From Bacteroidaceae bacterium (lineage in GTDB: Bacteria > Bacteroidota > Bacteroidia > Bacteroidales > Barnesiellaceae_A), in contig JAFXIZ010000025.1 in NCBI GenBank assembly GCA_017532725.1, forward strand, positions 1 through 47,512: DNA of 47,512 nucleotides. Reading direction: 5' to 3'. How positions within the stretch are numbered: position 1 is the first letter of the stretch; every line of letters starts with the position of its first letter. This document shows positions 1-47,512 of the stretch, in pieces. The notes under the pieces are model-generated. The model searched no databases. It was not told the DNA's origin and saw nothing but the letters and a program-made list of their open reading frames with translations. The position numbers and the translations under genes were made by a program.

Positions 1-39
1 ATGGGTATTGCCGTAAAAGGAGAATTCCCGGTAGAATAA
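1..39 (+). CDS. rplK: 50S ribosomal protein L11, C-terminal fragment (5' end outside window)
   Basis: The first 13 codons are open and end in TAA at 37-39. The peptide MGIAVKGEFPVE resembles the end of L11, whose tail usually reads ARSMGI/L-V. The first ATG is internal to the gene, not its start. L11 forms the GTPase-associated centre of the 50S subunit together with L10 and L7/L12, which are encoded just downstream. The position 19 bases before rplA matches the conserved rplK-rplA order. The call rests on a short tail plus gene order. Confidence 0.85.
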   Translation: MGIAVKGEFPVE

Positions 40-58
40 TCATTAAACTTCAATTGAA

Positions 59-757
59 ATGGGTAAACTGACAAAAAATCAAAAGTTGGCTTTAGCAAAG
101 ATTGAAGCAGGGAAGACCTACTCGCTCAAGGAGGCTTCGGAATTGGTAAAAGAAGTAACTTATACCAAGTTTGATGCATCACTTGATATCGATGTACGTT
201 TGGGTGTTGACCCTCGTAAGGCAAATCAGATGGTTCGCGGTGTAGTATCACTTCCTCACGGAACAGGTAAACAAGTACGCGTACTCGTACTTTGTACTCC
301 CGATCAAGAGGAGGCTGCTAAAGCTGCAGGTGCCGACTATGTAGGTCTTGACGAATATATCGAAAAGATTAAAGGTGGTTGGACTGATATTGATGTAATC
401 ATCACTATGCCTGCTATTATGGGTAAAATAGGTGCTTTGGGTCGTGTGCTCGGTCCTCGTGGCTTGATGCCTAACCCCAAAAGTGGTACTGTTACTCCCG
501 ATGTAGCTAAAGCTGTTAAAGAAGTAAAACAAGGTAAAATTGACTTCAAAGTCGATAAGAACGGTATAGTACACGCCTCTATAGGTAAGGTTTCTTTCAC
601 TCCCGACCAAATTCGTGACAACGCGAAAGAGTTTGTTATGACTTTGATCAAGTTGAAACCTGCTACTGCTAAAGGTACTTATCTGAAGAGCATCTACCTT
701 TCAAGTACAATGAGTCCGGGTATCAAAGTTGACCCGAAATCAGTAGATGAAAATTAA
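59..757 (+). CDS. rplA: 50S ribosomal protein L1
   Basis: The 232-residue protein has the usual length for bacterial L1. L1 binds 23S rRNA at the mobile L1 stalk, which handles release of the E-site tRNA. The conserved segment [15 protein letters not shown] lies near residues 137-151, and the N-terminus [12 protein letters not shown] is typical. ATG 59 lies 19 bases after the rplK stop and rplJ starts 15 bases after its own stop, so the three genes are one transcript. In other bacteria L1 represses its own operon by binding the rplK leader; that leader is outside this window, so this cannot be checked here. Confidence 0.97.
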
Positions 758-772
758 TAAAAGCTACGTATT

Positions 773-1288
773 ATGAGAAAGGAAGATAAAAGTACAATTA
801 TAGAGCAGATAGCAGCTACCGTTAAAGAGTATTCTTGCTTCTACCTTACTGAAACAACATCGTTGAACGCTGAAAAAACAAGCGATTTGCGCCGTGCTTG
901 CTTCAAGGAAGGTATTAAGATGATGGTTGTTAAGAATAAGTTGCTTAAGAAAGCACTTGAGTCACTCGAAGGCGATTACAGCGCACTTCTTCCCGTGATG
1001 AAAGGCTCTACAACCATAATGTTCTCGAATGTCGGTAATGCACCGGCTAAACTCATCAAGGAGTTCACTAAGAAATCTGATCTCCCCGCGCTCAAAGCAG
1101 CTTATGTAGAGGAAAGTTTCTACATTGGTGCCGATCAATTGGATGCATTGGTTGCTATCAAGAGCAAGAACGAACTTATTGCAGACGTTATCGCATTGTT
1201 GCAATCGCCTGCCAAGAATGTTATTTCGGCTCTTCAATCAGGTGGCAGCACTATCCACGGTGTATTGCAAACCCTCTCTGAGCGTTAA
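773..1288 (+). CDS. rplJ: 50S ribosomal protein L10
   Basis: The 171-residue protein is L10, which anchors L7/L12 dimers to the ribosome and forms the base of the factor-binding stalk. The N-terminal globular domain runs to about residue 130, with the typical VKNKLLKKAL segment near residues 60-69. The last 35 residues are predicted helical and fit the L7/L12-binding helix. It starts 15 bases after rplA and 51 bases before rplL. In model bacteria the L10-L12 complex represses this operon through an mRNA leader. The short gap to rplA gives little room for a separate leader here. Confidence 0.96.
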   Translation: MRKEDKSTIIEQIAATVKEYSCFYLTETTSLNAEKTSDLRRACFKEGIKMMVVKNKLLKKALESLEGDYSALLPVMKGSTTIMFSNVGNAPAKLIKEFTKKSDLPALKAAYVEESFYIGADQLDALVAIKSKNELIADVIALLQSPAKNVISALQSGGSTIHGVLQTLSER

Positions 1289-1339
1289 TTACTATACCTA
1301 ATACAAAAAGATTAATAAACAATTAAACAAATAAAGAAA

Positions 1340-1714
1340 ATGGCAGATTTGAAAGCTTTTGCTGAACAATTGGTAAATTTGACCGTTAAAGAAGTTAACG
1401 AACTTGCTCAAATTTTGAAAGACGAGTATGGTATCGAACCCGCTGCTGCTGCTGTGGCTGTTGCTGCTCCCGCTGCTGCAGGTGCTGCTGCCGCTGAAGA
1501 GAAATCTGACTTTGATGTAGTTCTCAAAGCAGCCGGTGCTAACAAACTCGCTGTGGTTAAGAAAGTTAAAGAGCTCTGTGGTCTTGGCTTGAAAGAGGCT
1601 AAAGATCTCGTAGACGGCGCTCCCAGCGTTGTTAAAGAAGCTCTTCCCAAAGCCGAAGCCGAAGGTCTCAAGAAAGAACTTGAGGAGGCCGGTGCTGAAG
1701 TTGAACTTAAATAA
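1340..1714 (+). CDS. rplL: 50S ribosomal protein L7/L12
   Basis: The 124-residue acidic protein is L7/L12, the multi-copy stalk protein that recruits elongation and release factors. It has an N-terminal dimerisation domain (about 1-32), an alanine-rich hinge (about 33-55, nearly all Ala, Val, Pro and Gly) and a C-terminal domain starting at EKSDFDV. The C-terminal helix segments [11 protein letters not shown] and [15 protein letters not shown] are canonical. A hairpin followed by a U-rich run lies 23 bases after the stop and before rpoB, suggesting that ribosomal-protein and polymerase expression are partly separated. Confidence 0.97.
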
Positions 1715-1736
1715 TAACCTGTATTTCAGGTAATTA

Positions 1737-1780
1737 GGTTAGGAATCATCAAGACGATGATTCTTAACCTTTTGTGTTTA
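1737..1780 (+). terminator. Hairpin with U-rich tail between rplL and rpoB (partial terminator or attenuator)
   Basis: The arms at 1737-1750 and 1756-1769 (GGTTAGGAATCATC and GATGATTCTTAACC) pair over 14 positions with one G-U wobble and a five-base loop. They are followed by TTTTGTGTTT. This has the form of an intrinsic terminator but lies inside a conserved operon, 35 bases before rpoB, so it most likely lets only part of the transcription through. A comparable attenuator and processing region exists at this place in enterobacteria. Its strength here is inferred. Confidence 0.75.
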
Positions 1781-1814
1781 TATTTTAAATTAAGTTCATC
1801 AAAATCCCCTTTTA

Positions 1815-4800
1815 ATGTCTTCTACAACTGGAAAAGCGCGTGTAAACTTCGCGTCGATAAAAAATCCACTGCCCTATCCCGACTTTTTGGAGGTGCAATT
1901 AAAGTCTTTTAAAGACTTTTTACAATTGGATACACCTCAAGAGCGACGCAAAAATGAGGGCTTATATAAGGTTTTTTCTGAAAACTTCCCAATTGCCGAT
2001 ACAAGGAATAATTTTGTCCTTGAGTTCCTTGATTACTATATTGACCCGCCTCGTTACACTATCGATGAGTGTCTTGAGCGTGGACTTACATATAGCGTGC
2101 CCTTAAAGGCAAAGTTAAAACTTTACTGTACCGACCCCGATCACGAGGATTTTGCACCTGTTATACAAGATGTATATTTAGGTCCTATCCCCTATATGAC
2201 CGAGAAGGCTACCTTTGTAATTAATGGTGCCGAGCGTGTCGTAGTATCGCAATTGCACCGTTCGCCCGGTGTGTTCTTCGGACAAAGCACTCACGCCAAT
2301 GGTACTAAACTCTATTCGGCCCGTATTATCCCCTTCAGAGGCTCGTGGATTGAGTTTGCTACTGATATTAACAACGTGATGTATGCTTACATCGACCGTA
2401 AGAAGAAGTTGCCCGTAACTACCTTGTTGCGTGCTATTGGCTTTGAGAGTGACCGCGATATTCTTGAAATCTTCGACTTGGCCGAAGATATGAAGGTTAC
2501 AAAGACCAACTTGAAGAAAGCCGTTGGTCGTCGTATGGCTGCTCGCGTTTTGCGCACTTGGGTAGAAGACTTTGTTGATGAAGATACCGGTGAAATTTCG
2601 TCTATCACTCGTAACGATGTCGTTATCGAGCGTGAGACTGTGTTGACCGAGGATCACATTGCTACTATCCTCGATAGTGGCGTGCAAAGCATCCTCTTGC
2701 ACAAGGACGATGCCAATACATCGGATTATGCTATTATCTTCAACACCCTACAGAAAGATACCAGCAACTCGGAAAAAGAGGCTGTCGAATATATATATCA
2801 TCAACTTCGTAACGCCGACCCTGCCGATGAGGCAAGTGCTCGTGAGGTTATTACCAACCTCTTCTTCTCGGAGAAACGTTACGACCTTGGCGAGGTAGGT
2901 CGATATCGTATGAACAAGAAACTAAACCTTACCATCGACCAAAACATTAAGGTGCTTACTAAGGAAGATATTATCGAAATTATCAAGTACCTTATTGAAC
3001 TTATCAACTCAAAAACCGACGTTGACGATATCGACCACTTGAGTAACCGTCGTGTGCGCACTGTGGGCGAGCAATTGTACAACCAATTTGGTGTAGGTCT
3101 TGCTCGTATGGCTCGTACTATCCGTGAGCGTATGAATGTGCGCGATAACGAGGTGTTTACTCCCATCGATCTTATCAACGCCAAGACTATTTCATCGGTT
3201 ATCAATAGTTTCTTCGGTACCAACGCCTTGTCGCAATTTATGGACCAAACTAACCCCCTTGCCGAGATGACTCACAAGCGTCGTATGTCGGCTTTGGGTC
3301 CCGGTGGTCTTTCGCGTGAGCGTGCCGGTTTCGAGGTACGTGACGTTCACTATACTCACTATGGTCGTCTGTGTCCTATTGAAACTCCTGAAGGTCCTAA
3401 CATCGGTCTTATCTCTTCATTGTGTGTTTACGCCAAGATTAATGACCTCGGATTTATCGAAACTCCTTACCGTGTAGTTAAGGATAGTCAGGTAAATCTT
3501 GCCAACGACGAGGTGGTATATCTTACTGCCGAGGTTGAGGAGGGTAAGGTTATTGCTCAAGGTAACGCTCCCTTGAAGGATGACGGCCACTTTGTAAACA
3601 ATCGTGTGAAGGCTCGTCTTGATGCCGACTTCCCCTTGGCCACTCCCGACCAAGTGGAACTTATGGACGTGTCGCCCACACAGATAGCATCAATTGCTGC
3701 ATCTTTGATTCCCTTCTTGGAGCACGATGACGCCAACCGTGCATTGATGGGATCGAATATGATGCGTCAGGCTGTTCCTTTGTTGCGCAGCGAATCACCC
3801 ATCGTAGGTACAGGTCTTGAGGGTCAACTCATTCGCGACTCTCGTACACAGATTACTGCCGAGGGTGCCGGTGTAATTGAGTATGTTGATGCTACAACCA
3901 TCCGTATCCGTTATGATCGCACCGAGGATGAAGAGTTTACCTCTTTCGTCGATGCTGTCAAGGAATATAATATTCCCAAGTTCCGCAAGACCAACCAAAG
4001 CACCACAATCGACTTGCGTCCTATCTGTCAAAAGGGTCAACGTGTCACTGAAGGCGAAATCCTCACTGAAGGTTACTCGACAGAGAACGGCGAGTTGGCT
4101 CTCGGTCGCAACCTCAAGGTGGCATTTATGCCTTGGAAGGGTTACAACTATGAGGATGCTATTGTGCTTAACGAGCGCGTAGTGCGTGAGGATATCCTTA
4201 CCTCGGTTCACGTCGATGAGTACATACTCGAAGTTCGTGAAACTAAACGTGGTATGGAGGAGTTGACTTCCGATATCCCCAACGTTAGCGAAGATGCCAC
4301 CAAAGACCTCGATGAGAACGGTGTAATTCGCATCGGTGCCCGTGTCAACCCCGGTGACATTATGATTGGTAAGATTACTCCCAAGGGCGAGTCAGATCCC
4401 TCTCCCGAGGAGAAACTCTTGCGTGCCATCTTTGGTGATAAAGCAGGCGATGTGAAAGATGCTTCGTTGAAGGCTACACCTTCGTTGAAGGGTGTTGTTA
4501 TAGGCACCAACATCTTCTCTCGCGCTATGAAGAAGAAAAAATCGCGCTTGACCGACAAGGCCAAGTTGCAACAACTTGAGGATGAGTATGAGGTAAAAAT
4601 GAACAAGGTGAAAGATATCCTTGTTGATAAACTTATGACTCTCACTGCCGGCAAGACCTCGCAAGGTGTCAAAGACTTCTTGGGCGATGATGTTATTGCC
4701 AAGGGCAGCAAGTTTACTGCTGCTGCGTTGAGCAAGATTGACTATACTACTGTACAAGTAAGTAAGTGGACTGCCGATGCCGCCAAGAACGAACTTATAC

Positions 4801-5627
4801 GCGCTACTATCATCAACTATTTGCGTAAGTACAAAGAACTCGATGCCGAGTTGCGTCGTCGCAAATTTGATGAGTCGGTAGGTGATGAGTTGCCTCAAGG
4901 TATCGTACAACTTGCCAAAGTATATATTGCCAAGAAACGCAAAATCAGCGTAGGTGATAAGATGGCAGGTCGCCACGGTAACAAGGGTATCGTATCGCGC
5001 ATCGTGCGCCAAGAGGATATGCCTTTCCTTGCCGATGGTACTCCTGTTGATATCGTTTTGAACCCCCTCGGTGTTCCTTCGCGTATGAACCTTGGACAGA
5101 TTTTCGAAACTGTTCTCGGTTGGGCAGGTCAAGTTTTGGGCGAGAAATTTGCTACACCTATCTTCGACGGTGCTTCGCTCGACGACTTGAACGAGTGGAC
5201 CGACAAGGCCGGCTTGCCTCGCTATGGTAAGACCTATTTGTACGATGGTGGTACAGGCGATCGCTTTGACCAACCTGCTACCGTAGGTGTGATTTATATG
5301 CTCAAGTTGGGTCATATGGTTGAGGATAAGATGCACGCCCGTTCTATCGGTCCGTACTCACTCATTACTCAACAACCTCTTGGTGGTAAGGCTCAATTTG
5401 GTGGTCAACGTTTCGGAGAGATGGAGGTATGGGCGCTCGAAGCATTCGGTGCATCTCACATCTTGCAAGAAATCCTCACCGTTAAGAGTGACGATGTTGT
5501 AGGTCGTTCGAAGGCTTACGAAGCAATTGTCAAGGGTGAGGCTATGCCTACTCCCGGTATCCCCGAGTCGCTCAATGTATTGTTGCACGAGTTGCGCGGT
5601 TTGGGTCTGAGCGTTACATTAGACTAA
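1815..5627 (+). CDS. rpoB: DNA-directed RNA polymerase subunit beta
   Basis: This 1270-residue protein is the beta subunit of RNA polymerase, a normal length for Bacteroidetes. The rifampicin-pocket segment is at about residues 472-498. D477, H487 and S492 correspond to E. coli D516, H526 and S531 and carry the sensitive-type residue, so no classical resistance change is seen. The segment AGRHGNKG lies near residue 1054 and [13 protein letters not shown] near the C-terminus. ATG 1815 is chosen because [15 protein letters not shown] is the usual Bacteroidales N-terminus. It is separated from rplL by a hairpin and from rpoC by another. Confidence 0.99.
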
Positions 5628-5639
5628 TAATAGGTACTT

Positions 5640-5673
5640 CCTTGTCCTTCCCTCTTATGAGGGTGGGACAGGG
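5640..5673 (+). other. Strong hairpin between rpoB and rpoC
   Basis: The arms at 5640-5654 and 5659-5673 (CCTTGTCCTTCCCTC and GAGGGTGGGACAGGG) close a four-base loop with one mismatch and two wobble pairs. Only TTTATA follows, not a long T run, so it is less likely to terminate than the hairpin before rpoB. It may mark an RNA processing site or slow translation between the two largest subunit genes. It occupies the middle of an 89-base gap, whereas these genes are often more tightly spaced. Confidence 0.65.
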
Positions 5674-5716
5674 GTTTATATAAAACAAGAAAACAACTCT
5701 TTATAAGAAGAAAAAT

Positions 5717-8700
5717 ATGGCTTTCAGAAGAGATAATAAAATAAAGAGTAACTTCTCGAAGATTACAATAGGTTTGGCATCTCCCGAAGAGATACTTGAA
5801 AATTCGAGTGGTGAAGTCCTGAAACCCGAAACTATCAACTATCGTACCTACAAGCCCGAGCGTGATGGTTTGTTCTGCGAGCGCATTTTCGGTCCTGTTA
5901 AGGACTATGAGTGCCATTGTGGTAAGTACAAACGTATCCGTTACAAAGGTATTGTGTGCGACCGTTGTGGTGTTGAAGTAACCGAGAAGAAAGTACGTCG
6001 CGAGCGTATGGGTCACATCCAATTGGTTGTGCCTGTGGCTCACATTTGGTATTTCCGCTCATTGCCCAATAAGATAGGTTATTTGTTGGGTATGCCCAGC
6101 AAGAAACTCGATGCTGTTATCTACTACGAGCGTTATGTAGTGATACAACCCGGTCCTGTAGAGGAGTATCAAACATACGACCTCCTCTCGGAAGAGGAGT
6201 ACCTCAAGATAATGGATGAGTTGCCTCGCGAGAATCAAATGCTCGACGACAGCGACCCCAACAAATTCATCGCCAAGATGGGTGCCGAGGCTATCTATGA
6301 CCTCTTGTCTCGTCTTGACTTGGATGGTCTTTCTTACGAATTGCGCGACCGTGCCAGCAAGGATGGCTCGCAACAACGTAAGACCGAGGCTTTGAAACGT
6401 CTGCAAGTTGTAGAGTCGTTCCGTGCTTCGAAGGATCGCAACCGTCCCGAGTGGATGATTTTGAAGGTTGTTCCCGTAACTCCTCCCGAGTTGCGTCCTC
6501 TTGTTCCCCTCGATGGTGGTCGTTTCGCTACATCCGACCTCAATGACTTGTATCGTCGCGTAATCATCCGTAACAACCGTTTGAAACGCTTGATGGAGAT
6601 AAAAGCCCCCGAGGTTATCTTGCGTAACGAGAAGCGTATGTTGCAAGAGGCTGTTGACTCATTGCTCGACAACTCGCGCAAGTCGAGTGCTGTTAAGACC
6701 GAGGCCAACCGTCCTTTGAAGTCGCTCTCTGACAGTTTGAAGGGTAAACAAGGTCGTTTCCGTCAAAACTTGCTCGGTAAGCGCGTCGATTACTCGGCTC
6801 GTTCGGTAATCGTTGTAGGCCCCGAGTTGAAGATGCACGAATGTGGTCTGCCCAAAGATATGGCAGCCGAGTTGTACAAACCGTTCGTAATTCGCAAACT
6901 CATTGAGCGTGGTATCGTTAAGACAGTAAAATCTGCCAAGAAAATAGTTGACCGTAAGGGACCCGAAGTATGGGATATTCTTGAGCACGTGATGAAAGGT
7001 CACCCCGTATTGCTCAACCGTGCCCCAACTCTTCACCGTTTGGGTATCCAAGCATTCCAACCCCGTATGATTGAGGGTAAGGCTATTCAACTCCACCCGT
7101 TGGCTTGTACAGCGTTCAATGCCGACTTCGACGGTGACCAAATGGCTGTGCACTTGCCTCTCGGTAACGAGGCCATCCTCGAGGCTCAAATGCTTATGTT
7201 GGGTGCGCACAATATCTTGAACCCTGCCAACGGTGCGCCTATCACTGTGCCTTCGCAAGATATGGTGTTGGGTCTTTATTACATCACAAAACTCCGTCCC
7301 GGAACAAAGGGCGAGGGCTTGAAGTTCTACGGACCTGAAGAGGCTGAAATTGCTTACAACGAGGGTAAGGTCGATTTGCACGCTCCTGTGTCGGTTATCG
7401 TAAAAGATATCGATGCCGAGGGTAATCCTATCGAACACCTTGTAGAAAATACATCTGTTGGTCGTGTACTTGTTAACCAATATGTACCCCAAGAGATAGG
7501 TTATGTTAATGAAATCTTGTCGAAGAAGTCGTTGCGCGACATCATCAGCCGTGTTATCAAGGTATGTGGTGTAACTCGCTCGGCTCAATTCCTCGACGAT
7601 ATCAAGAACTTGGGTTACTTGATGGCGTTCCGTGGTGGCTTGTCGTTTAACCTTGGTGACGTAATTATCCCTGCCGAGAAAGAAGCACTCGTAAAAGAGG
7701 GTTATGCCGAGGTAGAGCAAATTATGGCCAACTATAGTATGGGTTTCATTACCAACAACGAACGTTATAACCAAATCATCGATACTTGGACTCACGTTAA
7801 CTCTAACCTGTCGAATATCTTGATGAAGCAACTCTCAAGCGACAATCAAGGTTTCAACTCGGTATATATGATGCTCGATTCGGGTGCTCGTGGTTCTAAA
7901 GACCAGATTCGTCAGCTTTCGGGTATGCGTGGTCTTATGGCTAAACCCCAAAAGGCCGGTGCCGAGGGTGGTCAAATTATTGAGAACCCCATCTTGTCGA
8001 ACTTTAAAGAGGGTCTTTCGGTGCTTGAGTACTTTATCTCTACTCACGGTGCTCGTAAGGGTCTTGCCGATACCGCTTTGAAGACTGCCGACGCCGGTTA
8101 CTTGACTCGTCGTTTGGTCGATGTGGCTCACGACGTGATTATCACCGAGGAGGATTGTGGCACATTGCGTGGTCTTGTATGCACCGAGGTGAAAGACAAC
8201 GAAAACGTTGTTGCGTCGCTTGGCGAGCGCATCTTGGGTCGTGTATCGGTTCACGACGTATATCACCCCCTCACTGGCGAGTTGCTTGTACAATCGGGTG
8301 AGGAGATTACCGATGTTATTGCCAAGAAAATCGAAGATTCACCCATCGAGCGTGTCGAGATACGTTCGGTACTCACCTGCGAGTCGAAGAAAGGTGTTTG
8401 TGCCAAGTGTTATGGCCGTAACCTCTCGAACAACCGTATGGTACAGAAGGGTGAGGCTGTAGGTGTGATTGCTGCTCAATCAATCGGTGAGCCGGGTACT
8501 CAGCTTACACTTCGTACATTCCACGTCGGTGGTGTGGCTTCAAATATTGCTGCCGTTTCTAATGTTACTTCGCGTTACGATGGTATCCTCGAAATCGACG
8601 AGTTGCGTACCGTTGACTATGCCGAGGAGGGTGGCAAGAAATACTTTATCGTTGTAGGTCGTCTTGCCGAAATGCGCATTGTCGATCCCAACACCAAGAT

Positions 8701-9985
8701 GGTTCTTACTACTGCCAACATTCCTTACGGCTCGAAACTCTATTTCAGCAATGGCGATGCCGTGAAGAAAGGCGATATGATATGCGAATGGGACCCCTTC
8801 AACGCTGTTATCGTATCGGAGGCTACCGGTAAGGTGGTATTCGAAAACGTAGAAGAGGGTGCAACCTATCGCGTCGAAAGCGACGAAACAACAGGCTTGC
8901 GTGAGAAGATTATTACCGAGTCGAAAGACCGTACTCGCGTTCCTTCGGCCTCTATCCTCGACGAGAGTGGCGACGTATTGCGCAGTTACTCATTGCCCGT
9001 AGGTGCTCACTTGATGATCGAAGAGGGTCAAACAATGCGTGCCGGTGAGGTACTCGTTAAGATACCTCGCGCACAAGGTAAGGCCGGTGATATCACCGGT
9101 GGTCTGCCTCGTGTTACCGAGTTGTTCGAGGCTCGTAATCCTTCTAACCCCGCTATCGTTTCGGAAATCGACGGTGAAATACACTTCGGTAAGATTAAAC
9201 GTGGTAACCGCGAAATCTCGGTTGAGTCGAAGACCGGCGAGATTAAGAAATACCTTGTGCCCCTGTCGAAGCAAATCCTTGTACAAGAGAACGACTATGT
9301 GCGTGCCGGTACACCTCTCTCTGATGGTGCTGTAACTCCCTCCGACATCCTGTCAATCAAGGGCCCCACAGCCGTTCAAGAGTATATTGTGAACGAGGTA
9401 CAAGACGTATATCGTATGCAAGGTGTGAAGATTAACGATAAGCACTTTGAGGTTATCGTGCGTCAAATGATGCGTAAAGTAAACATCCTCGATCCGGGTG
9501 ATACTCGCTTCCTTGAGCAACAAATTGTTGACAAGCGTGAGTTTATGGACGAGAACGATCGCATCTGGGGCAAGAAGGTCGTAGTAGATGCAGGCGATTC
9601 GCAAAACTTGCGTGCCGGTCAGATTGTGACTGCCCGTCGCTTGCGCGATGAGAACTCATCGTTGATACGTCGCGACTTGCGTCCTGTTGAGGTGCGCGAT
9701 GCAATACCTGCTACATCTGAGCAAATCTTGCAAGGTATCACTCGTGCCGCATTGCAAACAACCCGCTTTATGTCGGCTGCATCGTTCCAAGAAACCACCA
9801 AGGTACTTAACGAGGCTGCTATCGTAGGTAAGGTTGACTACCTCGAGGGTATGAAGGAGAACGTAATCTGTGGTCACCTCATCCCCGCAGGTACTGGTTT
9901 GCGCGAATACGACCGTTTGGTTGTAGGTTCAAAGGAAAACTTTGAGCGTAGTATGGCCAACCGTAAGGCTGTAACCGACATTTGA
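5717..9985 (+). CDS. rpoC: DNA-directed RNA polymerase subunit beta'
   Basis: This 1422-residue protein is the beta' subunit. The N-terminal zinc site starts at C66 and C68 (YECHCGKY) and continues with CDRC about 15 residues later. The catalytic magnesium motif [12 protein letters not shown] places D470, D472 and D474 in the active site. A second zinc cluster begins near C888 ([12 protein letters not shown]). The bridge and trigger region is full length. ATG 5717 gives the expected start [14 protein letters not shown] clear intrinsic terminator 27 bases after the stop ends the ribosomal-protein and polymerase operon. Confidence 0.99.
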
Positions 9986-10011
9986 TTATAGAATGTTATA
10001 ACCTCTATACG

Positions 10012-10052
10012 ATTCGTCCTTTGTCGATAGGCAAAGGGCGAATTTTTGTTTT
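10012..10052 (+). terminator. Intrinsic terminator after rpoC
   Basis: The arms at 10012-10023 (ATTCGTCCTTTG) and 10032-10043 (CAAAGGGCGAAT) pair over 12 positions with one wobble and an eight-base loop. They are followed by TTTTTGTTTT. This is a classical rho-independent terminator ending the rplK-rpoC transcript. Confidence 0.88.
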
Positions 10053-10139
10053 ATAAGAGCCATTGAGGGTTGTTTCACAATTTTTCTTATGTTGCAAAAC
10101 TTTCTTGCCGATATAGGTATTTTATTGAACTATTTTGTG

Positions 10140-10147
10140 TAAGTTTG
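10140..10147 (+). promoter_or_regulatory. Candidate -7 element for the fumarase gene
   Basis: TAAGTTTG matches the Bacteroidetes -7 consensus TAnnTTTG and lies 36 bases before the fumarase ATG, after the rpoC terminator. No convincing TTTG -33 element is found at the usual 19-base spacing, so the call relies on the -7 match and its position. Confidence 0.5.
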
Positions 10148-10183
10148 CAGTACAAGAAAATAACCTAAAAATAAGATATTGCT

Positions 10184-11827
10184 ATGGCAACAAAACCTTT
10201 TAAGTATCAACCTATGTTCCCCAATGCCAAGCCCGATAATACCGAGTATTATCTCTTGACCAAGGAACACGTATCGGTAAGCGAGTGTAACGGGCGCGAG
10301 ATGCTCGTAGTTGAGCCCGAGGCTCTCACCAAGTTGGCTAACGCTGCTATGCGCGACGTGTCGTTTATGTTGCGTCGCGAGCATAACGAAATGGTGGCTA
10401 AAGTATTGCACGACCCCGAGGCCAGCGACAACGACAAGTTTGTAGCCCTCACTATGTTGCGCAATGCCGAGGTAGCCTGCAAGGGTGTGCTTCCCTTCTG
10501 CCAAGATACCGGTACGGCTATCGTAATGGGTAAGAAAGGCCAACAAGTGTGGACAGGTGGTGGCGATGAAGAAGCCCTCTCGTTGGGTGTATATAAAACC
10601 TACACCGAGGAGAACCTTCGCTATTCGCAAAACGCTCCCCTCAATATGTATGATGAGGTGAACACAGGCTGCAACCTCCCTGCGCAAATCGACCTCTTTG
10701 CTGTCGATGGTATGGAGTATAACTTCCTCTTTATGGCCAAAGGTGGTGGCTCGGCCAACAAGACATATCTCTATCAAGAGACCAAAGCCCTTATCAACCC
10801 CAAGACACTCGTTCCCTTCCTTGTCGAGAAGATGAAGACCTTGGGTACTGCTGCTTGTCCTCCCTATCACGTTGCATTCGTAATAGGTGGAACAAGTGCC
10901 GAAACCAACCTCAAGACCGTAAAATTGGCATCGGCCAAGTATTACGACCGTCTGCCCACCGAGGGTAACGAGTGGGGTCAAGCCTTCCGCGATGTAGAGT
11001 TGGAGAAAGAGGTATTGGCAGCAGCACAAGCATCGGGATTCGGTGCCCAATTTGGTGGTAAATACTTTGCACACGACATTCGCATCATCCGTCTGCCCCG
11101 TCACGGTGCCTCTTGCCCCGTAGGTATGGGCGTTTCTTGTTCGGCCGACCGTAACATCAAGGCCAAAATCAACAAAGACGGTTTGTGGATTGAACGCCTC
11201 GACGACCAACCCTCGACACTCATTCCAGAGGAATTGCGTCAAGCCGGCGAAGGCAATGCCGTGAAGATTGACCTCAATCGTCCTATGAGCGAGATACTTG
11301 CCGAACTCACCAAGTATCCCGTAGCAACACGCCTCTCACTCAACGGTACAATCATCGTAGGTCGTGACATCGCTCACGCTAAGATTAAAGAACGCCTCGA
11401 TGCCGGTGAGCCTATGCCCGAGTACTTGAAGAATCACCCCATATATTATGCCGGCCCAGCCAAGACCCCCGCAGGTATGGCTTCAGGCTCATTTGGCCCT
11501 ACAACAGCCGGTCGTATGGACTCGTATGTTGACCTCTTCCAAGCCAACGGTGGCTCGATGGTAATGATTGCCAAGGGTAATCGCAGCCAACAAGTTACCG
11601 ATGCCTGCCACAAACACGGAGGCTTCTACCTTGGCAGTATAGGTGGCCCTGCAGCAATCTTGGCGCAAAACAGCATCAAGAAAGTAGAGTGCCTTGAGTA
11701 TCCCGAACTCGGTATGGAGGCTATCTGGAAAATCGAGGTTGTTGACTTCCCCGCATTCATCCTTGTTGATGACAAAGGCAACGACTTCTTCAAGCAGATA
11801 AAGCCCACCTGCCCCGGCAAGTGCTGA
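10184..11827 (+). CDS. Fumarate hydratase class I (iron-sulfur, oxygen-sensitive type)
   Basis: The 547-residue protein is a fused alpha/beta class I fumarase like FumA/FumB. It interconverts fumarate and malate in the cytoplasm. In Bacteroidales this serves the reductive branch leading to succinate and propionate. Three cysteines fit the [4Fe-4S] ligands: C106 in FCQDTG, C225 in ACPPYH and C319 in GVSCSADR, each one residue from the E. coli FumA positions as I recall them. The C-terminal half has [20 protein letters not shown], typical of the beta domain. The gene stands alone between two terminators with its own promoter candidate. The propionate-linked oadB gene lies at the far end of the window. 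Confidence 0.96.
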
Positions 11828-11850
11828 TTTTTTACTGAAGAATATTTTGT

Positions 11851-11895
11851 TAGGAGGGGCTGTGTCTGTGCGCACAGCCTCTCCTATACGTTTTG
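11851..11895 (+). terminator. Intrinsic terminator after fumarase
   Basis: The arms at 11851-11864 (TAGGAGGGGCTGTG) and 11873-11886 (CACAGCCTCTCCTA) pair over 14 positions with one wobble and an eight-base loop. They are followed by a moderately T-rich TACGTTTTGT. The hairpin is very stable and ends the single-gene fumarase unit. Confidence 0.82.
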
Positions 11896-11983
11896 TATTG
11901 GGCGACGGGATGTAAAGTGCTTGTTTTGCCGACTTTTTAAATTCTATAACTAACTAAACGCTGTAACATTTCGCAAGATTGTG

Positions 11984-11991
11984 TATATTTG
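11984..11991 (+). promoter_or_regulatory. Candidate -7 element for the nuclease-permease-rsmE-kdsA operon
   Basis: TATATTTG is an exact match to TAnnTTTG and lies 31 bases before the ATG at 12023, downstream of a terminator. The -33 region is weak (CTGT at 11961-11964). The position is right for the promoter of the five-gene operon. Confidence 0.55.
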
Positions 11992-12022
11992 CAGATTAAT
12001 AGTGTAAAGTTTTTTTGATGCA

Positions 12023-12610
12023 ATGGAAGCCGATAGAGTGAAGGTTACGGTATTGGGCATATCATACAGCCACTTGCAGCAGGGAGCGTATCTGCTTGTG
12101 CTGGCCGAGGAGGGCGGCACGCGACGTGTTCCTGTTGTTGTGGGTACTGCCGAGGCCCAGTCGATAGCCATACGCCTTGAGAACTTGCAGCCTCCTCGCC
12201 CTATGACGCACGACCTGATTGCCAACGTGGGCGATGCCTTCGGGTTGCAATTTAAGGAGGTGGATATCTATCGCTTCGAGAATGGCATATTCTACTCGCA
12301 TATAGTTATGAGTAATGGCAGTCGCGATGTGCTTATCGACTCGCGTACGTCGGATGCTGTTGCCATAGCGTTGCGCACCTCTATGCCTATATACGTCGGT
12401 GCCGAGGTTATGCGCAGGGCCGGCTTTGAGATGTCGCAACTTGAACAGCAGGAGGCGGCTGCCAAGCAAGAGGTGGCCGAGAATATCGAAACCAACCTTG
12501 AGCGACTGAGCGATGCCGAGTTGGAGGCGCGCAAGGAGCGTGCTGTTGCGATAGAGGCGTATGAAGAGGCTGCTCTGATACAACAAATACTACAGAAACG
12601 AAGAATATAA
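12023..12610 (+). CDS. Bifunctional nuclease family protein (DUF151 with C-terminal UVR-like motif)
   Basis: The 195-residue cytoplasmic protein has the DUF151 (bifunctional nuclease) fold in residues 1-140, with typical segments VTVLGISYS, RVPVVVG and IDSRTSDAVAIALR. After a Glu/Gln-rich linker, residues 160-195 resemble the UVR motif seen in UvrB/UvrC partners (AIEAYEEAALIQQIL). Plant members of this family have DNase and RNase activity; the bacterial role is unsettled. It begins a plus-strand operon, 18 bases before the permease gene. The start is supported by the upstream -7 element. Confidence 0.88.
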   Translation: MEADRVKVTVLGISYSHLQQGAYLLVLAEEGGTRRVPVVVGTAEAQSIAIRLENLQPPRPMTHDLIANVGDAFGLQFKEVDIYRFENGIFYSHIVMSNGSRDVLIDSRTSDAVAIALRTSMPIYVGAEVMRRAGFEMSQLEQQEAAAKQEVAENIETNLERLSDAELEARKERAVAIEAYEEAALIQQILQKRRI

Positions 12611-12628
12611 ACTTAAATAAAATATCGT

Positions 12629-13849
12629 ATGAAAAACATTAAGTTCCGTCTTATCGTGATGAACTTCCTGCAATACGGTGTGTGGGGAGCGTGGCTCATT
12701 TCATTGGGCGCATATCTGGGTGGTGGTTTGCACTTCACCGGTGTACAAATAGGCAGTTTCTTTGCAACGATGGGTATCGCCTCGTTGTTTATGCCTGCAT
12801 TGATGGGTGTTGTTGCCGACCGTTGGGTGCCGGCTCAACGCTTGCTGGGTATGTTGCACTTGTTGAGTGCGGCGTGTATGATTTTTGCTGCTACACAAAC
12901 CGAGTATATGTCGCTCTATACGGCTGTTTTGCTGGGTGTTATCTTCTATATGCCCACTATCTCGATGTCGAATACGGTGGCTTACAATGCCTTGACAAAG
13001 AGTGGATTGGATACTGTTAAAGACTTCCCTCCCATACGCGTGTGGGGTACAGTGGGCTTTATCTGCTCGATGATTGCTGTCGATTTGTTGGGCTTTGCAC
13101 AGAGTGCCAATCAACTCTACTTCTCGGCTGCCATCGGTATCTTGTTGGGCTTGTACTCATTTACATTGCCCCATTGCGAAACAAGTGGTAACAAGCCTGC
13201 CGGCAGTTGGGTCGATGCATTGGGCTTGCGTGCCTTTGCACTGTTCAAGGAGAAGCGTATGGCTATCTTCTTTGTCTTTTCGATGTTCTTGGGCGTGTCG
13301 TTGCAGATTACCAATGCCTTTGCCAACGACTACCTGACCAACTATTTCGGTGGTATTGCCGAGTATAAAGGTACATTCGGTGTGGAACACGCCAATATAC
13401 TTATTTCGTTGTCGCAGTTGAGCGAAACGCTGTGTATCTTGCTCATTCCCTTCTTCTTGAAGCGTTATGGTATCAAGAATGTGATGCTCATCAGTATGTT
13501 TGCTTGGGTGTTGCGATTTGGCCTGTTGGGCTTGGGCGACCCTGGTGCAGGCGTGTGGATGCTCATCTTGTCGATGATTGTTTACGGTGTTGCGTTCGAC
13601 TTCTTCAACATATCGGGTTCGTTGTATGTAGAGAAAGAGACAACTCCCGAGATACGCGCAAGTGCGCAAGGCGTATTTATGATGATGACCAACGGCCTTG
13701 GTGCCACCATAGGCTCGTACGCTGCCGGTAAGGTGGTAGATATGTATGGCTGGCCCAACTCGTGGTTTGTCTTTGCTGCATACGCTCTTGTGGTTGCCGT
13801 ATTGTTTGCCGTGGTATTCCGTTACAAACACACTCCCGAAGCGAAATAA
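12629..13849 (+). CDS. Nucleoside permease, MFS family (NupG/XapB-like nucleoside:H+ symporter)
   Basis: The 406-residue protein is an integral inner-membrane transporter with about 12 hydrophobic segments. The N-terminal segment MNFLQYGVWGAWLISLG and the motif ADRWVPAQRLLG resemble the NupG nucleoside:proton symporters. The PPIRVWGTVGFI segment near residues 135-147 is a family hallmark. It probably imports nucleosides for salvage. It lies 18 bases after the nuclease gene and 3 bases before rsmE, so all are likely on one mRNA. Exact substrate is not readable from sequence. Confidence 0.88.
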   Translation: MKNIKFRLIVMNFLQYGVWGAWLISLGAYLGGGLHFTGVQIGSFFATMGIASLFMPALMGVVADRWVPAQRLLGMLHLLSAACMIFAATQTEYMSLYTAVLLGVIFYMPTISMSNTVAYNALTKSGLDTVKDFPPIRVWGTVGFICSMIAVDLLGFAQSANQLYFSAAIGILLGLYSFTLPHCETSGNKPAGSWVDALGLRAFALFKEKRMAIFFVFSMFLGVSLQITNAFANDYLTNYFGGIAEYKGTFGVEHANILISLSQLSETLCILLIPFFLKRYGIKNVMLISMFAWVLRFGLLGLGDPGAGVWMLILSMIVYGVAFDFFNISGSLYVEKETTPEIRASAQGVFMMMTNGLGATIGSYAAGKVVDMYGWPNSWFVFAAYALVVAVLFAVVFRYKHTPEAK

Positions 13850-13852
13850 ACT

Positions 13853-14569
13853 ATGCATCTGTTTTATACGCCCGATATAGCCGAAACACTCACATTGCCC
13901 GAGGTGGAAAGTGGGCATTGTGTGCGTGTGTTGCGCCTTGTCGAAGGCGATGAAATAGGCTTGATAGATGGTCGTGGCACCTTCTATCGTGCAGCCATCG
14001 ACTTGGCGCACAACAAGCGTTGTAAGGTGCGCATCCTCGAGGAGCGTAGTCAACCGGCTCATTGGGTAGGACCTATTGAGATAGCCATCGCTCCTACCAA
14101 GAACCTCGACCGTATGGAGTGGTTTACCGAGAAAACGACCGAGATGGGTGTTGATGCTATCGTGCCGTTGTTGTGTCGTTTCTCGGAGCGCAAGGAGTTG
14201 AAGGTGGAGCGAATCGAGAAGATTGCCATATCGGCGATGAAGCAGAGCCTGAAGGCTGTGTTGCCTTGTATCGACGAGATGACCCCCTTTGAACGCTATG
14301 TGCGTGAGCCTTTCGATGGGCAGAAGTTTATAGCGCATTGCTATGCCGATGAGGAGCGAAAACTCCTGTCGCAAACCTATAAAGCCGGCTCGTCGGCGCG
14401 TATCCTTATAGGCCCTGAGGGCGATTTCAGCCCCGAGGAGGTGTCGCTTGCCATAGAGAATAGTTATGTACCCATTTCGTTGGGTGCATCGCGCTTGCGC
14501 ACCGAAACAGCCGGTGTGGTGGCGTGTCACACCCTGCACACGCTTAATGAGGTGGCAGGACTTGAATGA
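13853..14569 (+). CDS. rsmE: 16S rRNA (uracil1498-N3)-methyltransferase
   Basis: The 238-residue protein is RsmE, which uses S-adenosylmethionine to methylate U1498 of 16S rRNA. It has an N-terminal PUA-like domain (about 1-70, HCVRVLRLVEGDEI) and a SPOUT-type C-terminal domain with the knot motifs LIGPEGDFSPEE and SLGASRLRTETA, which form the cofactor site. The length is normal. It begins 3 bases after the permease stop and ends 12 bases before kdsA, indicating tight co-transcription. Confidence 0.95.
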   Translation: MHLFYTPDIAETLTLPEVESGHCVRVLRLVEGDEIGLIDGRGTFYRAAIDLAHNKRCKVRILEERSQPAHWVGPIEIAIAPTKNLDRMEWFTEKTTEMGVDAIVPLLCRFSERKELKVERIEKIAISAMKQSLKAVLPCIDEMTPFERYVREPFDGQKFIAHCYADEERKLLSQTYKAGSSARILIGPEGDFSPEEVSLAIENSYVPISLGASRLRTETAGVVACHTLHTLNEVAGLE

Positions 14570-14581
14570 AACATATAGATT

Positions 14582-15397
14582 ATGATTGATATAGATAAAC
14601 TCAAATATGCCGATAGTGGCAATTTCCTGTTGTTGGCAGGCCCTTGTGTTATAGAGGGTGAGGATATGGCTATGCACATAGCCGAGCATATTGTGGGTAT
14701 AGCCGACCGTTTGCACATCCCCTTTGTTTTCAAAGGCTCGTATCGTAAGGCCAACCGTTCGCGTATCGATTCATTTACAGGTATCGGCGATGAGCGTGCA
14801 TTGCAGATACTGCGTCGTGTAGGCCAAGCGTTCGATGTTCCTGTTGTAACCGACATACACACGCCCGAGGAGGCGCGTATGGCAGCCGAGTATGTCGATG
14901 TGTTGCAAATACCCGCCTTCTTGTGCCGTCAGACCGACCTGCTTGTGGCTGCTGCGCAAACAGGCAAGGTGGTAAACATCAAGAAGGGACAATTCGTAGC
15001 ACCCGAGGCGATGCAATTTGCTGCGCAAAAGGTAGTTGATGCCGGCAATAACAAGGTGATGCTTACCGAGCGTGGCACAACATTCGGCTATCAGGATTTG
15101 CTGGTCGATTATCGTGGAATACCACAAATGCAGCAGACGGGCTATCCCGTTATCTTGGATGTTACGCATAGCCTGCAACGCCCCAACCAATCGTCGGGCG
15201 TGACAGGTGGTATGCCTCAATTGATAGAGACAATGGCGCGTGCCGGCGTGGCTGTGGGTGTCGATGGCTTGTTTATGGAGACGCATCCCGACCCGTCGCA
15301 AGCCAAGTCGGACGGTGCCAATATGTTGCGACTCGACTTGATTGATGGCTTGTTGTCGCGATTGGTAGAGATAAGACAGGTCGTGAATAAGATGTAG
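14582..15397 (+). CDS. kdsA: 3-deoxy-8-phosphooctulonate synthase (KDO-8-P synthase)
   Basis: The 271-residue enzyme condenses phosphoenolpyruvate with arabinose 5-phosphate to give KDO-8-phosphate, the precursor of KDO in lipopolysaccharide. KANRSRIDSF, PAFLCRQTDLL and THPDPSQAKSDGAN are canonical. C22 in the AGPCVIE segment occupies the place where metal-dependent enzymes have a cysteine ligand and E. coli has asparagine. With the downstream His, Glu and Asp (VTHSLQ, METHPDP, KSDG) this marks the metal-dependent class. It sits in an operon with rsmE and an exported TPR protein. Confidence 0.97.
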   Translation: MIDIDKLKYADSGNFLLLAGPCVIEGEDMAMHIAEHIVGIADRLHIPFVFKGSYRKANRSRIDSFTGIGDERALQILRRVGQAFDVPVVTDIHTPEEARMAAEYVDVLQIPAFLCRQTDLLVAAAQTGKVVNIKKGQFVAPEAMQFAAQKVVDAGNNKVMLTERGTTFGYQDLLVDYRGIPQMQQTGYPVILDVTHSLQRPNQSSGVTGGMPQLIETMARAGVAVGVDGLFMETHPDPSQAKSDGANMLRLDLIDGLLSRLVEIRQVVNKM

Positions 15398-15422
15398 AAA
15401 TAATAAGAAACAAAAACAAGAT

Positions 15423-17012
15423 ATGAGAATTGCATTGAAGAGTCTGTTGCTTGTATTGCTGTTTACACCGGTGATTGCGCTGGCTCAAAAGAACTACTTG
15501 AAAGATCCTATGGTGCGTATCGCTATGAGTGCGTACGCTGCGCAAATAGCCGAAAATCCACAAAACTACGGCGCCTATTACAGCCGTGCCAAAGACTATT
15601 TTCGATATGGCGAGTCGGAACTTGCATTGACCGACCTCAATAAAGCAATAGAACTGTTCCCTGCTAACGAAGGGGCTGAATTGTCGCAGGCCTATACGAT
15701 GCGTGCGCTTATCTATCAGAAGAAGGGCGATGGCGTAAAGGCTTTGGCCGACTTTAACGAGGCACTGACGCTCGACCCTCAATCATACTATTCGCTGTTG
15801 GGTCGTGCCGACCTATTGTGCGAAATGGGCGACTATGCTCACGCACAAGATGATTACCAGATGCTGTTGCGTCGTGATGTGCGTTGCCAAGAGGCCTACT
15901 TGGGCTTGGCTCGGGCTGCATATAAGCAACAAAATATGGGCGATTGTAATGAGATGCTTGCAAAGGCGCAGAATGCCAACCCCTCAAATGCCGACTTCTA
16001 TATGCAACGTGGTGCCTTGTATGAGGAGATGAAAGAGTATGGCAAAGCCGCCGATGACTATGTGTCGGCTATCTTCTACGGCGAAAACAGTAAGTCGGTG
16101 TTTGCCCTAAACAGGCTGTCGCGAATCGATTATGATGCCGTTGTCAACTCCTTGACTACCATTATAGAATCATCGGAAGATAAGGGCTTCTATTACTTCA
16201 TCAGAGCCACTATTCACAAGAATAATTATCATTACTCGGCCTCAATCAAAGATTGGAACGAGATAGTTGAGAAAAAGTATTTCTATCACAACTCCATCTT
16301 TGCCAATCGTGCATATTGCTATATGCGCCTTGGACAGTTTGAATATGCCATTGAGGATATGAACAAAGCCATAGTAATGAAAGGCGATGATATGTCGTAT
16401 TACATCACTCGAGGCCGATTGTATCGCATACAAGGTATCTTCGATAAGGCTGCCGAGGACTTGGCCATAGCAGCCACATTCGACCCGAGCAATGTCGAAC
16501 TCTTGCAAGAACGTGGCCTGCTTGCTGTCGAGCAAAAGGATTATGAATCGGCAGCCAACTATTACAACGAGGCTATAATGTATGATGCCGAGAATGCCAA
16601 GTCGTACCTGTTGCGTGCCGAGAATTGCTTGCGATTGAAAGATAATGAAGGTGCTGTGCGCAACTTCGAAATGGTGGCAAACTATCCCGAGGAGCAACCC
16701 CAAATGTCGTCATTGCGAGGCTTTGCCCTTGCCTCGTTGGGTCGCAACACCGAGGCTGAGGAGTGGGCTGAAACCGTTATGCGTGTCGATAGTGAGTATG
16801 TTGATGCCTCGCTCTATTACCAAGCAGCCTGCCTGTATGCCCTGACAGGTAATAAGAAGCAAGCATACAATTACCTCGAAAAAGCCTTCAAGGCCGGATA
16901 CGGCGATTACTACGACGTATATTTCGAGAGTGATACACCTGTTTCATTGGCACCATTGCGCAATGAAGCCGACTTTGCCGACTTGGTAAAGAGTTATGTA
17001 GAGATATTTTAA
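15423..17012 (+). CDS. Exported tetratricopeptide-repeat protein
   Basis: The 529-residue protein begins with a signal peptide (MRIALKSLLLVLLF followed by TPVIALAQ). The rest is a run of about 12 TPR units with the helical-pair pattern of A, G, Y and D residues, for example ADFNEALTLDP and AIEDMNKAIVMKG. TPR arrays are protein-protein scaffolds; the partner is unknown. It is last in the operon, 25 bases after kdsA, and is followed by a perfect 12-bp hairpin. A role in the envelope is likely from the signal peptide, but no enzymatic domain is visible. Confidence 0.85.
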   Translation: MRIALKSLLLVLLFTPVIALAQKNYLKDPMVRIAMSAYAAQIAENPQNYGAYYSRAKDYFRYGESELALTDLNKAIELFPANEGAELSQAYTMRALIYQKKGDGVKALADFNEALTLDPQSYYSLLGRADLLCEMGDYAHAQDDYQMLLRRDVRCQEAYLGLARAAYKQQNMGDCNEMLAKAQNANPSNADFYMQRGALYEEMKEYGKAADDYVSAIFYGENSKSVFALNRLSRIDYDAVVNSLTTIIESSEDKGFYYFIRATIHKNNYHYSASIKDWNEIVEKKYFYHNSIFANRAYCYMRLGQFEYAIEDMNKAIVMKGDDMSYYITRGRLYRIQGIFDKAAEDLAIAATFDPSNVELLQERGLLAVEQKDYESAANYYNEAIMYDAENAKSYLLRAENCLRLKDNEGAVRNFEMVANYPEEQPQMSSLRGFALASLGRNTEAEEWAETVMRVDSEYVDASLYYQAACLYALTGNKKQAYNYLEKAFKAGYGDYYDVYFESDTPVSLAPLRNEADFADLVKSYVEIF

Positions 17013-17036
17013 GAATAAGAGAGGATAGAAAACAAA

Positions 17037-17064
17037 CGGGGTCGCGCTGTGTAGCGCGACCCCG
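17037..17064. terminator. Bidirectional terminator between convergent genes
   Basis: The arms CGGGGTCGCGCT (17037-17048) and AGCGCGACCCCG (17053-17064) are a perfect 12-bp stem with a GTGT loop. On the minus strand the stem is followed by a T-rich run (TTTGTTTTC), so it best serves the GH28-DUF4861 transcript. On the plus strand, after the TPR gene, the tail is weaker (AGTTGTAT). Confidence 0.82.
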
Positions 17065-17092
17065 AGTTGTATAGGAAGGTTAGTTTGCGTGG

Positions 17093-18310
17093 TTATTTAA
17101 TCTTCACGATGCAAGGTGTTTCCAACTCTTTGCGCCACGCTGTAACGTATGCAAACCATTCTTCGGCTGTTTTGTAGCCGAAGGTCTCTTTCATCGAGGA
17201 GAATGTTATGTGGTAGCGCAAGGCTGTTGCACCGGGTGCGCTCACTTGGTATAGGTAGTTTACCTTATCTTTCTGTTCGCCTACAATGATATCGGCCGGC
17301 AGACAGGTGGCCAAGCCTACGGTCTCTTTGGCATACTTGATGGTGTCGTTGACTGGCCAATCGGTACCCCAGCAGGCTATGAGTCCGTTGTGGTCGCTCA
17401 TCGATTGTGAGCCTTTGATGTCCTGTACACCGGTACAGAAAACCTCGTTGCCCAATGGGCGCGAGAAAATAACATCAACCTGTGCATCGCGATGCCCACC
17501 GTATAGCGTGTATCGGCAATTCATATCGAGGTTGCTCTCGCCATATTGCCAACCCTCAACAGCCATTTCGACAATGGTGCGTACAGGTCCGTATGCAACA
17601 ATGGTGGCACGTCGATTGGCTACGGGGTCGATGTGTATGGCTTTTTTCTTCTTGGCATTCCAACCTTTCAGAGTTCCCACGCCACAACTGCCACTCACGC
17701 GCAATACGTCGTCGCCAAATCCTTGTGCCAATTGTTCATCGTTGGGATACCAGCCACTTGGCTCCACCTCGTGTCCTTTATTGAATTTGCCATAAATATC
17801 GACTGTCTGTTTGCGATCGAAGTATATGCGATATGCCACCAATTCGCTCTCAAAAGCCGGCCCGTGGTGGTGCAGGTAGTTGTAGAGGTCGCCTGTAGGT
17901 GTAGATATAGAGTTGATAGGGGCGTGAGGGCGTTTCTTGCTCTTGGTAGCCACCAACATATCGGCATATACGCGCGATGGGTAGCGATGGGTGGGTTGTA
18001 CGGTGTCGCTTACAATGATGTTGGCTTCGATACAGCCACCGGCCGGAATATTCACAAGGAATGCTATCTCATCGGCACGCTTGTCGCCGTCGAGGTCATC
18101 GACTTGTGAGGGTATCTCGCTGTTGGCAACAATGACGGTTGCCGATTGTATGGCAAAGTCGGTAGTAATATCATCGATGGCTATAACAATAGGTACATCA
18201 TTTCGTTGTATGTTCATCGTATTCTCTATCGATACTTTTACTTCGTGTGTTGCAGCGAAGGTGGCCAGCGCGCATAGTAGGCTTACGGCTGTTATGGCAA
18301 GTTTTCTCAT
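17093..18310 (-). CDS. DUF4861 family secreted protein, paired with GH28
   Basis: The 405-residue protein has a signal peptide (MRKLAITAVSLLCALATFAA). The body matches the DUF4861 pattern: an N-terminal beta domain, HGPAFESELVAYRIYFD near residues 146-162, NCRYTLYGGHRDAQVDV in the middle, and a C-terminal end with EEWFAYVTAW. These proteins are commonly found beside pectin and rhamnogalacturonan glycosidases; I know of no firmly assigned reaction. It starts 2 bases after the GH28 stop, so the two are translationally close and likely act together in the periplasm. A diverged relative is at 44995-46218. Confidence 0.78.
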   Translation of the reverse strand: MRKLAITAVSLLCALATFAATHEVKVSIENTMNIQRNDVPIVIAIDDITTDFAIQSATVIVANSEIPSQVDDLDGDKRADEIAFLVNIPAGGCIEANIIVSDTVQPTHRYPSRVYADMLVATKSKKRPHAPINSISTPTGDLYNYLHHHGPAFESELVAYRIYFDRKQTVDIYGKFNKGHEVEPSGWYPNDEQLAQGFGDDVLRVSGSCGVGTLKGWNAKKKKAIHIDPVANRRATIVAYGPVRTIVEMAVEGWQYGESNLDMNCRYTLYGGHRDAQVDVIFSRPLGNEVFCTGVQDIKGSQSMSDHNGLIACWGTDWPVNDTIKYAKETVGLATCLPADIIVGEQKDKVNYLYQVSAPGATALRYHITFSSMKETFGYKTAEEWFAYVTAWRKELETPCIVKIK

Positions 18311-18312
18311 TG

Positions 18313-19947
18313 TTATTTAAATTTTATGGTTTTGTTATCGACGCTTGCATCGATGACAGTATTGTCGCTATTGATGTCCGATGATTTTATTTTTATAGAT
18401 TTGCACGCTGTCCCAATCGAGGCTGTGGCTGTGTGAGGATTTGTGCGTAGGTTTTCTATCTCTATCTTGCTTGCTCCCGTAAGGCTTATAACGTCGCCTT
18501 GAGCCGGCTCTACGGTGGTGTTGGTAATCTTTACGTTGTCGGCTTGGTTGATTACTATGCCACTTGAGGCGTTGATAATGGCCACGTTGTCGATAGTGAT
18601 GTTTTGTATCTTCATCTCGGGCAGACCGTTGAAGTACATCGCTCTACCTGCTCCCCTGCATACGATATCTTGTATGTGAATATCGCGGAAAATGGGTGTC
18701 TCCTCGCTTACAGGGGGGATGCTGTCGGCTGTGGCTTTGCCCTTCTTGCCGTAGAAGAGGTCGAAGAGTAGAGGCTCCTCGGGGATGTTGGTCATAACAA
18801 TATCACGGATGTATATATTTTCTACCACACCTCCACGACCTCGTGTACTCTTAAATCGCAAGCCTACATCGGTGCCTATAAAACTGCAATCGCTGATGAG
18901 GATGTTGCGAGCGCCACCCGACATCTCGCTACCTACCACAAAGCCTCCGTGACCGTGCAGTACGGTATTGTTGCGTATAATGATATTCTCGCAGGGGATG
19001 GCGCGACGACGACCGTCGGCATCTTTGCCCGACTTGATACATATAGCATCATCGCCGGCATCGAAACTGCTGTTTATTACCAATACGTTGCGACACGACT
19101 CAAGGTCGAGAGCGTCGCCATTCTGTGCATACCAAGGGTTGCTCACTTGCACGCCGTCGATAGTAAGGTGTGTACACATAAGAGGGTGCAGGCACCAAGC
19201 CGGCGAGTTTTTGAACGTAGCACCCTCAAGCAACACTGTATCGCAAGCAATGAAGTTGAGCAGAGTGGGGCGCAGCCAACGTTTTATACTCTCCCATTCG
19301 GCATCGGTGTGGATGTTGTCGGGAACGTTGAAGTCGTAGCACGCCTCGGCACCACGTCGCGACTCCTCCGACGGATACCATATATTCTTCTTCTCGTTGG
19401 TTATATTGGCTTTTTTGAGCAGTTCTTTCCACTGTTTCGAGGTTACTTTGCTCTTCTTTACCGGTCGCCAGTCCTCGCCACAACCGTCGAATGTACCGTG
19501 TCCTGTTATGGCTATGTTGTGCGCATTGCGAGCATATATGGGCGACTGACAACGGCGAGTGTCCAGCCCCTCGAATGATGTGTCTATAATTTTGTAGGCG
19601 TCAAGGTCGCTTGTAAAGAGTATCAAAGCGCCATACTCGGTGTGCAGGCGCACATTACTCTTTAGTTCGATAGGGCCGGTGTACCACAATCCGGCAGGAA
19701 TAATCACCGTACCACCACCTTGCGATGCAACGTGCGATATAGCATTGTTGATTGCCTCGGTGCATAGCGTATGACCATCGCTCACAGCACCCCAATCGAC
19801 GATGTCAGTCGTATAATCGGGAAACGAAGGCCGTGCCACCTGTGGCATATCGAAGGGGATATCTTGGTATATCTTGTTAAGTTCTCGTGCTGTCGATGTG
19901 AGTGTAAACATCAGTGCCAGCATAGCAATGAGGTGTTGTGTTTTCAT
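18313..19947 (-). CDS. Glycoside hydrolase family 28 (polygalacturonase-type) protein
   Basis: The 544-residue protein has a signal peptide (MKTQHLIAMLALMFTLTSTA) and a right-handed beta-helix of GH28. The catalytic acids are visible: D278 in NGDALDL, and D299 and D300 in AGDDAICIKSG. HGHGG (331-335) and RFKS (364-367) supply the conserved His and the Arg/Lys pair. It should cleave alpha-1,4 linkages in galacturonan or rhamnogalacturonan, acting in the periplasm or outer membrane. With DUF4861 it makes a small pectin unit lacking susC, susD and regulators. A -7 element precedes it. Substrate specificity (endo or exo, homogalacturonan or rhamnogalacturonan) cannot be read. Confidence 0.92.
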   Translation of the reverse strand: MKTQHLIAMLALMFTLTSTARELNKIYQDIPFDMPQVARPSFPDYTTDIVDWGAVSDGHTLCTEAINNAISHVASQGGGTVIIPAGLWYTGPIELKSNVRLHTEYGALILFTSDLDAYKIIDTSFEGLDTRRCQSPIYARNAHNIAITGHGTFDGCGEDWRPVKKSKVTSKQWKELLKKANITNEKKNIWYPSEESRRGAEACYDFNVPDNIHTDAEWESIKRWLRPTLLNFIACDTVLLEGATFKNSPAWCLHPLMCTHLTIDGVQVSNPWYAQNGDALDLESCRNVLVINSSFDAGDDAICIKSGKDADGRRRAIPCENIIIRNNTVLHGHGGFVVGSEMSGGARNILISDCSFIGTDVGLRFKSTRGRGGVVENIYIRDIVMTNIPEEPLLFDLFYGKKGKATADSIPPVSEETPIFRDIHIQDIVCRGAGRAMYFNGLPEMKIQNITIDNVAIINASSGIVINQADNVKITNTTVEPAQGDVISLTGASKIEIENLRTNPHTATASIGTACKSIKIKSSDINSDNTVIDASVDNKTIKFK

Positions 19948-19975
19948 TGTATTCGCATTTTTATAGTTGTGATAG

Positions 19976-19983
19976 CAAAGATA
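19976..19983 (-). promoter_or_regulatory. Candidate -7 element for the GH28-DUF4861 pair
   Basis: On the minus strand the bases read TATCTTTG, an exact TAnnTTTG match, 29 bases upstream of the GH28 start codon. No exact -33 is present at the 19-base spacing. Confidence 0.55.
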
Positions 19984-20086
19984 ACTATTTATAGTAAAGA
20001 GTCATAAACTATAGAGGCTCTTTTCGACCTATATCAAGATAATACAGTAAAATATTAAATTTTAAAACTTATTTGTATGGCACGGT

Positions 20087-20126
20087 ATAAAAAACGATGC
20101 TACATCACGCAGGAGTAGCATCGTTT
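20087..20126 (-). terminator. Intrinsic terminator after pyrG-yidC
   Basis: The arms AAACGATGCTAC (20092-20103) and GTAGCATCGTTT (20115-20126) form a perfect 12-bp stem with an 11-base loop, 26 bases beyond the yidC stop. On the minus strand the stem runs into a T-rich stretch (GTTTTTTATA). On the plus strand there is also a TTTCTTTTA run, but no plus-strand gene precedes it. Confidence 0.88.
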
Positions 20127-20151
20127 CTTTTATTTATATAAGTGGTATAAC

Positions 20152-22092
20152 TTATTGACGTCCTTTGCCGTTGTGCTTGGCTTGTTGTTTGCGTTGTTCG
20201 CGAAGCAATGCTTCTTGTTGCTTTTGAGCCTCTTCAAGACGTGCCATAAAGCCGCTTTTCTTGCGAGGTTTCTTGGCATTGGCTTCGAGTTCGGCCAGAA
20301 CTTTCTTTTCATCGACAAACTTACGGAATGCCCAAGTTTGGATAATAGTTATCAACAATGAAAGGAAGTAGTAGTAACTAAGACCCGATGCGTAGTTGTT
20401 GAAGAATACAAGGAACATAAGAGGCATCAAGTACATCATCCACTTCATACCGGGCATAGTTTCTTGACCACTTTGCGACATTGTTACCTTGGTGTAGAGT
20501 ATGTTGGTAATGGTCATCAACAAGCAGAAGAGGCTGATGTGGTTGCCAAAGTAGGGTGTGATGAGGGGGATGTAAGTATCCCATTCAACAATGGCATCGT
20601 ATGACGACAAGTCCTTTGCCCACAAGAACGACTCTCCACGCAACTCGATAGATGAGGGGAAGAATGAGAACATAGCCACAAGGATAGGCATCTGCAACAA
20701 CATAGGCAGACAGCCACCCATAGGATTCACTCCGGCTCGGCTATACAATTCCATCATTGCGTTTTGTTTCTTCATCGCATCCTCGGGGTTGGGATACTTC
20801 TCGTTGAGGGCTTGCAGTTGGGGTTGCAATACGCGCATACGCGCTTGCGACTTGTACGACTTGTATGTGAAGGGGAACAAAACAAGTTTGATAAATACGG
20901 TGAGCAGGAATATTATAAGGCCGTAGTTGCTTATAAACTTGCCGAGGAAGTCGAACACATTAATAATAACCAATGTGTTTATCCAACGGAATATAGGCCA
21001 ACCGAGAGGTATCACACGGTCGAGGTCGAGGCGATCTTCTTTGTCAAGACCCTTGTCGTATGAACGGAACAACTTGTAGTCGTTAGGGCCGAGGAATATC
21101 GAGAATGTGCCTACGTTGGCCTCTTGAGGATTGTAGTCTATTACGGTTTCGGTGTGGAAATCCTTGAGGTAAACGGGATCTTTGTCGAGCGACTCGGATG
21201 TGAAGTAAGCCTCTACAAAGTTGTTGTCGGCAATGAATGCCGATGTAAAGAATTGGTCTTTGTAGCCAATCCATTTGAGGCTTGTCTTGGCGTGCTCATC
21301 GTCATTACCTTGTTGCTTGAGGTTTTCTACGTCATCGCCGGCGTATTTGTAGTAAAGCGCACTGTTGTTTTGCTCAAACATACGACCTTTTTCTTGACGA
21401 GGCATCTTCAAGTCCCAATACATATCAAGGTTGACGGTATTCATAGGAATTACCTTCTCCATACCCTTCTGGGTAATCTCCATCTTCACAAGATAACTAT
21501 CCTCGGGCAGTGTATAACGGATGTTCCATTGTGCGCCACCGGCAAGGTTGAGGGTCATATCGACAGTGCTATCGCTTACTGTAGGTGTGAAGTAAAGGTT
21601 TTGAGTATCAATGATACGCGCACCGGCCTTGAAGATGTAGCCATATCGGTTTTCATTGCCCTTGAACAAGGTTACATCGGTCGTGTCCTTGCCTGTATAG
21701 TTCTTGTACTCCTTGAGGGTGGCTTGTTGCAAGTAACCACCTCGGCTCGATATTTCGAGCGAGAGAAGGTTGTTTTCAAGTTTGATAATCTCATCGGTAC
21801 CTTCGGCTACAGGTGCAAATGCGCCGAATTGAGCAATAAGTTCGGCCTTGTGCAATGAGTCGGCAGAGAGGCTGTCAACGGTCACGGGTGTCATCATTGC
21901 TGCTTGGGCAGCCGAGTCGGCTTGTTGTTGCCATTGTTGCATCTCTTGGGCTTGAGCCAATTCGACAGCGGCTATAGAGTCGTTATAGCGTTGTTGTGCT
22001 TGTATCTCCTCGGCCGATGGTTGTGTAAACCACGAGAAGGCTATCACAACGGCAATCATTAATACAAATCCTATAATGGTGTTTTTATCCAT
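20152..22092 (-). CDS. yidC: Membrane protein insertase YidC
   Basis: The 646-residue inner-membrane protein inserts and folds membrane proteins with or after SecYEG. A first transmembrane helix at about 5-22 is followed by a Gln/Ala-rich stretch and the large periplasmic P1 domain (about 80-340). The conserved insertase core runs from about 365 to 600, with YKSQARMRVLQPQLQALNEKY and GGCLPMLLQMPI typical of the family. The C-terminus is basic and glutamine-rich, as is common in Bacteroidetes. It begins 21 bases after the pyrG stop and likely shares its promoter. Confidence 0.97.
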   Translation of the reverse strand: MDKNTIIGFVLMIAVVIAFSWFTQPSAEEIQAQQRYNDSIAAVELAQAQEMQQWQQQADSAAQAAMMTPVTVDSLSADSLHKAELIAQFGAFAPVAEGTDEIIKLENNLLSLEISSRGGYLQQATLKEYKNYTGKDTTDVTLFKGNENRYGYIFKAGARIIDTQNLYFTPTVSDSTVDMTLNLAGGAQWNIRYTLPEDSYLVKMEITQKGMEKVIPMNTVNLDMYWDLKMPRQEKGRMFEQNNSALYYKYAGDDVENLKQQGNDDEHAKTSLKWIGYKDQFFTSAFIADNNFVEAYFTSESLDKDPVYLKDFHTETVIDYNPQEANVGTFSIFLGPNDYKLFRSYDKGLDKEDRLDLDRVIPLGWPIFRWINTLVIINVFDFLGKFISNYGLIIFLLTVFIKLVLFPFTYKSYKSQARMRVLQPQLQALNEKYPNPEDAMKKQNAMMELYSRAGVNPMGGCLPMLLQMPILVAMFSFFPSSIELRGESFLWAKDLSSYDAIVEWDTYIPLITPYFGNHISLFCLLMTITNILYTKVTMSQSGQETMPGMKWMMYLMPLMFLVFFNNYASGLSYYYFLSLLITIIQTWAFRKFVDEKKVLAELEANAKKPRKKSGFMARLEEAQKQQEALLREQRKQQAKHNGKGRQ

Positions 22093-22113
22093 ACTTTTTC
22101 TTATAGATGTTTT

Positions 22114-23787
<1,674 letters not shown>

Positions 23788-23934
23788 TTATGTATGCCCA
23801 ATAGTCAATAAATCAAAAAGAGTGCATATTCGCCGGAATATGACGATGAATACATTAATATATGTGATAGAAAGAATAAAAATAATTCTTTGGATATTGT
23901 TAACTAAATATTTCGTAATAACCCGTATTTATAT

Positions 23935-23942
23935 TATCTTCG
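23935..23942 (+). promoter_or_regulatory. Possible -7 element for the DUF3078 gene
   Basis: TATCTTCG differs from TAnnTTTG at one position and lies 28 bases before the ATG at 23971, the distance seen for the other promoter candidates here. It is a weak match, reported because the gene starts a divergent transcription unit and needs a promoter in this interval. Confidence 0.4.
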
Positions 23943-23970
23943 CACCAAGAACTAAAAAAATGCTTATAAA

Positions 23971-25278
23971 ATGAAATTTTCTACGCGCTTGAGTTTTTTG
24001 ATGATGTGCTTGTGTGCAGGCTTGGCTTCTGCTGTTGCACAAAATGATACTATAGTGGCCGATACTGCCGTAATCGATTCTTTGTCGTTTATTTCGGAGG
24101 TGGAAGATGTTTTGCAGGATCAACTGCCGTCTTACGATATGAGTGTGCTTTTTATGCCACTTGTCTTTGATAAGCAGGAGACTATACCTTATGACAAGTT
24201 GAGTGGTGTCGATACCGATGCCTCGGCCATTATGTGTGCCGCAAATGTCAATAATTATGCTCAGGCCGATTGGTTGGCAAGAGCCAATCGCTTGTCGAAC
24301 AGATTGCACGGCGCTCGCAATTATGTGATGGTCAATCGTCCCGACTTGGTGAAATATAACAGCAACACCTTGCCCAAAGCGCCTGAGGAGTCGATAATAG
24401 TAAACGATCCTACCAAGCAGAAGGTAACTGTTGCCGATAATCCCGATATTGCTCCCACGGCATTGGGTCAAGAGCCGGTAAAGGTTAAGCGTTGGATTAC
24501 TTCGTTTACAAGTGCCATACAGTTGTCGCAAGCCTACGTTTCGGACAATTGGTATCAAGGTGGTACAAGCAGTCTTAACCTCTTGAGCGACCAATTGTTT
24601 ACGATAAACTATAACGACCCTTCGGGCAAACTGTTGTTTGAGAATTTGGTGCAATGGAAGTTTAATCTTACCTCTTCGGCCGAGGATACAGTACACTCGG
24701 TGCGCGTGAGTGAGGATTTGTTCCAAATCAATTCAAAGTTTGGTTACAAGGCGTTTGGTAAGTGGTACTATTCGGCTTCGATGTTGTTCAAGACACAGTT
24801 GCTTACCAATTATGCTGCCAACTCAAATGACATACAGGCCGAGTTCCTTTCGCCCGGTGAGTTGAATATAGGTGTCGGTATGTCGTATTCGCACAGTTAT
24901 GAGAAGCCTGTCAAACTGTCGCATACTCTCACCATATCGCCTCTCTCTTACAACTTGCGTTTCTCGAAGAGTTTAGATCCTGTTAAGTTTGGTATTGATA
25001 AGGGTCGCACTCGTAATGAGTTCGGTTCTTCTATCGACTATACGCTCACTTGGGATATTCGCTACAACATTCGTTGGATGAGTCACGTTTATGCGTTTAC
25101 CAACTACGAAAACCTGTTGCTTGAGTGGACCAACTCGTTGGACTTCTCTTTCTCGACATATTTCTCGGCACGCTTGTACATCGACTTGCGTTATGACGAC
25201 AGCGTAGCACCCGATCCTAAATTGGGCTATCTGCAAATCAAGGAGTTGCTGAGTATAGGTTTCTCTTATAAGTTGTAA
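23971..25278 (+). CDS. DUF3078 family outer-membrane beta-barrel protein
   Basis: The 435-residue protein has a signal peptide (MKFSTRLSFLMMCLCAGLASA, cut near VAQN). From about residue 170 it shows the DUF3078 signature: a Trp-rich strand with DNWYQGGTSSLNLL, then alternating aromatic and polar strands to the C-terminus, ending GFSYKL. This suggests a beta-barrel in the outer membrane, common in Bacteroidetes but of unknown function. It is followed after one base by a small exported protein, so the two are likely made together. Confidence 0.8.
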   Translation: MKFSTRLSFLMMCLCAGLASAVAQNDTIVADTAVIDSLSFISEVEDVLQDQLPSYDMSVLFMPLVFDKQETIPYDKLSGVDTDASAIMCAANVNNYAQADWLARANRLSNRLHGARNYVMVNRPDLVKYNSNTLPKAPEESIIVNDPTKQKVTVADNPDIAPTALGQEPVKVKRWITSFTSAIQLSQAYVSDNWYQGGTSSLNLLSDQLFTINYNDPSGKLLFENLVQWKFNLTSSAEDTVHSVRVSEDLFQINSKFGYKAFGKWYYSASMLFKTQLLTNYAANSNDIQAEFLSPGELNIGVGMSYSHSYEKPVKLSHTLTISPLSYNLRFSKSLDPVKFGIDKGRTRNEFGSSIDYTLTWDIRYNIRWMSHVYAFTNYENLLLEWTNSLDFSFSTYFSARLYIDLRYDDSVAPDPKLGYLQIKELLSIGFSYKL

Positions 25279-25279
25279 T

Positions 25280-25846
25280 ATGTGCAATAGACTGTGTTGT
25301 ATGGTGTTGTCGGTGCTTATTGTGCCGATACTTACTTGTTGCAACTCATTCTATTCTCGTGGATATGGGCAGGGCGCAGTCAATTATGAACTGCCCGATA
25401 CGCTCGATAAGAATACCTTTGTAGCCTACCTCGATACGGCTGCTATTGATGATTGGGAGGGAATATGGCTGTTGTTAGGCCCCGAACAGCATTGTTTCTT
25501 GGCCATCGAGCGCATCAATAATTCGATGCAGAAGGCTGTATATACGCACCGTCTGCGACTGTGGGAGCCTTATTATGTCGGTGGGGTATATAGGGTAGAG
25601 CCGGGAGTGGTGGTAGGTTATCTCGAACAAGGAATATACGATTATGAGAAGAGGTTGTCGCTGTATGAAGGTTTCTTCTTGTCGCGACGTCGTTATGATA
25701 CAAGTGTGTTCCTTAACGAAACTAAAAGACTGATACTGTTTGAGGACAATAAACGATACAAGTCGCAGCCCGAACGCAAGGGAATGAAGCGTGTGTATCC
25801 TATAAAATCGCATAACGAGCGAGAACCCAAGGTACGCTATCTGTAG
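25280..25846 (+). CDS. Exported protein of unknown function, downstream of DUF3078
   Basis: The 188-residue protein starts with a hydrophobic leader (MCNRLCCMVLSVLIVPILTCC). The two cysteines suggest a lipoprotein, but the residue before either cysteine (Thr or Cys) is unlike the usual Gly, Ala or Ser. The mature part is mostly polar with a very basic C-terminus (many Lys and Arg after residue 140), which would be odd for a transmembrane protein. It lies 1 base after the DUF3078 stop, so co-expression is likely. I do not recognise the family. Confidence 0.65.
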   Translation: MCNRLCCMVLSVLIVPILTCCNSFYSRGYGQGAVNYELPDTLDKNTFVAYLDTAAIDDWEGIWLLLGPEQHCFLAIERINNSMQKAVYTHRLRLWEPYYVGGVYRVEPGVVVGYLEQGIYDYEKRLSLYEGFFLSRRRYDTSVFLNETKRLILFEDNKRYKSQPERKGMKRVYPIKSHNEREPKVRYL

Positions 25847-25856
25847 GATGGAAGCG

Positions 25857-26309
25857 TCAGTCTAATTTGGTAAAGATGTACCGATAGTCGTTGTACTTGA
25901 GAATCATCTCATCCCAATTGAGTTTTTCGATAACAAAGGTAGGCGATAACACATCGATATAGAGCGACTCTAAATCGCGCAACATTGCTGCTTTTTCCTC
26001 TTCGGTTATGGCATCATTAGCGTTGCCTTTGTGCTTGTAAAAATCTACTTGCATCAGGTCATCTTGTCGGCTATACAGTCCGGTGAAGGTTATATATTCG
26101 TAGGTGAGGTAGTTGACCTTGCGTACCTGTATGATGTCGCTTTGGAATGCAAAAAACACGGTATCGCAGGCGAATGTATTGCTTTCATATTCAATAGATT
26201 CCAATCTCCATTGACCAAAAAGTTCGCCTATGTAGCCATCGTTTTGTAAACACGATGTGGTGATGCATAGTGTTATGGCAGTTATGATGATGTATAGGGC
26301 TTGTTTCAT
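25857..26309 (-). CDS. Lipocalin-like lipoprotein
   Basis: The 150-residue protein has a lipoprotein signal (hydrophobic leader, then TSCLQND with Cys20). The mature part begins FGQWRLESIEY, the G-x-W motif of small lipocalin-like domains in Bacteroidetes, followed by alternating beta strands ending in a Tyr/Phe-rich strand. It should face the periplasm on the outer membrane. It starts 3 bases after the Wzi-like gene stop, making a two-gene operon. Ligand and function are unknown. Confidence 0.68.
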   Translation of the reverse strand: MKQALYIIITAITLCITTSCLQNDGYIGELFGQWRLESIEYESNTFACDTVFFAFQSDIIQVRKVNYLTYEYITFTGLYSRQDDLMQVDFYKHKGNANDAITEEEKAAMLRDLESLYIDVLSPTFVIEKLNWDEMILKYNDYRYIFTKLD

Positions 26310-26312
26310 ATC

Positions 26313-27869
26313 TTATTTAGTTTTCTTCTTGAAACTGAATAGTTTACCACTCTTCTTTACGCTGAGGCTGATGCCGGTGTTGTCGCCTATCAAGTTGCCG
26401 GCATCGATGGCAACAGCACCACAGAACTGCCACCCGTCGAGGGTGTGTGGCGCATAGGTGCATTCTATAAGCATCGAAGCCTGATACCTGTCTTGTCGAG
26501 CCGGTATAAAGGGTGTTCCCCAAGCCTCGCGATACGATGCCATAATGCGATATTGCCAATCATCATTCATATAGCCTCGCAATGCAAGGTGTCCACCTCT
26601 TACGCGAGTGTTGAGGTAGCGCATATAGCCATCGGTATTGTACATAATGGAGGGTGACATAGGTGTTCCTATACCGAATCCTCCTTGTTGCCAACCATTG
26701 AAGAAGTAGTTGTTGTAATAGTCGTCACCACCCGATGTGGCAGTTGTTACTTGAGTGTCTTCGTAGTCGTTGGGTTGCCACGGTATCGCGCCACTTTGGT
26801 TGTCGAGGCCTATATATTCTATTACAACATCCGATATTATGCTGCGACGGTTGGTGTGGTAGGATATACCCCACAAGCCGTCAAATCCGTTCTGCTTGCC
26901 CATACCCGAGCCATCTTCATATATCCATTGGGTGTATAATCGCAGTTTCGACTCATTGCCGAACTTGTACTCGGCTGCCATATCGATGGCTCCAATGTGG
27001 TTGCCGTAGGTAAACAATTGATCGCCTTTGATGGCACTCCCATCGCCGGCACTTGGCAAGAATGCTTGCAGGAACGACTTGAAGTTGAGGGGCGATTGTT
27101 GTGTCGATGTATGTTTGCCATCGTGATAGGCCTTGTTAATGCCACCAAACTGCACGCCGTCTTCTATTCCTATTGTAAAGACAAAAGGCTTGTTGGGGTT
27201 GGAGCGAAGGTACAATGACTTGTAGTGGTAATATACATCGGTTGTAATAAATGATGTGTAATATCCGTAGTGGTTGCGCAGGTAGTCGTCACCCAAGAAT
27301 TTTCCGTATGCAATATCACCTTTTATCTGTACCCAACCTTTGGTGAGTGGTATATCGACAAATCGATGAAATCCTATTTGTACCTGTGGGATGGGGCGAG
27401 TATTGCCCGATAGTATCAAGTTGCCCGATGATAGGTCGAAATTGGTAATGGGGTTTTCGTGGGCTTTCTCTCTCATACCTATCGACAAGAAGAGCGAGCG
27501 GTACTTGATGTCGGCATACAACTGTTGTATGCGAAATATTTGAGGCCTTACTTGCTTGGTTGTGAAAGCACCGTTTTCCCACTGTCGCACCGGCGATGTT
27601 GTTTCGTAGTTGCCCATCAACTCCACACCGGCTGCGTATGAGAAACGTTTGGTGCTATCCATCTCAATGAATGCTCCGGCTCGCAGATATACACCACAAC
27701 CGTTGGCTACTGTACCGTAACGGTTGGCTGTCATATAGTATGGTGCAAAGTCGCGAGGCGATGCGTGAGCCGATAATTCGGTGCTATACACAACTCCATC
27801 CTGACCTTGTGTGGTCATAGCCAAGGAGCATATAGCGAGCAGTATAAGCAGTAATGATTTTCTTTTCAT
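26313..27869 (-). CDS. Wzi-like capsule assembly family outer-membrane beta-barrel
   Basis: The 518-residue protein has a signal peptide (MKRKSLLLILLAICSLAMTTQG). The mature part is made of alternating aromatic strands with turns such as RNHYGYYTSFITTDVYYHYK and a C-terminal strand near LIGDNTGISLSVKKSGKLF, fitting the Wzi-like capsule assembly proteins of Bacteroidetes. Wzi of enterobacteria helps hold capsule on the outer surface. The lipoprotein gene is 3 bases downstream. The polysaccharide locus starts about 3 kb away, which makes the role plausible but not proven. Confidence 0.72.
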   Translation of the reverse strand: MKRKSLLLILLAICSLAMTTQGQDGVVYSTELSAHASPRDFAPYYMTANRYGTVANGCGVYLRAGAFIEMDSTKRFSYAAGVELMGNYETTSPVRQWENGAFTTKQVRPQIFRIQQLYADIKYRSLFLSIGMREKAHENPITNFDLSSGNLILSGNTRPIPQVQIGFHRFVDIPLTKGWVQIKGDIAYGKFLGDDYLRNHYGYYTSFITTDVYYHYKSLYLRSNPNKPFVFTIGIEDGVQFGGINKAYHDGKHTSTQQSPLNFKSFLQAFLPSAGDGSAIKGDQLFTYGNHIGAIDMAAEYKFGNESKLRLYTQWIYEDGSGMGKQNGFDGLWGISYHTNRRSIISDVVIEYIGLDNQSGAIPWQPNDYEDTQVTTATSGGDDYYNNYFFNGWQQGGFGIGTPMSPSIMYNTDGYMRYLNTRVRGGHLALRGYMNDDWQYRIMASYREAWGTPFIPARQDRYQASMLIECTYAPHTLDGWQFCGAVAIDAGNLIGDNTGISLSVKKSGKLFSFKKKTK

Positions 27870-27891
27870 TGGAATGTGTTGCTATATGGTG

Positions 27892-27899
27892 CAAATATA
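27892..27899 (-). promoter_or_regulatory. Candidate -7 element for the Wzi-like gene
   Basis: The minus strand reads TATATTTG, an exact TAnnTTTG match, 23 bases before the ATG. No matching -33 at 19 bases. Confidence 0.55.
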
Positions 27900-27942
27900 G
27901 TAATTCCTTTCAAATAAAACAGGGTAACAAGGGTGTATAATA

Positions 27943-27977
27943 CAATAGGGCAACCAATCGATGTGGTCGCCCTATTG
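27943..27977 (-). terminator. Hairpin after the second beta-barrel gene
   Basis: The arms CAATAGGGCAACCA (27943-27956) and TGGTCGCCCTATTG (27964-27977) pair over 14 positions with one mismatched pair and a seven-base loop, 22 bases beyond the barrel stop. The minus-strand tail (TATTATA) is only moderately T-rich, so termination is likely but perhaps incomplete. Confidence 0.7.
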
Positions 27978-27998
27978 TAAGATAGTATAATTACTGCA

Positions 27999-28625
27999 TC
28001 AGAATGAGAAACCGAGGTGGAAACCTACGTTGTTTATTCCGTTGATGTCGTAAGTGAGTATTCGGCTTTGATTGGTTGAGTAGTTATAGTATGCAGCAAT
28101 GTGGATACCGTAGCGTTTTGCTGCCGAAGGATAGATTGTTACACCCACCTCGGGTTGCACGTTGAAACCCCATTTCTCTTCGTAAAATTCCCACACTTGT
28201 GTTGTCGAAGATGTGCGCGAGAACATAGTACCAATCTTGGCTGTTACATACGGCTCAAACATCGTATCTTCTACAAAGCGATATTTGAGTAATGCGCCGA
28301 ATGGTATTTGGAATACCGAGTGTATTTGGTCGGTGTAGAGGTGGCTCGACTCGTTGAGTTGTAACAACTCCTCGCCTATGTGCTTGTTGGCTGTGTGGAA
28401 CGAGGCATACAAGCCCACCGCCAACTTGGAGTTGACATAATAACCACCTTCAAAGTTCATACCCCATCCGGTAGGTGTGTCGGCATAGTCGTTGCCTACT
28501 ATTGCGTTGAACTGCCAATCGATGTTGAAGTACATCGGTTTGTATAATTGAGCCGAGGCTGTGAGTGTGCAAATGGTACCCGATAGTACCACGATTGCCG
28601 CTATTATAGAGAGTCTTCTTTTCAT
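27999..28625 (-). CDS. Outer-membrane beta-barrel protein, copy B of the tandem module
   Basis: The 208-residue protein has a signal peptide ending near LTASAQ and a barrel of alternating aromatic strands ending in the terminal Phe of GFSF. It starts at ATG 28623-28625; a longer open frame upstream overlaps the DUF4136 gene and has no signal peptide. It is clearly homologous to the 208-residue barrel at 29478-30104, sharing WGMNFEGGYY, KWGFNVQPE/SWGFNVQPE and YNYSTN. It begins 19 bases after the DUF4136 stop. The family resembles small eight-stranded OmpA/OmpW-like barrels; the role is unknown. Confidence 0.75.
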   Translation of the reverse strand: MKRRLSIIAAIVVLSGTICTLTASAQLYKPMYFNIDWQFNAIVGNDYADTPTGWGMNFEGGYYVNSKLAVGLYASFHTANKHIGEELLQLNESSHLYTDQIHSVFQIPFGALLKYRFVEDTMFEPYVTAKIGTMFSRTSSTTQVWEFYEEKWGFNVQPEVGVTIYPSAAKRYGIHIAAYYNYSTNQSRILTYDINGINNVGFHLGFSF

Positions 28626-28644
28626 TTTTGTCGAGTGCTTGTGG

Positions 28645-29301
28645 TTATTGTGCATTACTGTTGATATAGGGCGATTGCTCAAATGCCTGGTATATACCGG
28701 CAACGGCATTGGCAATGTTTATCTGGTTGCTTGTCTCGATACCGGCCAAAACCGATGTCCATACAAAGGGCAGTTGCTTGGTCTCTTTGTCGGCTTCCTT
28801 CAAGGCTATCATTTCGGTAACCAAACTGCCTACGGTGTAAGAGTAACCAACGCTGTAGGGGTAGTAGGGGTACCAATCGATGTAGAACGGATCCCAATAA
28901 TCCATAGGCCAATAGTAGTAATCCCACCAATAGGGATATACATATCCTACATATTCGTGTGTGTTCTTAATGTAGGTCAATATAATGCCCAAGTCGGCTT
29001 GTTTACGGTCGGCTACTTGTCTATATCCCTTTGCACTCATTTCGCTTACAACGGCTTCTACTATTTGGCGAGCGCGAGGGTCGCTTGTCGAGTAGTATTG
29101 AGGCTCGGTGTATCTTGTATCGATCTTTAACAAACTGTCGGGGATGTAGAATGTCTTGTATTGCGAGAAGTCGCATTGATTGTCGTAATGGGTATATACC
29201 ATCAGGTCGGTCGATAGTTGCTCCATATCGGGGGCTTTCTGACAAGCCGTGGCTATGATTGCCATTATAAACAGTGGGAGAAGTTTCTTGATTTTTGTCA
29301 T
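28645..29301 (-). CDS. DUF4136 family lipoprotein, copy B of the tandem module
   Basis: The 218-residue protein has a lipoprotein signal with Cys20 (IIATACQKAP). The mature protein has the DUF4136 pattern: YTHYDNQCDFSQYKTFYIPD near residue 36-55, RARQIVEAVVSEMSAKGY near 76-93 and ADLGIILTYI. Residues 117-155 are extraordinarily aromatic, with 21 of 39 Tyr, Trp or Phe. It has a nearly perfect consensus promoter and is followed by its barrel partner. It is homologous to the gene at 30163-30819 (both 218 residues). Confidence 0.8.
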   Translation of the reverse strand: MTKIKKLLPLFIMAIIATACQKAPDMEQLSTDLMVYTHYDNQCDFSQYKTFYIPDSLLKIDTRYTEPQYYSTSDPRARQIVEAVVSEMSAKGYRQVADRKQADLGIILTYIKNTHEYVGYVYPYWWDYYYWPMDYWDPFYIDWYPYYPYSVGYSYTVGSLVTEMIALKEADKETKQLPFVWTSVLAGIETSNQINIANAVAGIYQAFEQSPYINSNAQ

Positions 29302-29331
29302 AGAATTAATATTTTATATATAAATATGCCA

Positions 29332-29362
29332 CAAAGATATACTAATTTTTGTAAATGGCAAA
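29332..29362 (-). promoter_or_regulatory. Consensus Bacteroidetes promoter for copy B
   Basis: On the minus strand TTTG lies at 29362-29359 and TATCTTTG at 29339-29332, separated by exactly 19 bases. This matches the TTTG-N19-TAnnTTTG promoter consensus. The predicted start of transcription is about 25 bases before the ATG at 29301. It is the best full promoter match seen in this window. Confidence 0.8.
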
Positions 29363-29402
29363 AGGTTTTACTCTATTCAATAATAATTTGTTTTGTGATG
29401 TT

Positions 29403-29451
29403 ATAAAACAGAGGGGGCTGCACCCAAAGTATCTCTTCAGGTACAGCCTCT
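29403..29451 (-). terminator. Terminator after the first barrel gene (copy A)
   Basis: GAGGGGGCTGCACC (29411-29424) pairs with GGTACAGCCTCT (29440-29451) over about 9-10 positions with one mismatch, and on the minus strand it is followed by a T-rich tract (GTTTTAT). It separates copy A from copy B, so the two copies have independent transcription. Confidence 0.72.
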
Positions 29452-29477
29452 ATAGGTAAGAAATGAATGTTTGTCTA

Positions 29478-30104
29478 TCAGAACGACAAGCCGAGGTGGA
29501 AGCCTATGTTGTTGTAGCCGTCGATGTTGTAAGTGAGAACTTTACTCTTGTTGGTCGAGTAGTTGTAGTAGATGGCGAGGTGCATACCTATACGTTTTGA
29601 TGGCATCGGGTAGAAGGTCATACCCAACTCGGGTTGTACATTGAAACCCCACGACTTGTCATAGTAGGTATATACCTGTGTTTCCGACTCCATACGGGCG
29701 TACATCGCTCCGAGTTTTACGGCTATATATGGCTCAAACATACCATATTCTATAAATCGCCAGCGCGCTGCCATACCGAATGGCACTTGATATATGGAGT
29801 GTTGTTGGTCGGCATATAGGCTCTCGGTGCTGCTCAAGTGTAATACTTGTTCGCCTATGTACTTGTTGTTGGTGTGATACGAAACGTATAGTCCCAACGA
29901 CATTTGGGGAATGATGTAGTAGCCACCTTCAAAGTTCATACCCCATCCACTGCCTCTATTGGCGTAGTCGTTGCCAATGGGTATGTTGAATTGCCAATCG
30001 ACATTGAAGTATCCACCCTTGAGTAATTGGGCTTGCGCTATCGAGGGCGATGTGATGGCAGCAAATAGCAATATTACGCCCACTATTTTAGTTATCTTTT
30101 TCAT
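29478..30104 (-). CDS. Outer-membrane beta-barrel protein, copy A of the tandem module
   Basis: The 208-residue protein has a signal peptide ending near SIAQAQ and the barrel pattern with terminal GLSF. It shares length and long identical stretches with the barrel at 27999-28625 (IGNDYA/VGNDYA, GWGMNFEGGYY, NYSTN), so the two are paralogs. It follows the copy A lipoprotein by 58 bases, a wider gap than in copy B. No recognisable enzymatic motif is present. Confidence 0.75.
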   Translation of the reverse strand: MKKITKIVGVILLFAAITSPSIAQAQLLKGGYFNVDWQFNIPIGNDYANRGSGWGMNFEGGYYIIPQMSLGLYVSYHTNNKYIGEQVLHLSSTESLYADQQHSIYQVPFGMAARWRFIEYGMFEPYIAVKLGAMYARMESETQVYTYYDKSWGFNVQPELGMTFYPMPSKRIGMHLAIYYNYSTNKSKVLTYNIDGYNNIGFHLGLSF

Positions 30105-30162
30105 CGTAGTAAATTATTAAAGTGACACAATGCGTGGTAATGTGTGGTGATGCGTACACACG

Positions 30163-30819
30163 TTATCGTTCGACGCTCGACAGTATGTAGGGCGATTGTT
30201 CAAATGCTTGGTATATGCCCGATACGGTCTTGTTTATGTTGAATTGGTTGCTCGATTGTATGCCGGCCATATAGGCAGTCCACAATACGGGTATTTTCTT
30301 TGTTGTGGCGTTGGCATCTTCGAGCGCTACAATCTCTACTATGAGCGAGCCTATTGTATAGGTGTAGGTTATAGGGTAGGCATACGACGGCCCCCAGCCA
30401 CCCCAATAAGGATTCCAATAACTACCGGGCCAATAGTAGTCGTAGCCATACCACCAATAGGGGTTGGTCGAGGCGTAGGATATAATGGTGTTGGTATCCT
30501 TTACATAACTCACTTGCAAGCCGAGGTCGGCTTCGGCGTTGTTGGTGCGTACATAGCCTCTCGTTTTCATTTCGCTGTTGATGGCTTGTATGATAGCCGT
30601 CGTGCGAGGGTCATCGGCGGCAAAGTAGGAGGGTTTGGCTTTATCGTCGAGGAGCAGTATGCTGTCGGGGATGGCGTAAGTCGTGTATTTGCCGAAGTTG
30701 GCACTCTTGTCGTAGTTGGTATATACGATAAGTTCGCTCGACAGTTCGTTGAGGTCGGGCTCTTTCTGACAGGCTGCAAAGGTTGCTGCCAATAGCAAAA
30801 TAGGAATTACCTTTTTCAT
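30163..30819 (-). CDS. DUF4136 family lipoprotein, copy A of the tandem module
   Basis: The 218-residue protein has a lipoprotein signal with Cys17 (TFAACQKEP). It has the same architecture as the protein at 28645-29301: YTNYDKSANFGKYTTYAIPD, EADLGLQVSYV and a C-terminal end IYQAFEQSPYI identical in its core to copy B. Residues 115-154 are again very rich in Tyr and Trp. It is divergently transcribed from the polysaccharide genes at 30996, and a 19-bp palindrome lies upstream of its ATG at 30861-30879. No exact -7 match was found in its upstream region. Confidence 0.8.
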   Translation of the reverse strand: MKKVIPILLLAATFAACQKEPDLNELSSELIVYTNYDKSANFGKYTTYAIPDSILLLDDKAKPSYFAADDPRTTAIIQAINSEMKTRGYVRTNNAEADLGLQVSYVKDTNTIISYASTNPYWWYGYDYYWPGSYWNPYWGGWGPSYAYPITYTYTIGSLIVEIVALEDANATTKKIPVLWTAYMAGIQSSNQFNINKTVSGIYQAFEQSPYILSSVER

Positions 30820-30860
30820 AACATAATTTTTTGATATAAGATGAATATTCGTTCAGTAAC

Positions 30861-30879
30861 TGTGGCTACTGTAACCACA
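30861..30879. promoter_or_regulatory. 19-bp imperfect palindrome upstream of DUF4136 copy A
   Basis: TGTGGCTACTGTAACCACA is a dyad centred on 30870 with one mismatched pair (c/a). It lies 42-60 bases upstream of the DUF4136 ATG and about 100 bases upstream of the -7 element of the divergent glycosyltransferase. No gene ends here, so it is not needed as a terminator. It could be a regulator binding site or an RNA leader hairpin. Confidence 0.5.
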
Positions 30880-30970
30880 AAACAATGTTATGATGCCAAT
30901 TGTTTGGAGCCACTCGTTGTGTATTTATGCAAAAAATGGGGAAATGAGCCGTTAATATATAGAATATTGT

Positions 30971-30978
30971 TACCTTTG
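30971..30978 (+). promoter_or_regulatory. Candidate -7 element for the glycosyltransferase-nitroreductase pair
   Basis: TACCTTTG is an exact TAnnTTTG match, 18 bases before the ATG at 30996. A -33 TTTG is not found at normal spacing. Confidence 0.55.
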
Positions 30979-30995
30979 TAAAAAAATTATCAAAG

Positions 30996-32087
30996 ATGAA
31001 GAAGCGAATAGTATGGGTTACGGGCGACTATTTTATTGATGTCGATATGCCTATTGTGCCACATCTATGTCGTGAATATGATATAGAGTGGATAATCATA
31101 AGAGGACAAGATGAGAAAATAGAAGTCCCGACGTCGTGCGATGGGTGTGATATTCATACCTATCAGATGTCGTTTCGTCGTCGCGATATACGTTGTATTT
31201 CATTCTATGCCCGAATCGCTCGGCGCATCAAGGCTTTCAACCCCGATATTATTTATATCGATGCCGTAGAGATGCCTTATTTGTATCCCGTATTCGACTT
31301 CTATCTGCCACGTCACAAGATGGTACACGCTGCTCACAATGTGGTATCGTACCCCGGTTGGCCTCATAGACGTATGAACGAGATGTACATCAAGTATATT
31401 TTCGGCAATCACAAGAATTTCCACATATTTTCGCAACATACGCGAGCCGTCTTTGAGCAACTTTATAGTGGAAAGAATATACTATGCACACCGTTGTCGT
31501 TGAAAGATTATGGAACGCCATCGCCATCGGCATCGCTCGATGATGAGAAGGTGAAATTCCTTTTCTTTGGAAACTTCCGTCATAACAAACGCCCCGATGT
31601 GTTGTTGCAGGCTTTTGCACGTTTGCCCATTGAGTTGCGCAACAAGGCGCACCTCTCTGTTATGGGGTCGTGCGACAATACCGAGCCTTATATGCCGTTG
31701 GTCAAGGAGTTGGGCGATTCGGTAACTTTTGTTCCTACCCGTATTCCTGATGAAGATGTCGCCGATATTTTTGCATCGCATCACTATCTTGTCCTGCCTT
31801 ATGAGAACGTTGCGCAGAGTGGCCCTCATATGATTGCTTATAACTATAATGTGCCAGTAATAGCAACCCGTATAGATGGATTTGTTGAGCACGTTACGGA
31901 TGGCTATGATGGTTATTTGTTTGATGTCAACAATGTTGACAGTCTTGCCGAAGTATTGAAAAGGGTTATTGGTAATAGTAAAGAGGAGTATAATGTATTG
32001 TGTGATAATCTGAAGCATACTATTGCGCAAAAGTACTCGTCGGCTGCCATATTGGATAATTATAAACGCTATTTTGACGCATTGTAA
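30996..32087 (+). CDS. Glycosyltransferase, GT4-like, in the polysaccharide locus
   Basis: The 363-residue protein has the two-domain GT-B layout of GT4 enzymes. The N-terminal half ends near residue 175 and the C-terminal half begins FLFFGNFRHNKRPDVLLQAF, followed by PTRIPDEDVADIFASHHYLVLPY and a nucleotide-sugar-binding loop VPVIATRIDGFVEHV. The usual E-x7-E pair is not obvious. It probably adds a sugar during repeat-unit assembly on the cytoplasmic face of the inner membrane. The start lies after a -7 element and the stop is 3 bases before the nitroreductase-family gene. Confidence 0.85.
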   Translation: MKKRIVWVTGDYFIDVDMPIVPHLCREYDIEWIIIRGQDEKIEVPTSCDGCDIHTYQMSFRRRDIRCISFYARIARRIKAFNPDIIYIDAVEMPYLYPVFDFYLPRHKMVHAAHNVVSYPGWPHRRMNEMYIKYIFGNHKNFHIFSQHTRAVFEQLYSGKNILCTPLSLKDYGTPSPSASLDDEKVKFLFFGNFRHNKRPDVLLQAFARLPIELRNKAHLSVMGSCDNTEPYMPLVKELGDSVTFVPTRIPDEDVADIFASHHYLVLPYENVAQSGPHMIAYNYNVPVIATRIDGFVEHVTDGYDGYLFDVNNVDSLAEVLKRVIGNSKEEYNVLCDNLKHTIAQKYSSAAILDNYKRYFDAL

Positions 32088-32090
32088 ATT

Positions 32091-33080
32091 ATGAGTTTGA
32101 AAGATAAGTTGCGACTGTTCGTAAGGCACAATCGGGTGATTTTATTCGGGCGTTTGATGTTCGAAGCGTTGTGCGAAACCTGTAGTCACACCAAGCACCT
32201 CGGTGCAGCCGATATGTTGAGCGATGAGGTGAAGTTTGCAGCCGATCTTCGTATAAGAACTCACGCTATAGAGAAAGGTATGTCGATAGGCTCGGCGCGA
32301 GTGGGTTTTGGACAACCCAAGGTGCTGGCTCTTATCGATGATTTGTTTCTGTTTATACGCAAGTTCCCTACAGCATCAATCGATGAGGCTGTGTGCGTGA
32401 TAGAACGATATATAGCCTATAATGCCGGTCGTGGTTGCGATATGCCCGAAGTGAAGGCTCGATATGAGCAACTACTAAAGGCTTACAAGTTGCGTACTCC
32501 ACTGAATGTGGGCATACGTGAACTTAAATACAGCGAAACGGCCGAGGCCGCGCAAGCGTCGTTTGATGTATTTTCGCACAGTCGCTATTCCATTCGCGAT
32601 TTCGGTACCGATACCGTTGTCGATTTTAAGGATATTATCGGTGCTATAGATATGGCTCGCAAAGCACCCTCGGCGTGCAATAGACAACCTGCTCGCGCTC
32701 ATATCTTTAAGGGTGAGGCTGCTCATAAACTGCTCGATTTTCAGGGTGGTTGCAAGGGTTTTGCCAATGATATGCAGTATGCGCTGCTTGTAACAGCCGA
32801 TATGCGCCAATATTTTATCAACGAGCGTCATCAGATGTATGTCGATGGAGGATTGTTCGCAATGGAATTGTTGTTCTCGTTGCACTATAAGGGCTTGGCT
32901 ACAATACCCCTTACCACATCCTACAAGAGTATGAAGACGCGTCGTATGCGCAAGGAGTTTGATATCCCCTCATACGAAGTTCCTATAATGATTATAGGTG
33001 TGGGTGCCTTTAAGGATGAGTATAAGGTGGCTGTATCGCATCGTAATCCTGTGGAGGATTATTATTGCGAGCATCATTGA
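32091..33080 (+). CDS. Nitroreductase-family protein with N-terminal extension, in glycan locus
   Basis: The 329-residue protein has a nitroreductase-like FMN domain from about residue 160: SRYSIRDF (164-171), ARKAPSACNRQP (189-200) and the conserved end near IGVGAFKDEY. The first 150 residues are an extension with a His-Ala-Ile-Glu-Lys-Gly motif (HAIEKGMSIGSARVGFG, 58-74), a pattern I associate with nitroreductase-like proteins encoded near polysaccharide genes. It should bind flavin, but the substrate is unknown. It is 3 bases after a glycosyltransferase and converges on the main operon. Signal peptide and membrane segments are absent. Confidence 0.78.
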   Translation: MSLKDKLRLFVRHNRVILFGRLMFEALCETCSHTKHLGAADMLSDEVKFAADLRIRTHAIEKGMSIGSARVGFGQPKVLALIDDLFLFIRKFPTASIDEAVCVIERYIAYNAGRGCDMPEVKARYEQLLKAYKLRTPLNVGIRELKYSETAEAAQASFDVFSHSRYSIRDFGTDTVVDFKDIIGAIDMARKAPSACNRQPARAHIFKGEAAHKLLDFQGGCKGFANDMQYALLVTADMRQYFINERHQMYVDGGLFAMELLFSLHYKGLATIPLTTSYKSMKTRRMRKEFDIPSYEVPIMIIGVGAFKDEYKVAVSHRNPVEDYYCEHH

Positions 33081-33099
33081 TACCCTTTCTCAAACGCTA

Positions 33100-33849
33100 T
33101 TATCGATTGTTTTTCACCAATCTTTTCTCCTCACGAATAAGTCGTGGCAGAATCTTTATAAAGTTCCAATAGCGAGGTATATTCTTCTTTGGCTCGTTAA
33201 AGGCTCGGTATAGCCATTCGAGGCGCAACTTTAGCATCCAACCCGGAGCGCGTTTAACGGCACTGACACCCGAGTTGAAGTTGAATATGGCTCCAAAGCC
33301 GAACATAATACCTCGGTTGAGGTATGGCTCCAATCGATTCATAAACATCTCTTGCTTGGGTGCGCCCAACGATACCCATATAATATCGGGGTTGTCGGCA
33401 TTGATTTTTCGGGCTATCTCTTCGTAGTCAAACTCTTCGACGCTGCGAAATGGCAACGTTTCGAATTGCATATCGGCTATCTTGGGGTCGATTTTCGACA
33501 GATTTTCTCTCAATCCGTTCAGTACCTCGGGGGTGTTGCCCAGAAAATATTGTCTGAAACGGCACATCTTTACATACTTGATAAAGATGTCGGCTCCTAT
33601 ATATGAGTCGATGGGTTGCTTGTGAATATGAGCCAATATCTTTGCCAGGATGGAGCCGTCGCAGTTGTTGACAAGCGCACCATTCAGTACATCGAGAAAC
33701 TCGGGGCGTGTGTTGGCAACTGTAAGGTTGTTGCTCTCGACCGAGCATACATATCCCTTGCCACCGTTGGCAATGGTGTCGAAGATGGTTTTGTCGAATT
33801 GCTCCTTATCGAATTGGAGGCGTACGTTGAAGTATTTTTCTTGGCTCAT
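33100..33849 (-). CDS. WecG/TagA/CpsF-family glycosyltransferase (GT26)
   Basis: The 249-residue protein matches GT26: VSLGAPKQEMFMNRL near residues 155-169 and a C-terminal RAPGWMLKLRLEWLYRAFNEP segment, the family signature. Members such as WecG and TagA add an N-acetylmannosaminyl-type sugar to a lipid-linked acceptor on the cytoplasmic face of the membrane. Its start overlaps the stop of the cupin gene by four bases (ATGA). It is the last gene of the minus-strand polysaccharide operon. The acceptor and donor are inferred from the family only. Confidence 0.9.
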   Translation of the reverse strand: MSQEKYFNVRLQFDKEQFDKTIFDTIANGGKGYVCSVESNNLTVANTRPEFLDVLNGALVNNCDGSILAKILAHIHKQPIDSYIGADIFIKYVKMCRFRQYFLGNTPEVLNGLRENLSKIDPKIADMQFETLPFRSVEEFDYEEIARKINADNPDIIWVSLGAPKQEMFMNRLEPYLNRGIMFGFGAIFNFNSGVSAVKRAPGWMLKLRLEWLYRAFNEPKKNIPRYWNFIKILPRLIREEKRLVKNNR

Positions 33850-34190
33850 AGTGCAATTCCTATTGTTAGCATTACTGCATCGGTTGTGGCTTTTAAGGCG
33901 TGTCCTGTGCCGGCCCTGACAAGCAGATAATTACCGGCGTGGCACTTGTGTGTGGTGTGCCCGATGATGAATGTTACCTCTCCTTGCAGTATATAGAAGT
34001 GTTCATCCATTGTATCGTGCGTGTGTGTATCTATGTTATCGCCGGCATTGAGTGTAGTGCGTGCTATTTGTGTTATGGGCGATTGTGGTTGGTCGTTACC
34101 CAACAGCACCGTTTTAACGCCTACTTGGTGCGATGTGTGGCAAGAGGCAATGTCGTCGATATGTTTTATTATAAATGGCTCTTGGCTCAT
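33846..34190 (-). CDS. Small cupin-domain protein in polysaccharide operon
   Basis: The 114-residue protein is a single cupin fold. The metal-site motif is present: H56, H58, E63 and H97, in HTHDTMDEHFYILQGE and HAL. It could be an isomerase or epimerase of a nucleotide sugar, or a binding protein; cupins of this size have varied roles. It overlaps both neighbours by four bases (ATGA with the epimerase stop and with the WecG-type start), so translation is strongly coupled. Function is unknown. Confidence 0.8.
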   Translation of the reverse strand: MSQEPFIIKHIDDIASCHTSHQVGVKTVLLGNDQPQSPITQIARTTLNAGDNIDTHTHDTMDEHFYILQGEVTFIIGHTTHKCHAGNYLLVRAGTGHALKATTDAVMLTIGIAL

Positions 34191-35179
34191 TTTTCAATCT
34201 GTTGTTTTACCCACGCATATTGCTCTTTCAGTCCCTCGGTGAGCGATACCTGAGGCTCCCAACCAAGTATCTCCTTGGCCTTTGAGTAGTCGGCACAACG
34301 GGCTTTGTCGCCCTCGGGCTTGGTTGTGTCAAATACTATATCGATATCCTTGCCCGATATGGTCACTACGGTTTCGGCTATCTCTTTTATCGAGGTGCAT
34401 ACCGATGGGCCTATCTGGATGTGCCCGTGTCCCCAACCTTTATCGAGCGCGAGGCACAGGGCGTTTACGATGTCGTTAACGTGAATGAAGGCACGACCTT
34501 GCAGGCCACTGCCCCATACGATAAACGGCTCGTTGGGATAGTTGACGGCTTTGCGTATCAATGCCGGAATTACTTGGCTGCGCTCACCGTAGTCGCAGGG
34601 TGCGCCATAGACGTTGTGGAACATAAGTGTGCAGCAGGGTATGCCACACTCTTTCTCCATAAAGTCGGTTTCTATCTGTCCCATAAGTTTACTCCATCCG
34701 TAGGCCGACTCGGGCAGAGCGGGGTAGAGTTCCTCTTCGCGCAAGGGTACTACGTCGAGCGAGTTTTGTCGGGTCAGGGGGAATGAACAGGCTGTTCCTA
34801 CATATAGGAAGCCTTTTATCTGTTCCTTACCGGCTTTGCGACAAGAGTTGATAACGTTGGAGTTGATAAGATTGTTTTGGCGAAATAGGTCGCCTTGATT
34901 GTTGAATACATAGTCGATGCCGGCTACAATGTCGGCTAAGTGTACTACATAATCGACGTGAGGAAGAATATCTTCGCAACTGCCCGGTATCGAGAGGTCG
35001 CGATTGAAGAAGTGTGTGTCGAGGTCGATGATGGGAGTGCCGTTCTCGTCGTTGAGGTACTCCAATTTGCCTCTCCACAAGTTGTCGATAATATATATTT
35101 CGTTTCCTTCTTTAACAAGTCGCTTGGCGAGATTTGAGCCTATCATCCCACAACCGCCGGTTATAAGTATTCTTCTCAT
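34187..35179 (-). CDS. NAD-dependent nucleotide-sugar epimerase/dehydratase (SDR family)
   Basis: The 330-residue protein is an extended short-chain dehydrogenase. It has the NAD motif TGGCGMIGSN (7-16) and the catalytic Y160-xxx-K164 (AYGWSKLMG). GTACSFP near 128-134 resembles the GDP-sugar epimerase and dehydratase group. It likely makes a sugar nucleotide for this polysaccharide. It begins 1 base after the upstream glycosyltransferase stop and overlaps the cupin start. The exact product cannot be decided by eye. Confidence 0.88.
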   Translation of the reverse strand: MRRILITGGCGMIGSNLAKRLVKEGNEIYIIDNLWRGKLEYLNDENGTPIIDLDTHFFNRDLSIPGSCEDILPHVDYVVHLADIVAGIDYVFNNQGDLFRQNNLINSNVINSCRKAGKEQIKGFLYVGTACSFPLTRQNSLDVVPLREEELYPALPESAYGWSKLMGQIETDFMEKECGIPCCTLMFHNVYGAPCDYGERSQVIPALIRKAVNYPNEPFIVWGSGLQGRAFIHVNDIVNALCLALDKGWGHGHIQIGPSVCTSIKEIAETVVTISGKDIDIVFDTTKPEGDKARCADYSKAKEILGWEPQVSLTEGLKEQYAWVKQQIEK

Positions 35180-35180
35180 A

Positions 35181-36233
35181 TTATTGGTTTAATAAATTTT
35201 GGTACAAATGCTCGATATCGTTTGATATTGCACTCATACTGAATTTTGTTGTTGCTAATGTATGTGAATTGTCGGCTATACGACGACGCAATTCTTCGTT
35301 GGTAATAAGTAGGTCGATGTGCGCTGCCAATGTCTTGGTATCGCCGGGTGTGAAAACGAGTGCGTTCTCGCCGTCAACAAGCACATCGGGCAGCCCTCCT
35401 ACAGGTGTAGTGATGACGGGTAGGCTGTATCCCCAAGCATCGAGTACGGCCATAGGAAAGCCTTCGGCATAACTTGGCAGGCAGAAGATTGAGGCTTTTG
35501 AAAAGAGTGCGTCTTTTTCCTCGCCTGTAATCCATCCGGGCAACTCTATTTGTGAGTCTATGCCGCAGTTGCGGGCTATCTCTTGGGCTTGTTCCATCTC
35601 GCCACTTCCTGCCAATACAACTCGCCATTCGGGGTGTCGGGTGGCTATTGTAGCGAATGCTTCTATAAGGTCTTTGTATCCTTTTCGGCTGTTTAATGCG
35701 CCTGCGTAGAGTATTATTTTCTCTTGACTAATGCCTCGGTTGAGGGGCTTTGCCGAGCAGGGGTTGTATATAATGGCCGATTTCTCAAGGGGGATGTTTG
35801 TACCACAAAACTCCTTCTGTGCTTGTTGCGATAGCAATATTACTTTATCGGCACAGGCCGAGTGTATTCGATATAAGAATCCCCACTTGCTGTTTACCGT
35901 CGTGTCGGGCGAGAACGAGTGTAGGTGTATGATTACCTTCTTATTGAACAACTTGGCTATGAACGTAAAGGGCAGTTTGCGCAAAGCCGAGGGGGGCTCG
36001 CTTGTGTGTATGTGTACAATCTTATATTTATATACGATGAATAGGTATTTCAATAGAGCCTTTGTAACATACCACAACTTGTGAATGAATTGTTTGTTGA
36101 TATGGGTTTCAATCCACACACATTCGTACTTTGCCCAATAGGCACTGCTTTCGTGCTCATTTAGTACGGTTGTAATGCCACCTTGGGTCTTACGCGACGT
36201 TGCTACAATAAGAGTCCTCACCTTTTGTCCCAT
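35181..36233 (-). CDS. Glycosyltransferase, GT4 family
   Basis: The 350-residue protein is GT-B. The C-terminal domain has LYAGALNSRKGYKDLIEAF, LAGSGEMEQA, and LPSYAEGFPMAVLDAWGYSLP. In the E-x7-E position the second acid is Asp (EGFPMAVLD), a variation seen in some capsule transferases. It probably transfers a sugar from a nucleotide donor during repeat-unit assembly at the inner membrane. It follows the pyruvyltransferase by 5 bases in the operon. Confidence 0.9.
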   Translation of the reverse strand: MGQKVRTLIVATSRKTQGGITTVLNEHESSAYWAKYECVWIETHINKQFIHKLWYVTKALLKYLFIVYKYKIVHIHTSEPPSALRKLPFTFIAKLFNKKVIIHLHSFSPDTTVNSKWGFLYRIHSACADKVILLSQQAQKEFCGTNIPLEKSAIIYNPCSAKPLNRGISQEKIILYAGALNSRKGYKDLIEAFATIATRHPEWRVVLAGSGEMEQAQEIARNCGIDSQIELPGWITGEEKDALFSKASIFCLPSYAEGFPMAVLDAWGYSLPVITTPVGGLPDVLVDGENALVFTPGDTKTLAAHIDLLITNEELRRRIADNSHTLATTKFSMSAISNDIEHLYQNLLNQ

Positions 36234-36238
36234 AACGA

Positions 36239-37390
36239 TTACTGTGCGTTTTGTTCTTTGAAATTTTCGATAAACCTGATGTATCGTTTACCCATTATGG
36301 TAACAGTCTTTTTTATTTCATCGCGTTTCTTGTCGAAGTTGTTTATGGCAACAGGTATCTGCTTGAGTATTTGCTCGGGTGTTATATCTTGTGTGTCAAC
36401 AAGATTGTGTGGATATAGTCCTACCGACTTCATCAATGCCGAGTGTTTCGACTCGCCTTGTGTGGTTTTGAGATTCTGTATATGATCGACATATAGCAGC
36501 ATAGGCGTGTCGTTTTTCATCGAGAAAATGGCCTCGTGGAAACGGTGGGTTATCACTAACTTGAAGTATCGGAATACCCCCAATTGCTCAAGGGGTGACA
36601 TATTATTCAATACAATATCGGCCCATTTCACAGGACGCAGTGATACGATTGTGTAGCCTTGCTCTTTGAGTGCATTGGCTACAGGCTCGGCCCATACATC
36701 GGTTTTATAGCAGTGAATACATACCGATTTTTGCGGGATGTCGATTCGATTCTTTTTAAGATAACCTTCGATATGGCTATAGTCTATATCCAATCCGAAG
36801 GTGGGGTCGGGTACAATTTCTACCTTGTCTTCAGGAACATATTTGGCAATAAGTTCTTGCGAGAAAGTATCTCTCATACCGAATGCCGAGAATGTGGCGA
36901 GGGTGGCTTGCATCTGCTCCTTTTGACAACTCGACAAGTTGTCGTACTCGACGTTGCGACACGATGCTGCCAGAAATACCTTCTTGGCTTTGATGCGAGG
37001 CGATAGCCAATAAGCCGATAGACCGTCATATCCTTGGGGCAGGCGATTGAGTTCGAGCAGGGTGTCCGAGCCTATAAAGATGATGTCGTATTGTCGGCTC
37101 TCGATGTAGTCGAGGGCTTTTTCGACCGATGTTATGGTCTTGTCGTTATTGCCGTTTAATAACTCCTTGCGAAAACGGGCGTATTTGGCTATTCGTTCGC
37201 AATCGCGCAATATCGATGCCGGTGTGCAGTTCGACAGGTATGGATGGTTGTATTGTCGGAAACCGTGAAATGGTATTATTTCGACATCGGCTGCCGGATA
37301 TTGCTCTCTAACAGCCCTCAATGTGGAATATGCTTGCAGGTTTGTCCCACAATTAAGATCTCCATAATATGTTAAGATGCCAATTTTCAT
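36239..37390 (-). CDS. Polysaccharide pyruvyltransferase family protein
   Basis: The 383-residue protein starts MKIGILTYYGDLNCGTNLQAY and matches the polysaccharide pyruvyltransferase family, with VEIVPDPTFGLDIDY near the middle and VITHRFHEAIFSM near residue 270. Family members put pyruvate ketals on sugars of exopolysaccharides; some homologs do other transfers. A pyruvate ketal would give the polysaccharide a negative charge. It sits between the polymerase and a GT4 gene in the operon. Confidence 0.87.
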   Translation of the reverse strand: MKIGILTYYGDLNCGTNLQAYSTLRAVREQYPAADVEIIPFHGFRQYNHPYLSNCTPASILRDCERIAKYARFRKELLNGNNDKTITSVEKALDYIESRQYDIIFIGSDTLLELNRLPQGYDGLSAYWLSPRIKAKKVFLAASCRNVEYDNLSSCQKEQMQATLATFSAFGMRDTFSQELIAKYVPEDKVEIVPDPTFGLDIDYSHIEGYLKKNRIDIPQKSVCIHCYKTDVWAEPVANALKEQGYTIVSLRPVKWADIVLNNMSPLEQLGVFRYFKLVITHRFHEAIFSMKNDTPMLLYVDHIQNLKTTQGESKHSALMKSVGLYPHNLVDTQDITPEQILKQIPVAINNFDKKRDEIKKTVTIMGKRYIRFIENFKEQNAQ

Positions 37391-37499
37391 TGAGAGTGTT
37401 TGTTATTATTACTTTGAATTACAAATATACAATAAATAATTGGAATATGTCGATATTACGGATTATTTGTTATGCTTGTTTTGTAGCAGGTCGAAGTTA

Positions 37500-38879
37500 T
37501 TAGGTTTTGTCTATCTTCGATATGTCGTTGTCGTTCCTGAACATCTTTACTCCCGAGATGATGAAGAATAGTAGCCACAATTCGCGTAGGGGTGTACCCA
37601 TAAACGATGGCTCGCCCATTCCTTGCGATAGGAAACAACACAAAATACCTATCGATGTGAGTGAGAATATCTTGAACGACAGGTTGCAGTCGGAGCGCAA
37701 TATACCCTTGATGCTCCTAAATCTTTTGACAAAGAAGTATATGATAAATGCCAATCCCAACAATCCCAACTCGGCTATGCAAATGAAAAAGACGTTGTGA
37801 ATGGAGTTGTTGTATAAGAAGTCAATCATAATGGGGTCGATGAAAGCCATATCCTTGAAGTTGAAGTTGGCTATCATATATTCGACGTGGGTGTTGAAAC
37901 CTACACCTATAATGGGATGCTTGGTGAAAATAATCCAACCACAATAGTAGTGGAGCAGACGTGCCATCATCATTTCATCGAGGTTACTGCCCACAAAACT
38001 GTCTTTCAATGGGGTGAACAGTACAAGTGCTACGGCAACTACAATAAGTGGCAGGATGCGCTGAAATATATTCTTTACCGAGAAGATAGAACTATTCAGT
38101 GTGTTATTGATAGAGATGACAATAAGTGTCGATACCAATATCGATAGCATTGCCGTACGGCTGAATGAGGGTATAAGCACAAGTATGGTGAGTATGCTCC
38201 ATATAAGACTTTTCTTCTTATGGTAGCCAAGTAGGTAGCACGATAGGAAGAAGCAGTAGCACATACTTAAGTATGCCGCGAAGGGGTTGGGGTGTGCAAA
38301 TGTTCCTACCGCACCCGGTCGGTCGGCCGAGCGCACATAGGCATAGTCGCGAAAGAATGTAGCTACTTCGGTAAATCCTACAAAGAAGGCAAAAGATAGT
38401 ATGCCTTGTAGTATGACGGTGTATATCAGTCCGTTATATATGCCTCGCAACAATGCGTGCGATGTGGTACTCGATATGAGGATATAGAGAAATGCCAGAT
38501 ATATGAATACCCTGACTATACCCAATACTGTGAGGTTGCTGTTGATGTTGCTCGGGTTGAGTATGTTGATGGCGCAGAATAGTACTATAAAGAGTACTGT
38601 CTGCCACGATATGGAGGGGAAGGTCCAATTGTTACGCCTGCCTATGACAACCAAAAAGAATGGTATGAGGAGCATATATATTTCGATACGGATACCGGCA
38701 GCAATGGAGGCAACCACATCCATTTCGTACAGGGTAAGGCCGTAATATATACTATTGCTAAATACAAAGAACGAAACAAAAATCTCGCCCCACTTGTCGA
38801 GCGTGAGTTTGTTACCCTCCTTTACTATCTTTATCAGATAGATTATTACCGATAATACTATGACCAGCGCACTCCACAT
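37500..38879 (-). CDS. O-antigen ligase/polymerase (Wzy-like) membrane protein
   Basis: The 459-residue protein has about 10-12 hydrophobic segments and the Wzy_C-type periplasmic loop around RLLHYYCGWIIFTKHPIIGVGFNTHVEY. It most likely polymerises lipid-linked repeat units in the periplasm, the step between flippase and export. Membership in the ligase rather than polymerase group cannot be resolved by eye, but the presence of flippase and Wzc-type genes in the same operon favours polymerase. It starts 6 bases after the flippase stop. Confidence 0.87.
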   Translation of the reverse strand: MWSALVIVLSVIIYLIKIVKEGNKLTLDKWGEIFVSFFVFSNSIYYGLTLYEMDVVASIAAGIRIEIYMLLIPFFLVVIGRRNNWTFPSISWQTVLFIVLFCAINILNPSNINSNLTVLGIVRVFIYLAFLYILISSTTSHALLRGIYNGLIYTVILQGILSFAFFVGFTEVATFFRDYAYVRSADRPGAVGTFAHPNPFAAYLSMCYCFFLSCYLLGYHKKKSLIWSILTILVLIPSFSRTAMLSILVSTLIVISINNTLNSSIFSVKNIFQRILPLIVVAVALVLFTPLKDSFVGSNLDEMMMARLLHYYCGWIIFTKHPIIGVGFNTHVEYMIANFNFKDMAFIDPIMIDFLYNNSIHNVFFICIAELGLLGLAFIIYFFVKRFRSIKGILRSDCNLSFKIFSLTSIGILCCFLSQGMGEPSFMGTPLRELWLLFFIISGVKMFRNDNDISKIDKT

Positions 38880-38885
38880 ATATTG

Positions 38886-40277
38886 CTATAACTTTGTGTT
38901 TTTGATGTTACGGGCATAGAAAAACAATGCGACAAGGCCTATTGCTATAATGGGTATCATTATATAGTTGCTTATAGGCACATATATCAGCACTCCACCA
39001 ATGAGGAGTATAAAAAGCGAACTGTAGAAAAGTCGGTTGGGCGATATTTTAAAGCAAAATCGCACGTCGAACAAGCGATATATCATCAAGTAAGCGTATG
39101 ATATGACGAGCGATATTGAAACGCCCATTAATCCCCAACGTGATACTGTAAAGTAGTATAGTACTAATGCCAATACGGCTGTGGAGATGATAGAGGGCAG
39201 CCCTCGATATGTTTTGCGTGAGCATTGGTATGCCAAGTCGAGGAAAGAGCCTATGGCGTGGAATTGTACGGCTATAAATAAGGGGAAGATGTAGATGAAA
39301 CTTTCTTGATAGGCTTCGGCAACGATGTAGGGGTAGATGACACGCAACCCTAATGTGGCAAGTACGACAGTGATGGACAACAGTAAAAAGTAATTGTTGA
39401 ATATCTTTGAGAAGAACTGATTGTGGTCATTTGAGTTCATCTCCTTAATGGCTGTTTCTTGCCAAGCCTGATAGAATATGCCGGCAACAATCTGCAAGAT
39501 GTTGGAGAACTTAACGGCTACAGCAAAGATACCATTGTATTCAAGTCCCAAGAAAGCCTCAATAAAAAGTTTGCTCGAACTCTCTATGGCCCACCAAGCA
39601 AGCACGTTGGGTAGCAGGGGGATAGTATATCGCAACATATCCTTTCCTACTTCGTGTTTATACTCTTTGCGATGCTTGATACATAACTCGATGATGCGCA
39701 GGCGACATTCGATAATGATGAGGCTGATGATGCGACTGATGAGGTTGGCGAGGAATATGGCCAAGACACCCCATTTGAATACCACCAAGAACAGTATGCT
39801 CAATAGGAGGATAAGGAAGGTGTTGATAATACCTATGCCAACAAAGAACTTGGTATGTCCCATTCCACGCACCACTTGTATAATCACCTCGTAGCAGGCG
39901 TAGGCTATGAGCGTAGCCACAAGGATGGGATAGTAGTCGAGATGCGATAGGTAGAAGTAGCCTATTGCCGATAGTATGGCAATAATCACACTGTTGCGAG
40001 TGAGTGTGCGTACAATAAACGATATGGTGTCTTTGGGGTTGAACGGGCACTCCTTGTCGATGAGATAGCGAAAGGCTCCGTCGCGTATGTCGAATGTGAT
40101 AAATGGCACCAATAACATTATGAGGGTTATGGATAGGTCGAAGTATCCCATATCCTCTTTGGCCAAAAAGAAAGTGTATAATGGCATTAGTGCAAAGGCT
40201 ATCAACTTTGCACCAATGGTTCCTATTGCGTATATCGAGAACGTGTTAAGAAATTCTTTGCCCCGATTCTTTGCCAT
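38886..40277 (-). CDS. Oligosaccharide flippase (Wzx-like, MOP superfamily)
   Basis: The 463-residue protein is an integral inner-membrane protein with about 12-14 hydrophobic segments. The N-terminus (KEFLNTFSIYAIGTIGAKLIAFALMPLYTFFLAKEDMG in the first 45 residues) is typical of polysaccharide flippases. It should move undecaprenyl-linked repeat units to the periplasmic face. It lies between the Wzc-like and polymerase genes. Confidence 0.9.
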   Translation of the reverse strand: MAKNRGKEFLNTFSIYAIGTIGAKLIAFALMPLYTFFLAKEDMGYFDLSITLIMLLVPFITFDIRDGAFRYLIDKECPFNPKDTISFIVRTLTRNSVIIAILSAIGYFYLSHLDYYPILVATLIAYACYEVIIQVVRGMGHTKFFVGIGIINTFLILLLSILFLVVFKWGVLAIFLANLISRIISLIIIECRLRIIELCIKHRKEYKHEVGKDMLRYTIPLLPNVLAWWAIESSSKLFIEAFLGLEYNGIFAVAVKFSNILQIVAGIFYQAWQETAIKEMNSNDHNQFFSKIFNNYFLLLSITVVLATLGLRVIYPYIVAEAYQESFIYIFPLFIAVQFHAIGSFLDLAYQCSRKTYRGLPSIISTAVLALVLYYFTVSRWGLMGVSISLVISYAYLMIYRLFDVRFCFKISPNRLFYSSLFILLIGGVLIYVPISNYIMIPIIAIGLVALFFYARNIKNTKL

Positions 40278-40312
40278 TATAACATCGTTTTAGGGGGTGT
40301 TTTATTGTGTGC

Positions 40313-42634
40313 TTAACCTTTCTTGTTGGTGTTGTTGCCATATCCATAGCCTTGCTTGGCTGTGGTATCATTGATGACTAACGAAACATTGCGTAAGCGT
40401 TCTTCGGCAACAAGTGTGTTGCAATAGCGTATCGAGTCAATCTTGGTGTAGTTGGCTCGACATACATATACTACTGCATCCGATATTCGTGTGAGCGAGA
40501 ATGTGTCGGATATCATTCCTACAGGTGCCGAGTCGATGATTATGTAATCATAGCGATTGCGCAACACTTCAAACAGTGTGTCCAAGCGATTGCTTAATAG
40601 CAATTCGGCAGGATTGGGGGGTATAGGACCGGCCATTATAACATCTAATTGCTCGCTTATACCACTGTTGACTATTATCTGGTCGGCTTCGATATCGGGC
40701 GATGCCAAATAATTGGTGATACCCCAATTGGCATTAACATTGATGTACTCCGACAATTTGGGGTTGCGTATGTCAAGTCCCACTATAACAACTTTCTTGT
40801 TGAGCAATGCAAGTGACGATGCGAGGTTGGTGCTGACAAACGATTTGCCTTCGCCACTTACTGTCGAGGTAAGTAGTACAACCTTGTCGTTCTTGCTTGT
40901 GAGAAGGAATTGCAGGTTGGTACGCAACAAACGGAACAATTCGGCTATTGAACTGCTGTCGCCCTTGCGCACAACGATAGGCTCCTTGCTGGTATTGTTA
41001 CATACCTCACCCAAGATGGGGATGCGTGTAATTCTTTCAAGTTCCTCTTTCGTTGTGAATTTGGTACGGAATATAGCCTTCAGGTAGAGATATACCGAGG
41101 GGATAATCAGTCCGAGAATGAAGCCTAAGATGAGCAACATCGATGTTGACATACTTGAAGGCTCGTTGTAGTTGAATGCTTCATCGACAATTTGACCTTT
41201 GGGCGATGCCATTGCCAATGTTATGGCGTTTTCTTCTTGTTTTTGCAACAGGAATATATACAACTCCTCTTTGATGGCCTTTTGGCGATATAGCGAGATA
41301 AACTCACGTTCTTGTGTGGGCATCGATTTGATGCGTGAGTTGTATTGATTCTCTTGCGCACGCAGGTTGGCAAGGGCTATCTCGGCACTCTCTTTGCCGG
41401 TCTTGACCGATATAACAACATTCTGGCGCGATGCATCTATCTGGCTTTCGAGCAGTTTCAACGAGGGGCTGCCGGGCTTGGCTGTGCTGCGCATATTGAT
41501 GTGGCTCAGTGCCAACTTGTTGTATTCGGCTATGGCCATAGCCGGTGCTTCGCCTATGCCCGATGTGAAGGGTATGAGTGCAAATTGATTTTCGGGGTTT
41601 GATATAAATTCCAATATGTAACCCAATACTTTTACTTGTGTTTCGGCGTCGAGCAACTTGGTACGGAAGATGATGTCGTTCTCAAGGATTGCTTTGGCTT
41701 CGGCCTCGATATTCGACAAGTTGTGGTCTTTTTTGTAACTTTCGACTTTACGCTCGGCTTCATCAAGTTCTTGCGCGATGAGTACCAAACGTTCCTCGAT
41801 GAATTGAGCCGTATTGCTGGTTTCGATATTCTTCTCGGCAATACCACGCTCGTTGTAAAGTTCTACTATTGTGTTGAGCAGATTTTTGCCATACTCTATT
41901 TGGGGTGTCTCTATGGCCAATGTGATGAGGTTGGATAGTTGGTCGGGTATATATATCTTGACCTTCTTGCCGATGTTTTCGGCCATATTATCGTAACCAC
42001 TTACCTTGACGTTGTATTTATACTTTTCGCCGGGTGTGTAATCGGGAGTGGTGGTGATGGTAAAGTCGCCATATATGGTGTTGACTGTTACGGGCAGTGT
42101 GGCATCTTTTACGTCGGCGAGTTTCTTGAAGAAGCCTTTCTTCAGCGTGATGTCGGCAAGACCCTCTTTATCTATCTTGATTTTGAATTTTAATGAGGTT
42201 TTCAATGTATCGCATACGTTGTTTATGTCGATAACATCTACAGCATATCCACTATATTCGGGCAGTCTGTTGAAGAACTTCTCGCGGTTGATGCGAGTTC
42301 TGTTCAGTTGCATCTTGACGGCAGTTTGTCGTAACAGTGAGTGCGATGCAATAATCTTTATCTCATCATCGACGCTTGTACCTTGTCCCATCAAGTTGCC
42401 CAATCCCATTTGTTGCATAAAAGCACCTGCCATATTGCTTGAAGAGGCATCGGTGCGAATCATAATGTTCGATTCTACAACATACTTATCGGGTGTGATT
42501 TTGCTATATGCAAAGGCTATTATGACGCAAAGAACTATCGATATAGCGTATAGATACCAACTCTTGACAACGGTTGATACTATGTCGGCAAGGCTGATGC
42601 TTTCGCTATTTATGCTGTTTTGTGAAGAGTCCAT
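40313..42634 (-). CDS. Polysaccharide co-polymerase/BY-kinase (Wzc-like)
   Basis: The 773-residue protein has an N-terminal Wzz domain with a transmembrane helix at about 27-47, a long periplasmic coiled-coil part, a second helix near 500-525 and a cytoplasmic tyrosine-kinase domain. Walker A is STVSGEGKSF at about 587-596, Walker A' includes VIVGLDIRNPKLSEY, and Walker B is DYIIIDSAPVG. It controls chain length and export. The C-terminal tail is short (GYGYGNNTNKKG) with only two tyrosines, fewer than the usual Tyr cluster. It precedes the flippase. Confidence 0.95.
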   Translation of the reverse strand: MDSSQNSINSESISLADIVSTVVKSWYLYAISIVLCVIIAFAYSKITPDKYVVESNIMIRTDASSSNMAGAFMQQMGLGNLMGQGTSVDDEIKIIASHSLLRQTAVKMQLNRTRINREKFFNRLPEYSGYAVDVIDINNVCDTLKTSLKFKIKIDKEGLADITLKKGFFKKLADVKDATLPVTVNTIYGDFTITTTPDYTPGEKYKYNVKVSGYDNMAENIGKKVKIYIPDQLSNLITLAIETPQIEYGKNLLNTIVELYNERGIAEKNIETSNTAQFIEERLVLIAQELDEAERKVESYKKDHNLSNIEAEAKAILENDIIFRTKLLDAETQVKVLGYILEFISNPENQFALIPFTSGIGEAPAMAIAEYNKLALSHINMRSTAKPGSPSLKLLESQIDASRQNVVISVKTGKESAEIALANLRAQENQYNSRIKSMPTQEREFISLYRQKAIKEELYIFLLQKQEENAITLAMASPKGQIVDEAFNYNEPSSMSTSMLLILGFILGLIIPSVYLYLKAIFRTKFTTKEELERITRIPILGEVCNNTSKEPIVVRKGDSSSIAELFRLLRTNLQFLLTSKNDKVVLLTSTVSGEGKSFVSTNLASSLALLNKKVVIVGLDIRNPKLSEYINVNANWGITNYLASPDIEADQIIVNSGISEQLDVIMAGPIPPNPAELLLSNRLDTLFEVLRNRYDYIIIDSAPVGMISDTFSLTRISDAVVYVCRANYTKIDSIRYCNTLVAEERLRNVSLVINDTTAKQGYGYGNNTNKKG

Positions 42635-42673
42635 AAAAAGTGTTGGTGATAAGAGTGATACTTATTTCTATTG

Positions 42674-43480
42674 TTATTTTGTGAGTGCTATAAAGAGTGA
42701 TGCTACTACCGATACAGCCGATGTGATGGCACTTACGATTGATACGGTGTATTGCTTGTTTTGGCTATAGTTTGCATATCCTTTTCTTGCATCGTTGGGT
42801 TCTACATATATTACATCGTTGCGTTGCAAATAGTAGTAGGGCGATGTGAATACGTCGGGTTGCGAAAGGTCGATGCGATTGAATGTGCGTGTGCCGTTCT
42901 CTTCGCGAATAAGCAGCACATTGGTGTGATTACCATAAATGGTTATGTCATTGGCCAATCCGAGTGCGTCGAGTATAGTGGTGCGTTCGCTCTTTATCTC
43001 GTATGTGCCGGGGTGTGTTACTTCGCCAAGAACGGTGACCTTATGATTGATGCATTGCAGGTTAACAATGGGATTTTCTACATACTTGCTTATCTTCTCT
43101 TTGAGTTGTTCGGTGGCCTCTTTTCGGGTCATACCACCAATTTTTACTTTGCCCAATACGGGGTAGTCTATGCAGCCTTCGCTATCGACAAGGTATGTCT
43201 GCATAGAGGGGGTTGTAATGAGCAATGATTCGCCGGGTGCCAGATAGTTCTGCGTGGGCAGGTTGAATATTGCTACAGCATTAGGGTCTAATGCGGTAAC
43301 GGTTATCAGCAACATATCATCGGGCTTGATGGGCGATTCGTACTCTTTTATTGAGTCGGGAATAACTTGGGTTATATTGCCATCTTTGGCCATTTCAGAG
43401 AAATACAACATCTCTTTTGATGGCTTACATGATGTGATGGCAAGCAATAAAACGGGGATAAAAAGTATATATTTTTTCAT
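42674..43480 (-). CDS. Polysaccharide export outer-membrane lipoprotein (Wza-like)
   Basis: The 268-residue protein has a lipoprotein signal (LLLAITSCKPSK) and a polysaccharide-export domain with SLBB repeats: PIKPDDMLLITV near residue 51, DYPVLGKVKIGGMTRKEA around 109-126 and VTVLGEVTHPGTYEI near 148. The last 40 residues include a hydrophobic helix. It forms the outer-membrane pore end of the export pathway and works with the Wzc protein, 39 bases downstream. It is the first gene of the nine-gene minus-strand operon and has a -7 element at 43500-43507. Confidence 0.95.
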   Translation of the reverse strand: MKKYILFIPVLLLAITSCKPSKEMLYFSEMAKDGNITQVIPDSIKEYESPIKPDDMLLITVTALDPNAVAIFNLPTQNYLAPGESLLITTPSMQTYLVDSEGCIDYPVLGKVKIGGMTRKEATEQLKEKISKYVENPIVNLQCINHKVTVLGEVTHPGTYEIKSERTTILDALGLANDITIYGNHTNVLLIREENGTRTFNRIDLSQPDVFTSPYYYLQRNDVIYVEPNDARKGYANYSQNKQYTVSIVSAITSAVSVVASLFIALTK

Positions 43481-43499
43481 TGGTGTTTTTTTAGCTTGG

Positions 43500-43507
43500 C
43501 AAAGATA
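43500..43507 (-). promoter_or_regulatory. Candidate -7 element for the polysaccharide operon
   Basis: The minus strand reads TATCTTTG, an exact TAnnTTTG match, 19 bases before the ATG of the export lipoprotein. The predicted leader is very short. No invertible-type long inverted repeat surrounds it, and no -33 is found at 19 bases. Confidence 0.6.
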
Positions 43508-43566
43508 TGACTTTTTTCTGTACTTATTTACTTTTTAAACGAATTAATACCCTTTTTATTATATGT

Positions 43567-43605
43567 GGAAACATCTTTTTTTACTGTTATTGGGTAGATG
43601 TTTTC
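43567..43605. repeat. Inverted repeat in the divergent polysaccharide intergenic region
   Basis: GGAAACATCT (43567-43576) and AGATGTTTTC (43596-43605) pair at 9 of 10 positions across 19 bases of loop. It lies 60 bases beyond the -7 element of the operon, in the regulatory interval. It may be a regulator site or form a hairpin; it is too short and close-spaced to be an invertible-promoter repeat. Confidence 0.45.
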
Positions 43606-43696
43606 TATCATATTGATATACAATATTATGGGATAACACGCAGGCTCGAATTATTTGATTGCATATTGTCAGTGGCGAAAGATTGCCGTTTGCGAG

Positions 43697-43711
43697 TGCC
43701 ACGATGTGGCA
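43697..43711. promoter_or_regulatory. Palindrome TGCCACGATGTGGCA upstream of the GT2 gene
   Basis: The two 6-bp arms are perfectly complementary with a three-base spacer and lie 18 bases before the -7 element of the GT2 gene, where a regulator could overlap the -33 region. A further pair of 7-bp arms (GAATTAT at 43648-43654 and ATAATTC at 43711-43717) surrounds it. Both are suggestive of operator structure, not proven. Confidence 0.45.
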
Positions 43712-43729
43712 TAATTCAAAACAAATGCT

Positions 43730-43737
43730 TACTTTTG
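43730..43737 (+). promoter_or_regulatory. Candidate -7 element for the GT2 gene
   Basis: TACTTTTG is an exact TAnnTTTG match, 26 bases before ATG 43764. It lies inside the open frame from earlier ATGs at 43704 and 43725, which argues for the start at 43764. Confidence 0.55.
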
Positions 43738-43763
43738 CACTTACTATTTTATTCGCATCAGTT

Positions 43764-44951
43764 ATGTCTTTTTATTTCGATTTGAACTTCTCCACTGTGC
43801 AAATTGTGCTTTTAGCACTTTTGTTTTTTCTCTTGTGTGTGGAGTTGTTGTATCTCTACGTTATATATAATCGTGTTGCTTCATATACGCGTGCAGCCTC
43901 GATGGGTAAGGTGCAGTATGCCGATGTGCTGCCGAGTGTGTCGGTTGTTGTGTATGCCCACGCCGAGGAGGGTGAGCGCGTGTTGCAGTTGTTGCCTCGA
44001 TTGGTGGCACAGGAGTATCCTTGTTACGAAGTGATTGTGGTTAACGATGGTACTACCGAGGAGTTGCAAAAGGCCATTTCGCTGTATGAATGCGATTATA
44101 ATAATGTCTATCAGACCTTTGTGCCCGATAAGGTGTGTAATGTGAGTCGAAAGAAGTTGGGTATAACATTGGGTGTCAAAGCAGCCAAGAACGATGTCGT
44201 GGTAATTACCGATGCCAATTGTATGCCTCAGGGAAACGAATGGCTGAAGTGTATGGCACGCAATTTTGTGCCGGGCGTCGATGTCGTATTGGGTTATACG
44301 CGAATGGCGTATGATGAGAACGAAAAACGTGGTTATTATAAGGTGTTCGACCGTATGTTGCTGTCGTTGCGTTTCTTGGCTTTTGCCGTGATGAAACATC
44401 CCTATATGGGTATGGGTAGCAATCTTGCTTATCGTCGTGATAGTTTCTTTGCCAACAAAGGATTTTCGGCACACCTTAATCTGCACTTTGGCGATGACGA
44501 CTTGTTGGTAAATGAAATAGCCAACCGAAAGAATACTCGCATCGAGGTGTCGCCCGAGAGTATTGTCGAGAGTTTTCATTACGATAAGAGTGAGGCGTGG
44601 AGTGAACTGCGTATGCGATATAATTTTACGTCGAAGTACCTGCGTACCTGCTCGAAGCCGGTCTTTGCCGTTGAGGCTGTCCTGCACTTGCTCGTATGGC
44701 TCGCGTTTGCTGCTGCTTTGGTGGTGGCATTGCCCAACGTGTTGCTCGCCATTGCTGCTGTGGTGATAATGTTGCTCTATTGGATATTTACTTGGCGCGT
44801 GTTCCTGCGTGCCTCACGATTGTTGGGCGAGCGTTGTGCTGTGGGGCTTGTGCCGTTGTTCTATCTTGTGCGCCCTTGCTATTCGCTGTACTATAGCATC
44901 GTGGGTAAGAGTTACAATAAAAGTAACTTTACTTGGCAATATTTGCGCTGA
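43764..44951 (+). CDS. Glycosyltransferase family 2, membrane-associated
   Basis: From ATG 43764 the product is 395 residues. Earlier ATGs at 43704 and 43725 are in frame but lie before the candidate promoter. An N-terminal hydrophobic segment (IVLLALLFFLLCVELLYLYV) is followed by a GT2 domain with SVSVVVYAHAEEGERV, VITDANCMP and FGDDDLLVNE. Near the C-terminus are two hydrophobic stretches, so it is probably a membrane-bound transferase whose active site faces the cytoplasm. It is divergent from the main operon. The DUF4861 gene follows 43 bases later. Confidence 0.85.
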   Translation: MSFYFDLNFSTVQIVLLALLFFLLCVELLYLYVIYNRVASYTRAASMGKVQYADVLPSVSVVVYAHAEEGERVLQLLPRLVAQEYPCYEVIVVNDGTTEELQKAISLYECDYNNVYQTFVPDKVCNVSRKKLGITLGVKAAKNDVVVITDANCMPQGNEWLKCMARNFVPGVDVVLGYTRMAYDENEKRGYYKVFDRMLLSLRFLAFAVMKHPYMGMGSNLAYRRDSFFANKGFSAHLNLHFGDDDLLVNEIANRKNTRIEVSPESIVESFHYDKSEAWSELRMRYNFTSKYLRTCSKPVFAVEAVLHLLVWLAFAAALVVALPNVLLAIAAVVIMLLYWIFTWRVFLRASRLLGERCAVGLVPLFYLVRPCYSLYYSIVGKSYNKSNFTWQYLR

Positions 44952-44994
44952 TAGTGCGTTAATTTGTTAGATACCAAATATATATTATTTGCTT

Positions 44995-46218
44995 ATGAAG
45001 AAGATTTTCCTTGGCGCTGCAATCGTTTTGTTGCAGGCCTGTTCGACAGCCGATGTTGTGAAGGTGGAAGTGTCGAATACTACCGACTTGGTGAGAATTA
45101 ATGAAATGGTGGAACTTGATTATGGTGTGGTTGCTGAGCAATTGCAACTTGAGGAGGGTAGCACTATTGTGGTGCTCGACAATAAGGGTGAGCAAGTGCC
45201 TTACCAAGTTACTTTTGATGACAAGTTGATATTTCAAGCCGGCGAACTTGAGCCTCATAGCGACCGTGCTTACATCGTGTGTGTAGGCGTGCCCGATACC
45301 TTCGATGTGCGTGCTACGGGTGCGCATTATCCCGAGCGTGTCGATGATATCGCTTGGGAGAATGGTTGTATAGCCTTCCGTGCTTATGGCCCTGCCTTGC
45401 AAGCAAGTGGCGAGCGTGCTTATGGCTACGATGCGTGGGTTAAGCGTGTCGATTATCCTGTTGTTGCCGACCGCTATGCTGCCGAACTTAACCCCGAAAC
45501 AGTGGCCGAAATAGCGCGCTTGAAGAGTTTTGCCCCCGACTCGGCTGCTGCGTTGTACAATTCGGTGTCGTACCACGTCGATCACGGTAACGGGCTCGAC
45601 TATTATAAGGTAGGACCTACCTTGGGTGCAGGAACTGCTGCGTTGGTCGATGCAACCGGTGTAATAGTGTATCCCTATTGTTATGAGGACTTTGAAATTC
45701 TCGATAACGGCCCCTTGCGTTTTACAGTGAGCCTTCGCTATCGTCCCTTTGTATTGGGCAATGATACCGTTGTGGAAACCCGTGTGATAACACTTGATGA
45801 GGGTAGCCAACTCAATCGTATCGATGTTGTATATCACAACCTCAAGTCGCCCACACCTATGGTCAGTGGTATTGTTCTGCACGATGTCGATGGCGTTATG
45901 GAGTATGACGGCGAGGCCGGATATGCAGCCTATGCCGAGCCTGCCGACAGTGTGAATGGGCAGATATACTTGGGTATGGCCTACGCAACACCGGTGCAGA
46001 GTGCGTCGCCTGTATATTTCGATGAGCAGGAGCGAGCCGACCGCGGTGCCGAGGGCCACTTGCTGATGGAACGAATGTATGTGCCCGGCGAAACGGTTAC
46101 TTATTATGCCGGAGCCGGCTGGAGTAAATGGGGCTTTGATACGCCACAAGATTGGTTTGTATATATGAAATACTTTGCTGCAACATTGGCAACACCCTTG
46201 GAGGTTACAATTAAGTAA
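44995..46218 (+). CDS. DUF4861 family lipoprotein next to the polysaccharide locus
   Basis: From ATG 44995 the protein is 407 residues with a lipobox at LLQAC. The body matches the DUF4861 pattern: GNGLDYYKVGPTLGAGT near residue 200, LRFTVSLRYRPF near 242 and a C-terminal TPQDWFVYMKYFAATLATP close to the end of the copy at 17093-18310 (EEWFAYV). The two are clearly related but diverged, and one is soluble while this one is lipid-anchored. It may act on pectin-like sugars, or be a divergent member with another role; its neighbours are a GT2 gene and then an unrelated terminator. Confidence 0.72.
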   Translation: MKKIFLGAAIVLLQACSTADVVKVEVSNTTDLVRINEMVELDYGVVAEQLQLEEGSTIVVLDNKGEQVPYQVTFDDKLIFQAGELEPHSDRAYIVCVGVPDTFDVRATGAHYPERVDDIAWENGCIAFRAYGPALQASGERAYGYDAWVKRVDYPVVADRYAAELNPETVAEIARLKSFAPDSAAALYNSVSYHVDHGNGLDYYKVGPTLGAGTAALVDATGVIVYPYCYEDFEILDNGPLRFTVSLRYRPFVLGNDTVVETRVITLDEGSQLNRIDVVYHNLKSPTPMVSGIVLHDVDGVMEYDGEAGYAAYAEPADSVNGQIYLGMAYATPVQSASPVYFDEQERADRGAEGHLLMERMYVPGETVTYYAGAGWSKWGFDTPQDWFVYMKYFAATLATPLEVTIK

Positions 46219-46238
46219 GACATTATGATATATATATA

Positions 46239-46276
46239 AAGCGAAACTGGCTCTATGGGTCGGTTTCGCTTTTTTA
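46239..46276. terminator. Terminator after DUF4861 lipoprotein
   Basis: AAGCGAAAC (46239-46247) and GTTTCGCTT (46263-46271) form a 9-bp stem closed by a longer loop, followed on the plus strand by TTTTTTA. It ends the GT2-DUF4861 transcript. The minus strand after the stem is only TATATA-rich. Confidence 0.8.
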
Positions 46277-46306
46277 TCTCCTGTGGGTATAAATATAAGC
46301 AGTGGC

Positions 46307-46534
46307 TTAGTCGAGAATTTTGATTCTTAATTCGCCACTCTCTTTCTTGAGTATATATATACAACCACTCAATACGATTTGCACCTCTTGAGGTGTGTCA
46401 ATAATGTCGCAAATACGATTGACCATAATAGTGTTGATAGGTTGGTATTTGTCGCCAAATTCTACTGTGTTGCCATCGAATTTAATACCGAATTGGTCTG
46501 CGTATGGCATTAGTTTTTCTATCATATTATTCAT
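46307..46534 (-). CDS. Small protein of unknown function (75 residues)
   Basis: The 75-residue reading frame starts MNNMIEKLMPYADQFG and ends ELRIKILD. No signal peptide, membrane segment or known motif is apparent. It has a balanced composition with a hydrophobic core pattern (EVQIVLSGCIYILKK), which suggests a real folded protein. It has no clear -7 element and lies between two terminator hairpins. I cannot assign a function, and it could be spurious. Confidence 0.45.
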   Translation of the reverse strand: MNNMIEKLMPYADQFGIKFDGNTVEFGDKYQPINTIMVNRICDIIDTPQEVQIVLSGCIYILKKESGELRIKILD

Positions 46535-46600
46535 AAATACTGTATTGGTTTAGGTAATGTCGCTTTCTCTTTGAGATTTTAGTTTACATAGTTTATAAAT

Positions 46601-46628
46601 ATAGGCTGCCCGAATTGGGGCAGCCTAT
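46601..46628 (-). terminator. Hairpin after oadB
   Basis: ATAGGCTGCCC (46601-46611) and GGGCAGCCTAT (46618-46628) form a perfect 11-bp stem with a six-base loop, 17 bases beyond the oadB stop on the minus strand. The minus-strand tail is A/T-rich but lacks a long T run. Confidence 0.72.
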
Positions 46629-46644
46629 TATTGAGAGTTTAAGA

Positions 46645-47512
46645 TTACAAAAGGAATCCGAGCAAGATACCGGCAGCAACAGCCGAACCGATTACACCTG
46701 CTACGTTGGGACCCATAGCGTGCATCAACAAGTAGTTCGAGGGATCGTATTCCAAACCTACGTTTTGAGAGATACGAGCCGCATCAGGCACAGCCGATAC
46801 ACCTGCATTACCAATGAGAGGATTGATCTTGTTCTCTTTCTTCAAGAAGAGGTTGAAGAACTTCACGAACAATACACCCGAAGTGGTAGCGATGATGAAT
46901 GACAATGCACCCAAACCGAAGATAAGGATAGAATCGACGGTAAGGAACTCTGATGCTTGAGTAGAAGCACCAACGGTAAGACCTAACAAAATGGTAATAA
47001 CGTCAATAAGCGGACCACGAGCAGTCTCTGCCAAACGACGTGTAACGCCACTCTCTTTCAGGAGATTACCGAAGAACAGCATACCCAACAAGGGAAGACC
47101 CGAAGGAACGAGGAAGCAAGTGAGCAACAAACCGATGATGGGGAACATTACTTTTTCGGTGTGCGATACAGCGCGAGGAGGTTTCATACGAATAAGACGC
47201 TCATTTTTGGTGGTGAGCAATCGCATAATAGGGGGCTGAATTACAGGCACAAGAGCCATATAAGAGTAAGCCGACACTGCGATAGCACCCATCAAGTTGG
47301 GAGAGAGTTTCGATGAAAGGAAGATTGCTGTAGGACCGTCGGCACCACCAATGATACCAATTGCACCGGCTTGCATAGGATCAAATCCGAGCCACCAAGC
47401 AATCATATATGCACCGAAGATACCAAATTGGGCAGCAGCACCCACGAGCATCAATTTGGGGTTAGATATAAGAGCCGAGAAGTCGGTCATAGCACCAATA
47501 CCCAAGAAGATG
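46645..47512 (-). CDS. oadB: Na+-translocating decarboxylase subunit beta, C-terminal part (5' end outside window)
   Basis: The frame continues open to the right edge, so the N-terminus is missing; the TTG that opens it in this window is internal. The visible 288 residues contain [33 protein letters not shown] (the Asp-containing motif important for Na+ transport) and the terminal [16 protein letters not shown] followed by [16 protein letters not shown]. It is the membrane subunit that couples decarboxylation (of methylmalonyl-CoA or oxaloacetate) to sodium export. In Bacteroidales the methylmalonyl-CoA route to propionate is common, but the partner subunits are outside the window. Confidence 0.95.

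Follow-up and report, generated by a model that had tools for sequence, protein, structure and literature searches.

A tandem DUF4136 lipoprotein-barrel gene pair in a Bacteroidaceae genome: conserved pairing, clade-specific duplication and a candidate promoter switch

Two copies of a two-gene unit, each coding for a DUF4136 lipoprotein and a small outer-membrane barrel, lie in tandem in the window, i.e. the whole stretch of 47,512 nucleotides analysed here (contig JAFXIZ010000025.1 of assembly GCA_017532725.1, Bacteroidaceae bacterium). The question raised by this locus is whether the lipoprotein and the barrel work together at the outer membrane, and what a second copy of the pair adds.

Layout and predicted folds of the two units

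The two head-to-tail copies described in the sequence-only reading were confirmed, and all four genes were found on the minus strand (Table 1), with the lipoprotein gene first and the barrel gene second in each unit, and with unit A followed by unit B. The lipoprotein and barrel genes are separated by 58 nt in unit A and by 19 nt in unit B, and the stretch between the units is 176 nt. As judged against the Pfam curated cut-offs, lipoproteins A and B matched the whole DUF4136 profile (PF13590, 1-152) with 96 and 89 bits (cut-off 32.8), and barrels A and B matched OMP_b-brl (PF13505) with 45 and 42 bits (cut-off 28.7), respectively; NCBIfam gave no name for any of the four proteins. The lipoproteins share 42% identity over their full length (E 3e-67), the barrels share 54% without gaps (E 5e-94), and the DNA of the copies is 72% identical in stretches of 173 and 113 nt. 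The conserved blocks pointed out earlier (WGMNFEGGYY and WGFNVQPE in the barrels, IYQAFEQSPYI in the lipoproteins) are present. The identical lengths of the copies are true in the window but partly an accident, as relatives vary from 215 to 219 aa for the lipoproteins and from 204 to 209 aa for the barrels, counted only where the position of the start codon is clear. At the thresholds used, no further copy of either family was found in this genome. A phage origin and a defence-system reading of the units were rejected on account of no match in the phage collection and no PADLOC match, respectively.

Table 1. Positions of the two units, their candidate signals and adjoining genes in the window
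Feature	Position	Strand	Description
Lipoprotein A, DUF4136 (PF13590)	30163..30819	-	218 aa, lipobox ...FAAC17-QKEPD; profile match and fold model
Barrel A, OMP_b-brl (PF13505)	29478..30104	-	208 aa; predicted signal peptide, then eight strands
Lipoprotein B, DUF4136	28645..29301	-	218 aa, lipobox ...IATAC-QKAPD; profile match
Barrel B, OMP_b-brl	27999..28625	-	208 aa; profile match
Candidate ECF-sigma-type promoter, unit A	30881..30904	-	AAC-N18-GTT, first base 85 nt upstream of ATG
Candidate housekeeping promoter, unit B	29332..29362	-	TTTG-N19-TATCTTTG, -7 box 38 nt upstream of ATG
Terminator-like hairpin between units A and B	29408..29453	-	-24.6 kcal/mol for 78-nt stretch, z -4.4
Terminator-like 16-bp hairpin 3' of barrel B	27941..27979	-	
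Wzi-like capsule assembly protein (PF14052)	26313..27869	-	downstream of unit only in Barnesiella-like lineage
Lipocalin_8 lipoprotein (PF16585)	25857..26309	-	lineage-specific neighbour

The barrel was modelled with eight strands (mean pLDDT 89.7), and the model matched OmpA, NspA and OmpW with Z of 16-17, and also Ail and OmpX; its C-terminal residue is a nearly invariant Phe. The lipoprotein model (pLDDT 79.6) matched 4f54 with Z of 17.9 over 141 residues at 33% identity, in agreement with the sequence match of 4f54 to lipoprotein A (E 2e-43), and a domain of 4l8n, a Parabacteroides PDZ protein, with Z of 13.2. Further fold matches were PelC (Z 9.6), TraT (9.2), CsgG (7.4) and LptE (6.7), with TolB also lower. 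The PelC and TraT matches, with rmsd of 5-6 A and about 8-10% identity, are likenesses at the level of fold, and neither protein was among the matches when the DUF4136 profile was searched against the PDB, where the matches besides 4f54 were weak and mostly Tyr/Trp-rich loops of antibodies. Such a likeness of fold does not amount to a shared function.

Between the two long strands of the lipoprotein lies an insert modelled with low confidence, which consists to 49% of Trp, Tyr and Phe and to 5% of charged residues, and which, by analogy with PelC and TraT, may be the membrane contact. A Gly/Tyr-rich insert or loop is common to all the DUF4136 proteins compared, whereas the Trp/Tyr richness of the insert was 40-58% in barrel-paired members and 7-33% in unpaired ones. 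The lipobox Cys17 is invariant in 54 aligned members, and LPAM_1 was matched weakly by the lipoproteins (14.9 bits). The residues from the Cys onward, C[Q/E]K[D/E]PD, deviate from the surface-export signal (LES) CS(D/E)2-3 and partly match the Capnocytophaga export form K-(D/E)2.

Pairing, duplication and neighbourhood

The pairing was surveyed in 198 Bacteroidales genomes, with DUF4136 detected by profile and the barrel by sequence search. A DUF4136 gene lay directly upstream on the same strand for 40 of the 43 barrel matches (in 36 genomes), with 29-143 nt between the match ends, and for 76 of the 78 named loci, and in the remaining two loci the contig ends less than 330 nt from the barrel. 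Since the next commonest flanking gene (8 kb on each side) occurred at 15 of the 78 loci, general conservation of gene order does not explain the pairing. The two genes are also adjacent in Persicobacter, a member of another order, and in a phylum-wide search at least 11 of the 23 barrels other than those of the window adjoined DUF4136 (upstream in at least nine, downstream in at least two). Judging from these neighbourhoods, the pairing of lipoprotein and barrel is real and old. The co-occurrence expected in Bacteroidales from the window held from the side of the barrel, which is near-always accompanied by DUF4136, but not from the side of DUF4136, which was without this barrel in 53 of the 93 match rows, about half; in the wider sample of the phylum, most DUF4136-bearing genomes had no barrel-profile match among the matches listed. 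DUF4136 matches with open frames of 444-552 aa form a class of long DUF4136 proteins.

Of the eight closest named loci, six (L063-L068, from ruminant-gut MAGs labelled Bacteroidaceae) have two copies, and L069 and L070 have a single copy each. As copies A and B formed matching sister clades in both the lipoprotein tree and the barrel tree (joint clade support 99), the trees indicate one duplication of the whole pair, after which the partners were never swapped. The tandem copy is confined to the genus-level clade of the window. The L069 copy clustered with copy A in the trees, and copy B was probably lost there. In some relatives the two units are separated by 0.7-1.8 kb of other sequence, and in two of the relatives (L067:8628-9939 and L068:8628-10402) a gene for a 158-aa protein is located between the units. 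The earlier proposal that lipoprotein and barrel work together can be kept in so far as the genomic evidence (a barrel gene almost always next to DUF4136, joint duplication and matching trees) speaks strongly for a functional unit, but DUF4136 is often free of the barrel.

The closeness to a polysaccharide locus, also noted from the sequence, is true in the window, where glycosyltransferase/Wzy/Wzz/Wza-type genes and a Poly_export protein of the locus's own (42674-43480) are encoded, but the link is lineage-specific and the functional hint is weak. The Wzi/Lipocalin_8/DUF3078 neighbourhood was found at 12-14 of the 78 loci, just in the Barnesiella-like lineage, and elsewhere the neighbours are unrelated. 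The block kept in that lineage (23971-27869) comprises a DUF3078 protein, a 188-aa protein with no Pfam match, Lipocalin_8 and Wzi. In two genomes (L039 and L040), the pair is followed by genes for a 254-aa membrane protein that is, as judged by eye, steroid 5-alpha-reductase-like and for an old-yellow-enzyme-like protein.

Candidate promoters and sigma factor

For the promoter comparison, 54 non-redundant upstream regions of the lipoprotein gene (copy B excluded) were set against 648 control regions, taken upstream of other genes at these loci. Of the 54, 42 contained AAC-N15..19-GTT, as did 85 of the 648 controls (13%); the p of 7e-24 is descriptive because the motif was spotted in these same sequences. 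Spacings of 17 and 18 were seen 23 and 18 times versus 1.2 and 1.7 expected, respectively, and the form AACTTTT-N-TTGTT was found in 13 of the 54 versus none of the 648. Within the duplicated clade, AAC-N17/18-GTT was located upstream of copy A in 7/7 cases and of copy B in 0/7, and the housekeeping -7 box TAnnTTTG upstream of copy B in 7/7 cases and of copy A in 0/7, with 5/54 among the non-copy-B units. The fixed spacing and the clean split between A and B are stronger promoter evidence than the p-value. Read from these alignments, the unit has a conserved bipartite promoter, AAC-N17/18-GTT, which is lost in copy B and which we take to resemble ECF-sigma promoters in general. The box is also similar to TGTT, the -10 element of the second class of promoters in Bacteroides thetaiotaomicron, for which enrichment in front of oxidative-stress genes is described (PMC7366714, PMC12596196). 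The candidate promoter of unit B was recognized with the sigma-ABfr consensus from PMC7366714, and the terminator-like hairpin that separates the units agrees with A and B being transcribed separately.

When the strict promoter pattern was searched genome-wide, the matches were about equal in number to those of the reversed control, with no excess; a genome-wide regulon from this pattern was dropped for that reason, and the sigma assignment rests on orthologous positions. A gene for a 167-aa ECF sigma factor (G000:C52:3265-3765; L174/L166) is preceded by AACTTTT-N-TTGTT in the window's own genome and by a similar box in 8 of the 9 genomes of the genus, and the four closest rubrerythrin genes (L144, L204-L206) have an AAC-N17/18-GTT box about 50-70 nt upstream, the control rate of the box being 7.5% per 180 nt. 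As the sigma and rubrerythrin cases were picked from a screen with a total close to the control, they are taken as leads. The product of the sigma gene is possibly an autoregulated stress sigma factor of this clade. No anti-sigma gene is evident just downstream of it. The box was not found in front of the homologous sigma genes that were checked in Bacteroides, Phocaeicola and Parabacteroides, and autoregulation beyond the genus was rejected accordingly. Glutathione peroxidase was rejected as a regulon member, with the gene in just 2 of the 9 genomes.

Proposed role and comparison with known systems

The reading preferred here, to which a probability of about 0.45 is assigned, is that of an envelope-stress outer-membrane pair that was duplicated and then re-wired at its promoter. 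Each unit would be a two-gene operon for an outer-membrane pair, in which an eight-stranded OmpA/OmpX/OmpW-like barrel would be combined with a lipoprotein whose core is PelC/TraT/LptE-like and whose insert is aromatic and uncharged. Expression of the ancestral unit would depend on an ECF-type sigma factor and would most likely respond to envelope, oxidative or stationary-phase stress. The lipoprotein would probably lie beside or on the barrel at the surface of the outer membrane, and its Trp/Tyr insert would occupy the membrane interface; together the two proteins would strengthen or seal the outer membrane. At the single duplication in the clade of the window, copy A would have retained the stress promoter and copy B would have acquired a housekeeping one, with copy B as a constant supply beside the inducible copy A. 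What the sequence itself shows is the pairing, the single joint duplication, the promoter that copy B has lost and the inter-unit hairpin, and the folds were predicted; it is contact of lipoprotein and barrel, membrane insertion, ECF control and envelope protection that we infer. A more specific form, namely a Bacteroidota-specific stress complex of the outer membrane, with a PelC/TraT-like lipoprotein that sits, perhaps as a ring and with the Trp/Tyr insert in the membrane, on a small OmpX-type barrel, and in which the duplication yielded stress-induced and constitutive copies, is regarded as unlikely.

Adjacency and a shared promoter would account for the genomics without any binding if two independent outer-membrane proteins were simply co-transcribed for the same condition, and the frequent DUF4136 proteins without this barrel, together with the reversed order in at least two phylum matches, agree with such an arrangement. 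It is nevertheless considered doubtful, given a barrel that is almost never without its DUF4136 partner across the whole order, no swapping of partners after the duplication and an insert that is richer in Trp/Tyr where DUF4136 is paired with the barrel. Less probable still is that a PelC-like lipoprotein passes or holds the surface polysaccharide of the neighbouring locus. The fold match to PelC, the architecture of PelBC as a lipoprotein ring on a barrel (PMC12141448) and the Wzi and glycosyltransferase/Wzy/Wzz/Wza-type genes adjoining in the window point that way, but an eight-stranded barrel has no polymer pore (PelB has 16 strands), the locus already encodes its own export protein, and polysaccharide neighbours are not conserved outside the Barnesiella-like lineage. 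Because the barrel passes no polymer and export is otherwise provided for, envelope protection is favoured over polysaccharide export.

A small chance is likewise given to a surface interaction factor, in which an Ail/NspA/OmpX-like barrel and a surface-exposed lipoprotein would contact host molecules, complement or other bacteria. The barrel does match Ail, NspA and OmpX, BT2437 is a natural gut IgA target in mice with diet-dependent reactivity (PMC6831775), and TraT has surface-shielding roles. The residues after the Cys do not correspond, however, to CS(D/E)2, the signal for export that was tested in B. thetaiotaomicron, the IgA screen was run on E. coli clones and so does not demonstrate exposure, and relatives also occur in non-gut bacteria such as Persicobacter.

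What is described is a real and conserved two-gene system that has no name, was duplicated in one clade and shows a clear switch of promoter there; the envelope-stress mechanism is proposed for it. Many gut Bacteroidales carry the pair, Phocaeicola vulgatus and Parabacteroides among them, and one member is a natural IgA target. Through their pairing, promoter class and fold leads, two anonymous families become one testable system, and the tandem copies are a natural experiment in promoter re-wiring.

Among known proteins, BT2437 (PDB 4f54) and BT_2438 of B. thetaiotaomicron are, like the products of the window, a DUF4136 lipoprotein and an OMP_b-brl barrel, with consecutive locus numbers, and we know of no tandem copy there. 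No published function was found for BT2437, BT_2438 or the pair; BT_2438 is listed among fucosylated proteins (PMC8931616). The N-terminal domain of OmpA, OmpX, OmpW and NspA are eight-stranded like the barrel of the window (Z 14-17), at 8-13% identity. None of these four has, to our knowledge, an obligate lipoprotein neighbour. LptE is likewise a lipoprotein, with a core resembling that of the model and an outer-membrane barrel as partner (LptD), but the match is weak and LptD is a very large barrel. TraT has a core of similar fold and an in-sheet membrane element of low AlphaFold confidence, its membrane helices being modelled with low confidence (PMC11733297); the element is helical in TraT versus the W/Y/G/P insert here, and no partner barrel is described in the portions of its literature consulted. 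PelC, like the lipoprotein of the window, is an outer-membrane lipoprotein with a barrel partner, and its core is similar at the level of fold. A conserved Trp of PelC enters the membrane and is required for assembly on PelB (PMC12141448), and the Trp-rich insert would be the counterpart here. PelC differs in the 16-stranded, polymer-conducting barrel of its partner and in having no detectable sequence similarity. Beside these systems, the conserved candidate ECF-type promoter with its split between copies A and B and the fold likeness of the lipoprotein, together with its insert of about half Trp/Tyr, are new in this work.
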